From Cristatella mucedo (taxonomy: Eukaryota; Bryozoa; Phylactolaemata; Cristatellidae): 64,000 bases of DNA. The first letter of the stretch is position 1. The number at the start of each line of letters is the position of its first letter. Shown here piece by piece: positions 1-64,000 of the stretch. The stretch spans positions 3,095,001 through 3,159,000 of the forward strand of contig WPIO01000009.1 of assembly GCA_009760855.2 (NCBI GenBank), in the 5' to 3' direction. Position numbers and translations under genes: made by a program. Under the pieces are notes generated by a model that was given only the letters and a program-made list of their open reading frames with translations, searched no databases and was not told where the DNA came from.

Positions 1-345
1 GTGGTTTCTAGTGCAGTCTTCTTGCAGATGTAATCGCCAGGCACAATCTAGACTTTCCCTTCTATGAAGATGACACTCAGTAGTACCTTTGATTTGATCC
101 CTCCCAGCCCTCCAGCATGTCGGATTCTCTCAACTCTCTTGCTGTTTGTGTTAATGACATCCTCACATATATGGCAGTAGACATTCTTAAACTGAATCAT
201 GATAAAAACCAACTTACTAGTTACGGGCAAACCAAGTGTGATTCAGAAGTTGGAAAGGTTGACGCTCACAATCGGTTCTGCCAGCATATCTCCCGTTTAA
301 TCTGGGCGAAATCTTGGTGTCCTGCTCCAAAGTGACCTTTCTTTA
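1..345 (+). mobile_element. LINE-A fragment (RT region)
   Basis: It is collinear with the RT of the larger copy at 1130-2665, including the HIWQ/FLN, LLVTGKPSVIQKLERLTLTI and NLG segments. Several frameshifts are present, and it continues beyond the left edge. Confidence 0.75.
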
Positions 346-525
346 TACAACCAAACCAGTATTATTGCTATTAATATTAGTATTACGTTCTTCGCGAACC
401 ATCGTGGCTTTTCTTCCTAAACTATTCGCCGAGCTTACCCTAATCTGACTGCTCGCTTTCAGCCACCTAGAGTAGGATGCTGCATGTCTAACTGATTGAC
501 TGCAAGGCCCAGATCGAAGGTTTTA

Positions 526-722
526 ATCGGTGACTAAACCCTTTAGCCACTCGGCGGTTTTTAATGTGTTGTTGATGCTCTCGCGAAAAAGACGAGGCTT
601 GGCCGCTCGTCTTTAGTTCGCCTCTCACTGGCAAACGTCTTTTTTGGATCACTTATTCGCAGTATCTAACCGCTCTCCTAATCTACAGCGGGAATTCTGC
701 ACTCTACGAGTTGCTGAAAAAG
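526..722 (+). repeat. Direct repeat, left copy
   Basis: It is clearly similar to 2827-3004; shared ends include TAATCTACAGCGG and GCACTCTACGAGT-GCTG. Repeat identity is unknown. Confidence 0.65.
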
Positions 723-1129
723 AGAGCACGCATAGCTACTAATAATTTGAAGGATTCTCAAAAGACTCTACAGCACCTTTGTATTATGCATTGTCTTGTT
801 TTTGTGACAACCATCTCATCGCTACAACCTGCGTATCATTCGATGCACATGCCTGAGGAGACGTCTCGCGACCGAGAGCGAAAAAACACAAAGAACTATA
901 CAATAGGACAGCCTTGGACAGGCAGCTGCATTAGCGGATTAAGATTAGCTACTGGATTAGGGGAAATCTTCTCGGAGCAGGTGTTTACTTTTCCGCGAAA
1001 CCCGCTGCGAATTATTTGCCCAACCAAGTGGCAGAAGCTCAACTAGGCAACTCAGCAAAAGACTACCTTGCATTATGAAAAGAGGACAAACAAAACAACA
1101 TACCGAAACAACTATTAGGTAATTAAGCA

Positions 1130-2665
1130 AATCCTTTTGACCCTATTCCCACTGTCCTGCTCCTACGTTGCATTTATCTGCTGCTGCCGTGCATAACTAA
1201 CATCATTGATATGTCATTAGCCTCAGGCCATGTCCCAGCACCTTTCAAAAAAGCTGTAGTCAGGCCACTTCTCAAGAAAGCGACACTAGAACAGGAGAAC
1301 TTGAGCAACTACCACTCAGTCTCCCTTCTATCATTCCTACCAAAGACACTGGAACGGGTCGTGGCGGACTAGCTGCACTCGTATATTGAAAGATCTTTCG
1401 GCAGCTTTTGATACCATCGATCACAAAGTTTTTCTAGAGCGCCTCTCATCTCGCCTGGGCATCACTGGCATTGCTCTGCAGTGGTTCAGGTCCTATCTCA
1501 GAGGGAGACTCCAGAGTATCGATGTGAATGGACAATGATCATCCGAGGTACCTCTGAAATATGGGGTACCTCAGGGCTCCGTGCAAAGTCCGGCTCTTTT
1601 CACGGTTTATACTCTCCCCCTAGCTGATGTGATTGCCAAGCACAATCTAGGCTTTCACTTTTACGTGGGTGACATTCAGTTGTACCTTTGCTTTGATCCC
1701 TCCCAGCCTTCGTGCACGTCGAATTCACTCAACTTACTTGCTGCATGTATTGATGGTATCTGCACATGGATGGCAGCAAATTTTCTAAAACTAAACGATG
1801 ATGAAACTAATTTACTAGTTATGGGCAAACCCAATGTGATTCAGAAATTGGAAAGGCTGACGCTCAAAATTGGCTCTGCCAGCATATCTCCTGTTGAATC
1901 TGCTCGAAATCTAGGTGTCACGTTCCAAAGTGACCTCTCGTTAGACGACCACATCAGCTCCTCAGTCAAATCTGCCTATTTTCAGCTACATGACATTGCT
2001 AAAATTCGGGCTTGTTTAGATAAGGATACCACGTCTAAGTTGGTCCATGCATTTGTAACCTCCTGTCTTGACTTCTGCAACTCACTGCTTGCTGGCCTAC
2101 AGGCATGTGCAATCAGGCGATTACAGCTGGTGCAAAACTCTGTAGCTAGGCTTGTCTGTCGTGAGCGTCGCAGTTGCCACATCACACCACTTCTCGCCGA
2201 CCTGCACGGGCTATCAGTCAAGCAACGGATCGACTTCAAGGTTTTGTCGCTCACTTTTAGGTCACTTCATTCTTTGGCTCCAGCCAATCCCTCAGATCTA
2301 CTCCCCCACCTGGCCAAGCATCGTACCACCCGTTTTTCGGAATCCAACAGTATACTAATGCCCCGTACAAACCTCCAATCCTTTGGAGACCGTGCATTTA
2401 GTTCGTATGCTCCCAAAGCCTGGAACTCCCACCCGACCTGCGATCCAGTGACCTGCGACCCGATGCTGCCACTAACCACATTTGCATGCTGACCCTGTGC
2501 ATGTCACCCTTAACCATGTTATTCATTTTATTTGTTTATCAAGCATGATTTTACTCACCATTCAATTGCATTTCCCTTTGCAGCAAATGTAAAGCGCCTA
2601 GAGAGAGATTAAGTTCTCTGAGGGTGCTTTATCAAGTGCATTATTATTATTATTATTATTATCTC
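1130..2665 (+). mobile_element. LINE-A, L2/CR1-like retrotransposon, 5'-truncated and inactive
   Basis: This is the best copy of the window's main LINE. Segments in order: linker (LLRCIYLLLPCITNIIDMSL), PFKKAVVRPLLKK, then a deletion, [27 protein letters not shown], the RT active-site region reading FYVGD instead of FYADD, RNLGVTFQSDLSLDDHISS, and the C-terminal ...SRLQLVQNSVARL-like block, RIDFKVLSL, GDRAFSSYAPKAWN. A 3' UTR follows, then a hairpin tail (GTAAAGCGCC ... GTGCTTTATC) and (ATT)n. The longest open frame is 1581-2492. Stops, the 5' deletion and the lost catalytic Asp make it dead. Confidence 0.88.
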
Positions 2666-2826
2666 TAAAAAAAATTTTGGAAATAGATTCCACCCAGAGC
2701 TGTTACCAGCCGAGTGACTTCAGCCAGCCTCCCCTCACTGGGTTCATCTTAATGAAGGATTCTCCTAAGTCTACTCGCAAAATATCACGACGAAACTTGA
2801 TTTGAAAACGAAAGATGAGTTATGAG

Positions 2827-3004
2827 CGTTGAGTAAACACTGTAGCCGCTCGGTGGCTTGGAACGTTGTTTTGATGTTACCTAGCAAAAGAGAAGGCCCA
2901 GCGGCTCTTGATTGAAAGCATTTTTGGGGATAGCATATTCAAAGAATTTTCATTGTCTCGTAATCTACAGCGGAAATTGTGCACTCTACGAGTCGCTGTA
3001 AAAG
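2827..3004 (+). repeat. Direct repeat, right copy
   Basis: Partner of 526-722. The pair flanks the LINE-A copy at 1130-2665. Confidence 0.65.
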
Positions 3005-3009
3005 ACCAC

Positions 3010-4065
3010 GTGGCATATGTGAGTGCCGCTGCTCAAAGACGCGGCCGCCGCACCAATTCACCATCGTACAGATCGTCGCTCGAATCGTCCGTCTCGGTCA
3101 GATCTACATTTGTGTGCGCTCTACTAATGGATATTCTTACCAGCAGTTAAATACGCATTACAATTATGTGCTTACCAAAACATCCCTCCCCACTATATCT
3201 TAAATGTAACGCACAATTCAACATTCAATTTAAACTACGATATTGCTCATTATCTTTGCAAAATGTTTAAATTATCTTCTCTGATTTGTGCATGACACGT
3301 TACTCATCATCGCTGTATTGTCAGTTCTACGAATATCGCAAAGGTCATGTCGCTATGTCTATATCGGCGACTTGCATTTAATATATACAAACACCAATCT
3401 GGATTTGTCAGTTACACAGCATGGAAAATTTAGTCCTAAATGCCCTCTCGTAGGTAGCCCTCACTTACTGGCATACGCCGTATTATCCCGCGGTGTTGAA
3501 CTTTCGAAATGCATACCATTATTACACGGCGGCTTGCCTAGTCATGGCGTGGCAATGCTGCATGAAACTGTGGAGTTGCTCGACACGCGGAGCATTGCGA
3601 TTTTCTCGGTGTTTGGAAAGCTAAATTGATCGAAAACGCGTTCGGTTGGAGAACCAGCGCGGGGAAAGCAAGGGTGCATGAATTTAACCTCCGCCGCGAA
3701 GAATGAGTTGAGCATCCGTCAGCTCCTTAATAAACACTTTAATGTTCTTGCCAAGTCCATGTGTGCGCCTCTTCTTTTTCGAAACCACGGGGCCTGAATT
3801 TCGGCTGGCGGCGACCTTAAGTGGCGAAATGTTCCTACCTGATATACGCGTGCCTGAAAATAGCACGTCAGTTCGGTCGAGTGCCTTCGCCATTCGCACA
3901 CCGAATCACCCCGCTTTGTGTGACTCTCAACAAAACATCGACGTTGCACTCGACCTTGGCAATGGATGCTAGTAGCAGCAAGGTCAACTTTTGGGCTTCT
4001 TGCTAAGCGATTTGAAGACCTGGCTATTTTCACTCGGGCAAACCTTTGAATTTCTAATACTCTAT
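3010..4065. other. No gene seen
   Basis: Unique-looking sequence with short unsupported frames on both strands. Confidence 0.5.
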
Positions 4066-4069
4066 ATTA

Positions 4070-4150
4070 ATAACAATAAGAATACATTTGCTTAGCACCC
4101 TCAGAGAAGTTAATCTCTTTCGAGGCAGTCTACGTATTCTGTTCAGGAAG
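4070..4150 (-). mobile_element. LINE-A type 3' tail
   Basis: The reverse strand carries the tail hairpin (GAGATTAACTTCTCTGAGGGTGC) after an AATAAC-like A/T run. Confidence 0.55.
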
Positions 4151-4635
4151 CAAGATCTAAATAATTGGGTAAGCTGCAATTCGAGTAGCGGGCTTCTTTT
4201 AGAGCAGTTGCCTTGCTCACTGCGATGTAACGCCAAATTGCTTAAGAATATCAACACAAATTGAATAGCTAAATCTGTGAAGCCTTATTCTTTATTGTAT
4301 AGAAAGCTATTAATAATTTCCACGAGCCGGCCGGTTCCGACGAGCCGCTGGAGCCCCAAAGAGGGCTGCAGAGGATGAACGATATCTTGCCTATTACATA
4401 TACCTCTTTCGGTTCGACGTAGGAGCCGTGCTTATTGTTTCAACAATCGTACGGAATTTTTAGTAATCTACACGCGATAGCACATAAAGATGGCTTACAG
4501 CTTTGCAATGTCAGATGGTTGTGGAATAGCAGTTGCTAATTGCCTAGATAATGTGGCTATACGAGGTTGGAAATCTGCTCTCCTTGCGCACAGTAAATCG
4601 CGATTATCACCGTCCTGATACTTGCAAAAAAATAT

Positions 4636-4709
4636 CGTCCCTGGGTGGGCTCGAACCACCAACCTTACGGTTAACAGCCGTACGCGCTAACCAGTTGCGC
4701 CACAGAGAC
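4636..4709 (-). tRNA. tRNA-Asn (anticodon GUU)
   Basis: The reverse strand reads GTCTCTGTGGCGCAACTGGT... with acceptor stem GTCTCTG/CAGGGAC, anticodon arm around CTGTTAACCG (anticodon GTT), T-loop GGTTCGAGCCC and discriminator G. It closely matches metazoan tRNA-Asn with no lesion seen. Length is 74 nt, with no intron and no encoded CCA. It differs from the degenerate tRNA-like SINE heads elsewhere in having a complete cloverleaf. Confidence 0.95.
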
Positions 4710-4791
4710 GCTCTGGTATTGACCGACTTACAAGACAGTACTACATTTCATTTGGATCGCTCTAGAGTGTGCAGCATTCTTTTATCTAAAC

Positions 4792-4969
4792 CAGCGGTTT
4801 TCAACCTGTGTCGCGACCTTGTTGGGAAATTGAACGTTCCTCCTTTCACAGGGGGTCTCCTAAGACAATCGGAAAACACGCATTTACACAATAACTGTGG
4901 TTGGGGGGTCGTCGCAACATGTGGAACTGTATCAAAGGGTCGCTGCGTTAGGAAGGTTGAGAACCACTG
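4792..4969. mobile_element. SPIN-like non-autonomous hAT element
   Basis: A 178-bp element with terminal inverted repeats: left CAGCGGTTTTCAACCTGTG, right (inverted) CAGTGGTTCTCAACCTT. It is flanked by a perfect 8-bp duplication, ATCTAAAC (4784-4791 and 4970-4977), the hAT signature. Internal words such as CCTTTCACAGGGG, CCTAAGAC, ATCGGAAAACAC and GGTTGGGGGGTC, and the TTAGGAAGGTTGAGAACCACTG end, are those remembered for the SPIN (Space Invader) family. It has no coding capacity. Confidence 0.85.
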
Positions 4970-4979
4970 ATCTAAACGC

Positions 4980-6200
4980 TAGGTACCGGTAGGTGGAACC
5001 CTTGCTTGAACTGGGTTATTAGCCCCACCCTAGCTGCACAACAGGATATCCGCGAAGGTCCATCAGGATGACGCCCTGCTAAGTAGGGCTGTTGCCACTG
5101 ACCTAAATGAAGCCAGTAAGTGTACCTCTGCCGATGACTCGACATCTGGGCTCGAGGCTTTTGATCAATGCTTACGATATGCGGAAATGCTACCCAAGCA
5201 AGAAATGCAGCTGCCCCTCCACTGCCCACGTGGGGTTGCAGTTGGGAGTTGTGGCAGTAAAGTGGATACATGTGGTAAAGGATTTCGCGTACTGCCTCGT
5301 GTTCTTTGCACAAAAAGTAATTTTACGCATTTCTGTACCTTTATCCACCTATGTTATCGATGGAACGGGAAGGAGTGAGAACGGCGGGCAAAACAGGTAC
5401 TGCCTATTCAAATAGGTGCGGCTCAAAGATACCATCGTCGACAGGCCCGTCGCCATGTTCAGCAAAACGTTTTATGTGAGTAAAATAACTGAAATTTTTG
5501 TTGTTGATGACACACAAGTTAATATTAAAAATTTTCAATGCTATTCCAGATGTTTAAGAAAACTTTGGGGAGTTGAGCGGAAACTTAATTGTAGCCACAG
5601 CAACTTCCGCTGTAGGCTGTGAGCGAAGCCTGTTCAAGTTATTATGTAATGCACACTGGTAAGCTGTATCTGTCAGAGTTGTAGTTTGTTCGCATAGCAG
5701 AGAACCAGCCGATGCCCAACACCGACAGTTTATTACTCAAGGCACGGAGCAGCAAAACTCACGACTGCCTTCGCCCCCTTCTCACACTCGAGTCTCCTCT
5801 CCTCGACTCCCGCTGTCCCTTGGCCGACCCCGATGGTGACTCCATCGTCGGTTCACCAGCGGGTTATCGGCCTGCGTCAACGCCTCATTAGAAGCGGACC
5901 ACAGCTGTGCACAGGCCCCTCTCGGGGATGCTCCCACCAGCTGTCGAGGAAAGGAGCGGTACCAGCCCGCATGCAATCGAACTACGAGTGTCATTTTAAA
6001 CGTCTGGGTCGTTGAATCCAGTCGATAGTAGTTCCTCGATGAGCCCCTAGAATGGTAACGCACCTACCAATAGCATTCGTTTTGTTTCTGTAGATGCCCA
6101 CTCCAGTCACATACGACTTACCAAGTCTTCTCAGTGAGAGAAACACTTGTGAGATTTGTGCATTGGTGTGCGGTCACGCGGCTACCTGAGCTTACGTGTG
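4980..6200. other. No gene seen
   Basis: Mixed sequence. Open frames overlap on both strands and lack recognisable domains. Confidence 0.5.
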
Positions 6201-6203
6201 AGC

Positions 6204-6330
6204 CCGTGTGTATGTGTGTGTGTGTGTGTGTGTGAGTGTGTGTGTATGTACGTGTGTATTTTTGAGTGCGTGCGTGCATGTGTTGGAGGAGTTGTATGCG
6301 TTTGCGTGCGTGCGAGCTCGCGAGTGCACA
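6204..6330. repeat. (GT)n-rich tract
   Basis: A pure TG run, then degenerate TG/CG-rich sequence. Confidence 0.8.
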
Positions 6331-7435
6331 CTTGTCTAAATTTTGGAGATCTTTTGAAGTGCTAGTTCATAGACGTTTGCGACTGCATTTAGAGGTGTGT
6401 GGTGGGTTTATAGGTTGGTATGTCTGCAGATTTTCTTTGGTGGGATTGCGAGCCCCAGTGAACAGTCCGTCGCCAGGTAATTTGTTGGTAGAATGGACTA
6501 GCTCATCAAGTACGAGTCGAATGATAGCTCTTCGAAAGACTTCTGGATATGTCATCTCTAATTAAGCTAGCTCATGCGAGGCAAATCTCGAGTGCCGTAT
6601 GACCAGCATCACAGTTTACCTCATTAACTATCACAAATGCTTGACTTGTTTATTATTCTTAAAAAAATTACTAAAGCTGGCCTAAGTTCCACAGACGTTG
6701 GCCAGGCCACCTGTTGCTTGCACCGTCTCCTCAGTCCGTCCCGCACTCTGCCTCAGATGATAGAAGCAACCAGAAAAAAATTAGCACTTACACTCTCATG
6801 CACTGGGAACTTTTTTGAAGTGATAGCTAGGGACCAAGCTTGCACATTCACACGTGACAAGGAATGGTTAAAAAAGCTATAGTAACTAACCTCAGGACTA
6901 CTGCGAAATCTATTCAGTCACTGTAATCCGTATTAGGCAATTTTTCATTAGAGACGTGATGGACACATATTAGGAAAATAGAAGAGGCAAGCAATTTTTG
7001 GCCGTCAGTGACCATTTTCATCCAGATTTTGTTTCTGATAGAACTATGTAATAGCATTTTATTTTATATTTCTCCAGGGTAATAAGTTTCATTTTGCAAA
7101 TAGTTATGCCTAAAACGTACAGAGAACGGCAATTTCTCCCCAAAACTTTGCTTGTGTGAACAGGATAGTAGTAGATTTGAAATGTGAATACTTGACAAGA
7201 AATTTCAGGTGTAGCTATTGCCAGAAGTCGGGTGTTAAATAGAAATTTCATATTTTCGTATGAAAAGAACTTTTGTACGCAATCACGCTAATAAATCAAA
7301 ATAAAATCACGCATGAATCGGTATGAAAACGTAAAGCTGGTATAGTATATTTGACTTGCCTACCTTTATTTCTGTGCTCCAGTAGTCGTCGTTCCTTCCT
7401 TTTGCAGCACTGGGGCAGCTCTCAGCTCTCAGCCG

Positions 7436-7690
7436 CGATGCGAGCCCTTGACTTAGTGGGTTCGCCTAGGGCGCCTAGTACCCAGACCCAGCTCCTGACT
7501 CACCTAGCTCAGGTTAGAATGGAGCTTTATGCAAGCGATGCGGTTAGGAGATGGAGCGACTAATGTGCTTGCCTTAGAGGGTTCGACTAAGACACCTAGT
7601 ACAGGCCCGGCTCCCGGTCCACCAGCTAAATTTTGAATAAAGCCCGGTGAAGACGATGCGGTCAGGATGTTCGGCGACTAATGCGCTCAA
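7436..7690 (+). repeat. Two tandem copies of a ~123-bp unit
   Basis: GTGGGTTCGCCTAGGGCGCC...GCGACTAATGTGCT is repeated as GAGGGTTCGACTAAGACACC...GCGACTAATGCGCT. Origin unknown. Confidence 0.6.
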
Positions 7691-8583
7691 GTAGGAATAG
7701 CAGTTACGCGCGAGGTCGGGAGCTGAGAGGGGAGAGAATATAATGGGACGACTGACAGAGCTCGTGGCTGCAACTTGGGAGTCGATGCGAGACTACGTTT
7801 CGAGAGCACGAGAGACGAATCTACGGTGACGAACAGCTAAGTGCAGCTTAGACTGAGCAGTTGGGTTCTGCCGGCTACTCAGTTAGCTGTTCGTATCTTG
7901 GGGTGCTGTAGCGGCCCGCCATCGGAGTTGGGACCATCGCTAGCGACGCGCGCATAGGATAGTTTATTATACACGGGCTTCGTGAGTTCGTACAGTTAGC
8001 TCCGTCGGTCCGGTACGCGCCGGCCGCGTAAGGCGCTTTCGCCGGCGCGTAACCATTACTAACAGGCCCAAAATAAACTGTCGCTTTCGGCGCCCAGTTG
8101 CGGCCGCTTGTGTTTTAACCGCGCTGCAGCACTGCATCACACAGTCCACCGGTAGAGAACCAGGGGGAAGAGCTAAGCATTTATTTCGAAGACCCAACGA
8201 ATCCCTTCGTGGAGCTAAATTTAGCTAGTTAGCTTATCCGTTGTGCTCGAGGCTCGTGCACCTGGCCCCACTGGCAACAAAAGTCATCCTCTCGATCAGA
8301 AGTTCTTCCGTGATTATATGCCGTCAATTCCTACTGTCATGAAATTCTGCACGTCTGATCTCTTGTGGATATATTTCTCTCTGAAGCATGTATTCTCTTT
8401 GGTATCAAAATTTTTCTTCGCATCCCTAAAACCTTCAGAACCTTGGCATTGAAGCGGTGCACATAAAATATCGACCTCGCCCCGTCTTCTCAATCTTTAC
8501 CTGCCCTCACAGGTTTCATGCTTTAACACGTTGCTTTTAGATAATGCGGACGAGCTTCCTCCACTGACTAAGCACAATGTAGG

Positions 8584-8730
<147 letters not shown>

Positions 8731-8899
8731 GATAGCATATGGTTATTGATCATGTTAAACAAGCTAGGAGTATTTATCTCAAGCTTGATAAAGCATACAA
8801 AAGATATGGACTACCTGTTCTTACATTGACAGCTGAGGATTGTAGAAGGTCGTATCTATCATCCTAAGCTAACGTTAAGCTATGGCTTTTGTAAGAACA

Positions 8900-9940
8900 A
8901 AGCGGAACCACAATTAGCTCTCCAGAAATGCCCCGGTTAGCACTGGACTTGGAGAATTTAAGCAGCTTCCGCTCGATTTTCTTATTGCTCCCAAGTCGAA
9001 GACATTAGGACGAGTAGTAACAGACCAGTAAAATATTTCTATAAACAACTTCAAATGTAGTTTGTAGGCTCCAGTTTGATTTCAGAGCAAATAGCTTGAA
9101 TAGGTCAGCATTGCTGTGAGTATATGATCTTCACAGGAATGCTGACTTGGAAGAGTCTCTGCTTGTTGTGCTCGATCTTTCTGCTGCGCTAGATCCGATC
9201 GATCGCTAAGTCCTTTTTGGAAGCCTCTGATCTCGCCTATAAATCACTGTTAGCATGTTGCAACGGATTAGATCTTATCACAGTTAGAGAAGTTGAAGAT
9301 TAGTTGTCAAGTAGCTGTCTCTCTAAGCTACATCGCAATAGTAAGTATTGCAGAGTTTGCATCTTGGATGGCGGCAAACTCTCTCATATAAATGAAATTA
9401 GTTATAACTTATTAATTATGAGAAAACCTATTTTAGCTATAACTTGGAAAGCTTAACCATCCAGATATGCTTTACCAGCTTATCTCCTGCTGGAACTGAG
9501 CGGAATTCAGAAGTCGTATTCCAAAATGACTTAACGTGATGACCGCACCAGTTCTACAGTCAAGTCTGCCCTTCTTCACCTACATAGCATTGAAATTCGA
9601 GCTTGCTTAGACATTGATACCACAGCCAAGCTAGTCCATACATGCATGACATTCTGATTAAACTTTTTTAACTCGCTGCTTTTAGGTCCTCCTGCCGGTG
9701 CAATTAGATGCTTGCAGTTAGTACAAAACTCGGTAAATGGGCTTTCTGTCGCGAACGTCAAACTCTCAAGCTGCATCACCTATCACAATTTGCACTGGCT
9801 CCCTAGCAATCAGCGTACCGATTTCAAGATTATGTCATTAACCTTTAGGTTTCTCTATTTTCTTGCTCTGGCCTGCGTGTCTGAATTACTTCCTAATCTT
9901 GCCTCTGCGTTCCTGTTTGTTACGAAGCTCTCATGACTAG
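8900..9940 (+). mobile_element. LINE-A relic, strongly decayed
   Basis: Scattered frames read DLSAALDPIDR, WMAANSL, MQLVQNSV and LHWLPSNQRTDFKIMSLTFR, in LINE-A order with many stops and indels. Confidence 0.75.
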
Positions 9941-9959
9941 CCTATTGACGTGCTTCCTT

Positions 9960-11120
9960 GCCAGCATACGTATAGTGCCGGAACAATTTGATTGGCTTAA
10001 GTGCTAGTGTAAATACTTTATTATTATTTTTATTGCGGCTTTTATCTGCCGCGTCAAAGTATCAAGGCAAGTGCAAAAAGTACTCCGCTGAAGCATCTTC
10101 TAAGATATGTAAGGCTTGCGAGGCATATTTTGGCATGTCTATCCAAACATTTCTTGCTGCACCCTTTTCAAATTGTACTGCCAATTTTTTTCCACCAACC
10201 CTGCTTCCTGATAAACAATATTTGGGGTTTATTCCTTAAAACTTTTAAATATTATAGGAGTTGCCTTTATTTCTGAGGGTCATTATTTTTGGGGCAACCT
10301 AGGCCTTACTTAATATCAAATCACTAACTGAAAAACATCTCTTACTGCAAAACAATTCTCAAATAGATAAAATTGTTTGTGCTAAATGAATAACTCACCT
10401 ACTTCATAATGTGTATATATTTTATAATCCTGCGATCAAAAAATGTCAATATAAAGCAACTGCACACGTCTCTTTGCAAAAATGTCTAAATGGGTTACTT
10501 TTTTCAAGGCTGGACGATTTGCGGTACCTATGCCATGCTTAACTTTGTTTTCTTGATTTCTTGAGAAGTGTAAGTGATTTATTTCCAATGCTTGTCTGTG
10601 ATTAGGTATAAATATAATGATTTTGCATAGCTATTCTTGCGATGACAAAACTGAAATTTTCATGCAGCTTTAATGCAGTTCACTTTTTTGTCCGAAGCTA
10701 AAGTCATTATATTTGGATAATACATTAGCCAGGAAATGGAGTTTGATTTTGCACTTTAAGGTAGCAGTATTTTCTAGTGCCAATCAAAGTGACATAGTTG
10801 ATAATAAGTTGAGATACTGTAAAATTGAGCTACAGCAGAACGCTACGGTCGACGCTCCTTATTTCTAGAAAAAATTGATTCTTACAATCTCGTAAGAGAA
10901 TTCGGCAGTGTGCCTAAATTGAAATTCGAGATGAATCCTCAGATTATCGTGTGTGAAATAACAAAATCTTAAGGTCTCAGACCAGCTTAGCTGTTGATAC
11001 TTTTAGCACTCGTGTAGTGAATAAATTCTATTAGTTCGAAGGAAAGTAATCTCGGATTTGTTGCGACCCTTAGTATGTCTCTAGGAACCCCTTGTTCTTG
11101 ACTCCTGCAATAGGTGCTTA
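9960..11120. other. No gene seen, AT-rich
   Basis: AT-rich and stop-dense, with no repeat signature. Confidence 0.55.
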
Positions 11121-11125
11121 CGCCG

Positions 11126-11260
11126 AGCTGGTTTGGTCCAGAGGTTAAGGTGCTCACCCCGACCAAGGTCTGGCTGAGGTCGTGGGCTCGGGCCCATAGG
11201 CATATGTGAAGCGCCCGAATAGAGATTAAGTTCTCTTGGGATGCTATATAAATGAATTAT
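11126..11260 (+). mobile_element. tRNA-derived SINE (family 1)
   Basis: Head GGTTTGGTCCAGAGGTTAAG with a B-box-like GTGGGCTCGGGCCC, then the LINE-A-like tail GAATAGAGATTAAGTTCTCT-TGGGATGCTATATAAATG. Confidence 0.75.
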
Positions 11261-11514
11261 ATATTTTTTACGTAGCCCAGTGAAATAATGCTGCTAGTTT
11301 AATGAATGCCAGTTTAGGAGCACACGTCGATACTGTCTAAGAGCAGCCTGGAACGATGGCAGAGCTGAATGGGAAGATCCCCATTCGACATGCTCGCGTG
11401 ACTGCCGATGCGATCGAGGCTGGCTAGCAGGGATTGACCTTCGCCTTAGTACCCTGCTAGCATTTGTGGCACCCGCCTGCCTTGGTTTAGCGGCCGACAA
11501 CGACATCCAATAAT

Positions 11515-11660
11515 TATAATAATAATAGGTATATAACAATAATAATAACTAAATATAAATTTATAATGTATATATATTATAAATATAATAATAAATACTT
11601 GATAAAGCGCCACCAGAGAACTCAATATCTGTAGGCGCTTTACATTTACTGCAATCGTGG
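11515..11660 (-). mobile_element. LINE-A 3' tail with expanded A/T tract
   Basis: The reverse strand shows GTAAAGCGCCTACAG...GGCGCTTTATCAAGTATTT followed by a long ATT/TAT-rich tract. Confidence 0.65.
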
Positions 11661-12279
11661 CTCTGATCTCGTGACCCCCAGAGCAATCTCCCACCAGCAG
11701 TTGTATTGTACTACTTCATCGGCCATGTCCGCTATTCAGGCCCTGTTTCCCTTTTGATTTCGGCGAATGTCTTGGAAGTTTTGCAAGCGTGCTATTAGCG
11801 GCTCCCGAAGGAAGTCCTCCCGCACAAAACAGCAAACGTAACGGAGCTAGCCCGTCGCATGTGGGACCGATACTGGCGGAGTCGACCAAACGAAGCACAG
11901 CGAACGACGATAGCAGAGAACTTCAGCAATCTATAACCCCCATTCCTTCATAACAAGTCCATGTCCCCAGAGTAGAGAGGTATACTCTCGCAGCCAGATG
12001 GCTAGCTCTGCACGGCATCACCAAACTACTCCCTGACAGGCAGAGCCATAAAGTATCACCGACTAGCCATCACTTCAGATGGCTATTCATACGGTCTAAA
12101 CTAGAGTTAATGACATGACTTGTTCCTAGTGCTCACAATACATGAACCACTATTATTTACAATCACCTTTATAATCCGACCGGTTTAGTACTCGCACGAC
12201 TCTGATGGGTAGGTGCTTGACAGGTAGTCGTCGTCGAAACGTCGGCTTCCTGTTGCACGAAACTCACCCGAGCCTACCA

Positions 12280-12510
12280 TAATAATAATAACTCACTTTA
12301 TAAAGCGCCCTCAGAGAACTCAATCTCTTTCTAGGCGCTTTACATTTGCTGTAAAGGGAAACGCGATTGAATGGTGAGTAATGTAATGCTTTATAAACAA
12401 AATAAATAACAAGGTTAGGGGTGACATGCACAGGGCCAGCATGCAAGTGTGGTTAGTGGCAGCATGCACAGTGTCAGCACGCATAAGCACATAAAGGACG
12501 AATCACAGGG
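12280..12510 (-). mobile_element. LINE-A 3' UTR and tail
   Basis: Reverse of the standard 3' end: hairpin at 12300-12345, then the ATGCTGACCCTGTGCATGTC-type UTR words. Confidence 0.75.
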
Positions 12511-12786
12511 ACATTAGAGATGATGCATATCCAGCAATCCTGCGCATATACGGTCACTCGTATTCTTGACTGCCCTTCCTCTCCTTATATTCCTTGACTG
12601 CCCAAAGTCCTGAGCTACCCGTCCCCACCTCTCCTGAGATAGATTGGCCGGCCATCTTTGGGAGAGAGAGAGAGAGAGAGAGCAGCAAGGCGCACAGCGA
12701 GGAAGACTTGCTGAACCAGGCTCCAATTTCACATATGCGGCTACGGAGAGAAAACCATAATTTCTCAACCCGACAGACCTCAAAGA

Positions 12787-13745
12787 TCTAGTCAGAGACC
12801 TTGGTTTTACCAATTCCAATGATGAGCTCCTGATATTTGAACCCAAGGAGTGGGACGTTTTGGATGAAAGCGTGAAAGTAACGAACCAAAGAAAGCGTCT
12901 CCAACTTTTTTCAACGTCTCCAGTTTGAAAGATGTGTTTCTGCAAAAAAAAGTGATCCATATATTCAGAGCTACGGGAATCACTCGTAACATGAGTGAAT
13001 GGTGCCTATCCATGGACAATTCATCCGGAGCCTCAAAGGCGTGCTGCTTCGTAAATGGACTCTTGGAATGGACTCGGAGTGGATTACCCTTCTCTCCCTG
13101 TGGCCCTCAGTCTGTGCACCTCAAAGAGAATTACACTCGCGTCCAGATATTGCTGCGTGCCTTTAAGTATGGTGACTAGGGCTTCGAAGTCCTTGGCGAC
13201 TTCAAATCGATGTCAATCCTGATGGACCTGCAAGGCTGCTTCACGAAGTTTTCTTGTTTCCTTTGCTTACGGGAGGCTGGAGCACTAAAGCGCTTTATCA
13301 CAAAAGGAACTGACCGCAGCGAGCAGAGTTCTCTAAAGAAGAAAACCACCATCAAGTGAGAGCCACATGTAGCCACTCTCGAAAGGTACTGATCCACCAC
13401 TTCTGCACATCGAGTGGGGCCGCTTCGAGAAGTCTGTCACGGCTCTAGACAACGAGTCAACAGATTTCAATTACCTTCAAGATGTCTTTCCCCAGCTGTT
13501 GGAGACGAAGATCAAAGCTCACGGTGGCTTGGAGCAGTTTCGTTGCAACGGCTCATGACTTACTGGGAAATCACGGGACTGAAAACGATGCGCAGCTTCT
13601 AAGGGTTGTGCCAAAATAGAAAACTGTGTCAAAATGGGAGGCATAATATCCCTCGGAGTTCATATCCTTAACGCCCATCTTGAAAAATTCAAGGTTAGTG
13701 TGGGAACTTACTCGCATGGACAAGGCAAGTGCTTTCACTAGATGC
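12787..13745 (+). pseudogene. Decayed ORF of a repeated animal mobile-element protein
   Basis: Broken frames read NPTDLKDLVRDLGFTNSNDE, then WDVLDESVKVTNQRKR, GDFKSMSILMDLQGCFTKF, and near the end GVHILNAHLEKFKVSVGTYS-HGQGKCFH. These blocks, in this order, match a protein family I recall in many copies in invertebrate genomes (VHILNAHLDKF...EEQGERFHQDI), commonly regarded as transposon-derived. Several stops and frameshifts are present. No terminal repeats were identified, and the element type is unknown to me. Confidence 0.5.
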
Positions 13746-14279
13746 ACTGGACTTCAAATGTTGTTACTAAGGACAATATAACAAAAAATTAATGATGGAC
13801 AATATTAGGGTACTTCTTCGAGAAGTGATTGGCAGTGTAGCAGAAAATCTATGGCACTTATTTATTTGTTAACCCATTTAGTACTTATTTTTGTATGGCT
13901 CGAGAGTACGTGCTTTCTTTTCAGACCCAATGTAAAACACAACAGACGCGAATTTGTCAGTTTTCTCATAGTAAATGGCTTAATTCAAGTTAATCGCTGT
14001 CCCGGTTACAAGAGAAACGTTTTTATGGAATTGTGGCCATTTTCAATACTTCTGAGTATTCAATAAATTTGGAATCAACGCCCACTAAGAGGGGAGAATT
14101 TCGCTGCGCAGTCTTTTCTTCGGCGACAGTGCCGAGCTGGTCGCCGATGTGCAAAGTACCGTAAGCACGGTAGCACCCTGGTTGACGTCCTCTCGCGCCT
14201 TAACACTCGCGCGACTTCGCGAAATTTCCCGATCTTAATATACTTACCATAGGCGAATAATCGCGAGCTCAACGAGTCT

Positions 14280-15450
14280 TGACTGACAGGAGCGGCACGC
14301 ACAGGCGCGCCCTCAACAATGGACGCTCGAGCCGCCTGAGCGGTCGCACCGCTGAGAGGCTATCAGCCTCGGCCGGGCATATTAGGCGGAGCAGCAGTTC
14401 CGGTCGAGTGAATGGAAGCGTGACGTATTGCCGCCGCGACCGCCGGAGCAGATCGGTTAGCTGGCTGAGCCCGTCGCGCACCAGACATCCCACACGCTTG
14501 TCCGACGACGACGCTTGCGCGGCACGCCACTCGCCCGCTCGTCGGCGCAGCCATGCCCTCGCCTGACAGGGGCGTAGCCTCTGGCGCAGCGTCGGCGTCG
14601 CAGCCCCCGGCGGCAGAGGAGACGGCTGCTGCTGCGACGCTGTCGTCGAGTCTCGTCTGGCTTCTGGCCTGCTGCGTCGTGCTGGCCTGGATCGGCATCG
14701 CGCTGCTGGCTCGCGTGGCGCTACAGCAGCAGTCCCAGCTCAACTACCTGCTCGTCGAAACCGATCGGCGCTACTCGAAGCTCCGGCAGCTGCACGAGCG
14801 CTCGGAGGCGGCCGGCGTCGAGTGCAGCCCTGACGGAAGTGCGGCGTCGCTGCTGCTGCGGCGATGCGACGGCGGCGGCGGCGATGCGCTGCAGCCGCTC
14901 GGCAGCAGGAGTCGAGGTAAGGCCGCCGGCGGCCAGGCGCTCACGCGCGAGCCAGCGTCGGCCGAATCGGAAGCGCGGCGGGTGGCGTGCCGCCGAGTCG
15001 GAAAAGAATGCCGCGGATTGAGAGAAGCGGGCGTCCGGCGTCTGTAAGCGAGCGCGCTATAGAGAGCGAAAGGAATCCCTCGCGACCGATGGAGGCCGCC
15101 GAGGCGTTGCGATCCGGACGCACTCGAGGCGGAGAGCTCGTGCCGGCGCGGCGCTTCGGCTGAGCCGATTCGATCGATTGCGAGCTCGGCGCCATGCGCA
15201 GGGAATGCGCTGCTGAGTCGACAGTGGTCAGATCGCGAGCTGCGCAGCCAGCGACTCGCAGCCAACCGCTGGCGTGCGCCGAGCCTCGGTGCTTAGGCGG
15301 AAGTGAAGAACCTAAGCGAGCGTTGCGACGGTCCGTGGATGGCAGTTAAAGTGGGCGTGGCGACGGCGGGCACGGTCCAGCGAGTCGAGCGGCGGCCATC
15401 CGACGCGCTCAAGCACGTGTTCGAGGCACTGGCACCAGACTCCTGTCCTT
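14280..15450. promoter_or_regulatory. GC-rich, CpG-dense island
   Basis: A region of markedly higher GC and many CpGs than its AT-richer surroundings. It contains a candidate first exon (14553-14916) and no visible repeats. It resembles an unmethylated promoter island. Confidence 0.55.
14553..14916 (+). CDS. Candidate first exon of a single-pass membrane protein
   Basis: The ATG at 14553 is in a good context (GCAGCCATGC). It opens an Ala/Ser/Pro-rich segment of about 30 residues, a strong hydrophobic helix (SLVWLLACCVVLAWIGIALL, about residues 33-55) and a Gln/Leu/Arg-rich, possibly coiled segment (QQQSQLNYLLVETDRRYSKL). The frame stays open to a donor AG|GTAAGG at 14917, phase 1. The topology suggests a type II membrane protein whose other exons are not recognised here. 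I do not recognise the family. Long overlapping frames on the other strand are an effect of the GC content. Confidence 0.5.
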
Positions 15451-15459
15451 AAATTCCTC

Positions 15460-16820
15460 CTAGATGCGATGGCAACAGGTTCCACTGCTGATTAGCAAGC
15501 GTCTGGGATGTATTATTTTGACAGCCGTATCAATAGAGAAACTTCTATCGAGCACAGCACTCGATGGTCGCCCTTGGTAAGAAAGAGACGGCCAATGGCT
15601 AGGGGCTAGGGGGCCGATTTCCTTTCTCGTTGCCTCGAGAGCAAACCTTTTGAGCTTTCAACAGTGTACCCACAATGATTAAGCGAGCTCTTTACGAGGC
15701 GGACGGTTTGCTATTGTCGCAGCTGGGTGGGGTCATCGTGGCGTCAGCTGCTAATTAGTGGGTTTCAATTCTTCCCTGTCGCGATGTCTGTGCTGTTCTA
15801 ATTTGGCAAGCGAACCCGCTCAGCAGTTCTCCCCACTTGCTTTTGCCCCACCGCAACGAGACAGCCTGCCTTCTTATGTCCTTCAATCTTCCTTTAACTG
15901 CTAGCGTTGAGGAAAACCGTTAATGCGTCAGCGATATGAAGGGTAGAGTTATCTATAATTTGAACAGTCAGAACTGAATTTCTAAGGTCGATAAAACTAC
16001 ACAATTCTGAATGCACGTTCCGTACGTAACGGGCATTCCTAAACAAACGTCAGTCCTGGTTCGCCCGCCATCGCCGACCAATGGGAAGACAGCCCGGAAA
16101 ACGTGTACATATAAGTGCTATTCACAAGTTCACTGATACTTTTCTCGGGTGATTTAAAAATAAAGTATGCATTTGTAAATAAAAACATCTTTAAATGAGC
16201 AATTTTGAAAAACATATTTTTAATCAGTAGTCTCTGAATATGATAACTTTGAATTACATATCGCACGGAGTTATGGTAACGGCACACTTGCTGCGAATGA
16301 ACTGCATATACTAATTATGAATTATCTCAGTTTTTATAGTTAGCATGCATAATTCATAGTGATATTTTTATTGAATATTTTATAATAGTGTGTTTTTATT
16401 TCCCGTATAAAGATGGTACTGCATTAAGAAAGAACTGCACGATCACCTGTCATTAGGGCGGGCTCACCAGCTAGGTCATCGGACGCTTAGGCCCAGCCCT
16501 CTACAGTAAAGTTAAGAATTTTCCGTGGGTTTTCACTGGTACAGGCTAGTTTATATAAATTTAGAGGGTGCAGAAAAACTGGCCATGATGCCCTCTTTGG
16601 GTTCGCATCAGCACAAAGAGACGCGTGGTTGTCGCTCACTAAAGCTAGCATGCGACTGAAGTAACTACTCCTCATCTTTGCTCGTAAGCAGCCCTATGCT
16701 AGTCTCATAAGAGCAATGTCTCTTTCGTGAAAAAGCAAGGTCGCCTCTCAAAGTCGTTGAGTTTCCAGCCCACAGAATAGGATAGTCCTTGGAGTTCACT
16801 TCAATCGCACCTACCGTGCA
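15460..16820. other. No gene seen downstream of the CpG island
   Basis: GC falls sharply after 15450. No exon with family similarity was found that could continue 14553-14916. Confidence 0.5.
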
Positions 16821-16829
16821 CTCTCACTT

Positions 16830-17580
16830 TCACATCTTTTTTGATAAATAGCAGCTGACGCTAGTAACAGGTGATAGCAGAAAAGTTGATTGCGAGCAGC
16901 TAAGTCCGCGATAAAGTGCTTTGGAATAGCATGCTGTTGGAGCTAGAGTAGGAGCACTGAGTCCGTTTGTATGATGGTGTATTGGAATCGCATGCGAGTG
17001 TAGCGTGAGTAATATCAATAACAAGAGTAGCAATAATAAGCCTTTCCCCTAGCGATCCAGAGAACTTAATTTGTATTTAAGCACTGCACGAGAAGCAATA
17101 ACCGATGGGGAATGAAAAGCATGGTGAGCTGCTTAGGCAGGCTTTCAGAAAGCACACGAAAGACTCGCGGTCGCTGTTTAGTACGATCCTCGGTTATGAA
17201 CACTTACTGAATCATTTACACGCTGAAAAAGCACAACACGCTGAAAAGGACAGATTTACTGGGGTACCACGGCTAAAGCATGTCGTTGTTGCCCAAAGCC
17301 ACGACTTTCGCAGCTCATAACATGAAACCACACAGAGGGAAATTCACTCGTTAGCAATGACTGTTGGAACAGGTGGGTTTTCAGCTTCTTTTTGAATGAC
17401 GACAGGAGATGTTACGAGGAGCCCTGAGCGAGCTTTTGCGATGGTGTAGTAGAACAGCGTGCTGTCTGAACTGGAGTAGGAGAACTGGGCGACTTCTCGT
17501 GATAGTGTTTTGGAATAGCGTGCGGTCAGAGCTAGAGTAGGAACCCCGAGCGAGTTCAGAGCTAATTCTCGAATCAACGC
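16830..17580 (-). mobile_element. LINE C-terminal relic with internal tandem repeats
   Basis: The reverse strand reads FSYSSSDSTLFYYTIAKARS, then VVIQKEAENPPV, resembling the LINE ORF end. A ~60-bp unit ending in GAGTAGGA recurs at about 17400-17545 and again at 16900-16960. Confidence 0.55.
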
Positions 17581-17690
17581 TCTGGTTTGGCCCAGTGATT
17601 AAGGTGCTCGCCCCGACCAAGGTCTGGTCGAGGTCGTGGGCTCGAGCACCGTGGCATATGTGAAGATCCTGAATAGAGATTCACAATAAT
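17580..17690 (+). mobile_element. tRNA-derived SINE (family 1), truncated tail
   Basis: GTTTGGCCCAGTGATTAAGG and GTCGTGGGCTCGAGC, closely matching 11126-11200. The tail breaks off at GAATAGAGATTCACAA. Confidence 0.7.
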
Positions 17691-17721
17691 ATTAATACAT
17701 TGTATAGAGGCCCCAGAAAAC

Positions 17722-17725
<4 letters not shown>

Positions 17726-17797
<72 letters not shown>
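17726..17797. repeat. (CT)n array
   Basis: Pure CT for about 70 bp, inserted where a SINE/LINE tail hairpin (ACACAATCTCT ... GGGCACTTTACA) would be, so it probably grew from the TCTCT of the hairpin. Confidence 0.9.
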
Positions 17798-17798
<1 letters not shown>

Positions 17799-18509
17799 GC
17801 ACTTTACAGATGCTGCATGTAAAGCATTACCAAATATTTGGGGGTAATCGCTAGCGTAGCCCAGTTGTTGAGGTACTGCCTTCCGTTGGCAGAAATGTAA
17901 TGTATTTATATCCCTGAATCTAGCTGCTGCATTTTTACTCTCGAATTGGTCTGCGCGTTGTTAAGAAAGATATTCCTTGGGTCTCACGGCCCGAATCTAT
18001 AAAAAAAAAGAAATAAAATGTAGGTGATTTCCTATTGTTGGGCGTGACTTTTTTCTTTCATTTTATAGATAACTTGATAACTGCTTCAAAGTCTCGCTGG
18101 GCACCTCCGTGTGGTATTGGTGACCGCTACATGCTATGCCCCACTAAGTGTACCCTCCTTCATTCTACCGATCGCATCCCGTTTGCCCAAGGAAGGGCTC
18201 GTTCACCCGAAGTTGTCCGGCCGAAATAAATCGCGACTTTCCATTCAGCAGGCCAATTCAGCCGGTTCGTCTTGGCTGGCCGCCATCACTCCGCCCGGCC
18301 TTAGATAGGGGCTGTGCCATTCGATTGCTAACGCTCTAGAGTTTTGCCAAAAGCACTGGTGGCAAATAATTTCAGAAACATGCGTTTTTGGTCTTGAGCA
18401 TAAACCCTAGATTGCTTAAGGCCCCCACGCTCCTTGCTAGCGATCCACCCTATTTGCTCACAACTGTGTGCAGCAATCTTCAGCCGGTAGGTGCAAGATA
18501 TATATAACT

Positions 18510-18640
18510 ACAATTCATTTTGTATAGCGCCGTGAGTGAACTGAGTCTTCATTTAGATGCTTCGCATAAGCCACGGGGCTCGAGCCCACGACCTCGGCCA
18601 CCAGACAACCACGGGGCCAAGCCAGGAAAGCCTCTAAGCG
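18510..18640 (-). mobile_element. tRNA-derived SINE (family 1)
   Basis: The reverse strand carries GGTCGTGGGCTCGAGCCCCG followed by the TTCGCATAAG...GGCGCTATACAA-type tail. Confidence 0.65.
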
Positions 18641-18649
18641 GTGGTTTCG

Positions 18650-19838
18650 TGGTCGTGTTGCCTGTTGCAACGACATCCTACGGATTGACCAGGCTCGATC
18701 AGTCATGAATGTGCTTCTCGCTTTTCAGCTTGCGAATTGTGGTGGTACACGATGAAACCAGCGACTGCTGTGGCACTTAATCCCTACTTAATCCCAACGC
18801 GTATTTCGATCGCCGCCGTCAGCACTTAATTGCTCTCAAGCGTTGCTCACTTTTCCCAATATTTCACAAATTCCGCTATTAAATTCTGAAACTGGACAAA
18901 TAGCATTAGCTAAATGTGACCGATTCCTTTGCAATTAAGTTTGAGTCGGTGCATTAGATCGTGGGCAATGCGGCCAGTGCAGTCCAGAAATACCAGCCTC
19001 ATCAAAATACCACATGTATGAGTAGCTTCCCACCCACCTCCGATGTGCTAACTTACGTCCATTCTCTGCTCGAGTGAGTCCTGTTGGGCAATAGCTGCTC
19101 AAGTCCACGCTGTAAGAGGGCTCTGGCTCAAGCCTGATCGTTATCACATCACTAATTGCTTGGCTACAAAATGTAGCTCCCAAGCCCTTCCCCTACCGTG
19201 CCGCTGAAGAGATGAACTTCCAACTACCAAGCCTACCCTTATAATTTATGATTAATCAAGTTGTGTGGTATGTTTTAGTTCAGAAGAGGGCCTGAATTTT
19301 CCCTTTTCTTGTGAGGATTTTTGTTGCTCTTTCCATTCAGGTAACCAACAGACCCGAAGAACCACATAGATTCAACAGCAGAAATGAAACCTTCGGCGTG
19401 AGGGAAGTGGTGGAACTTAACAAAAGTTCACTGCGCACGTTACTACCAAGCCTGGCTGCATATGGCTAGGCAGTTTTCATGCTAGAAACGGCTTCAACGT
19501 TCCATACCACGCGCGGCCTTCGCCAGATGATAGCCGTGCATCCCCTCAGTAGGCTGCCCGTTCCTGAGCCACGGGGCGCCCAGCAGCTGCAGCTGCTATT
19601 TTTCATTGACAGCGAAATCTCTCACCCGTAGAATATTCATCGGCATTAGCAACGGCACTGCATACGACAGCCCCTGGGCTGTTGAGAATGGCCATTAGCC
19701 ACTAGACCGCAGAACGATCAGAAACTTGGCCAGCGTAGGCTTGCAGTGTGCCGCTGCCGACGCTCGTCGCTCGCAGGTCCAATCCAAAGCATCAGAAGAT
19801 GGTCGGAGCCAATGATGGCCGACGTTTGGTGGGATAGC
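18650..19838. other. No gene seen before the MULE
   Basis: Short frames only; no repeat family recognised. Confidence 0.5.
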
Positions 19839-19846
19839 CGTCGAAT

Positions 19847-19962
19847 GGTACTAGGACCAAATGTCCTCGGACGAAATGTCCCGGACATAATGTCCCTGAC
19901 TAAATGTCCCAGGACAAAATGTCCCCATACAAAAACGTCCCGGACAAAATGTCCCCACATGT
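19847..19962. repeat. Left terminal inverted repeat of the MULE
   Basis: Seven ~16-bp units around (G)GACNAAATGTCC. Most units are themselves near-palindromes. Confidence 0.85.
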
Positions 19963-20453
19963 TACAATAAATTAATCATATTCATGCTATTTTAAATATA
20001 TAATAATTAATAGGCTTCGATATTTCACCAATAAAATGTAGCATGTAAAGTTTTAATATTTAATGAAGACTAAAGAGAGATTACTTGTGATTATCAGTCT
20101 CGACATATACATGTGCAGTTAATCAAAGGCCTCTTTAAATGAAGTCATCTTTAGTTAATCAAAGGCCTCTTTAAATGAAGCCATATGCCATAGTCTTATT
20201 AATCAAGCAAACTTAAATGATAAGATATCAAAGTTTACAATTATATTTACTAATGAATGGCTTCTGATTCACTGTAAACGTATAAATATGTGGAAGTTAC
20301 AGTGAAGGTTATTATACTAAAAACTGTTTGTTATAGTAGGTGATAGATGTGCAGTGTAATAAATAATTTTCAAGATTTTGAGGTGATTAGTATTTATATA
20401 ACTGTAAATGTAATTTGAATGTTTATTAAAAGACAAAAAAATAATTAAGAAAG

Positions 20454-21800
20454 ATGCTGAAATTCATAACGTCACAGAAGGGAACAAGGAAGCTTGTAGT
20501 CGGAGGATTCTTATTCACGAAGCATAGAAATGGTGCAGATGGAAAAGAAATTTGGCGTTTCGAGGACCGAAACTGTGGGGTGCGAATTCATACTCTGAAT
20601 AATGCAATTATTGAGGAAGTTGGAACGCATAGTCATGCAGTTACCCACGGAAGAGCGTCTGTTGAAGAAGCAAGAAGCGAAATGAAGAGGCAGGCTCGGG
20701 AAACAGAAGAACCCCGTAGACACATTGTACAACGGGCTCTGCTGGCTGTACCTGTTGACGACGCCCATCTTCTACCTGCTCGTGAGACCTTATCACGTGA
20801 TGTCCGAAGACAGCGTTTGAAGACCAGACGTATTACAGATGGAGGTGATATATGTCATACGACACAAGACGGTAAATTATTTTTAAGAATCGAAGATGAC
20901 GACATGCTCATCTTTGCTGCAGATGACGATCTACATTTTTTGCAACAGTGTCAGCATTGGTTCGCTGACGGAGCATTTCGTGTCACACCTGAAGGCTTTG
21001 ATCAGCTTTACACCTTACATGGATTCAACAACAACTCCATATTCCCATGTGCATATGCGCTACTGCTGGGTCGTTCTCAAGCAGTATATGGTAGGTTTCT
21101 CAATCACATAACGACGCTGTCGAACGTTGGACAACCTTTATCCATTGTTACGGACTTCGAGCTGGCTGCTATCAACGCCTTCAAAGACAAGTTCCCGAAT
21201 GCAAAAATGATGGGTTGTATGTTTCATTTCGGCAATGCATATGGAGACAAGTGCAACAGCATGGATTAGCAGCCACTTATAGTAATGATCCTGAATTTGC
21301 TACTAAGGTAAAGCGTCTAATGACTCTTGCATTTGTTCCTACTGCGGATGTCATTGCAGCTTTTGAGGAGCTTACAGATGATGATGATTATCGTAATATG
21401 GATGTCATTCTGGACTACTTTGAGGACAATTTTATCGGGTGACAGAGGCGAAACAGAAGAACTCCACCAAGGTTTGAACTTACGCTGTGGAACCAATACG
21501 ACCGCGTCCTTAATTAACTACCTCGTAGCAATAATGCAGTCGAAGTATGGCACAACAGCTTCAACAACTCAGTTGGAATTGCACATCCAACTGCGATTGC
21601 CTTATCAAAGAAAATCAAGATGGAACAACACAGCATGGCACTGTTTCGCAGACAACTGGAACTTGGACAACCACAGAGAAAAAAATGCCAGACATACAAG
21701 CAAGTAGATGAAGCCTTGTTCACCGTGGTTTCTGATTACTACAACCGTGTCAGAATGCAGTATCTTACTGACATTTCTATAATCCTTAGAATTGATGTTG
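20454..21800 (+). pseudogene. MULE transposase with FLYWCH domain, broken
   Basis: The ATG at 20454 opens 271 codons. Residues 15-61 form a FLYWCH-type zinc finger (W34, C41, H59, H61). A MULE transposase core follows with D172 (FADGAF) and D234 (VTDFE) as the first two catalytic acids, and GCMFHFG. Reading is broken by an apparent one-base loss near 21232 (the next frame continues QCIWRQVQQHGLAA), then by in-frame TGA at 21440 and TAA at 21515. Recognisable MULE sequence resumes after each (RTPPRFELTLWNQYDRV; LPRSNNAVEVWHNSF). The copy is inactive but fairly young: three lesions in about 1.3 kb. Confidence 0.85.
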
Positions 21801-21834
21801 TATGAGAAGAGACTGTCTCCAAATAACTGGATAT

Positions 21835-22190
21835 AACTTCCTACTCTGGAACTCCCTCCCGACCTGCGTCAGAACATCCCCTGACCTGACCACATTTAAA
21901 AGGATCTTGAAAACACACCTATTTGGGACAGCATTTAGTGGGTCCCTGTGATTCGTCCTTCACGTGCTTATGCGTGCTGACACTGTGCATGCTGCCACTA
22001 ACCACATTTGCATGCTGACCCTGTGCATGTCACCCCTAACCATGTTATTCATCTTGTTTGTTTTTCAAGCATGATTTTACTTACCATTTAATTGCATTTC
22101 CCTTTGCAGGAAATGTAAAGCGCCTAGAAAGAGATTGAGTTCTCTGGGGGCGCTTTATCAAGTACATTATTATTATTATTATTATTATTG
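21835..22190 (+). mobile_element. LINE-A 3' end nested in the MULE
   Basis: It begins in the LINE ORF end (TTCCTACTCTGGAACTCCC), runs through the 3' UTR and ends with the hairpin tail (GTAAAGCGCC ... GGCGCTTTATC) and (ATT)n. It is a 5'-truncated insertion and younger than the MULE. Confidence 0.8.
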
Positions 22191-22259
22191 TATACTTATT
22201 TCCCTCTTGCTTTTAATAAAATCTGTTCAAAATAACATTAATATTACTAATCTTATATC

Positions 22260-22361
22260 ACATGTGGGGAAATTTTTGTGTGGGGACATTTTGTCCTGGG
22301 ACATTTTGTCAGGGACATTATGTCCGGGACATTTTGGGTCGAGACATTTTGTCCTGTCACG
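22260..22361. repeat. Right terminal inverted repeat of the MULE
   Basis: Six units matching the left repeat in inverted orientation and in the same order, including the distinctive GGACATAATGTCC and CCCCACATGT units. Confidence 0.85.
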
Positions 22362-22369
22362 CGTCGAAT

Positions 22370-23125
22370 TTAGATGTCAAAGACCGTCTTTGTTTTACGT
22401 AGTGTATTAGCCAACGGTTCCTAAGGAGGCGCATATACGTTATATCGGTAGACTATAAATATAGCAGCGGCAACGACGAGCAATTACATGAGCCTTAGCT
22501 GGGCATGTTCATAATTGCAGAATATAAAAATCAAAAAAAGTATTGCCCTAGTTATAGAATTTGTAAATCATAAAGCTACGCTGTAAATGAAGCTGTTCAA
22601 GAGTACCAACGACATACTTTAACAACCTGCAAACATGTACCTCGATGTACCAAAGTACAAAAATTTGGTACACAAGTGGCATAACCTGAAACAATCAGTA
22701 AATTGATTGGTTATAGATAAGCTGCTTCCGGTTTACTTTTCGGTTAGATTTGGTTTCCCTACTCATTTTTTTAATGCTTTTCTTTTATGCAGAAATCATT
22801 AAAATTTCAAAATCCATTTTTAACATGTTATCTTTGGAAAGGTGCTCTAAATAAATATTCAATTTTAGACATATTTTCTCCAGATTTCTTGAAATTTACC
22901 CATCAAAAAAACGACGATAAAACCAAACCCCTATACATAGGACTTCTGAAGTATGCGGCTGGACAAGGAGCTGTTGTGCATCCGTCGCCGTGTGCTCAGA
23001 ATGTAAGTTTTTCTTTGATAACTGCTTAAATTTTGGAAGTTTCGTTAAGAAGGCTGCCTCTGCAGCTGGACATCCCGTCAGATCCCTGTCTAATATTAGG
23101 GACTATTCATGATGGTGGCTTGCTT
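22370..23125. other. No gene seen after the MULE
   Basis: AT-rich. The frame at 22787-23029 has no recognisable domain. Confidence 0.5.
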
Positions 23126-23129
23126 GAAA

Positions 23130-23660
23130 TTTAACTGGTCCCCTGGCTTGCAGTTTAGGCTTGATTACTCAAATTTTTCTTGGCCTTGTCTACTGACGAA
23201 AGCCGGTAAGCGTCTGCAGCTCGGGATGAATATCGCTGCAAGGCTAGTAAACAAATCTCAGAGGTTCAGCCTTGTGTTTCCTTTCCTGAAAGAGTTACAA
23301 TGTTTCCTGGTTGATCAACGGATACAGACCAAAACTCACATTAACGCGAAAGGCTCGCCACGGCTAGACCCATTCATGCCCAGCTGAGCTGCTGCACCAG
23401 CCTCATCTTGCCCCCAGGTCCTCTTTGGACAACTGAGTAACTGTTCCATTCCTACGCTGTAGAACCGTTCGTACTTGCTACTTGCATGCTACTCCCTTCT
23501 TCGAGTCTCCAGCTGACTCAGCTATGCTTCTCACTTTTTCTTTGTTGCTGGAGATGAAGTCTGTTGGCTCCCGTATGCATGCCGAAAGCTGCTAGGGCTT
23601 TGAATGCGACGTAGAAGATTCGTCTGCACAACACCCACTTAGTCTGTGTGGCTTTGAGGA
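23130..23660 (+). mobile_element. LINE-B 3' part
   Basis: Frames read MNIAARLVNKSQRFSLVFPF, LKELQCFLVDQRIQ, AELLHQPHLAPRSSLDN and the 3' words shared with 24640-24960 and the antisense copies in BRMS1L. Confidence 0.7.
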
Positions 23661-24639
23661 TTTAAAGATGAAGCTGTATTGCATTACATTATAAACAAAT
23701 GTTGCATTCTCGCTTCTTCCGATTGCCTGCTGCCGCCACAGCCGTTCATATTGAAACGAGTCCTCCTATATTTTCAGATTCTGAATGTAAATGCTCGTCT
23801 TTTCCGAAAGCATCCAAAAAGAATGGTGATCGTCAAGCAGAAAGTCAGTCTACCACGGTGGCTAAGGGCGCCCGCACCGGGTCTGAGCCCTCTCTAAAGA
23901 ATCAAAATGGCGAACTTAATTAAGACAGGCAGAGGCCACAACACCAGGAAGAACATTCATAGTACAACCGACGCGCATGAATGTGATGACTTTTAGCATA
24001 CTAAAAGAAGATTCTGTTTTTGCTTAAGCAGTTGCACCAACACAATATTGGCCTTCGCTGTCCTTCGGCCTGGACGCCGACTGTTCCGTCCACGAGTTTG
24101 TGCAGATTGAGCGGGCTCTTACGTCCGAAGGACTTATCGTGACGATCGTTCATTACCATCGCTGGGACTCAGCGAGTGCGAAGGGGTACAGCTTTGGATT
24201 CTAGTGCACAGAAACCAGCTCATCTTCTCTGCTGGCAATCATCCTTCAGCTTTCCATGCCACGTTTCCCCTACTCTTATGAAGTGAGATGTTCACATGTG
24301 CCGCAAGAGTTGCCAAATTGTCGGGGTGTGCATGTGTTTTGGCTTGCTGTGCAATCCGGATTTCAGACCTATGCTGTCGCATCTAAGTAACTCCACGTAT
24401 TCAATTTTAAGATACAACTTTCATGTCTTGCGATCGCTAGGTCATCACTTCCTTTCCAGCACCTTGGCCAGATCGGGTCCATTTGCCTTTTTTCTTTGGT
24501 CAGCCTCAGTTACGTCACTGCATAAACTCGCGGACATTATGTGATATGTTTTACTTGAATGTAGACCTATCGAAGGCATTCAATATCACTTATTAATCAT
24601 GGCTATTTTAATGTCTACCGTAAACCACAGGCCATCTGG

Positions 24640-24965
24640 ACGAGGGTATACAGTGTGCATTAGCCAGAGGAGCCAACTATTTTTACGCAACGACAACTAC
24701 TCTTCTACTGCCGACTATAGCTCATCCTTTTCAACGGTCCTGAGCTGCTACTTCCATGCTACTCACTACCTCAACTGCTCTCCCGACTCTGCTATGCTTC
24801 CCACTTTCTCTTTGTTGCGTGAGACGAAGTCTGTTGGCTATCGAATGCGTACCTAAAGCCGCTTAGGTTGTGAGTGCGCTAGACAAAACTCTCCTGCGTA
24901 ACACCCACATGGTCTTTATGACTTTGTGGAGTTACAGACGGAGATACATTACAAAAACTCGTCCA
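24640..24965 (+). mobile_element. LINE-B 3' end
   Basis: It shares GAGCTGCTACTTCCATGCTA, CCCGACTCTGCTATGCTTC and the ACACCCACATGGTCTT block with 23460-23650. Confidence 0.65.
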
Positions 24966-25539
24966 GAATGTCGTCAAGTGTCCTTAAGTATGTGGCCATT
25001 TCACTAGTGAGTACATGTTCGACGGAGGATTGAGAAGCCGAGGCGATGAAGATATTTTCGTCCGAACAGTGCCAAATTCAAGGGTTGCAAAGCTTCTCGA
25101 TTCACAGACGATTCTGGACTGAGGAAAGCCAGGATTAGAGCGCTGGGTTAGCACGGGGTTTGGAGCGGAGCCCCTCACCCATGTAAAGGGGGCGTCCCTT
25201 CAGCGCCTGTGGCAAAGGGAACATTGGTCGAAATGACGCCAACTGGCCAAGCATACATAGCCAGCCGCTGTACAAGCTCGGCCGATGGCCGCTCGACTGG
25301 GTGTTAGACTCGGTTCCCACCTACCAAGCAAGGGGTGGCAGCTGCCATCCCCTGCCACCCCCTGGTTTCGCCTCTGTTTCTGGATACCGAAGAGGACACG
25401 TATTGCGAACTGAATGAGATCCGTATGAGGTCAGACATGCGGAATTTTGTGATTGTTGAGGTTGACAATATACAGAGATGAGGCAGAGTTGGTTAGAGAG
25501 CGTGTGGCCTTTATTGAGAGTGCGGCTATGCTCATGATC

Positions 25540-25541
<2 letters not shown>

Positions 25542-25612
<71 letters not shown>
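25542..25612. repeat. (GA)n array
   Basis: Pure GA inside an antisense LINE-A fragment, with one interruption. Confidence 0.95.
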
Positions 25613-25619
25613 ATTAATC

Positions 25620-26125
25620 GGAATTTTAAATGCCATTGATATATGCAACAAGGAGATGAGAAAACTCGACATGCTGGAGGGCTGGGTGGGATCAAAGCAA
25701 AGGTACACGTGAGTGTCATCTGCATAGAACTGAAAGCCTAGATGTGCCTGGCAATCTCATTGGCAAGAGGGAGGGTATAAATCGTGAAAAGAACAAGACC
25801 AAGCACCGATCCCTGAGGTACCCCTTATTTTAGAGGATCCTCGGATGATCTGCGTCCATTCACATCAATAATCTGGAGTCTCCCACTGAGATAAGACCTG
25901 AACCATTGCAGTGCAGTGCCAGCGCTTCCCAGGCGAGATGAGAAGCGCTCGAGAAGGACTTGGTGATCGATAGCATCAAAGGCTGCCGAAAGATCGAGAA
26001 AAACAAACAGAGATACTCTACCTAAATCTGCATTCCTAACAAATTCGTTATAAACCCGAAGCAATGCTGACTCTGTTGAGTGATTAGCTCTAAAACCAAA
26101 CTTGAACTTCTTACTTTGGCATCTG
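25620..26125 (-). mobile_element. LINE-A RT fragment
   Basis: The reverse strand reads [40 protein letters not shown] and GVPQGSVLG. It is cut off by a (GA)n array on one side and a candidate LTR on the other. Confidence 0.8.
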
Positions 26126-26136
26126 ATTATAAGCGT

Positions 26137-26431
26137 TGTCACGAGCTGGCTACGCCCAGCCGTCGTGGGTATTGAAGTAATGGCTGACGCTGTGCGTATG
26201 AAGTACTTTCTTGTACGTACTGCACATATGGAGAACAGCAAGTGACGTGCTGGGTCCGCTTGGCTTATCTACCCACCGAGTTCTTCCGCTCGAGACGGCG
26301 GACCCACTTGCTTGCAGCAGTTGCTTGCAGGCCCGCATGCTGGCCGTGCGGTCCGGTTCCGCGTCTCCGCAATAAACGGCATCTGCTTGAGCCGTCTTGA
26401 TCTGTGCGCGACTGCCCGCATAAAGATAACA
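26137..26431 (+). repeat. Candidate solo LTR
   Basis: 295 bp starting TGTCACGAG and ending AGATAACA (TGT...ACA). An AATAAA signal at 26371-26376 is followed by a GC-rich R/U5-like stretch. It abuts a LINE-A fragment. No matching target duplication was found, so this is tentative. Confidence 0.35.
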
Positions 26432-26812
26432 GGGCGGATAACTCGCCGGAGCTCGGTGCAGATAATTTCTGTACTAGATAGAGCAGCATTGACCTTTCAA
26501 CTGACCCTTGCCGCCAGTACCATCCTTAGGATATTGTGTGCCCGGGGACCGACTACACAGATGGCGCTCCCACCCCGTATGAGGCGCTCATTTTGGCGCC
26601 CCCTGACTTAGCGCCCTGATCCAGCGCCCGGGGACCCATGGTACCCAGCCCCCTTCGGTACGCCACTGCATGCGGCCCTCTTTGGAAGCAGCTTTGGAAT
26701 AACGGAGCTTCGCGAGGCACGCGAGCCGCCTGAGGCCGTTTTGGACCTTTTCAGGCCTTAAAAAATGAACAGCAGATCCGTCCGGAGACGGAATCCCAAA
26801 ACTGGTCGCCGA

Positions 26813-26975
26813 AGTAACTTGGTTTGACCCAGTGGTAAATGTGCTCGCCTTTAGTGACCGAAGTCAAGGTGAATCTATTTGATGACCGAGGTCGTGGGCT
26901 CGAGCCCCGTGGCTAATGTGAAACGTCTACATGTAGACTAAGTTCTCTTAGGATGCTATACATATGAATTATATT
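26813..26975 (+). mobile_element. tRNA-derived SINE (family 1, long variant)
   Basis: GGTTTGACCCAGTGGTAAAT head, a duplicated GACCGAAGTCAAGGTGAA insert between the boxes, then GTCGTGGGCTCGAGCCCCG and the shared tail. Confidence 0.7.
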
Positions 26976-26979
26976 TGTT

Positions 26980-27825
26980 TTTATTCTGTGTAGCCTCTCT
27001 CTGGAGAAAAACCCGGGCATTGCTCACTACGGCACTCCGCCAAAGAGAGCCTACGAAGCGCTACTCAAAGCATGATACCCCACCGTGGAATTCCGGTAGC
27101 CAGACGGAAGAGCTACCAGGCTCTTGGTGGGAGGCTTAAGGTGCATATCCGAGGGTGCCCCTCTTTCAGGACGTCTTCGAGGGGATGATAGCTGCCTATC
27201 TCTTGCCTACAACCCTAACGTGAATAATCATTTCCCGTGCATGAGGGGCTATAAAAAATAGTTACTACACCAAACAAAACGGAACGCTACGAGTTCCCCG
27301 AAGGCTTTAAATTTCATGTGGTAAACTAGTACGCGCTAGCTCGTCTAGGACTGCCTAGCCTCGTAAATTTAGACATATGCAAGGACCAGGCCTCGATTCT
27401 CTTCTGTCAGCGCCATGTGTTGGCTGCGTTTAGCGAGATCCGGCTTTGCGGCCGCGTTGGCGCCGCCCATTTCCGGTCGAGCAGCTTGGGGATGACGCTT
27501 GCGAGCAATTAAAGCCGACGAATGAGATTAGACGGGCACCGATTTCAAGATTCGCCGCCTAATCGAGCGACGCCACATGTGAAAAAACTGCTGGTGTGGT
27601 CATCTTTTCTGATGATCTAAGATTTAATCGTACACCCAAGTTACCGATGGCCACAACAGTCGAAAAAAGTCGGCTTGTTCTTCAAGCCCGCACTTATTTA
27701 GTAGTGTTACAATTACCTTCGAAAACAGATCGGAGATGGAGCTTCTACGGTAATAGGAGCACAAAACGACGCCATGACCTGTTTTTAGGACGAGCCTTTT
27801 GACCGGTTAATTTGGCATACCACCC
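26980..27825. other. No gene seen
   Basis: Moderately GC-rich, with no long frame and no repeat identified. Confidence 0.5.
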
Positions 27826-27829
27826 ACAG

Positions 27830-28000
27830 CCATTTGCATGCTGACCCTGTGCAAGTCACCTCTAACCATGTTGTTCGTGTTGTTTATCAAGCATGTTATT
27901 GCTCACCATTCGGTCGCATTTGCCTTTGCAGCAAACTTAAAGCACCTGGAAAGAGATTGAGTTCTCTCAGGGCGCTTTATCAAGTGAATTATCATTATTA
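27830..28000 (+). mobile_element. LINE-A 3' UTR and tail
   Basis: CATTTGCATGCTGACCCTGT, then the hairpin tail and ATTATCATTATTATT. A reverse SINE follows directly. Confidence 0.75.
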
Positions 28001-28014
28001 TTTGAGATGAAAAT

Positions 28015-28190
28015 AAAAATAAATATAATTCTTTTGCATAGCACCCTGAGAGAATGTAATCTCTATCCAGGCGCTTCGCATTTTTCACGGAGCGCAAGCT
28101 CACGACCTGAGTCATCAAATGCATTTACCTTGACCCCGGTCGCTATAGGCAAGCATCTTTACCACCGGGCTGTACCAGCGATATTCACCT
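28015..28190 (-). mobile_element. tRNA-derived SINE (family 1, long variant)
   Basis: Reverse-strand head near 28185, the long inter-box insert, GTCGTGAGCTTGCGCTCC and the shared tail hairpin at 28035-28080. Confidence 0.65.
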
Positions 28191-28199
28191 ATTTCGTAG

Positions 28200-29410
28200 A
28201 GTTAGTTGGAAGTTTTATATATAGAAACAAGTGGTTAGTCTCTAATGTGGAATAGAGTCATTATGCAACTTCTAGCAGCAATTTATTAGCAAAATAGCGA
28301 AACATGAATCAATTTTAGAAATACGAAAATGGCAGAGCGTCAACAATGGCCCCAACTCCTATGGCTGACCGATTTTACGTAAAGGTGGAGATGCACAGGT
28401 AGCTTATTAAACTGCAGCTGCCCTTTCAAGCACGAACAAATCCAGTCAATTAATGTCTTGGTTGCTGCATGCAACCAGCAATCTCGATTATAGTCAGCGG
28501 CTCGCCTAGCATATTGGCGGGGCTGCTTTTTACCTAAGTGTGGACAATTCAAATAAAAAAGAGCTTGTCGGAGCAAGAGTATAGCCAGCCTCAAGCGTCC
28601 GAGTTTTTGAAAATACACTCTACGCAAAACACGCCGGAAAGGTCTCTACGACGCAATTGCGTCTCTCCGAAGCTTCACACATGATCCACTGGGGTTGGGG
28701 AGGGGATATGGTGGTGGCAGCAATCCGGAATGACGCGCACTGACTCGGAATGACGTAGAGATGAGCCTCCGCGCTCCAAGTGTGTGAATGGCTTAGTGCT
28801 AATTTTTCCATTATGAAAATAAAACCTAACTGGATGGCCTCCTCAAAGTCTCCAAAGCAAAGAACGCGCGAAGCATGCGAAAGCGCAGCTCAGCGCTCCA
28901 CTCCGAGTAAATACGCCCGCAATCCTAAAATGCCAAGCTCTGACCACAGAAAACTTCAAACATGGCAACTAAAATTAGTTAACAATCTTAGATATTAGGA
29001 AGAAGTTCGAAACTCTGTTACGCACTCCATGGTACTTTACTCGAGCTGTTTTGGTTAAGCTGGAATTCTGGAATTGCGAGCTGGAATTCAAAGCTCCAAC
29101 TCTCTGCTTGAGATCATTATTGGACTGCAAGAACGACCATAAGTACACTGCCGGGGCTCATAAAGTACTTTTTTGAAAATTTGGACATATTGCCAACATA
29201 GTGACCTTGATCTAGTGGCTTGATCTGAGCCCATAAGGTCTTTTATGGGACAATATCAACCAGCGGCCAAGGCAGATGTGTTCGGCCTACGTCAGTAGCC
29301 CACCTTTGCAATTAACTTCATGGTCTGTGGAATGTGTGACAGTGAAAGAGACGACGAAGAAGCTTGTCACTTCGATGGCTGGCCAGATAGAAGAGGTATT
29401 AGAGAATCAT
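28200..29410. other. No gene seen
   Basis: Short unsupported frames only. Confidence 0.5.
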
Positions 29411-29414
29411 ATTG

Positions 29415-30515
29415 GGACGATTGTCATAATCCCTCTTGCCGACTTAATCACCAAGCACAACCTCGGCTTTCATTTCTATGCGGATGACACACAGCTGTAT
29501 CTGCACATTTTTCTCTCACATCTTTCAAGAAATTCTCGGCTGCTGGTTCTTTCAGATGCTGCGGCAAAGAGTGACCAGAGACCTCATACTGCCTGACACA
29601 GTCGGTGCGCTACTTGATTTCAAGCGAGTCGATCTCTTATTTCCCTTATTGCATTTACACTTGGAAGGTAACACACTTTTTCTAATTTAATCATGATAAA
29701 AACAAGATTAATAATTATTGGAAAACAAGTGTTACTCGTAAATTAGAAAAAAATATCCTTCAGAATGGGACAGCATAACGCCGGTTGCATCCGAATGAAA
29801 TCTACGTGTTCTGTTGCGAAGTGACAGTTCACTAGACGACGATATCAGTTCCACAGTCAAGTCTGCCAACTTTCAGCCGGGTGAAATTGCGAAATTCTGA
29901 CCTGCTAAGACGGGGATACTACATCTTAGTTGGTAAATGCATTTGCGACATCCCGTATCGACTTCTGTAACTCACTACTTCCATATCGTCCGGCCTGCGA
30001 GCTTTAACAGTTGATGCAAAACTATGTGGGTAGCACTGTCACAGCTGCCTTATTGAACCACTTCTCACCAACCTGCACCTAAAGCAGTGTACCAACTTCA
30101 AAGTTGTGTCAGTCTTTTTGAATTAGATCCTTCATTCTCTTGCTTCAGCCTATCTGTCTGAACTAATTCCCAATCAAGCTTGTCATCTTATCACCTCCAA
30201 TTCAAATCATTTAGCTGAGCCTTGAACCAAACTCAGATTATATGGAGACCGTGCTTCTCATTCTTATGCTCCGAAGATCCCGAACTCACTCTCGATAATG
30301 TCGCACTATCCCGTGATTTGACGATTTTTAAATGAAGCTGAAACCCCAACTGTTCCTCGCTACTCTTGGTGGTTTACTTGTTACCTGTCATCGGTGTGCT
30401 AATGCCTGCTGAGACTGTGCTATTCATCATGAGCCATGACGAAATGCTTCCCTTACAGCTTATGTGAAGGGCTTAGAAATATAATTTGTTCTCTGTTGGC
30501 GTTCTACAAGTACAT
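29415..30515 (+). mobile_element. LINE-A relic with intact YADD motif
   Basis: [20 protein letters not shown] is preserved. Downstream blocks (FATSRIDFCNSLL) and the 3' tail (GGGCTTAGAAATATAATTTG...) are decayed by stops and indels. Confidence 0.8.
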
Positions 30516-30646
30516 TATTGATATCGCCCGATTAACAGATTCGATTAATAATAAGGAGCTCTACAAATACTCAGCTCCAGGAATATGGTATGCGAGATAT
30601 ATCTGCGAGATAGCTAGTCCAGAATGCCTCAGAATCATGAGGTTAT

Positions 30647-30782
30647 GCTAGTGTTGACTGCTGCAGCTTGCCCCTCCCATTGTTTCACTCTAAGCTCTGT
30701 ATGCTCCCGGTATAATGACCCTCCCACAACAAGGAGTTACATAGCTCTAGGTGGGGGGCAAGCTGAATGTGTCAACACTAGC
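30647..30782. mobile_element. MITE with ~35-bp terminal inverted repeats
   Basis: Left end GCTAGTGTTGACTGCTGCAG continues CTTGCCCCTCCC. The right end inverted is GCTAGTGTTGACACATTCAG continuing CTTGCCCCCCAC. Length is 136 bp, with no coding. No clear target duplication was identified, so the superfamily is open. It lies 250 bp upstream of the BRMS1L ATG. Confidence 0.7.
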
Positions 30783-30925
30783 GTCGCTCACTATTACCTC
30801 AAATTCTGGAGTCCGTTTGTCGCATAAATTCTGAAATGATATTTCTATTGGTTTTGGAGCGTTTTTTGCTCTTTAGTTTGCGGGATACGCTTACCGACCA
30901 GTATCAACTGCTTTACCGCGCCCCT

Positions 30926-30940
30926 TTTCACCGGAAGTAC
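30926..30940 (+). promoter_or_regulatory. ETS-like site in BRMS1L promoter
   Basis: CACCGGAAGTAC contains the ETS/GABP core CCGGAAGT about 95 bp upstream of the ATG. This is typical of TATA-less housekeeping promoters. Function is inferred from the motif alone. Confidence 0.45.
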
Positions 30941-31032
30941 TAGAGCGCAAGTCACATTTATGCCGCGGAGTGTGGGCTATTCGCATTGCTGATTCGGCGC
31001 GGTGTTTCCTCCGAGACCCCGAGACGCCTGAA

Positions 31033-31162
31033 ATGCCTGATCGAGATGAAAAGAATGAAACAGAGGAAGAGGAGATGGACCAGGAGAGTGTCGGAGACAG
31101 TATAAAGAGTGATGAAGAAGAGTCGGAAGCGGAATGTAGCTCGGAATCTGAAGAGAGCTCAG
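31033..31162 (+). CDS. BRMS1L: BRMS1L exon 1 (acidic N-terminus)
   Basis: It starts at ATG 31033 (MPDRDEKNE...). The rest is almost entirely Glu, Asp and Ser, as in the family N-terminus. It ends in phase 1 at a strong donor, G|GTGAGT. Confidence 0.9.
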
Positions 31163-34100
31163 GTGAGTCTACGCCGGCAGTAGATCGCCGAGCATGCAGA
31201 GAATGTGCAAAACTATCGTATTTATTCCAGTGTCTACAGTGAAAGTGTGACTCTTAGAGCTCAGCTACCGTCAGGCGTGGCCGAAATTGGTTTTTTGTAG
31301 CTTAACCCCTCCTTGTCCACGTCCGTTTCTTGGGTAGCTATGCTTGCCCACTTAAACTCGAAATGTATCTTTCAAAAAGTCCTTGCAAGGGTGAAAGTAG
31401 GGATTTGCTGAGCGCTCTTTGCCGAAATTCGGCACTATTCGGCTCTTTCGAGTCTGAACTTTATTTGCCACTCGTACGAGACTTTCGGTTTTGTGGGCAA
31501 AGACACCAAGAGTGTCAGTCGGTTGATAAACCGGTTGCTCTAGACTAGATTTCTTATGTAGTTGCTGCCATTGTGAAGTGCATATGACTTCACTTTTTAT
31601 ATTTTTGAGTTAGATTGTTCGTGGTTTTTAGTCATATCCAACCTCCAAGTGGTAAAACTTCAAATACTAGCTGAGAGGTAGCACTATGAATACACGTGTT
31701 AGTCGGCAGCCATAAGGACGTCATAAATTACAGTCACAACCCGTGTTTGTAGTTGATGGCATTTTTGGCACCTAGCTGTGGCTATGGGCATGGCTGGGAG
31801 TTGCTCTGTAAACCGGCTGGCCTCGAACTAGTGCACGTGTATGTTTGCAGGCTTAGTCTTATGATGCGAGTTCGTCGTGATTCAGAGGGCAATGATGCAC
31901 AGGCTGCTGTAGAAAGCTAGGGGAATTTAGGAGTAAGCAAGCTTGATGATCACATGAAAACAGCACTGGTTTGCCCACTGGTCAGCATACAATAGCTGGA
32001 AGTATATTTCTATATCTGTGCTAAGCGTTTCTTGGCCATCCGAGGACAAATACACCATTCGGGCATCGCTCTATCAGGCTGCAGCTCAGATGTCAATTAG
32101 ATTTAATCCATGCAACACTATTCTCACTGTCATATGCCAGCTGATCTTCAGCATGCTGTCGCCTTTGCATGTCAGTACGTGCAAATGTACGTGTATGCAT
32201 AAGTGTCATGCTCAGGGAGTGAGTGAATGCAGGTTTGTTGCATATCTGTGCAGTCCCCTATACTCGTTCTTGTGTGCACCGGCACCTTAAATGCCTGTAG
32301 TGTATAACGACAATCTCTGCCCCACAGATATGGACGATGAGGAGTTTGCACTTAGACGTGAGGCGTGCACGCATAGCATAGTCGAGCTCGAGAAGGCCTT
32401 CGCCGATCTGCGGGAACAGTAAGTCGGTTAACCTGGCGTCCTGCGTTTCCTGCCGGTACCTCCGAAGTAGTGCCATTCCTATTACACACCCTCCACCCTC
32501 GGTGTGCATCGTCTTATGTCTGCCTCATGTAGGTACTGCGGTGAGCGAGGAGCACAAGCAGACTCCAAGCTTGAAGAGCTTCGGCGGGGCAATAGTGACT
32601 GCTCCGATCCCGAGTACACGCAGCCCCTGCAGGAACTGCACGACCAGATGAACACGCGGACCGAAGTGGCAGGTAGGCTACATTCCTGCTGCAGCTACTG
32701 TATTGAAATGTAATGCATCTTTGTCTGTAGCTCCACAAAGCCACAGAGGCGTTATGCAGGAGAGTTTAGTATAGCGCCTTCAAAGCCTCGGTGGCTTTTG
32801 GTATGCATTCAGTAGCCAACAGACTTTATCTCACTCAAAAAAGAGGAAGTGAGACACATAGCTGAGTCAGGAGAGCTGTTGGGGTAGTGAGTAACGTGAA
32901 AGTAGCAGCCCAGGAGAGCTGGAAAGAGTGTGCAATAGTCGGCAGCAGCAGAGTAGTTGTAAGAATCATGGAATTGAGTTCCATTGTCGAGGACCTGCAG
33001 AGCTAAAGCTTCTCTTACAGACGGTCTTTAAGCTTAGGAATTCAACAGCTAATTTATTGTCCAAATAGGACCTGATGGCACGAGGAGGCTGAAACTGGTG
33101 AAGTAGTTTGGCTAGGTATGAAGGAGCCGGGCCACGTGGTCGGACCTGTGGGATTTATAAATTAGCCTTGCAGCCATATTCATCAGCAGCAGTGGCATAG
33201 TGGCTTTTTTCGGTAGCCCAGCCAAAAGCAATTACAATAATCTAGCCGAGACAGAATCAAGGAGTTGATTAAATTTTTTGAAAGCCACCACGGAAGCCAG
33301 TTCCTGCCAGACAAGCTTTCAGTTTATGTGTTGCTGAAGCAGATTCCGACGGTTAGTTACAGCCGAGTATCGTCAGCATAAAAGTGATAGCCAATTCCGT
33401 GCGCCCAGATCACTTTTCACAGAAGTTGAGTAGCTACTGCAGCCGCTTTTGCTCAAACGTAGAAGGACGTTCTCGTTGCCTTTGGTTTGGCCTCTCTGGT
33501 GAGTGTTTTATAATAATAATTATTATTATTATTAATATTATGATAGGTCGTTGGTATAGCCCCTAAGAGAATTTGATCTCTGTCCAGATGCTCTACCACT
33601 TCCTTCGATAGATTCATAAGACAATTATTAGTGACTGCACGACAGCAGTCATGCAAAAGCAGGCTAATGCCATGCTTAGGCCAACTTGCTGAAGCAAGCA
33701 AGAAGGCACTCATGGCCATCGGTTGGTAAGACAACATCAGAACCTGCAATCTTGTCTGCTTGCCTCTCCAGGGTGATCTTTTTGTTACTTTGGCACTGCA
33801 AAGGTGTATGCTGTAGGGTGGTAGCCCCTTACCCCAGGTCGACCATTTATAAGCAGATTTGTGCCCAATCGTGTGAGTAGGCCATGCGATGGTGTATATA
33901 GTTAGCTCTAGGTAGTCGTGGGAATAGCTGCAGCTGTATGCAGTGGTATATGCTGCTAAAACTTGCTGCCCATATTTAGGCTCGTCTTTTTTAGCAGGGC
34001 AGTTTTGATTGTAAAGGAGACTCTTTTGTGACTTACCAATCCAACACAGCGATATGATGCTGAGAGAGACAGACAGACAGACAGGGACAGACAGAGAACT

Positions 34101-37100
34101 TGTTTTGACTGCCCCTGAAAGTGGTCTGCTGAATGAATTTAACACCGGTCAAGTGGTTCTCTAAGATTGCACTTTCTGAAAGCAAGCATCGAGTGGTGGC
34201 CTCGCCATCACTCCCAATTAAAAACTTTCAGTCTCTGCTTCCAGCTGCACGTTTAGTACTTTATACAAGCTCGGTTGGTGTTTATCTTCTTCAGCTTGAG
34301 AAACCTATCCAGATCCTATGTGTGTAAGTCATGAGTTGATTGTGTTCAGTCACTGTAGCCCATTCGTAATGTTTGAGTGATTATTAATAGAGCAATTTAT
34401 CATCGGCATAGAGGTAATAGCTTGGTGCACCTGTATTTCAGGGCAATGCAGGTTATAAACGACGTCTTTGGCATTTTTCTTATCTCTAAGCTAGCTCCAT
34501 CGCTTGAGATACTAAGAATCAGCACGTAAATAATATGTGCCTGTGATCTGTCATTGATGTTGGTGAGCCGTGATGGCACACTAGGTAAGGCAGTTGCTTT
34601 TCACGACCTCAGTCCCGAGATCGTGGTTTCTAATCCTGCGGTGGGCGATCCTTTATCGCCACTGCAAGCAGTGGTGATAGCCGTCAAGGCTGTTCTGTCG
34701 CTATACAAAAAGAAGCTGTTTAATCAGCTAGGATTTATTTATTTATTTATGTTCCTTCTTTACTGGGGGCCGTCTAAAATCTGCTGGTGACGTTTTTGTG
34801 CATGCAGTTCATCAGATTTGATTGGCAAGATTTTAAATTGGGTTGTAAGGGATGTATTTCAATGAATTCGACTTCAGTCGAAAGCGATATGGTTTAGACA
34901 GATTGCTGCTAACTGGATTGAAAAGAACCTAAGAGCTCTCGCAGAAGGGGCACCTCCCGTACCTTTCATTGAAGTGCTTACCTCTAACAAACCTGCAGGC
35001 CGTGAGCAGAACAAGTCCGTCTTGAATGCTTGTAAGTGTTATGACTTGCTCAATATAGCATTGCCGTAATCACTTAGATCGACGTGGTTGCCTGACTTCC
35101 TGCTCTTTCTGCTGGCTCCATGCAGGTCGTAATCTCTAGCCATCCAGGTGTGAGATATGGCTCGGTGCAGCTACCTTGGTCTGTCGTGAAAGGCTCAATT
35201 ATTCAGCAAACGTGTTGAAAAGACTCGTGTGGCTGTGAAGTGCCTGTGATGGGCTGAGCAGGATTGATTTGGCTGAGCAATCTAGGGGCAAGCACTGTAG
35301 GGGCTTTAATCTCCATTGGGGGTTTTTCAAGTTCTGCGAATTCCCAAAAAATAAGTGCTTTCTTTTTACATGCTAGTAATTTTGCTAAAGTGTCAAAATT
35401 AGATAAGGAGCAGCACATTTATGGGTTACTAGCATTCCTTTGCATACACCAGTCTCGATTACTCTTAGATAGCACTTACCTGGTTGGCCAGTACTAGATA
35501 TGTGGTGGGGGTCGGTGTTCTGACACGGCAGTTCTGGCCTTCCTGATTTAGTAATAATAATGCTGTTTGTATAGCACCCTAAGAGAACTAAATCTCATTC
35601 TAGGAACTTTGAATATGCTGGAAAGGAAGCATGTCTATGGGTTAGTGATGCCATATACAGTGTCAGCACACATATGCACAAAAAAGATAATTCATACGGA
35701 CGAAGCAAATGCCGTTAATAACGTGTGGGTTTTTAGCTTCTATAGAAATATAATGTCACTCAGGTACAAGGACAGATGAGTGGAAGAGATGTGTCTATAG
35801 CTGAGACTAGAATGATGCAAATCAGTGCAGGTGGCTGCAGAAACTGGAAGCAAGGTTCAGACTTTCAGTGCATACAATCTGAGTGCTAAATCACCAAATG
35901 ATTTTAACTATTCCCAGGAATGGTACAAAGACTGGAAGCTGCAAAGCAGGATGTGCAAGAGTACTGGAGGGGGCAAGTAGGTTGAATGGAGGCTGGTGCA
36001 AGCAAATGAAGTAATCTTTAAACCAGAGAAAATACTTTGAAGTCGATTCAATGCTTGATAAAGAGTCAGTCAATTTCGGACTGAAGTGGTGTGGCAAGTC
36101 AGCTATGCCATTGACTGTGCACCAGTTGCAAAAGATTAAGCACACAGGTCGGGAGTCCTGATTAAAGTAGCTGTAATCTTGATACCAAGTCACAAGCGCA
36201 CCAACTAGTTGAGCTGGCATACTCTTGTCTCGGCAGAACATAGTTTTGGAACTCTTGTCTTGGCCGACCTTAATTTTGACCATGTTCCTCAGCTTAAAGT
36301 TGGCCGACTTGACTGTAAAAGAAATGTGCTCGTCCAATGACTAGTCATTTTGGAGCACCAAACCCAGATTAAGGGCTGCTGTCACTAAAGTGATGTTAGG
36401 TGAGCCAATCTTAAGGATGGTGTCTTCTAACTTTAGGGTGACATTAGACTTGCCCATAACTATTACGTTGGTCATAACTTCAAGTTTTTGGAAGTTAATG
36501 GCAAAGAAAGCGTGTCGATTCAGGCAGCAAGGTAATTAAGTGAACCGGATACTGAGTAAAGCTCACAAGGGTCGAATGATGGAGCTGAGTTTCATGAACA
36601 TAGAAATGAAAGATAAGATTGAGCAAGGCGATGACAACAGCCAGAGTAGAGCATCGATAGTGAAAAGAAGAGGACCTGAGACGAAACCATGTGGTACACA
36701 ATACTTTAAAGGGTAGCCGGATGACCGACAGCCATTTACATTTACACTCTGACATCACTTACTGTTGTAGTACCTAAACCAGTGTAGCACTGAGCTAATA
36801 ATACCTAGGCGTATCGAGATGTGCTCCACAGGATCTGGTGGTCTGCTGTGTCAAATGCTGCTGATAGATCATGAAGAACTAGCAATGTGCACTACCCTGA
36901 TCAGCATTGCTCAGAAAGTCATTGAAAACCCGTATCAGTGCAGTTTCTGGAGAATGGTTTGCTCGAAATCCCTATCGGAACTTGCTAGCAAGATTTGATG
37001 AACTGATTTAACCTAGTAGCTACTGGGCCATCACTCTTACATGTGTCTTGAACATGAACGGCAAAGGGAAGACTGGACTAAAGTTACTCGAGCTCTCATG

Positions 37101-40100
37101 ATTTAGTGTTGGCTTTTTTATGAGTGGACTGGCCATACCTGTTTTAAGAGGGCATAGACTTTGCTAGTAACCAGAGCATGTTAACAATATTTGTGTATTG
37201 TGGGTGTAATCGTATGGGCCTGATATATATCCACTCCATACTACATTAGCTGGCCTCTAAGCAATCTGCCAGTTTCCCCTGTATCAGACGCAGCTGAAAA
37301 AAGTAATACATATTAGCTTGCTCATCGTTAACGATGAATTTTCAGATTTGTTACCCTTGATAATAATAGTAAAAAATTAAAATAAATATTAAGATCTTAA
37401 GGTCTGATGTGAAACTAATTTAGATAGTAGGTATGTTGGAGCAAGGCAGTAGAGGGACTTAAAGATGAATAGCAGGATCTTGGTCGGTGCGCTGCTTGAT
37501 AGGCAGCCAGTGCCCATTGGTATGAAGAGTTAAAATGGGACAGTTACGGCATTTGCGACAGTAGAACCAGTTGCCGAGTTTTTTGCCACCTGTAAAAGTG
37601 TGTTTGCATGGGCAATGACCTTATAATAATAATGATAATTCATTTGTATAGTGCCCTTCAGAGAACTGAGTCTCTTTCTAGGCAATTTGCTGATGCTGTA
37701 TAAAAGCATTACCAAATGATTGGTGGTAACGTCAGCAAGCAGCAGGCATAGTGTAAGCAGGTACATGCACACGAAGAACGAATCACAAAGAGTTCGATAA
37801 CTGCATTATTTGAGCACCCGTCACGTTGCATGTGCTAAGTACCACATTGGCTCTGTGGACCATCAGTTATGGTAAGTGTCAATGGATGGGCAAGAAATAT
37901 TCTGGGGAAAGAGTCTCGAACCAAGGATGCTAGCCACTATGCCATTGGCTGTCCCGGACCCGGTTTAGAAGTGCAGCTAGCTATTCTTTGTATATACTTC
38001 CGGACTGTGAGTTGATACTTCAAAGTTTCTTTCGAGCTTGTTTGTTGCTGGTTTTAAACTTTAGCCAAAGATCTCAAGCTTGGCTTTCTGAGCGTTGTGG
38101 GTACAGGGTAACAGGACGTTCAAACAGTCAACCGTTCCTCAAAGCAGGTGCCTGTCTTTACCTGTCAGTGATGTTGCTTTGCTGTGATACAGATTGCTTT
38201 TGTTGTCATGGTAAATGTCAATTAAAAGTGAGGAATTTTTGTGATATGACATTAACAGGAAAGAGTGCATGTGGTAATGAGTGTGGCTAATCGCTAGACG
38301 TGTCCCTTGAGTGTCTTTTGAGTATTGTGTTCATAGCGATTGTTAGCTTTTGCTTTGCTGCCTTTGCAGAAACTGGTCTTGGAATGTTTGCTTTGTCAGT
38401 CTGACTTTTGTCTGCCCATACTGAATCTTTTTATTCCTTACCCAGGTTTGTTAGTATCCTGTCGTTGAAGTTCGAATGCAAGGCAGGCATGGATCGAGCA
38501 CTTTGGAATGATCATTCTTCTTAAACTTGGTTTGCCACGATACTCGCCTGTGCACTACTGTGTTTCATCCTTATAGATTGGTTGCTCTGTGCCATTTACA
38601 TTAGCCGGTTTTGCTGACACACGTGGCTATTATCTTTTTTTGCAAGGCGTCTGGCGGAAGTTGCAGATTGAGCTCGTCAGAGTGCAATATGAGGCAGAAG
38701 GCTTAGCTGCACATCAGAATGTCGAGGTAAGCGCAGATGCAGCATAATGGTTGCTCGATAGCCTTAGAAGTCTGCCATGTAGTGTGCCATTCTTTCCTTC
38801 TACGAGATTCAGGTTATTGTCAGATTGTATTCTTGTGCGGTTGTAAGCCTGTGACAATCATACTACTGTAACATTGATACTGACAGTTCTTTATTCTATA
38901 CCAAGGCCGAATGAATGTATGTACTGCACCACCCCAGTCGCACTTGTTAAAGAATGAGGTTTGGGGCCAGAGACATGGCCAGAAGTTTTCGAGGTGGTTG
39001 AACCTGCCCTGGGTAAGTCAGTCGTAGAAATTCGTTTATGGGCTGAACCTTGGTCTTGTTAAACTACTAGCTGACAAGTTCGACGAGTTTAGTTTGCACC
39101 TCTGACCAAACAGCTGTGGTCCCTCAATCAGACGGCCATAGTCTTGCAGCAGACATTCAACTAGATAGGTCAACTAAGTGCAAGCTTAAGAAAGCATATC
39201 AGAGATCAGGACTGGCTGTCCATCGTCAGGCATACAAAGACTACTGTAGATCATACCAATCGATCCTGGTAAAGGCTAATTCCAGCTTCCATAAAAATCT
39301 TGTTGATTCACAGATGCACAATCCAAAAATGCTGGTATGTACTATCAACCATAGGCTTAACTATTCGTAGGTTAGCTTCTTATCTAGTGATCCTTGTGGT
39401 GATCTAGCTGATTGCTTCTCTATCTGCTTAGCCGGCAAAATAGACAAGATCAAAGAGTTCGTCCCTAAGGTAACAGCATCCCCTCTGGGTTTCGGTCTCT
39501 CAATAACAAGCCCGAAGGACCCCTCCCTCTGTTCTGCTCAGTACCTCAATGTCTACTTTCGGGGAGGCTACGAGTGACCTCATCCTGAAATTCATCTCCC
39601 AATCAAAGAAGACTGCTAGTTCTCTAGACCCTATTCTCACCGTCCTACTTCTACGATGCATAGATCTGCTGCTGCTATGCATAACTAACATAATAAATAT
39701 GTCCTTAGCCCCAGGCAGGTCGTGTCCCTGTACCTTTTAACAAGTTAAGAGCTAATCACTCCACACAATCAGCATTGCTTCGGGTGTATAACGAACGTTT
39801 CATGAATGCAGAAAAGGCCATCTGCATTGGGCATACATTGGCCATGCAGTATGGAATGTATGTGTCTTCAACCACAAAACCACAAGGATTACGTGGGTGT
39901 TGGACAAGAGAGTTTTCTATAGCATTCTCAAAGCCTAAGCAGTTTTCGGTACGTATATGTATCCAACAGACTTCATCTCACACAACAAAGAGAAAGTGAG
40001 AAGCATTGCTGAGTCAGGAAGGCAGTCGAAGAAGGGAATTTCAGGGAAGTAGCAGGACAGGACAGCTGTAATGCATGTGTCCCGTCGTAGGCAGCAGGGT

Positions 40101-43100
40101 AGAATATGTTGTGTAAGAATTATGGGAGTGAGCTCCAGTGTCTAAGATCTGCAAACTTGTCCACTTTATAGCTGCCAGCATGAGGTATATTCTGTGGACC
40201 GATGACAGTAAATTCGTGATCAACCTCAGTGGCAAATGAAGGACTTTTGTCTGTCGTCGTAGAAGCAGTGAGGAGTACCATCCAGACTGCTTGCAACTGT
40301 TCTCACATATGCTGATGAAGTGTGCTGGTCTGGTCTTATTCTTAGCTTCCGATACTAGATCTGTTCACTGCTCCAACAGGGTTATGAATAGAAATGTGCT
40401 CATATGCTTCATCCAAACTCGATATTTCTAAGTGTCGGAGCTTTTGTTGGTGTTGTGAAGGACTAGGTGTTGCAGTGGAAACTGACCGAAACTGCCAGGG
40501 CACAAATAAAGCAATTATTTGCAAATTCGTGTGTCCCCAGTCCTTGTTTGGCCTAGCCGTCTTATTATCTCAAGTCTATTAAGAATCCATTAGAGCATAC
40601 ACTTTGAACTGAGAACGGTGGCTCATCATCTCTTGTCCACCCTTTTGGTCTTCTTAAGTACCCGCGGGAATGCATAATTCCCGGTGTTTTGTGGAAGCCG
40701 ATGGAATCAGTGCCCTGGTTAATAGAAAAAGTTATAATATAAAAAAGGGGGTGTCAGTCAGTATTCTATTGATGCGATTAACCACATTTTCATTTGTAAC
40801 CTTTGCGCTGTTATTAGGAAATATGAAAACCCCTTGTGCATTTGTTCTCAATGCTGTTGTAGATGGTGGTCGCTCAGTGATGTAGGTATTCGTCAGCCTG
40901 CATATATATACCTCCACATTTGAATGTAGGGTCTGGTGGAATGGTTATAGCCATTCCTTTGAACAGATCGTACACGAGGAGTAGGTGCACTTTAGGAGAC
41001 CTCATTTTTCCGCAAGTATGATTACAGTTTTACTCTGACTACCTTCTGTTTTGCACACTGGTTGGCTGGATTAGGAAAACAGTATGTGCATTGCTGCCCG
41101 TAGCACACGATATCCATTGCATGGGGCAGGTGGAACTTGATTGACCAGCTGTTTAGTGCCAGCATGATATACTACACTCACGCACCAGTGAATATGAGCT
41201 CTTACTTACTATTCTGTACTATGTCTTTGCATGCATGAATACGTGGGTATACACAGACTTATGCATTTAGCCTCCTTGGCCTTGGGTGTGCATAGGTATT
41301 GCTTAGGCCATTAATTGCCCGAAGGTCAAAAGCTCATCTGGTGCTTGGGTAACAAATGGCATTTAGTGGCAATAGTGGTACTGCCTTGTTATTAAGATCA
41401 GCCACACAAGTTGTGTCCCTTCGTCTGTTGTAACTTGTAGCTTGCTTATTTATACACATCTTACTGCTGCTGCTTCCGTAGCATTTTGAACGTATGCCGT
41501 GACATCAGCTATCGTCTTCATCCAGCTTGAATGGTAGGATATGATAATATGAGTTGCTGACCTTTATTAGAAAGACAAGCTTATGCTGTTCGACACCGTG
41601 CGAACTGAGCTAGAAGAAAAGATCCGACGATTGGAGGAAGATCGCCATAACGTCGATTTTCACTCGGGTATGTGTCCTTGTTTGGCATTATCGCTGTGCT
41701 GGAACTTTCAGTGACTTTAGGAACTTTAGGTGACCTTCGACACCATTGATCACGTTGTTTAACTTGAACAATTGAGAATAACGATCGGTCTGGCTGACGA
41801 GGCACAGGCATGGTTTAAATCGTACTTGTCTGACCGTGTTCAATCCGTGTCGTGAGTGGGTCAGGTCTCACACACGAGACGGGTCACCTGTGGAGTCTCT
41901 CAAGGGTCTGTCCTCGGTCCCTTGCTGTTCTCCATTTATACTCAACCTCTGGGAATAGTGATAAGGCCCCATGGAATAGGATATCACTTTTATGCTGACG
42001 ATACTCAGCTGTATTTGTCATTCAAGCCGTCGGAATCTGCTGCAGCAACTGAAGACTTAACAGTTGCACTCACGTGCTATTTTGTCATTGTCGTAATCTT
42101 TTATTGGCTATTTAACAGATGACATGTTTGGTATTCATAGTTAAAAATATCTGTATAACCGACAATGCCATTGAAACCTGATTGATAGGGAGTCTTCACA
42201 TTTATATAAAAAAAAGCTAACTTTAAATAATAATGATATTACACTTGATAAAGTGCCCTTAGAGAACTCAATCTCTTTTTAGGCACTCTACATTTTCTGA
42301 TCTGCTGTATGCTGCCAAGATGCTGCGACCATCGGATTGCAATCACTGCAATTATCTCAGGGGTGTTGGCATCCAGATTTGTCATTCCTGGTTGCAGTTC
42401 TCTGTGGACCCAATGAGCCATATCTATAGAGCCGTTAGCCCTCTCCCCAGAAAGCCCGAGATGAGCTACGAGGCTGAGAGAGTGACTCCAGAGGCATGTC
42501 GGCAGTCCATGCAGTTTCGAGGTATCTCTTACGAATGGCTTACAACTGCTTTAAATAGGGCTATGTAGACTGCTTATTCAGGGGGCACTGTAAGGATCAC
42601 AGTAAGTACGAGATATTTTTAGGGTTGTTAAAGAACTTACTCTTAAAACCAGGGAACATATTATTGTCGTGCGGGATGCCATTAGTGTGCAGCAGGTTAA
42701 GCTGGATGCCATTGGTGTGCTAAGGTTCTCAGAATGGGGGTCTGCACAAAAACCTGTTTAGACTCAAAAGAGGCTTTCGGGTGGCATCTTTTTAAGACTA
42801 AGTGTGCAGCTACCTCAAAACGCCTTAGAAGCTAACTGAGAATTAAAACGAACAGTTAAATAAAAGTATGGGTTAATTTACAAGTTTTAGAGCTGCTAAT
42901 GACATCCGAGCAGATGTCAAAGTGAAAGGTTTGACCTTAATTTTGCATCTTACGGTCTATGTGTGGCCACCCCCTCCATTCCAAGAACCCGTGTGTATGA
43001 CCTTGGGCTCAGCCTGCACTTTCATGGAGGTGTTCCTTGTTAATCAATCATTCAGTTTGTAGGTGCACTTGATGAGTTCATGAATATAAATAAAAATAAA

Positions 43101-46100
43101 ACATTCATATATTGCCCCGTGAGACTTTTATTATGTGCTGAAAAGGAAGCATGTCAATAGGTTAGTGATAACGTGTACAATTTCAGCACAAATGTCATTA
43201 AATAATTAATTGCATTGCTGGCTTAGACCTACCCTGTTAGGACTCCTTGTTGGATAGTAGTCAGTGCTAATAAGAGTGTTTGCATTCTTGTTAGTTATGT
43301 TGTCAGATGTACTATATATTTTTGGAAGAATGGAATAAAGAGGCGAATAACCTCCATGAGAAATGCTTTATTTTATGCAATCACAGTCTCATAATAAAAA
43401 ACACGTTCTTGTACGCAGTTGCAGTTGTTTCTCTGCTATGTATAGTGGTAGGTAGTATCTGATGTGGGGAAAACCTTCATCCATGAGTACAGGAGCATGA
43501 GCTTCGCCGACCTCTTTCTTACCAAAATGCTCGTAAATACGATTATGTGTTGACATCACTTGGGCATAACAGGGGTTGGGTGGGCTATTTATACCATCTT
43601 TGCTTCCTGTCTTTTCTGTGATAGTGCTTGTTCATCGATGAGCTACTGGATATCGTTTATATGCCAGGCGTTGGAGATATGAATAATGTAACATGAACGT
43701 ATGCGGTATGGCTAGACCCTGCTGACTGTCTTGGCACTAAGAAACATCAGTGCGTGTTTCCTTTTATTCATTGTGATACGGTCCAGGCAGTCTGTTTTCT
43801 CGCGCTGGGTCCAACTGGAAGGTGAGCGTGTTAGACAGAGCAGAGCTAGCCGATCTCCATTCCAGCCAGGCAGCCTGATCCTGCCGAGTTTCTTCGGCTC
43901 TCCTATGCATCAGCTTTGACTGTTCGTACTCACTCTGCTGTTATTTATTTACAATAGCTTTACCGAAATCGCTCAAGCCCACATCGATTTCCTGTTGCAA
44001 CTGCTTTTTTTCCAAAGGCGATTGTGGAGTTTTCTATGCATTCGTAAGTTTAGCTGTCTCTGCAGAACATCGCGAACGACCGGCTCGGACTGCCTGTCAT
44101 GTGATGCTCGGCTCTGCCTAAATACCCAGCTGCAGCTCCTGCCTACCTCTTCTTTCTGCTCCCTAAACCTCCTCCTCCTCCTCCTCCTCCTCCTCCTCCT
44201 CCTCCTCCTCCTCCTCCTCCTCCTCCTCATCCTCATCCTCATCCTCATCCTCTTAATCCTCATCCTCTTAATCCTCATCCTCCTCCTCTTAATCCTCATC
44301 CTCCTCCTCGACACCATTGTCTTACTTCTACCTATCCACGTCACCGTCAGTGGCTAAATATTAAGTGCCTAGAAAGAGATTGAGTTCTCAGAGAGCGCTT
44401 TATCAAGTGCATTATTATTATTACCAGTTGGGCTGTGATAGAGGAAGTGGGCCCTGGTAAGCGCCCCTAACTGTGTTGATGCCATGCAATAGCATATGCA
44501 GTAGCTATGGGTCCTGCTAATATTGCATGGCATCTGGCATTTTGTTCACTGTCGATGTGTTATTGTCTTCAAATAGCCTTCATTGTGTATGCTCTTTTAC
44601 CAGATGCTTGGGAGTCTGAGCTGCTGTCGAACAAATCTAAGAAAAAGAAAGATTGCTCGAAGGACAAGCGCAAAAAGCCAACTGTTGTCACGGATATCCT
44701 TTTTTAATTTAATGGAGCTGTCTTTTGATTTTTGTTTGTTATGCCTAGCAGCTGGCTAGTTAGCTTCAATAGTATGTGCCATATTTCGATTTTTTTTACT
44801 GGTTTGTGCTTCTACTGGTACGTTGCCAAATTCAGACTTGGCAGTGATATTGTTGACTCATTTCCTTGACTGGCTGTGATCCACGACCTTATGTTGTATA
44901 CATGCTGGCTGACAAGGACATACTCGAAGACTGGTCAGCCGTGCAACGTGCATTGAAGCAAAACAAGCGGCTACAGCACCCTATGAAATGCAAGTACTGC
45001 TGCTGCTGTAGCCTTGCCGTGTGGCTTTTTTCTAGCTGTGCTTTGCTGCTTGATTTCGGTCGATTATCTTCAAGCTCGAGTGCCAAAAAGTCCGATGTAA
45101 CTGGCCAAAACTCATCGGACATTCCTGTGAGTGGCTTGCTCGGTGCATTGCAGATATTTTCTTATGGTGCACGGTTTGTATTGTGTGCTCCCCCCATTGA
45201 CGTCTACAGGAGTTTGTCAATGCAAATAGCAGACCTTCTAGGTTTGAGGCGCTACATCCCTTGGGGGGCTGGCGAAGCTCTGGATGGGGGTAGCTACTTG
45301 TAATGCAACTTATCTCCGTTTGTAACTTCACAAAGCCACGAAGACTATATGAGTATTAGGCAGGAGAGTTTTGTGTAGCACACTCAAAGGTTAGGCGGCT
45401 TGAGGTACACGTTGGCAGCCAACAGACTTCATCTCACGAAACAAGGATAAGTAAGAAGCATAGCTGAGTCAGGAGAGCAGTTACATTAGCAAGTAGCATG
45501 GAAGTAGCAGCTCAGGACAGCTAGAGAGTATGCCCCTTAGTCGGCAGCAGGAGAGTAGATGTCGTTGCTTAAGAATTGTGGAAGTGAGTTTCACAGTCGA
45601 GGACCTGGAGAGCAAAAGCTTTGGTTGCCAACTGTCTTTAAGCAGAGGAATGGGACAGCTAATTTATTGTCCATACACGACCTGGGGGCACTAGGAGGCT
45701 GAAACTGGTGCAGCAGCTCAGCTAGGTATGAAACTGCCAAGCTGTGGCAAGCCTTGTGGGTCAGCGTAAGAACTGTGCACTGTATCCGTTGATCAACCGA
45801 CAGCCATCTAAGCTCTTTCAGCAAAGGAAATGCACGGTCTAACCTTTGGGATGTGTAAACTACTTGCCAAGATTCTCTGCTGGCTCCCTCTTGCACTTGG
45901 GTATGTTGCCAGCCTGCCGAGCGAACCAGCGTGGCTTCCTGTAACAGCTGCTCGCATGCAGCACCAGCTGCCCACAGGCAGCAGCTTGACGTGCTTGCTA
46001 GCCACTCGAGGAAGGCTGGCAGGCCGGCTAATCTGCCGGCTTGATCTGTCGTGGTTTAAGGTGACGTGTTTTGGCCCCCTTCGCCAACGGCTAAACCTTG

Positions 46101-49100
46101 TTTGGTGCATGCCAGACCTTGCTCATTTGCTGCATAGCTCGCAGGGGATGAATGCCTAGCCAACGCAATTTGTGCCAATCCAAAGCCGATTAGCATCGCC
46201 CCAGCTTAACTGTGCCCGACGACTGTCTTACGACGGTTGCATTTGTTCTTGCTGCTACCCTAATATTCTGTGTTCTGCTTTTTGCTAACTTGGCCAATCC
46301 GTGGTACAGTTAAAGCAAAAAATCAACCAATAACGGTTCATGGTGGGAAAATAGCTATTGAAACGTGTTAAACTACTACAGCAGTCGTGAAAAACATCTA
46401 AAAGATGCCTAAACCAGAGTGATGTGCATCTATTGAATATATATATATATATATATTGTTGAGATGCAAATTCAATATAGTGCATTCATTTGGCAAAGCT
46501 AGTTAAGACCTAGAATGAAGTGCAAAGAGCTCTTTAATTCCTCATTAATCAGAAAGGCCTTTGGGTGGATATCCTTTATACAGCTCCATCAACTCCTTTC
46601 ATCGTTTCGAATCATGTCTAGCCAACGGCTGATAGACGGCAGCCTGCTTAAAACCCTTGACTGTTACTTAGAAAATGCCCTGCACAGTCATTGAAATGCA
46701 TTTGTTTACAGAGGTGGGGTGCTGGGTGCATTCTGTTAATCGTACTTTGCCGTGGTCTCACGGTTCCACCAAATAACATGCTTCGAAAACAGCAGCTATG
46801 TATAAAGCCAGAAACTGCCCCAGATACTGAAAAAAGGTTGAATTTGCATTGTTTTTTGCACCTGTTAAAACAAACCACGATGGTTGCTTAGTTCCATTTT
46901 TTTTATTAGTTTTGTTAACCTATCAAAGCTGTATGTTTTGGCAACATTTTGCTCATCAGACGTTTTTAAACGCCTAAACATTTTAAAGTTTATATCTTGA
47001 TTGCAGTATATTGAGAATTTTCCTGACCAGCACTGTTTATATGAGGCTATTCAAGCCGTGGTGAGTGTGCTAACTAATTTCGAACCGTGTAAAAAAAAAG
47101 AACTGCCTTGTTATGTGCACTAGGTCGGAGAGAGTAATTAAACAAACACAAATAGAATGCACGAATAGAATAAAGTTAAAAGAAAAAAATATTCTTGAAT
47201 TGCTACCTTTCTTTTTAAGCTATCTGTGCTTTTTGCTAGTAACAATATTCCATTCCTAGATTCAACTTCTTTTTCTTAGTATTGTTGTGTTACTCCCTTC
47301 CTTTATGTCATAAAAACTTGTCTATCAATGTGGCTCATGTCTCTGAAACCTTGTTTTTCTCCATTTTGGGATTGCCTGAAGCCTTATGCCGAGGCACCTT
47401 CCGGAATTCTCTTTTGATGCACACACCCTAAATGTGAAGATCCTAGGACCATGCTCTAAAACCATACCGCTCGGCATGCTTCTTCAAATTTATCTAAACC
47501 TCTTTAGCAACTTCAAAATATGATCACTCCTTTGGGGGAAAAAGGTGACAGTCCCCTCAGGAAACAGATCCTGACAGTACAGTGCAAGTTGCCGCACATG
47601 CAGCCTTTTTTCTATGAAGGAACACTTTGGTGCAGTGCCTCAATAAAGCGAGTGCCCTCTATAAAAAAAAAAAGGAGATAGTCCCTCGTTGGAAGCCTAG
47701 TTACCACTCAAGAGAGGCTGCTGGGCTTTGCGAGGGGCTACAAGAGGCTTTCTGGACTAAGGGAAGGGCTGAACACCTGCAGCATATGTCGAGGCAGCAT
47801 GTCTCCATCTCTTCAGCCAGATTCAATGTGGATAGCTTTAGCCCTCCCCCATCCTTGACCGTGGGCATAACTGTTGTTAGCAAATCTGACATACCAAGTC
47901 AGCTACTGATGGTGTTGTCTGTTGTTACATATATAAATGCCCACCAAGCCATATGCAGGTAGCACACTTCAATCAAATTCTATCCTGTGGTAGATAGACA
48001 GCTGGTGAGTTCACAGCTTCCAAGCTGTTTATGGAAGCTGTGCTATACAAGGGACTGCCGGGTACTTCTTGGCAAGTCAGCCATATTGAGGATTGTACGT
48101 AGGGCATGCTACTGTTATGGGTCGTCATCGTGATCTCGATAGTCTCATACAGCTTTATGTATGTATCTCTATCTATAACTACACAAATTCACAATGAGTT
48201 AGTGGTTGTGACACTGGAGACTTTGCAATTGCACGTTTAAAGTCTAACGGTTTCCAAAGCATTTAGGTAGCCCACATACTCTTATTTCATGCAGCAAAGA
48301 GAAAATGAGAAGTATAACTGAGTCTGGAGGGCTCTCGGGGAATTGAGTAGCATGGAAATAGCTGGTCGTGACGGCTGGAAGGATATGCCACAGTTGGCAG
48401 TAGGAGAGATGTTGCATACGAATTTTGATGGTGAGTTTCGGTCTTGTACCTGTTGAGCAAAATCTTCTGTTGCCAACAGTCTTTAAGCCAATGACTGGAA
48501 CAGCTAATCTATTGTCCATACAGGACCTGAGGGCACGAAGAGGCTGAAACTGGAGGAGCAGTTCAGCTGTGTATGAACGAGCCAAGCCATTGTGGGTAAG
48601 AGCAATAGTTATAATAATAATAATAATGCACTTGATAAAGCGCCCTCAGAGAACTCAATCTCTCTCTAGGCGCTTTACATTTGCTGCGATGTTATGTTCG
48701 AAATTCGTCAATCAGCCAGATCCATTGGCCATTGTGCCTTTTTCAGCAAAGGAGACACATGACTGAACCTTTTGATTCGTTGGCCACACTCACCACGAGC
48801 TGCAGAGGATTGGTGGCTTTCTTAGAGTAGCCCAGCCAAAACTTAATTAGATTACTACTGTTTAAACCAGACGAAGGAGCTAGTGAGATCTTTAGTGAGC
48901 CATCTTGGTAGGTAGTCCCTGATCTTGGGCATTCTTGGACAAAGATTGGAATTAATCACTAGCTATGGAAGCCGGCTTCCAAATTGAACTTTTAAATGTG
49001 ACAAATTGTGGCTATTTCCACAACCATATTTATATTAGCTGCATGGGAAGTAATATCAGTTTGTTGTGCTGTACCTTGTCAATGCCTGTGCTCAGCTTGT

Positions 49101-49838
49101 CGCCCTATCTATGCAGCTGATTGCAGTTTGCTATGAACATGCCTGTCAGTAGGATAAGTGCTGCTCCATCCATTTACAGCATCACACTTACAAAGCACTG
49201 GCGCAAAAGAGAGTTCTTCGGTCAGCATGCTGGCGGATCGCCAGCGCCGCCGGCAGCCAAACATTGCTCGCTATGAGGATGGTCGTCTTTACTATAAGGG
49301 CCAATATTACAACCGTGGCCAGAGAGTTCTTGTCAGCGACAAGGATGGTTCGCCTGTCGTGTGAGTGGTTAGTTCCTTCGCCGTTGTAGGATCACTCTGA
49401 GCTTGTTGCGATTTTTTCCAGTGCTTGTATTTCAAACCCATGCTTTTTCCCTGTGGCTGTTTCCAGAGCCCTCTATGTGAACATGCTTAACATTTTCGAA
49501 TTGCTGTAGCCCGGGCTTGTATAGCTGCCCTAAGTGAATCTATGCCCACTGCTGCTCTGGCTCATCTGCACAGACCACGGGGTAGCTAACGTTTGTGTGC
49601 ATGCCAGCAAATGCTTGCACGAAACCCACCATTTACCTGCTGCTGTTCCATTAGCCTGTGGACTTGGTAGAAATCGTGCAGGTACGTCATGTCATTAGGA
49701 CTTATCTGTTGCAGTGCAACAATCACAGCTATAAGCTCGGGGGAAATAATGGTAAAGAAGTCAGATGGGAACAAGTCCAAATTGTATATTGCACAGCTAG
49801 AGAAAGGCAAATACTCGATGGAGCCACATCCATCATGA
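31033..49838 (+). CDS. BRMS1L: BRMS1-like protein (Sds3 family), complete, nine exons
   Basis: This gene encodes a subunit of the nuclear Sin3/HDAC corepressor complex, family Sds3/BRMS1/BRMS1L. Exons: 31033-31162, 32328-32418, 32533-32672, 38647-38726, 41571-41667, 44604-44693, 44885 to about 44993, about 49196-49360, 49715-49838. All phases agree, giving about 341 residues (351 with the alternative exon 7/8 junction); the human paralogue has about 323. The order matches the family: acidic Glu/Ser-rich N-terminus, MDDEEF, coiled-coil segments ([28 protein letters not shown]), a Lys-rich basic stretch, [16 protein letters not shown], and a C-terminal [20 protein letters not shown] block. The ATG has G at -3. 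An ETS-type CCGGAAGT lies about 100 bp upstream. Introns carry many old LINE pieces. Identification is confident; only the exon 7/8 junction is uncertain. Confidence 0.93.
32328..32418 (+). CDS. BRMS1L: BRMS1L exon 2
   Basis: The acceptor is CCCCACAG. The split codon G|AT gives Asp and then [16 protein letters not shown], matching the family's MDDE block. It ends in phase 2 before GTAAGTC. Confidence 0.92.
32533..32672 (+). CDS. BRMS1L: BRMS1L exon 3
   Basis: It encodes [19 protein letters not shown] and then [20 protein letters not shown], aligning with the family's VDAKLQEV...APEYLEPL...ENMQIRTKVAG. The donor G|GTAGGC is in phase 1. The preceding intron is only 114 bp. Confidence 0.92.
32725..33330 (-). 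mobile_element. LINE-B 3' part in BRMS1L intron 3, antisense
   Basis: It shares CCAACAGACTT, ATCTCAC, GCTGAGTCAGGAGAGC and AGCTAATTTATTGTCCA words, in order, with 45315-45900 and 48215-48870. Confidence 0.7.
33510..33605 (-). mobile_element. LINE-A/SINE type 3' tail in BRMS1L intron 3
   Basis: The reverse strand ends with GAGATCAAATTCTCTTAGGGGC followed by (ATT)n. Confidence 0.55.
34555..34738 (+). mobile_element. tRNA-derived SINE (family 2)
   Basis: Head GTGAGCCGTGATGGCACACT, B-box region GATCGTGGTTTCTAATCCTG, then GCCACTGCAAGCAGTGGTGA and CTATACAAAAAGAAGCTGTT. It is near-identical to 53215-53385. It lies in BRMS1L intron 3. Confidence 0.75.
35550..35710 (-). mobile_element. LINE-A 3' end, antisense in BRMS1L intron 3
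   Basis: Tail hairpin at 35570-35605, then UTR words shared with 43130-43200 (AAAGGAAGCATGTC). Confidence 0.55.
35880..37030 (-). mobile_element. LINE-A relic, antisense in BRMS1L intron 3
   Basis: The reverse strand reads [20 protein letters not shown]-like, [20 protein letters not shown] and [20 protein letters not shown], in LINE-A order and heavily mutated. Confidence 0.75.
37620..37800 (-). mobile_element. LINE-A 3' end, antisense
   Basis: Tail hairpin near 37645-37690, then UTR words ACATGCACACGAAGAACGAA. Confidence 0.6.
37815..37970 (-). other. tRNA-like SINE remnant
   Basis: The reverse strand reads CAATGGCATAGTGGCTAGCA and TTGGTTCGAGACTC with shortened spacing. Low support. Confidence 0.3.
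38647..38726 (+). CDS. BRMS1L: BRMS1L exon 4
   Basis: The acceptor TTTTTTGCAAG restores Gly across the junction. The exon reads [20 protein letters not shown], parallel to the family segment with NKYECE. It ends in phase 0 at GAG|GTAAGC. The 6-kb intron before it holds LINE relics and a SINE. Confidence 0.9.
39100..39830 (+). mobile_element. LINE-A fragment: linker upstream of RT, internally deleted
   Basis: Frames read [40 protein letters not shown] and [12 protein letters not shown], a region between endonuclease and RT absent from the other copies. It then jumps to [14 protein letters not shown]. Confidence 0.7.
39900..40160 (-). mobile_element. LINE-B 3' part, antisense in BRMS1L intron 4
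   Basis: It shares CAACAGACTTCATCTCAC and TTGCTGAGTCAGGA with the other LINE-B copies. Confidence 0.6.
41571..41667 (+). CDS. BRMS1L: BRMS1L exon 5 ([13 protein letters not shown] block)
   Basis: It encodes [18 protein letters not shown] and [14 protein letters not shown], the most conserved block of the family. The donor G|GTATGT is in phase 1. Confidence 0.95.
41730..42115 (+). mobile_element. LINE-C RT fragment in BRMS1L intron 5
   Basis: [44 protein letters not shown] and [15 protein letters not shown]. It is clearly an L2/CR1-type RT but distinct from LINE-A. It starts 60 bp after exon 5. Confidence 0.8.
42225..42310 (-). mobile_element. LINE-A 3' tail, antisense
   Basis: AATAATAATG run, then CTTGATAAAGTGCCCTTAG and the second hairpin arm. 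Confidence 0.65.
44167..44310. repeat. (TCC)n and CATCCT/TTAATC array in BRMS1L intron 5
   Basis: About 20 CCT units, then a higher-order CTCATC and CTTAATCCTCAT pattern. Confidence 0.9.
44345..44430 (+). mobile_element. LINE-A 3' tail in BRMS1L intron 5
   Basis: AAGTGCCTAGAAAGAGATTG ... GCGCTTTATCAAGTGC then (ATT)n. It ends 170 bp before exon 6. Confidence 0.7.
44604..44693 (+). CDS. BRMS1L: BRMS1L exon 6 (basic segment, before a U12 intron)
   Basis: The acceptor TTTTACCAG gives DAWESELL, followed by a Lys-rich stretch ending KKPTVVT. The last base G belongs to the Gly codon of T-G-P-Y and is followed directly by ATATCCTTTTT, an AT-AC minor-spliceosome donor. No GT lies near this boundary before an in-frame stop. 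Confidence 0.92.
44694..44884 (+). other. U12-type AT-AC intron (BRMS1L intron 6)
   Basis: This 191-bp intron starts ATATCCTTTTT and ends ATCCAC. A perfect U12 branch-site match, TTCCTTGAC, lies at 44862-44870, with the branch A (44869) 15 bases before the intron end. Joining the two exons at these points gives ...VVT-G-PYVVYML, the conserved family sequence. No GT-AG solution exists, because no usable AG lies between the upstream in-frame TGA and the PYVV codons. Confidence 0.93.
44885..44993 (+). CDS. BRMS1L: BRMS1L exon 7 ([16 protein letters not shown])
   Basis: The exon follows an AC acceptor and begins with GA, completing Gly before [19 protein letters not shown], near-identical to the family motif. 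The 3' end is uncertain: a donor at 44994 (phase 2) pairs with an acceptor at 49195, or a donor at 45008 (phase 1) pairs with an acceptor at 49179. Confidence 0.85.
45315..45900 (-). mobile_element. LINE-B 3' part, antisense in BRMS1L intron 7
   Basis: The reverse strand reads [39 protein letters not shown] and [15 protein letters not shown]. Confidence 0.75.
46150..48210. other. BRMS1L intron 7 interior
   Basis: AT-rich intronic sequence with a (TA)n tract at 46437-46456. The frame at 47627-47962 has no coding support. Confidence 0.5.
48215..48870 (-). mobile_element. LINE-B 3' part with nested LINE-A tail, BRMS1L intron 7
   Basis: The reverse strand reads [20 protein letters not shown] and [19 protein letters not shown]. 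The tail at 48608-48695 is a LINE-A hairpin with (ATT)n, splitting LINE-B, which resumes with TTTTTCAGCAAAGGAGACAC. Confidence 0.75.
49196..49360 (+). CDS. BRMS1L: BRMS1L exon 8
   Basis: It encodes a Ser-rich and Arg-rich linker and then [19 protein letters not shown], parallel to the family's EEGRLYYDGEWYIRGQ. The strongest acceptor (CCATTTACAG, end 49179) would extend the exon by 16 bases. The donor GT|GTGAGT is in phase 2. Confidence 0.85.
49715..49838 (+). CDS. BRMS1L: BRMS1L exon 9 (C-terminus and stop)
   Basis: The acceptor CTGTTGCAG joins in phase to [20 protein letters not shown] and then [21 protein letters not shown] with a TGA stop. This aligns with the family's ...[20 protein letters not shown] and KLYISQLQKGKYS end. 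Confidence 0.92.
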
Positions 49839-50531
49839 TCGTTTGCCGGTGCTATACTCGGCAAGAGTTCCTTTCATTTCTGGCTGTTTGCTGGCATTTT
49901 GCCGTCCTTCGTCGCTGAACACCGAGAACGATGCGTGCAAACTCAAGTGGTCTGACCCGGCCTGGCAGAGCGTGATATCATAACCACGTTGGACTGGACA
50001 AGCTGGACGTGACATTTGCATTGTCGTCGCTGCACTTGTTGTTGCCAAGGCCCAATAGCAAAGCTGTTAGCATTGCATGCTTGCAGACGCATGCACGCAC
50101 GCACACGTCCTGTTTATTGCTCGTAACGGACTGTGCCTTTAAATAAGTGCCCAGCGAGTTTGCAGGTCTCGCGGCTGCTCATTTCGAGCGCTGTATTTAT
50201 GATGCTTGCGCTGACTGTGCCTGGTGCTGCCATCCGCACATTGCTTTTGAACGAATGTGCAGTCGGCACTAAACTGTCACTCCTATGTGGCAACGATCAT
50301 CAGACAATAAGATGGATAAACGGGAGTGTGTGTTGCCTTGCTTGCCACTTAGCATTCGCCACACCTCACAGGTTTCAGCGTGTGCGGCCACCTCTGGTCT
50401 TCCTGGCTCCTGTGAAAGCTCGACTCGAATGAACAGTAGTAGTAACAGTAGGTAGTGGCTGCTGCGCCTTCGCTGCTGGTGTGCTGGTAGCTTTCATGAT
50501 GGTAGCCTGGGCGTTGCTCTGCTCGGGCTTC

Positions 50532-50732
50532 TCAGGTACGCGGCTGCTGCAGCCCGATGGGGGCAGAGCCCTCGCCAGGTGGACGGTGAGTTGGCAGCTG
50601 TAGGGATTCACTCGTCGCAGCCTTTGCCGGCTGGGCGACGAGCCGCCGGTCGCGCTCTTCGTCACGACGGCGCTGCTCCTCGGTGTCCACCAACCGTTTC
50701 TGATGCTGCATAACGAGCCTGGCAGCCCTGCG
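50532..50732 (-). CDS. BLOC1S6: BLOC1S6 exon 4 (C-terminus and stop)
   Basis: The acceptor GTCTTCCAG is followed by RRAARLVMQHQKRL, an Arg/Glu-rich helix, LVAQPAK and a short Pro/Gly-rich tail ending in TGA. Confidence 0.88.
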   Translation of the reverse strand, partial: RRAARLVMQHQKRLVDTEEQRRRDEERDRRLVAQPAKAATSESLQLPTHRPPGEGSAPIGLQQPRT

Positions 50733-53700
50733 CTGGAAGACAAACACAATGTGGCAAAATTGTCAGCATCCATCTTAAAAATCGGCACCTGCTGCGATCG
50801 AAAAAAAAAGGTGGAGGCAGCCGTCAGCAAGCAACAAACCTTTAAGTCGGCTGTCTGTTCGTTGATGTGTGTCATGTCTTTCCGGATCCTGGCCAACTTG
50901 CCTATGTATTGCTGTACCTTAGCCATCTACAGTGTCATGTAGATTATCGTTGAATCCAGGACTAACAAAGCTGGGGGTACTTTGTACATGTGACAGATGC
51001 AATCAAGACGGCAACTGATGTGAATCTAAATCACTCGGTGTACTCCAGTCGTCATGAGAGATATTCAGGGAATAGGGATTACATGAATTCACTGCATGGT
51101 GGCTTGCCTTCGGAAACTTAATTGCAGTTTACATGATTCTGAGACAGCTTGGCTGGTTAACAAGAGTAGTAACCTGCTGTAAAGGTGGAGTTGTTACGAT
51201 ATTTGTCCTTAGTGCCGGTGGAAGTCCGGGTTCAACCCATGATGCAGTCGAGTTTCGTCCTGAAGGAGAGTGTGGGGGAAGCTCCATTTGCACAACCCAA
51301 ATATGGGCTCTGACACTTACTATTATTATTATATAATAAACACTCAATACATAGCTGACGGAATTTTACAAGCTTTTTAGTCGAGGCAGAGTAAGTAGGT
51401 TGATAGCTCGGCTGCTCCTTATTCATCTAGCCTGCTGAAAGCACTTGCACAGCTGCTGCCTCACAGCCCGAGTCTGTCGATCTATTGCACGGACGAGCAA
51501 GCTCTGGGGATAGACCATTCTGCCCACCGTGCTATAGCACAGCAGTTAATCACTACAGCATACTCGGTCGGCATGCAGTCTCGAAAGATCAGTTTGAACA
51601 CACCCATTCAGTCAATTCACGATCTTGGGTGGGCAGGAAAGGCCGTACTTGCAGCATGTACGGTTGCTAGCAAATACATGGATTGTCGAGAGAACGATAT
51701 TTTGTCTGCATCAACACACTGACCTGCTTCTCGAGGGTTCGTAGTGCATCATCTGAAAACTTGGCATTCTCATGCTGAATCGATTCAATGACGACTTCCT
51801 GATGTTGGCTTCAAAAGAATGAAGTAATAATAATAATAGAATCAAGTTACTGCCCTTCGAAGCAATAGATGGTGGGTAGATGGCAGTATCAAGGGTTGTG
51901 TGTATGAATGCCTGCGATTGGTTATGGGCTCGTGTGTGCATTCATATACATGACAGCGATATCCATGCACACCATTCCATCGAGTTTCCTGAGTGTGAGT
52001 GCCTGCCTACCATGATGTCGTGGCGCTCGGAAAGTACTTACAAGCAAGTAGGCAGACTGCCGACGATAGGACTGATAAATTCCAGCCACTAGCCGATTCC
52101 CCCCTTCAATATCACCAAGAGCTACTGATTGAAGTATGTCGCAAGATATGTACTCATTGTGCTCAAACAACCACTCGTAACACGAGTCTCTGTACAGCCA
52201 AGAATGGCTTACATTGCTGCCCGGCCAATTGTGTGGCTCGACGGCATTAACTAAACCCAGCCGGTTAGTAGATTGGTCAGGAACTACCGAGCAACTAGCT
52301 CGTGTAGTTGCTGCCGAGACTGAATGTTACTATCATTTACCTCCCGAATACATATTACTAGTTTGGACACATCAACCAACTCAGAAAGGGTGGCCAAGTC
52401 GTAGTGACTATCCTGTGCTGATATTTTTTGTGCGAATTCCTCCAGTAGCTTCGTGGAGACCAGGTCTCGAAGCAGTCATTCATGAATAGCCACCACTGAG
52501 ATAGCTGCCATCCACTGGATTGTTTGTGGAGACTTCCCGAATACATTCTTTTTTCTATAGGAGCACAAGCCAATGTGTTTTAACCCAATGGTAAGGCGCT
52601 TGCTCTTTGTGACCGGGTCGTGAGTTGGAGTCAGGCAGTTGGTAACTCATTATTGCCCACTGCAAGCAGTGGTGATAGCAGCTAAGGCTGCTGTTATATA
52701 AATAGCTGTTCTTCACTTGTCATGCACAAGCTGGTGCCCATGGAAGAGATAGCCTTGCAGATTTGTCCGGAGGCAATGATTGGCAAGAGATAGACAGCCT
52801 TGCTGACTTGACATCACGGAAGCTGCTGGGGCTGAACCACATGATGCCCCATGCAGCCGTCGTACTCCCCCCCTTGCCATGGCAACGATCTATCCTTAGT
52901 ACATCGGCAGCTATAGTGACAGCCAGTCAAGCATTAACCAGGGGCCATAGTTAACGAATCTCGAATCCAGATCTATAATTTGGCACCATCACAATGTAGC
53001 TTTTACCAAAAAACATCTCTTTTCATGGCCATCGCCGATGCAATCACATACTCGCAAATGAAGCATATATTAGTTTATCCGAGATGCCGGTCCGCATAAT
53101 CGAATGCATGGAAGAATAGCACACAAAAAAGAAACTAAATACTTGACGGTACTTAAGGCACTAAACAGCACTCTAACACACGTTAGGTAACCCAATACCC
53201 AGTCTCAGCGATACTGGTGAGCCGTGATGGCTCACTAGGTAAGGCGGTTGCTTTCACATCCGAGGTCGTGGGTTCGATTCCTGCGGTGGGCGATCCTTTA
53301 TCGCCACTGCAAGCAATTGTGATAGCCGTAAAGGCTCTTCTGTCGCTATACAAAAAGAAGCTGTTGAATCAGCTAGGATTTTTTCCACAGAGTTGAGGAG
53401 AAAATAGATTAAACTGCTACCGAAGAGCTTCGGAGGTGGCAGTGGCAAAGTTCAAACTGCAATATCAAACTGTAATGCATAACGGCCAATTACAGGTTGT
53501 AAATGGTAATTACACTCGTGCATGTGCTTGCGACGACACTTTACTGGAGCAGAAGGCTAGTTGATGAATGCCGATAGCAAGCAACTTCTCTGCAGCAGCA
53601 TATAGAGGAAGATATGCATTTGTTTAGTATCATTTCTGCAAGACATGGCTAACTAGGGCAGCAGCAATGCCTTAGCACTACCAGGAAAAACTCCATTTAA

Positions 53701-55252
53701 CAACAGCAAAGGCTGGCGAAGGAATTTCTTATAACAGCAGCACCTACTGACGCATGACTGCTACACACCGTAGCTCACAGTCCCTACTTTTCTGTCGACA
53801 TAGATGGGCTGGCTGGACGCTGGCCTTCGGTTTTGCAAGTGGTAGCCTCAGCAGCTATGGACAGCATTACGTAGCCTTAATTGTTTCCAGTGCCCATCAC
53901 AACATAAATAGTACTAAAGCCACAGCCAATATAGGCTGTGTTCCTCATACCCCTTGTGCACCCTGAGCGTGCCAAAACACGAAAGAACGGCCAAGCGTCT
54001 CGCACTTAACAGCAGGCTGCAACATGACCTCATGTGAACGCCCGGGCCAAGATCGATGAAGCAGGGCTCATGAATGGGCACCTAGTTTAACTGCCTGACT
54101 AGTTCCAACGGTCAGCATTCAATTCAGTGCAGTCACACCCAACCAGTCCCTGGCATTAACGATTTCGTTAGCTGTCCAATGCACTAGGCATAGCCTGAGA
54201 CCGCTTGAAACAGCGTGACCGGTAGCTAACGTGCTTTTTGCAGTGAGACTCGAAATTCACTGGAGAACGTACGATCAAATGGCTGTGATTGATTGGCCAA
54301 TGTGTGCAACACGGGCATACCGAACACATCAAGAACTTCTGACCCTGCTCATTCCTGTATTTAAAAGATATAGAATATAGTTGGCTGAATTAAGAGCCCC
54401 ATTTCTATAGCAGTTAAAGTGTCTTGCCGGCTATCACCGCCCCTGATGTGGGCAGGACTCGAACCCACGGTCTGCTTCGTGTATTGCGAGTGCCGTGTTC
54501 ACGAGCTATCAACCAGGGGCTTTTAAATTCCAATAATACAAAATTTTTGTGCAGATCATGACATTGCAAGTACTTTTTACGAGCAAAATGAATTATTTGC
54601 TGAAAACTCGTTAATTTTTTGCTTCAATCACTCCACGTAAGCTTACAATGTTACCATAGGCATTGCTTCATAGTGCACACGTCCCAATTTCGAGACTGGC
54701 GTCAACCCAAAATGATTAAAATATAGTGTCTAAATTATGCCAACAATCTCTTTCCTCGACAATACCTCTGCTAGTCAAATTCAAAGAATTTTCTTTACAC
54801 GGCGTTTCTACGGATTAGATTTCGTCTACGTTGCCATTAATGCAATACCAGTCAGGCCGCTATTAATTGCAGCATAATTCTTACATTATGTCCGCGATGT
54901 CCTTCCTGGCGAGAGTAATCTCACGTTCTAGTACGTCCATGAGGCCAGAGGACAGATAGGTTGAAGCTTGGTCAACGTCTATTAAGGATTTCAATCCCTC
55001 AACACCAATATCCCCATACAAATCTTTCTCAAGATGCATAACTGCTGATTCTGAAGCCACGATTCCTGTCTCAGCCAAGTTCGAGGCCAATGCCGTTGTA
55101 GAATCGGAGGCTAATTGCGCCAGCCCTATCGAAGCAGGAACAGTCGCCACCGGTTCAGCAATTGTTGTATCATCGGTAGAGCAAACTACTTGGAACTTGG
55201 TGACTGTGGATTCTGATGGAGCGCTCTTCATTCTGGTGCCTTCGCTTTCCAT
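50532..55252 (-). CDS. BLOC1S6: BLOC-1 subunit 6 (pallidin), complete, four exons
   Basis: Pallidin is a coiled-coil subunit of BLOC-1, which acts in biogenesis of lysosome-related organelles and endosomal sorting. Exons in transcript order: 55252-54885, 51808-51724, 50926-50840, 50732-50532, joined in phases 2, 0 and 0, giving about 246 residues (human 172). The core aligns well: SLIDVDQASTYLSSGLMDVL resembles the human DKAVEQLAEGLL region, QHQEVVIESIQHENAKF resembles QNQVVLLDTLEQEISKF, YIGKLARIRKDM resembles LVNIRKEM, and RRDEERDRRLVAQPAK resembles the EKQLTARPAK end. The Ser/Thr/Ala-rich N-terminus is longer than in vertebrates. An in-frame TAA two codons before the ATG fixes the start. 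It converges with BRMS1L, the coding ends lying 693 bp apart. Confidence 0.88.
50840..50926 (-). CDS. BLOC1S6: BLOC1S6 exon 3
   Basis: It encodes MAKVQQYIGKLARIRKDM and THINEQTADLK, matching the pallidin IRKEM...LHEKTSKLK segment. The acceptor is ACACTGTAG and the donor AAG|GTTTGT. Confidence 0.88.
51125..51345 (+). mobile_element. Possible SINE with ATT tail
   Basis: GGCTGGTTAACAAGAG and GTCCGGGTTCAACCC resemble A and B boxes, and the sequence ends in (ATT)n. It lies in BLOC1S6 intron 2. Support is modest. Confidence 0.4.
51724..51808 (-). CDS. BLOC1S6: BLOC1S6 exon 2
   Basis: The acceptor CTTTTGAAG supplies the C completing Ile, then QHQEVVIESIQHENAKF and SDDALRTLEKQ. The donor CAG|GTCAGT is in phase 0. 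Confidence 0.87.
52565..52712 (+). mobile_element. tRNA-derived SINE (family 2 relative)
   Basis: GTTTTAACCCAATGGTAAGG head. It shares CCACTGCAAGCAGTGGTGAT and the AAGGCTGCTGTTATA end with family 2, but the middle has diverged. Confidence 0.55.
53215..53388 (+). mobile_element. tRNA-derived SINE (family 2)
   Basis: GTGAGCCGTGATGGCTCACT, GAGGTCGTGGGTTCGATTCC (clear A/B-box architecture), then GCCACTGCAAGCAATTGTGA and an AGCTAGGATTTTTT end. It lies in BLOC1S6 intron 1. Confidence 0.8.
54440..54520 (-). other. tRNA-like pseudogene or SINE head
   Basis: The reverse strand has a 7-bp acceptor-like stem (CCCCTGG/TCAGGGG), an A-box-like TAGCTCGTGAACACGG, an anticodon-like stem (TCG/CGA) and GTGGGTTCGAGTCC. 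The T-arm is distorted by about four extra bases, so a functional tRNA is unlikely. Confidence 0.5.
54885..55252 (-). CDS. BLOC1S6: BLOC1S6 exon 1
   Basis: It encodes MESEGTRMKSAPSE..., a low-complexity N-terminus, then a helical segment ending TLARKDIADI. The donor AT|GTAAGAA is in phase 2. Confidence 0.85.
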
Positions 55253-55368
55253 CCCTTAGACGTCACACAGCGCAGAACATATCGGCGGTTTTCCTTGCCT
55301 CGCGTACACGCCCACGGCAACTAGGAATCTAGCGGCTGCGTCCTTGACCGGTGTACAGCTACAACAGA

Positions 55369-55827
55369 CTAGTGAGTCCAGGGTACGTTGTCGTAATAAA
55401 GAACGTCCGGGATCTTAAGTGACTCTAAAAATCGACCGAGAAAATGTCGGTTCCGAAATTTTTGGAGACGGCTACTCGTCAGCTGTGGACGAGTAGGCAC
55501 ACAGTCCGGAAACGCGGGCTCCGGATGGTTAACCGCTACGGACTGCTTGTCTAACGACCGTCTTTGGATTTCCTTAGCAACTTTATGAATGTCATTTCTT
55601 TTATTAGAGAATGATCTTATGTTAGTACTAAACTTCTTATTGTTCACAAAAAAGAACACTTTTGAATTTAAAAAAACTTCCGTGCTCATTGAAACGTCTC
55701 CGCTGTTGTAGTAAGACGCTCTCTGATGGCGCTCACACGGCGACGCGCAAAAACCGAGGGGCTTCAACGTTGTATATTCGGCACAACGCTCGGTAGCCGT
55801 ACAGCGCACAGCGGCACCACCCTGCAT
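55369..55827 (-). CDS. Unidentified basic ORF upstream of BLOC1S6
   Basis: 152 codons from ATG 55827. An internal Met at codon 47 (MSTEVFLNSKVFFFVNN) could be the true start, leaving about 106 residues. The product is basic and ends LKIPDVLYYDNVPWTH. It lies on the same strand as BLOC1S6 and stops 117 bp before that gene's ATG. Family not recognised. It could be a short gene, an exon, an upstream ORF of the BLOC1S6 transcript, or chance. No repeat signature is visible in it. Confidence 0.35.
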   Translation of the reverse strand: MQGGAAVRCTATERCAEYTTLKPLGFCASPCERHQRASYYNSGDVSMSTEVFLNSKVFFFVNNKKFSTNIRSFSNKRNDIHKVAKEIQRRSLDKQSVAVNHPEPAFPDCVPTRPQLTSSRLQKFRNRHFLGRFLESLKIPDVLYYDNVPWTH

Positions 55828-56417
55828 TCGCGTTCACACTGCATTTGCCCGATCGCCTGACCTCTGCTACTAAGCGTAATTAACATCGAAAAGCCGGATT
55901 TCTCAATGCAATTCATTGCGCTAGGTAGCGTAAAATGGATGCATCGGCCAAGTGGTCCGAATTCAGATGAAAGCACCGCTTCTCAAAACAAGCTATGCTA
56001 CTATTAGTCTATTGCAAGATAGCTTCGGCGAACTCATAACGATCTAATGATGGCGAATGGGCCCTGACTAGAGTCCTATATATCGACATAAGTTTTCTGC
56101 ATCTACCGTGAACGGTTAGTCAAGCGTACAACAGCTCACGTGAGCATTCGCTGCAAGCCGCACATTGATATGCATCCGCGTCGCGCTCAGACCCAACCCG
56201 TATACACTAGAGTCAACTACAGCGTGAAAGCCAGCTCTCAGAGAGGTAGAGCTAGGTAACCTCCGTAGGTCGATGGCATTAGTCCGCTAAATCAAGAATG
56301 TAATGTCTGTATGCCGCCGAATGGGACTTATATTAACTCGCAGCCCCCTGCTGGCGTCGTTGTCCCGAATACAAATGTATCCGTAGTAACAAGGCGAGGT
56401 CACAATATTATGATTGC

Positions 56418-56419
<2 letters not shown>

Positions 56420-56454
<35 letters not shown>

Positions 56455-56455
56455 G
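56420..56455. repeat. (TA)n tract
   Basis: Alternating TA, interrupted once. Confidence 0.85.
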
Positions 56456-56904
56456 CGCACTATACCCTGTTTGTTACGAGGCGTTGGTGCAATTTGTGAC
56501 AAGTGCTTCCAAAGGCGGTAAACCAGCTGGAATTTACGCATTCGCTATTAAAATGAGCAGACGAACGAGCATTTAACAACACTAAGCTCTAAGCAACGAC
56601 CCACAAAAAATACTAAGATTGACTCGCGTGGAACCGAACCTTAAACCCGATTATGTCATTTAGGTGTGCCCTTTAGTTTTGAAAAAAGTATGGATTGTGA
56701 GTATCGTCAGCTACAGCTCCGCGTGGCTCTGGCGGGGCCAGCAATTGTGCTGACGGCTCCCTTGTTTGCTGACTGGATTATCCTTTGGAAAATTAATCTC
56801 GTGCTAGACACTGTCATAAGAGCACACCTTCCCGTCAGGTTACCACTACTGGATCAGGGTAGCCACGGAAGTTATGACGAGTCAGGCGGTGGGCTGCTTA
56901 TTGC

Positions 56905-57062
56905 CGCACTGATTTGGCCCAGTTGTTAAGGTATTTGCCTTTAACGGCGGAAGTCAAGGTGAGTTTATTTTCTGACCAAGGTCGTGGGCTCGAGCCCTGT
57001 AGCATAAGTGGAGCGCTTGAATAGAGATTAAGTTCTCTTAGGGCGCTATACAAACGAATTGT
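56905..57062 (+). mobile_element. tRNA-derived SINE (family 1, long variant)
   Basis: GATTTGGCCCAGTTGTTAAG, the insert AAGTCAAGGTGAGTTTATTT, GGTCGTGGGCTCGAGCCCTG, then the tail AGATTAAGTTCTCTTAGGGC leading into a (TA)n array. Confidence 0.75.
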
Positions 57063-57315
<253 letters not shown>

Positions 57316-57855
57316 GAGATGAATCACACATCAGCGCATTTAATGGGTTTCAAATGCACAGCACATCGGAGGGGGCTGGCAGACCGGAACTAGTTTGTTG
57401 CGTAAGGCGAATATGAGTCCGACGAAGCGCGAAGATAACACGAAACACCCGACGAACCCTCCTGTACAAATCTGCATGTCCACAAAGACCTCAAAGGCGT
57501 ATTTCTAACGCACCCTCACACGGGCTGGCATGTTATGGCCAACGGCTCTAGGTATAATTGCCTAGGGACTGTACTTTATTCTTGTCTAATGACTCAGTCA
57601 TATATACACATCCAAGGGCTAGGCTGCAATTAGACATGGACGATAGCCGCCCAAAATGATCAAAGATCATAATTAAGCGGCTCGCCCACAAGGAGATATT
57701 AAAGCACCGCGAAATGGCCAAAGCATGACCATCAAGCCTTACCGAGTCGTTGTAGCGTTCGAAAGAGCTGTCTCCCTATAGCCACCGTTTGTCGACATGA
57801 ACTTTAGACATCCTCTGTACTTGATAGACGCAGACGCCATCTATCTCAAGGATGC

Positions 57856-58146
57856 TGTGTGCACCCGCTGCTCCCGCTATTGTAATTAGCACAGCAGTCA
57901 TTCGGCCATCAATGCACGATCCGCTTTCAGCAGGCGGTTGGGCAGTAGACTCGGCGCAGCGTCCGGCCCTTGATGTAAGGATGTTGCCGGCAGCAGCTGC
58001 ACTTCCCCATCTGCGGTGAGTCAGCCACTTTGTATATGTACGCGTTGAGGAATAAAGATGAAGTCTCGTTTACCTATCGCATCCGTGCTCGTGTCTCCGT
58101 GAGACTTCACGAGAACAGCCGCCGCCGGAGCCACTTTTATACAACA
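57856..58146 (+). repeat. LTR-like repeat, copy 1
   Basis: It starts TGTGTGCACCCGCTG, has AATAAAGATGAAGTCTCGTT, and ends GCCGCCGGAGCCAC...ATACAACA. It shares both ends and internal words with copy 2. It may be a solo LTR; no target duplication was found. Confidence 0.5.
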
Positions 58147-58724
58147 AGACTGTCCGACTTCATGTCGCTCCTTGCTTCTGCACTCGGTAGCCTTAATTTA
58201 TTTGTGTGCGGTGAAACCTCTGGTATGTTGCCAGAAGTCTGCGACGGCTCATCGAACCGTTGCGACCAAGGCCGGAGGTTCACAGTCACCAAGTTCGCCG
58301 GAAGACCAATAGGTAGGAGGCTGGCACGACACGAAGGTCACCGGGGCCGACCTAATGGACCGTGCTGTTGCCTTGCCAGCCGCGGTACACCTCCGGCCTT
58401 CCTACCACGAGCGGCAGTCAGTGCACTACAGAATTTAGGGCTTCAGTGCTCATCTTGATGGTGTCAGCAGTGGTGTGCTAGCGGCAGCGGCCGTAGGTTC
58501 GCGGTTGGTATGAAAAAAAGGAACATTCCCTCTGGAGAAACTCCTTTAAGCTGCGAGTCGAAGGAGTGCCTCGCGATCAGCTTCTAGCACCGCTTTTGGG
58601 CCCGGCCATCCCTCGTCGGAAGCCCAGTAGCTATTCGGAAAAGCTAACAGGTTTCCTAGTAGGCGCCACAAAATACCTGATCTGTTCTCTGAAATGGTAG
58701 GGGAGTGCTCGCAATGGCTGCTGC

Positions 58725-58925
58725 TCTAATAACAATAAAATAGTATTAATAGTAGTACATTTACATCGTGTCCTCGGGGAATTTAATCGCTCTCTAGATA
58801 GTTTACATTTGTAGCAAAGAAAGCATGATAGAATGGTCAATGGTAGCATGCTCAATGTTAATGTGCGTTAATGGTAGCATGTTAATGGTAGCATGCTCAA
58901 TGGTAGCATGCTCAATGTCAATGGT
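58725..58925 (-). repeat. LINE-A 3' tail followed by ATGGTAGCATGCTCA tandem repeats
   Basis: The tail hairpin is at 58765-58812. Then about five copies of a 15-17-bp unit, ATGGTAGCATGCTCA, derived from the UTR sequence. Confidence 0.6.
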
Positions 58926-58929
58926 GTAG

Positions 58930-59205
58930 TGTGCGCCTGCGGCTTCTGCTGTTGTAATTAGCGAAGCGCCTTGACACTAATGTACATGCCTCACCTGTGG
59001 CCAATAGTTAAGCCATTGACGAAGCGCAGCGTCAGGCCACTAATACATGTTATATTTTGTGTCATCTGCTGCGATTGATCGCGCTCTCATATAGGTGCTT
59101 GTGAGAGTAATACAGGAGAGTCTCGTTTACCGCGCACGTGCGCCTGCTGTGTCTCCGCGAGACTCCCACAAGAACAGCCGCCGCCGGAGCCACAGTCATA
59201 CAACA
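58930..59205 (+). repeat. LTR-like repeat, copy 2
   Basis: It starts TGTGCGCCTGCGGCTTCTGC, shares TTGTAATTAGC and GAGTCTCGTTTACC with copy 1, and ends CACAGTCATACAACA. Confidence 0.5.
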
Positions 59206-59334
59206 ACGGCTCGAAGTAATATATTCAGGGTCAGCATGAAAATATGGTTAGTGGCTGCATGCGCAGTGTCAGCACGCATAAGCACACAAAGGACGGATCG
59301 CATTGACACACGAAATGCTGCTATAAATAGATGC

Positions 59335-60055
59335 ATTTGTAGTTTCTTTTTACATGTTTTCAAGTCGGCGGATGGTTTTAATAACCAACGCCGCAGGTAA
59401 TAAAACAGTAGGAGGAGATCATTTCTGAAATCTGCGTACGAAATTCATATACAGCTGATGGCATTATCAATATATTCACACCCAGAGAATAAGCTAGTAT
59501 GGCTACTTGAACGGCCCTCTAAGAAAGTGTGCATTCTAAATCTGTCAAATTACAATGGCATTTGAGAATGTAAGCGATTTAAGAAACACGTGCCCTAATA
59601 TATCATTTAAGTCATATTAAAGGTCAGTTTAAAGTGCTTGTTAGAATTTATACTTTAGGCTTCATGCTGTGCAAATGGGATACGCTATGGCCAGTACTGA
59701 ACACTTGTGCCTCTCCGCCGCTTATGGGCATTCTTGTGAGCTGTCCGGTACTGGTCCTGTCAGCACTCGTGTGTTTATCGGCGTTTTTCTAGTATTTTTC
59801 AGTCATCGGCAAGTGCTAGCAAGCACTGTGTGCATTTCTGCGGCAAAGGACTGTGGTTTAGGAGCTGCTACAGCACGTTCGTAGAAAGGTGGAAAGGCTG
59901 GGCCACTTTCTCGAAAAGGTTTTTCTTTGCCATTTAGCACAATATTGTACAAATGCAATAATTTTATCCAATTTTTTTTATAAATCTGCTTTGAAAAATA
60001 AGGTAGTTCGTGCTTGGGTTATTTCCGTCTTACTGATTTTATCAAGTGCATTATT
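59335..60055. other. PSMB4 upstream region
   Basis: AT-rich, without a gene. It ends with a bare LINE-A tail remnant (TTTATCAAGTGCATTATTATT) at about 60037-60058, only 70 bp before the PSMB4 ATG. Confidence 0.5.
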
Positions 60056-60068
60056 ATTCTGAGTATGT

Positions 60069-60093
60069 CACCGGCAAGGGTTGCCGGAAGTGT
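60069..60093 (+). promoter_or_regulatory. Inverted repeat and ETS core upstream of PSMB4
   Basis: CCGGCAA-GGG-TTGCCGG is a perfect 7-bp inverted repeat. Its right arm runs into CCGGAAGT (60084-60091), the ETS core also seen before BRMS1L. Promoter function is inferred. Confidence 0.45.
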
Positions 60094-60131
60094 TTTATTC
60101 CCTCCGGATAGTGGAGTATCGCTGAGCTATC

Positions 60132-60262
60132 ATGGCGGGCATGACGAACGATAGTGAAGCGTTCTGGAGGAATGGGCCTGCTCCAGGCAGCTTCTACAAC
60201 TTCCCGGGCTCTGCGAAGTCTGCGAAGTCTGTGCACACTAAAGATGCGAAGGCGCATACTCT
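60132..60262 (+). CDS. PSMB4: PSMB4 exon 1
   Basis: It encodes [20 protein letters not shown] and continues to KAHT. The donor CT|GTTAGT is in phase 2. Confidence 0.88.
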
Positions 60263-60784
60263 GTTAGTATATTCGTGATTCCATAAGAGTGGCGCTGATG
60301 TTTGTGTGTTCGCCGCCTTTCGTCTCGTAGCTGTACACTGCCCTTCTTTCCTAGGTCGCCTATGGTGACTGGTACGTCGGTACTTGGCGTTAAATTTGAA
60401 GGCGGCGTGATGCTTGCAGCTGATATGCTGGGCTCGTATGGGTCGCTTGCCAAGCTCCGCAACTGCCAGCGGCTCTCGAGGGTAAATCCCACCACCGTCT
60501 TGGGTGCAAGCGGTGACTTCGCCGATTTTCAGTTTATTCAGTCCCTCGTCGAGCAGCGAGTGTAAGTATGACACCAGAATTGTTTCTTACAGCAGAGTAT
60601 CTGATTTGTCATCGCATTTGATACCTCCTTAACGTAGTTTTAATGAATTAACGCGACGATGGTGACGATGTGTCTTCAGCGCCGGCGCCGCTGTCAAAAC
60701 GGTGTCTCGTTTGGCAGTGTATCGTTATCGGTTGCGTCGAGCGCGAATCTTGAGAATGGCATTATAGCAGCCTAGTGAAAGAGT

Positions 60785-60827
<43 letters not shown>

Positions 60828-63747
60828 CTAGAGGAATTAGCGATAGCCGAGCTCGCGATATGCATCACGAGCAGAAAAACAATGCTTCACGACGGTTTTG
60901 TGCATTCGGCTTCCACGCGACCCGATAAAACTGCTGTTCCCGAGCTAGAGTCTGTAGCTGCAATCGCCTTATTATTACCTTAGCCTGCTTTATTGGCTTG
61001 CGTTTAACCTTCGCCGGTGAACGACTCCACAACATAGCAATGGCCAAGCCGTCTGTTTATTCCAATGAATCGCATTTTATTCTTTCTGTCCCCCTACCTT
61101 GCTATTTGTCCTGCCTTCCTACCTCGCCACCCACTAAGCAATGCTTAGCAACGTTACGTGGCCACTGGCGATGTTTTGCACATCTTGTGTATTTGGCTAG
61201 AGGAAGCCGATCAATGCCTGGAAGGCATTGCTTTTTCCTAGCATTCAAGCCTTTCTCCTGCACTCTATCACGCCCATTCTCTACTCTCATTCTCCTCTGT
61301 TCTTTCATCCTCTTTCTTCCCGGTTTTCTAAATGCTTTCCTCCTTATTCTCTCAGTTCAATTTTTACTTTTCTCCTCTCTTCCTGCCTCTTTGTTTGTTG
61401 GTGTGTTTCTAAAACATGAAGGATGACTTGAGCTGATTTCTGACTTCACCCAAAAGTTGTATAGCCAGTTAGCCTGCCAGGGCAGTTATTTATTGAGCTA
61501 TGTATACTTATTATCCCACTCGACAGCCTCATACCTTCTCTTTCATGTAACGGTGTGGCACTTGACACTTCCAACCAAGATTTTCTTTCGTGCAATTCAG
61601 TAAATGCTGCTTCTGATGCTTGTATTGACCATGTTGCACGTTTATGTGTCGTATGCAATCATCGTACTTGGTTGCACCATGTTGCTGTGTGCTGAAGCTT
61701 TCATTTCTGTTGTCACGTGCTGTCACTACGACTAAAAGGTGGCTCACTACACGCTACCTGTAGCTTGTAATGTATTGGAATTTGCTAAAAAAAAAATTAT
61801 CGTACGAACCAGTGCTTGTTATCTGCCGGATTTCTGGTCGAGAAGTTTTCTTTGGTTTGACCAAAGTTACGTCTTGCCTGTTGCTTATTAGTGAGGAATT
61901 AGCTTGTTTTGCTTTTTTGTACATGGACAAGCAGCCTGTATAATATTTTTAGCATCGAAGAAAACTGCCTGGATGATGGCTTCGGTTTTTCACCGAAATC
62001 GCTGCATTCTTGGCTGACACGAGTTACTTACAACAGACGTTCACGGTTTGATCCATTGTGGAACACACTTATAGTTGGAGGCCTGGAAAATGGCACACCG
62101 TAAGCCAGCCATACTGTGTCTGTACCGGCTTTTATGCTTGTGACATTAGGTATAGGGTCAATTTTATGTAGTTATGGATAGGCAGCATGACAAGTGGCAT
62201 TTGTATGCTGTATCGTGCCTGACGGTTTCACAGAGAACTCGTTAAACCATGCTAATCTCACAGTATGCAGAGACTTAATAGAGCACCACCCCACTTTTAC
62301 CTGTGGTCTTATGGCTGACAGCATGTGCACAAACAGTGTTTTTTCTTGTGCTAGCCATAACAGATTTATTGAGACTGGGCAAGGTTGCACCCCCTTCAAA
62401 AAATGGTAGTGGGTTCTCCGTAGGCCTGGACGCATTATATTACGCAAGAGTTTAACTAGAAAAGTGCGTCTTGTGCAGCATTCACATTTGATCGTCTCTG
62501 CCATCGGGTTGGCTGTCTTCCGAATGTGTTTCGTAAGTGCTCGCACTGCTAGGTAGTTAGTGTTGAAGGATGAACCAGCCAAGTCAGATAGGAATGGTAG
62601 TGGCATCAGCAATCTTGTCCACCGATTATGTGCTATCAGTGATTCAGTTGCAGTCACGATGCCGTGTCCCAGAAAATAGCAGGTGGCACCAAAGGTCCAA
62701 GTCCGATTTACTGTTGTGCTTGCTGCTCATGCTATCGGACATTACAAGCTAAATCGACTTTTTGTGGACCATGCCTCAAAACGGCTTTCTTAGATATGAC
62801 AGCCGAACAGCGCTGGTTTTCAATGGTATGCCTTGGATGAATTTGGTTCAATTTCGCGATTGGTTGAAAATGACCGACCGTAAATTGTGTAAGACTAACT
62901 GCCCCATACTTCTCTTCTTTGATAATGAACGTTCTCATTTGAGGAATGACCTTTTGCTGTCCAATATATAGTTTCTCATGGTACCCTGGGTAACAACGCC
63001 AAAGCTGTGGCCATTTGATTCTAGTATTATTGCCTATTTTAAGTGGAGAAACCCATACTCTCCCTCCCAGCGACGAATCATACAACCTGCTGTTCTGACT
63101 CAAAATCGTTTAGCTATAACTCGTACGAATCTCAAAACCGTTAAAGACCGTGCCTTTAGTTCCTATAGCTCAAAGCCTGGAACTCACTACCGACGCACGT
63201 CACAACGTCGCCTGACATGACAACATTTAAAAAGAAGCTTAAAACGCACCTGTTTATTACAGCATTTGGTGGGTCTTTGTGATTCGTCCTTCGTGTGCAT
63301 GTACCTGCCTATAGTATGCCTACTGCTTGCGAACGTTACCACCGATCATTTGCTTATGCTTTCTATACAACATCTGTAAATGCCCAGAAAGAGATTCAGT
63401 TCTCTGAGGGTGCTATACAAATGTATTATTATTGTATACTTGTATTTGTTTATACGATCGTCAGCACGTTTGGTGGTAGTGTGCACTGCTTCGATGCTTA
63501 TCTTTTCTGTCGAAAGGACTTGCTGTGCGAGCCAAGAATGTGCAAGTAGTGCTATCCGAATACCGATACTAGTGCAAATCATGTTGTTCATTATAACTTG
63601 TGCTAAGCTATGTCATGAATCTTCTAAAGAGATCTAAACTGATAATATTTCTTGGCTGCCAATAGGTACCTTGGTTACGTTGATAAGATTGGTGTGGCGT
63701 TCGAGGCACCGGCAGTTGCCACTGGTTATGGATCATACATAGCTCTG
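60132..63747 (+). CDS. PSMB4: Proteasome subunit beta type-4, 5' part (four exons, runs off the window)
   Basis: This is a structural, non-catalytic beta subunit of the 20S core. Exons: 60132-60262, 60355-60561, 61953-62099, 63666-63747, joined in phases 2, 2, 2 and 0. The 189 codons seen are about 70% of the usual 264. Diagnostic stretches are [71 protein letters not shown] and [20 protein letters not shown]. The N-terminal propeptide region ([14 protein letters not shown]) fits the family. A near-perfect inverted repeat CCGGCAA-GGG-TTGCCGG overlapping an ETS core sits about 45 bp before the ATG. About 75 C-terminal residues lie beyond position 64000. Confidence 0.94.
60355..60561 (+). CDS. 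PSMB4: PSMB4 exon 2
   Basis: The acceptor TTTCCTAG gives [11 protein letters not shown], the highly conserved start of the beta fold. It ends SLVEQR in phase 2 before GTAAGT. Confidence 0.93.
60784..60826. repeat. (GA)n tract in PSMB4 intron 2
   Basis: About 20 GA units. Confidence 0.9.
61953..62099 (+). CDS. PSMB4: PSMB4 exon 3
   Basis: The acceptor ATATTTTTAG gives [20 protein letters not shown] and [20 protein letters not shown]. The donor CC|GTAAGC is in phase 2. Confidence 0.93.
63075..63435 (+). mobile_element. LINE-A 3' end in PSMB4 intron 3
   Basis: ORF end words (AAGACCGTGCCTTTAGTTCC; CCTGGAACTC), a shortened UTR, the tail AGAAAGAGATTCAGTTCTCT and TATTATTATTG. Confidence 0.75.
63666..63747 (+). 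CDS. PSMB4: PSMB4 exon 4
   Basis: It encodes [20 protein letters not shown] and YGSYIAL, then CTG|GTGAGT in phase 0. Later exons are outside the window. Confidence 0.93.
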
Positions 63748-63899
63748 GTGAGTATTCGAACATTTATACCGCTTATTCTTTATTGTGTCGCCTGCCTTTT
63801 CTTTTGCATGCTCATTGGTTTTTGCTTTCTTTAAGCTTGTGCACAATGGCCGACTACTTAATCCGTATACAAAGCAAAGCGATGGTATTCAGTCATGTA

Positions 63900-64000
63900 A
63901 TGCTTTGGTCTGAGCCAAGTGGTTAGGGGCACGAATGTTGCGATCCAGATCGTGGGTTTGAGCTCTGCAGCAGGAAATCCTGTCTCAAAGCAGGAGGGTG
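63900..64000 (+). mobile_element. tRNA-like SINE head at the window edge
   Basis: GGTCTGAGCCAAGTGGTTAG and GATCGTGGGTTTGAGCTCTG have A/B-box spacing. It continues beyond the window. Confidence 0.45.

Follow-up and report, generated by a model that had tools for sequence, protein, structure and literature searches.

A BRMS1-family gene of Cristatella mucedo very probably contains an ordinary AT-AC U12-type intron

The 64-kb stretch of Cristatella mucedo DNA analysed here (the window) contains a short intron which we regard, with very high confidence, as a functional and ordinary AT-AC intron of the U12 type in an orthologue of BRMS1/BRMS1L, carried by an animal that retains the minor spliceosome. 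The intron and its splice elements are placed as follows.

44694..44884, plus strand: AT-AC U12-type intron, 191 nt, phase 1 (called from motifs, spacing and reading frame)
44694..44701, plus strand: U12-type 5' splice site ATATCCTT (motif; seven predicted pairs with the animal's own U11 5' end)
44862..44870, plus strand: U12-type branch site TTCCTTGAC, branch A at 44869 (motif; ten predicted pairs with U12)
44881..44884, plus strand: 3' splice site CCAC (read from the sequence)

Read from position 44694 onward on the plus strand, the 5' end of the intron is ATATCCTTTTTT / ATATCCTTTTTTAA, and its 3' end is ...TTCCTTGACTGGCTGTGATCCAC, the last four bases being CCAC. The branch site of a U12-type AT-AC intron is expected to resemble TTCCTTRAC and to lie about 10-20 nt upstream of the 3' end; the placement of TTCCTTGAC, with 15 nt from branch A 44869 to the last intron base, 44884, agrees with this spacing. 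The coordinates, the CCAC end, the branch motif and the 15-base distance given in the original prediction are all present in the sequence, and so is the reading that it restored across the junction: joining G|GA in phase 1 gives KKPTVVT-G-PYVVYML, with no gap relative to the human BRMS1L sequence used as probe. Phase 1 also agrees with the bias of minor introns away from phase 0 described in one survey (PMC10639083), which is weak evidence, being a bias.

The two motifs are unlikely to have come together by chance. Strict motif scanning of the 64 kb in both orientations found six [AG]TATCCTT sites, four on the plus strand and two on the minus; TTCCTT[AG]A[CT] occurs twice, each time on the plus strand. 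Among these the intron at 44694-44884 is the only correctly ordered pair of 5' site and branch site no more than 3,000 nt apart. Across 30 simulated 64-kb strands drawn from a second-order Markov model there were no pairs within 400 nt. The splice position is also set by protein homology, which is evidence separate from the motif count. If the intron were retained, the exon-6 frame would run into a stop at 44705, and among the nearby AC ends 44884 is the one that gives back the conserved glycine. It is highly improbable that the interval instead holds a major-class (U2-type) GT-AG intron and that the AT-AC elements are there by chance. Exon 6 does offer GT dinucleotides (44684 and 44687), and nothing further speaks for such an intron, but upstream of 44857 the exon-7 frame is closed, and the first AG after that base, at 44915-44916, already lies within the conserved block; because that frame has no AG acceptor before 44916, a GT-AG reading cannot retain GPYVVYML, and the GT-AG alternatives were rejected on this ground. 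The absence of the motif composite from the simulated strands likewise argues against chance. The elements fit the U12-type AT-AC reading originally proposed, and no GT-AG choice keeps the conserved exon.

We give equally little credence to the idea that this is an AT-AC intron excised by the major spliceosome. Such introns are known in sodium-channel genes and carry G at +5 (PMC2831892), whereas the BRMS1-family intron has a U12 branch site close to perfect and C at both +5 and +6. The U12-type AT-AC introns of Trichinella spiralis (ATATCCTTTC...TTCCTTAAC...AC; PMC2846911) resemble it in both splice sites, in the branch site and in the short distance from there to the AC end. They differ in having TTCCTTAAC where the branch site here is TTCCTTGAC, a change that leaves one G-U pair in the duplex with U12.

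The host gene was assembled with a human BRMS1L sequence as the homology probe. It has nine exons, and the intron separates the sixth from the seventh.

31033..31162, plus strand: exon 1, from the ATG (probe match, weak alone, E 0.033)
32328..32418, plus strand: exon 2 (probe match)
32533..32672, plus strand: exon 3 (probe match)
38647..38726, plus strand: exon 4 (probe match, weak alone, E 0.17)
41571..41667, plus strand: exon 5 (probe match)
44604..44693, plus strand: exon 6, ending ..KKPTVVT + G (probe match, weak alone, E 0.13)
44885..44993, plus strand: exon 7, starting GA CCT, GPYVVYML (probe match, alone E 8e-6)
49226..49360, plus strand: exon 8 (probe match; its 5' end is one of three frame-keeping acceptors)
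49715..49835, plus strand: exon 9, the last, with a C-terminal SDS3-like domain (end approximate)

The exons are collinear with the probe on the plus strand, between about 31 kb and 49.8 kb; most of them are significant singly, and when joined they give a frame of 331 residues that is open throughout. Six of the seven other introns read directly as GT-AG; for the intron between exons 7 and 8 several ends keep the frame, and the 3' end of exon 7 was placed at the sole GT among the donors listed, the rest being GC. BRMS1/BRMS1L and SDS3 are subunits of the Sin3-HDAC complex, and a BRMS1-type product is a chromatin protein. The spliced protein matches the Pfam Sds3 family (PF08598) at E 7.1e-15 and 56.1 bits against a cut-off of 25.4, as well as the SDS3 chain of PDB 7sxi (2e-10), and it is 46% identical to the human BRMS1L probe (148 of 325 columns). 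It shares the Sds3 Pfam domain, the GPYIVYML block and the C-terminal SDS3-like domain with BRMS1/BRMS1L and SDS3. The one place listed by an Sds3-family search of the whole assembly, on contig C199, reads by eye as SUDS3, and we therefore take the gene in the window to be of the BRMS1 type; the window gene is itself unlisted in that search because its single exons match the family too weakly.

Several other elements were seen in the window. A CCT/CAT-rich tandem repeat array at 44168-44309 lies inside intron 5 of the gene, about 300 bases upstream of exon 6. A FLYWCH/MULE transposase frame (20445-21269, plus strand) has GGACAAAATGTCCC-type repeat arrays on either side, at 19854-19957 and 22274-22356; these arrays may mark the two ends of a single DNA transposon. 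There is a LINE-like reverse transcriptase frame at 1539-2492 (plus strand; 27.3 bits, slightly under the Pfam cut-off of 29.6), with further LINE-like fragments recognised by eye at 25825-26268 (minus) and 41856-42122 (plus), and a tRNA-Asn (GTT) gene at 4635-4710 (minus strand; Rfam tRNA, 65.8 bits).

The original prediction held that the intron implies a working U11/U12 system and proposed a genome search for the U11, U12, U4atac and U6atac snRNAs. In the animal's own assembly (572 Mb, 688 contigs) the first three were found at full length and above their Rfam cut-offs, each in at least one place: U11 at 102 bits against 39 (positions 1-134 of 134), U12 at 114.9 against 53 (1-151 of 151) and U4atac at 81.2 against 53 (1-132 of 132). 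The predicted duplex between the U11 5' end and the 5' splice site of the intron has an energy of -5.7 kcal/mol, and that between U12 and the flanked branch site, in which the branch A is bulged, -9.2 kcal/mol, both values standing without a shuffled control. CENATAC (CCDC84), the factor on which AT-AN introns depend and whose depletion in human cells affects them according to PMC8280824, is represented by three exon matches over the cut-off (E 1.0e-6, 1.3e-6 and 1.2e-5), colinear on one strand of contig C676. The same source reports a minor 5' splice site inside the CENATAC gene of animals; a strict motif search of 14 kb of the CENATAC stretch gave no U12-type competing site. A published rule for minor-spliceosome presence asks for at least two minor snRNAs plus at least three called minor introns (PMC10639083), and U11, U12 and U4atac supply the snRNA half of it in this assembly. 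The expectation of a working system is largely borne out by three full-length snRNAs and the CENATAC exons, but the searches described below turned up no intact copy of U6atac.

In the mechanism that we propose, U11 would pair with the 5' splice site ATATCCTT, and U12 would pair with TTCCTTGAC so that the branch A bulges out; the U4atac/U6atac.U5 tri-snRNP and CENATAC would take over after U11/U12, and splicing would join G|GA, restoring the glycine of T-G-PYVVYML. We infer from the DNA that the RNA is spliced at 44693/44885, probably by the U12 spliceosome.

An Rfam family search of the assembly for U6atac gave no match at E<=0.001. Relaxing the limit to E<=10 brought up nine matches, all under the cut-off of 33, the best two at 22.7 bits. 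This search scored 46 of 16,209 first-look candidates, and 14 control genomes likewise gave no match over the cut-off, leaving it with no positive control; for both reasons the absence of U6atac is not established. Pattern searches of the assembly, three of them modelled on the human U6atac core and a fourth on the 5' part of it, also found no intact gene. The core patterns gave 0, 18 and 12 hits against 0, 14 and 4 for backwards controls, and Rfam scans at gathering scores of 15 loci from the 18 places and 11 loci from the 12, in which the overlapping L014, L020, L021 and L031 were skipped, returned no matches. The 5'-part pattern gave one hit against none backwards, which was rejected as U6atac, being a VirB9-like bacterial gene.

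On contig C3 (1,507,939 bases) the three stretches examined (L003, L046, L047) look bacterial and gene-dense. They hold a type IV secretion gene of the VirB9/CagX family (1.9e-51), and frames resembling SecY and adenylate kinase were recognised by eye. In a single scan of genome contigs, one relative of this VirB9 was found, in Candidatus Mesenet longicola (28% identity), which suggests a diverged Rickettsiales symbiont sequenced along with the animal.

The only trace of U6atac found is a fragment present at C45:13886 and C534:7717 (L037/L048 and L038/L049), in which bases 1-27 are matched at 24 of 27 positions, 18 of them consecutive, with a TATA-like TATATATA box 32 bases upstream. Among the nine sub-threshold places only L037 and L038 align well to the human U6atac core, the others doing no better than unrelated loci. 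The two sites are treated as two copies of one locus because their main blocks are 98-99.5% alike, and a search of the assembly for a third copy of the promoter and fragment stretch found none. Past base 27 the fragment diverges from U6atac: the AGC triad is absent there and no TTTT occurs before +437. The predicted pairing of this tail with the animal's own U4atac equals the best 30 of 15,102 neighbouring windows, and is matched by 287 of 5,000 tail shuffles; its stem I pairing is equalled by 442 of 2,000. With tail pairing this weak against shuffles, we do not claim the fragment as a diverged functional gene. A search for the U6atac 3' half through 68 kb of C45 and 22 kb of C534 gave nothing convincing: its top alignments scored 38 with a long query and 24 with a short one, where a single shuffle reached 32 and 22, and are judged chance. 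On the other strand downstream of the fragment, a type-B DNA polymerase motif was recognised by eye at about 1 kb (L048:6878-7303) and an Endonuclease VII domain lies at about 2.6 kb (L048:8531-8917), a combination as in Polinton-type elements.

The U4atac of this animal retains CCAUCCUU and GGGG, which we take to be the stem II partners of U6atac. That the intron is a dead relic, no longer removed in a species that has lost U6atac, would fit the failure of the searches to find an intact gene and the departure of the fragment locus from U6atac after its 27-nt match, but it is extremely unlikely, given that the intron signals and the gene are intact and that U11, U12, CENATAC and U4atac with these partner sequences are kept, which is unexpected after loss. 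It is far likelier that the U6atac gene is unassembled, missed or diverged than that it is lost, and an intact copy presumably exists beyond what was found; minor snRNAs can escape detection, those of schistosomes having needed a special search (PMC2770079). There is a slender chance that U6atac has instead been rearranged, its promoter-side 27 nt left at the one duplicated locus and its catalytic 3' part moved, diverged past recognition or part of a split gene, in which case the minor spliceosome, maintained for introns of this sort, would run on an unusual catalytic RNA.

With most of the tested parts of the minor spliceosome also in the genome, the functional AT-AC intron favoured here looks like a textbook case of a known class, real but ordinary. 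It had been presented as belonging to a small minority of an already rare class. The assignment to the minor class holds, but roughly one minor intron in four is AT-AC (24% in PMC8280824 and about 26% in human in PMC10639083) and the family is one in which a minor intron had already been reported, human BRMS1L being named among minor-intron-containing genes in PMC3728624. The likeness to the human gene is drawn at the level of the gene family; among the papers that the literature searches listed, none beyond that one linked BRMS1/BRMS1L to minor splicing. PMC8280824 describes the genes that host minor introns, and the intron subtypes, as conserved. Beyond cataloguing, the one loose end of possible weight is that no intact U6atac was found. 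For the catalogue itself, the gain is one well-supported AT-AC minor intron from one more animal, along with the host gene and the greater part of the machinery tested, and the case shows that DNA alone can be enough to identify such a rare intron with good confidence.
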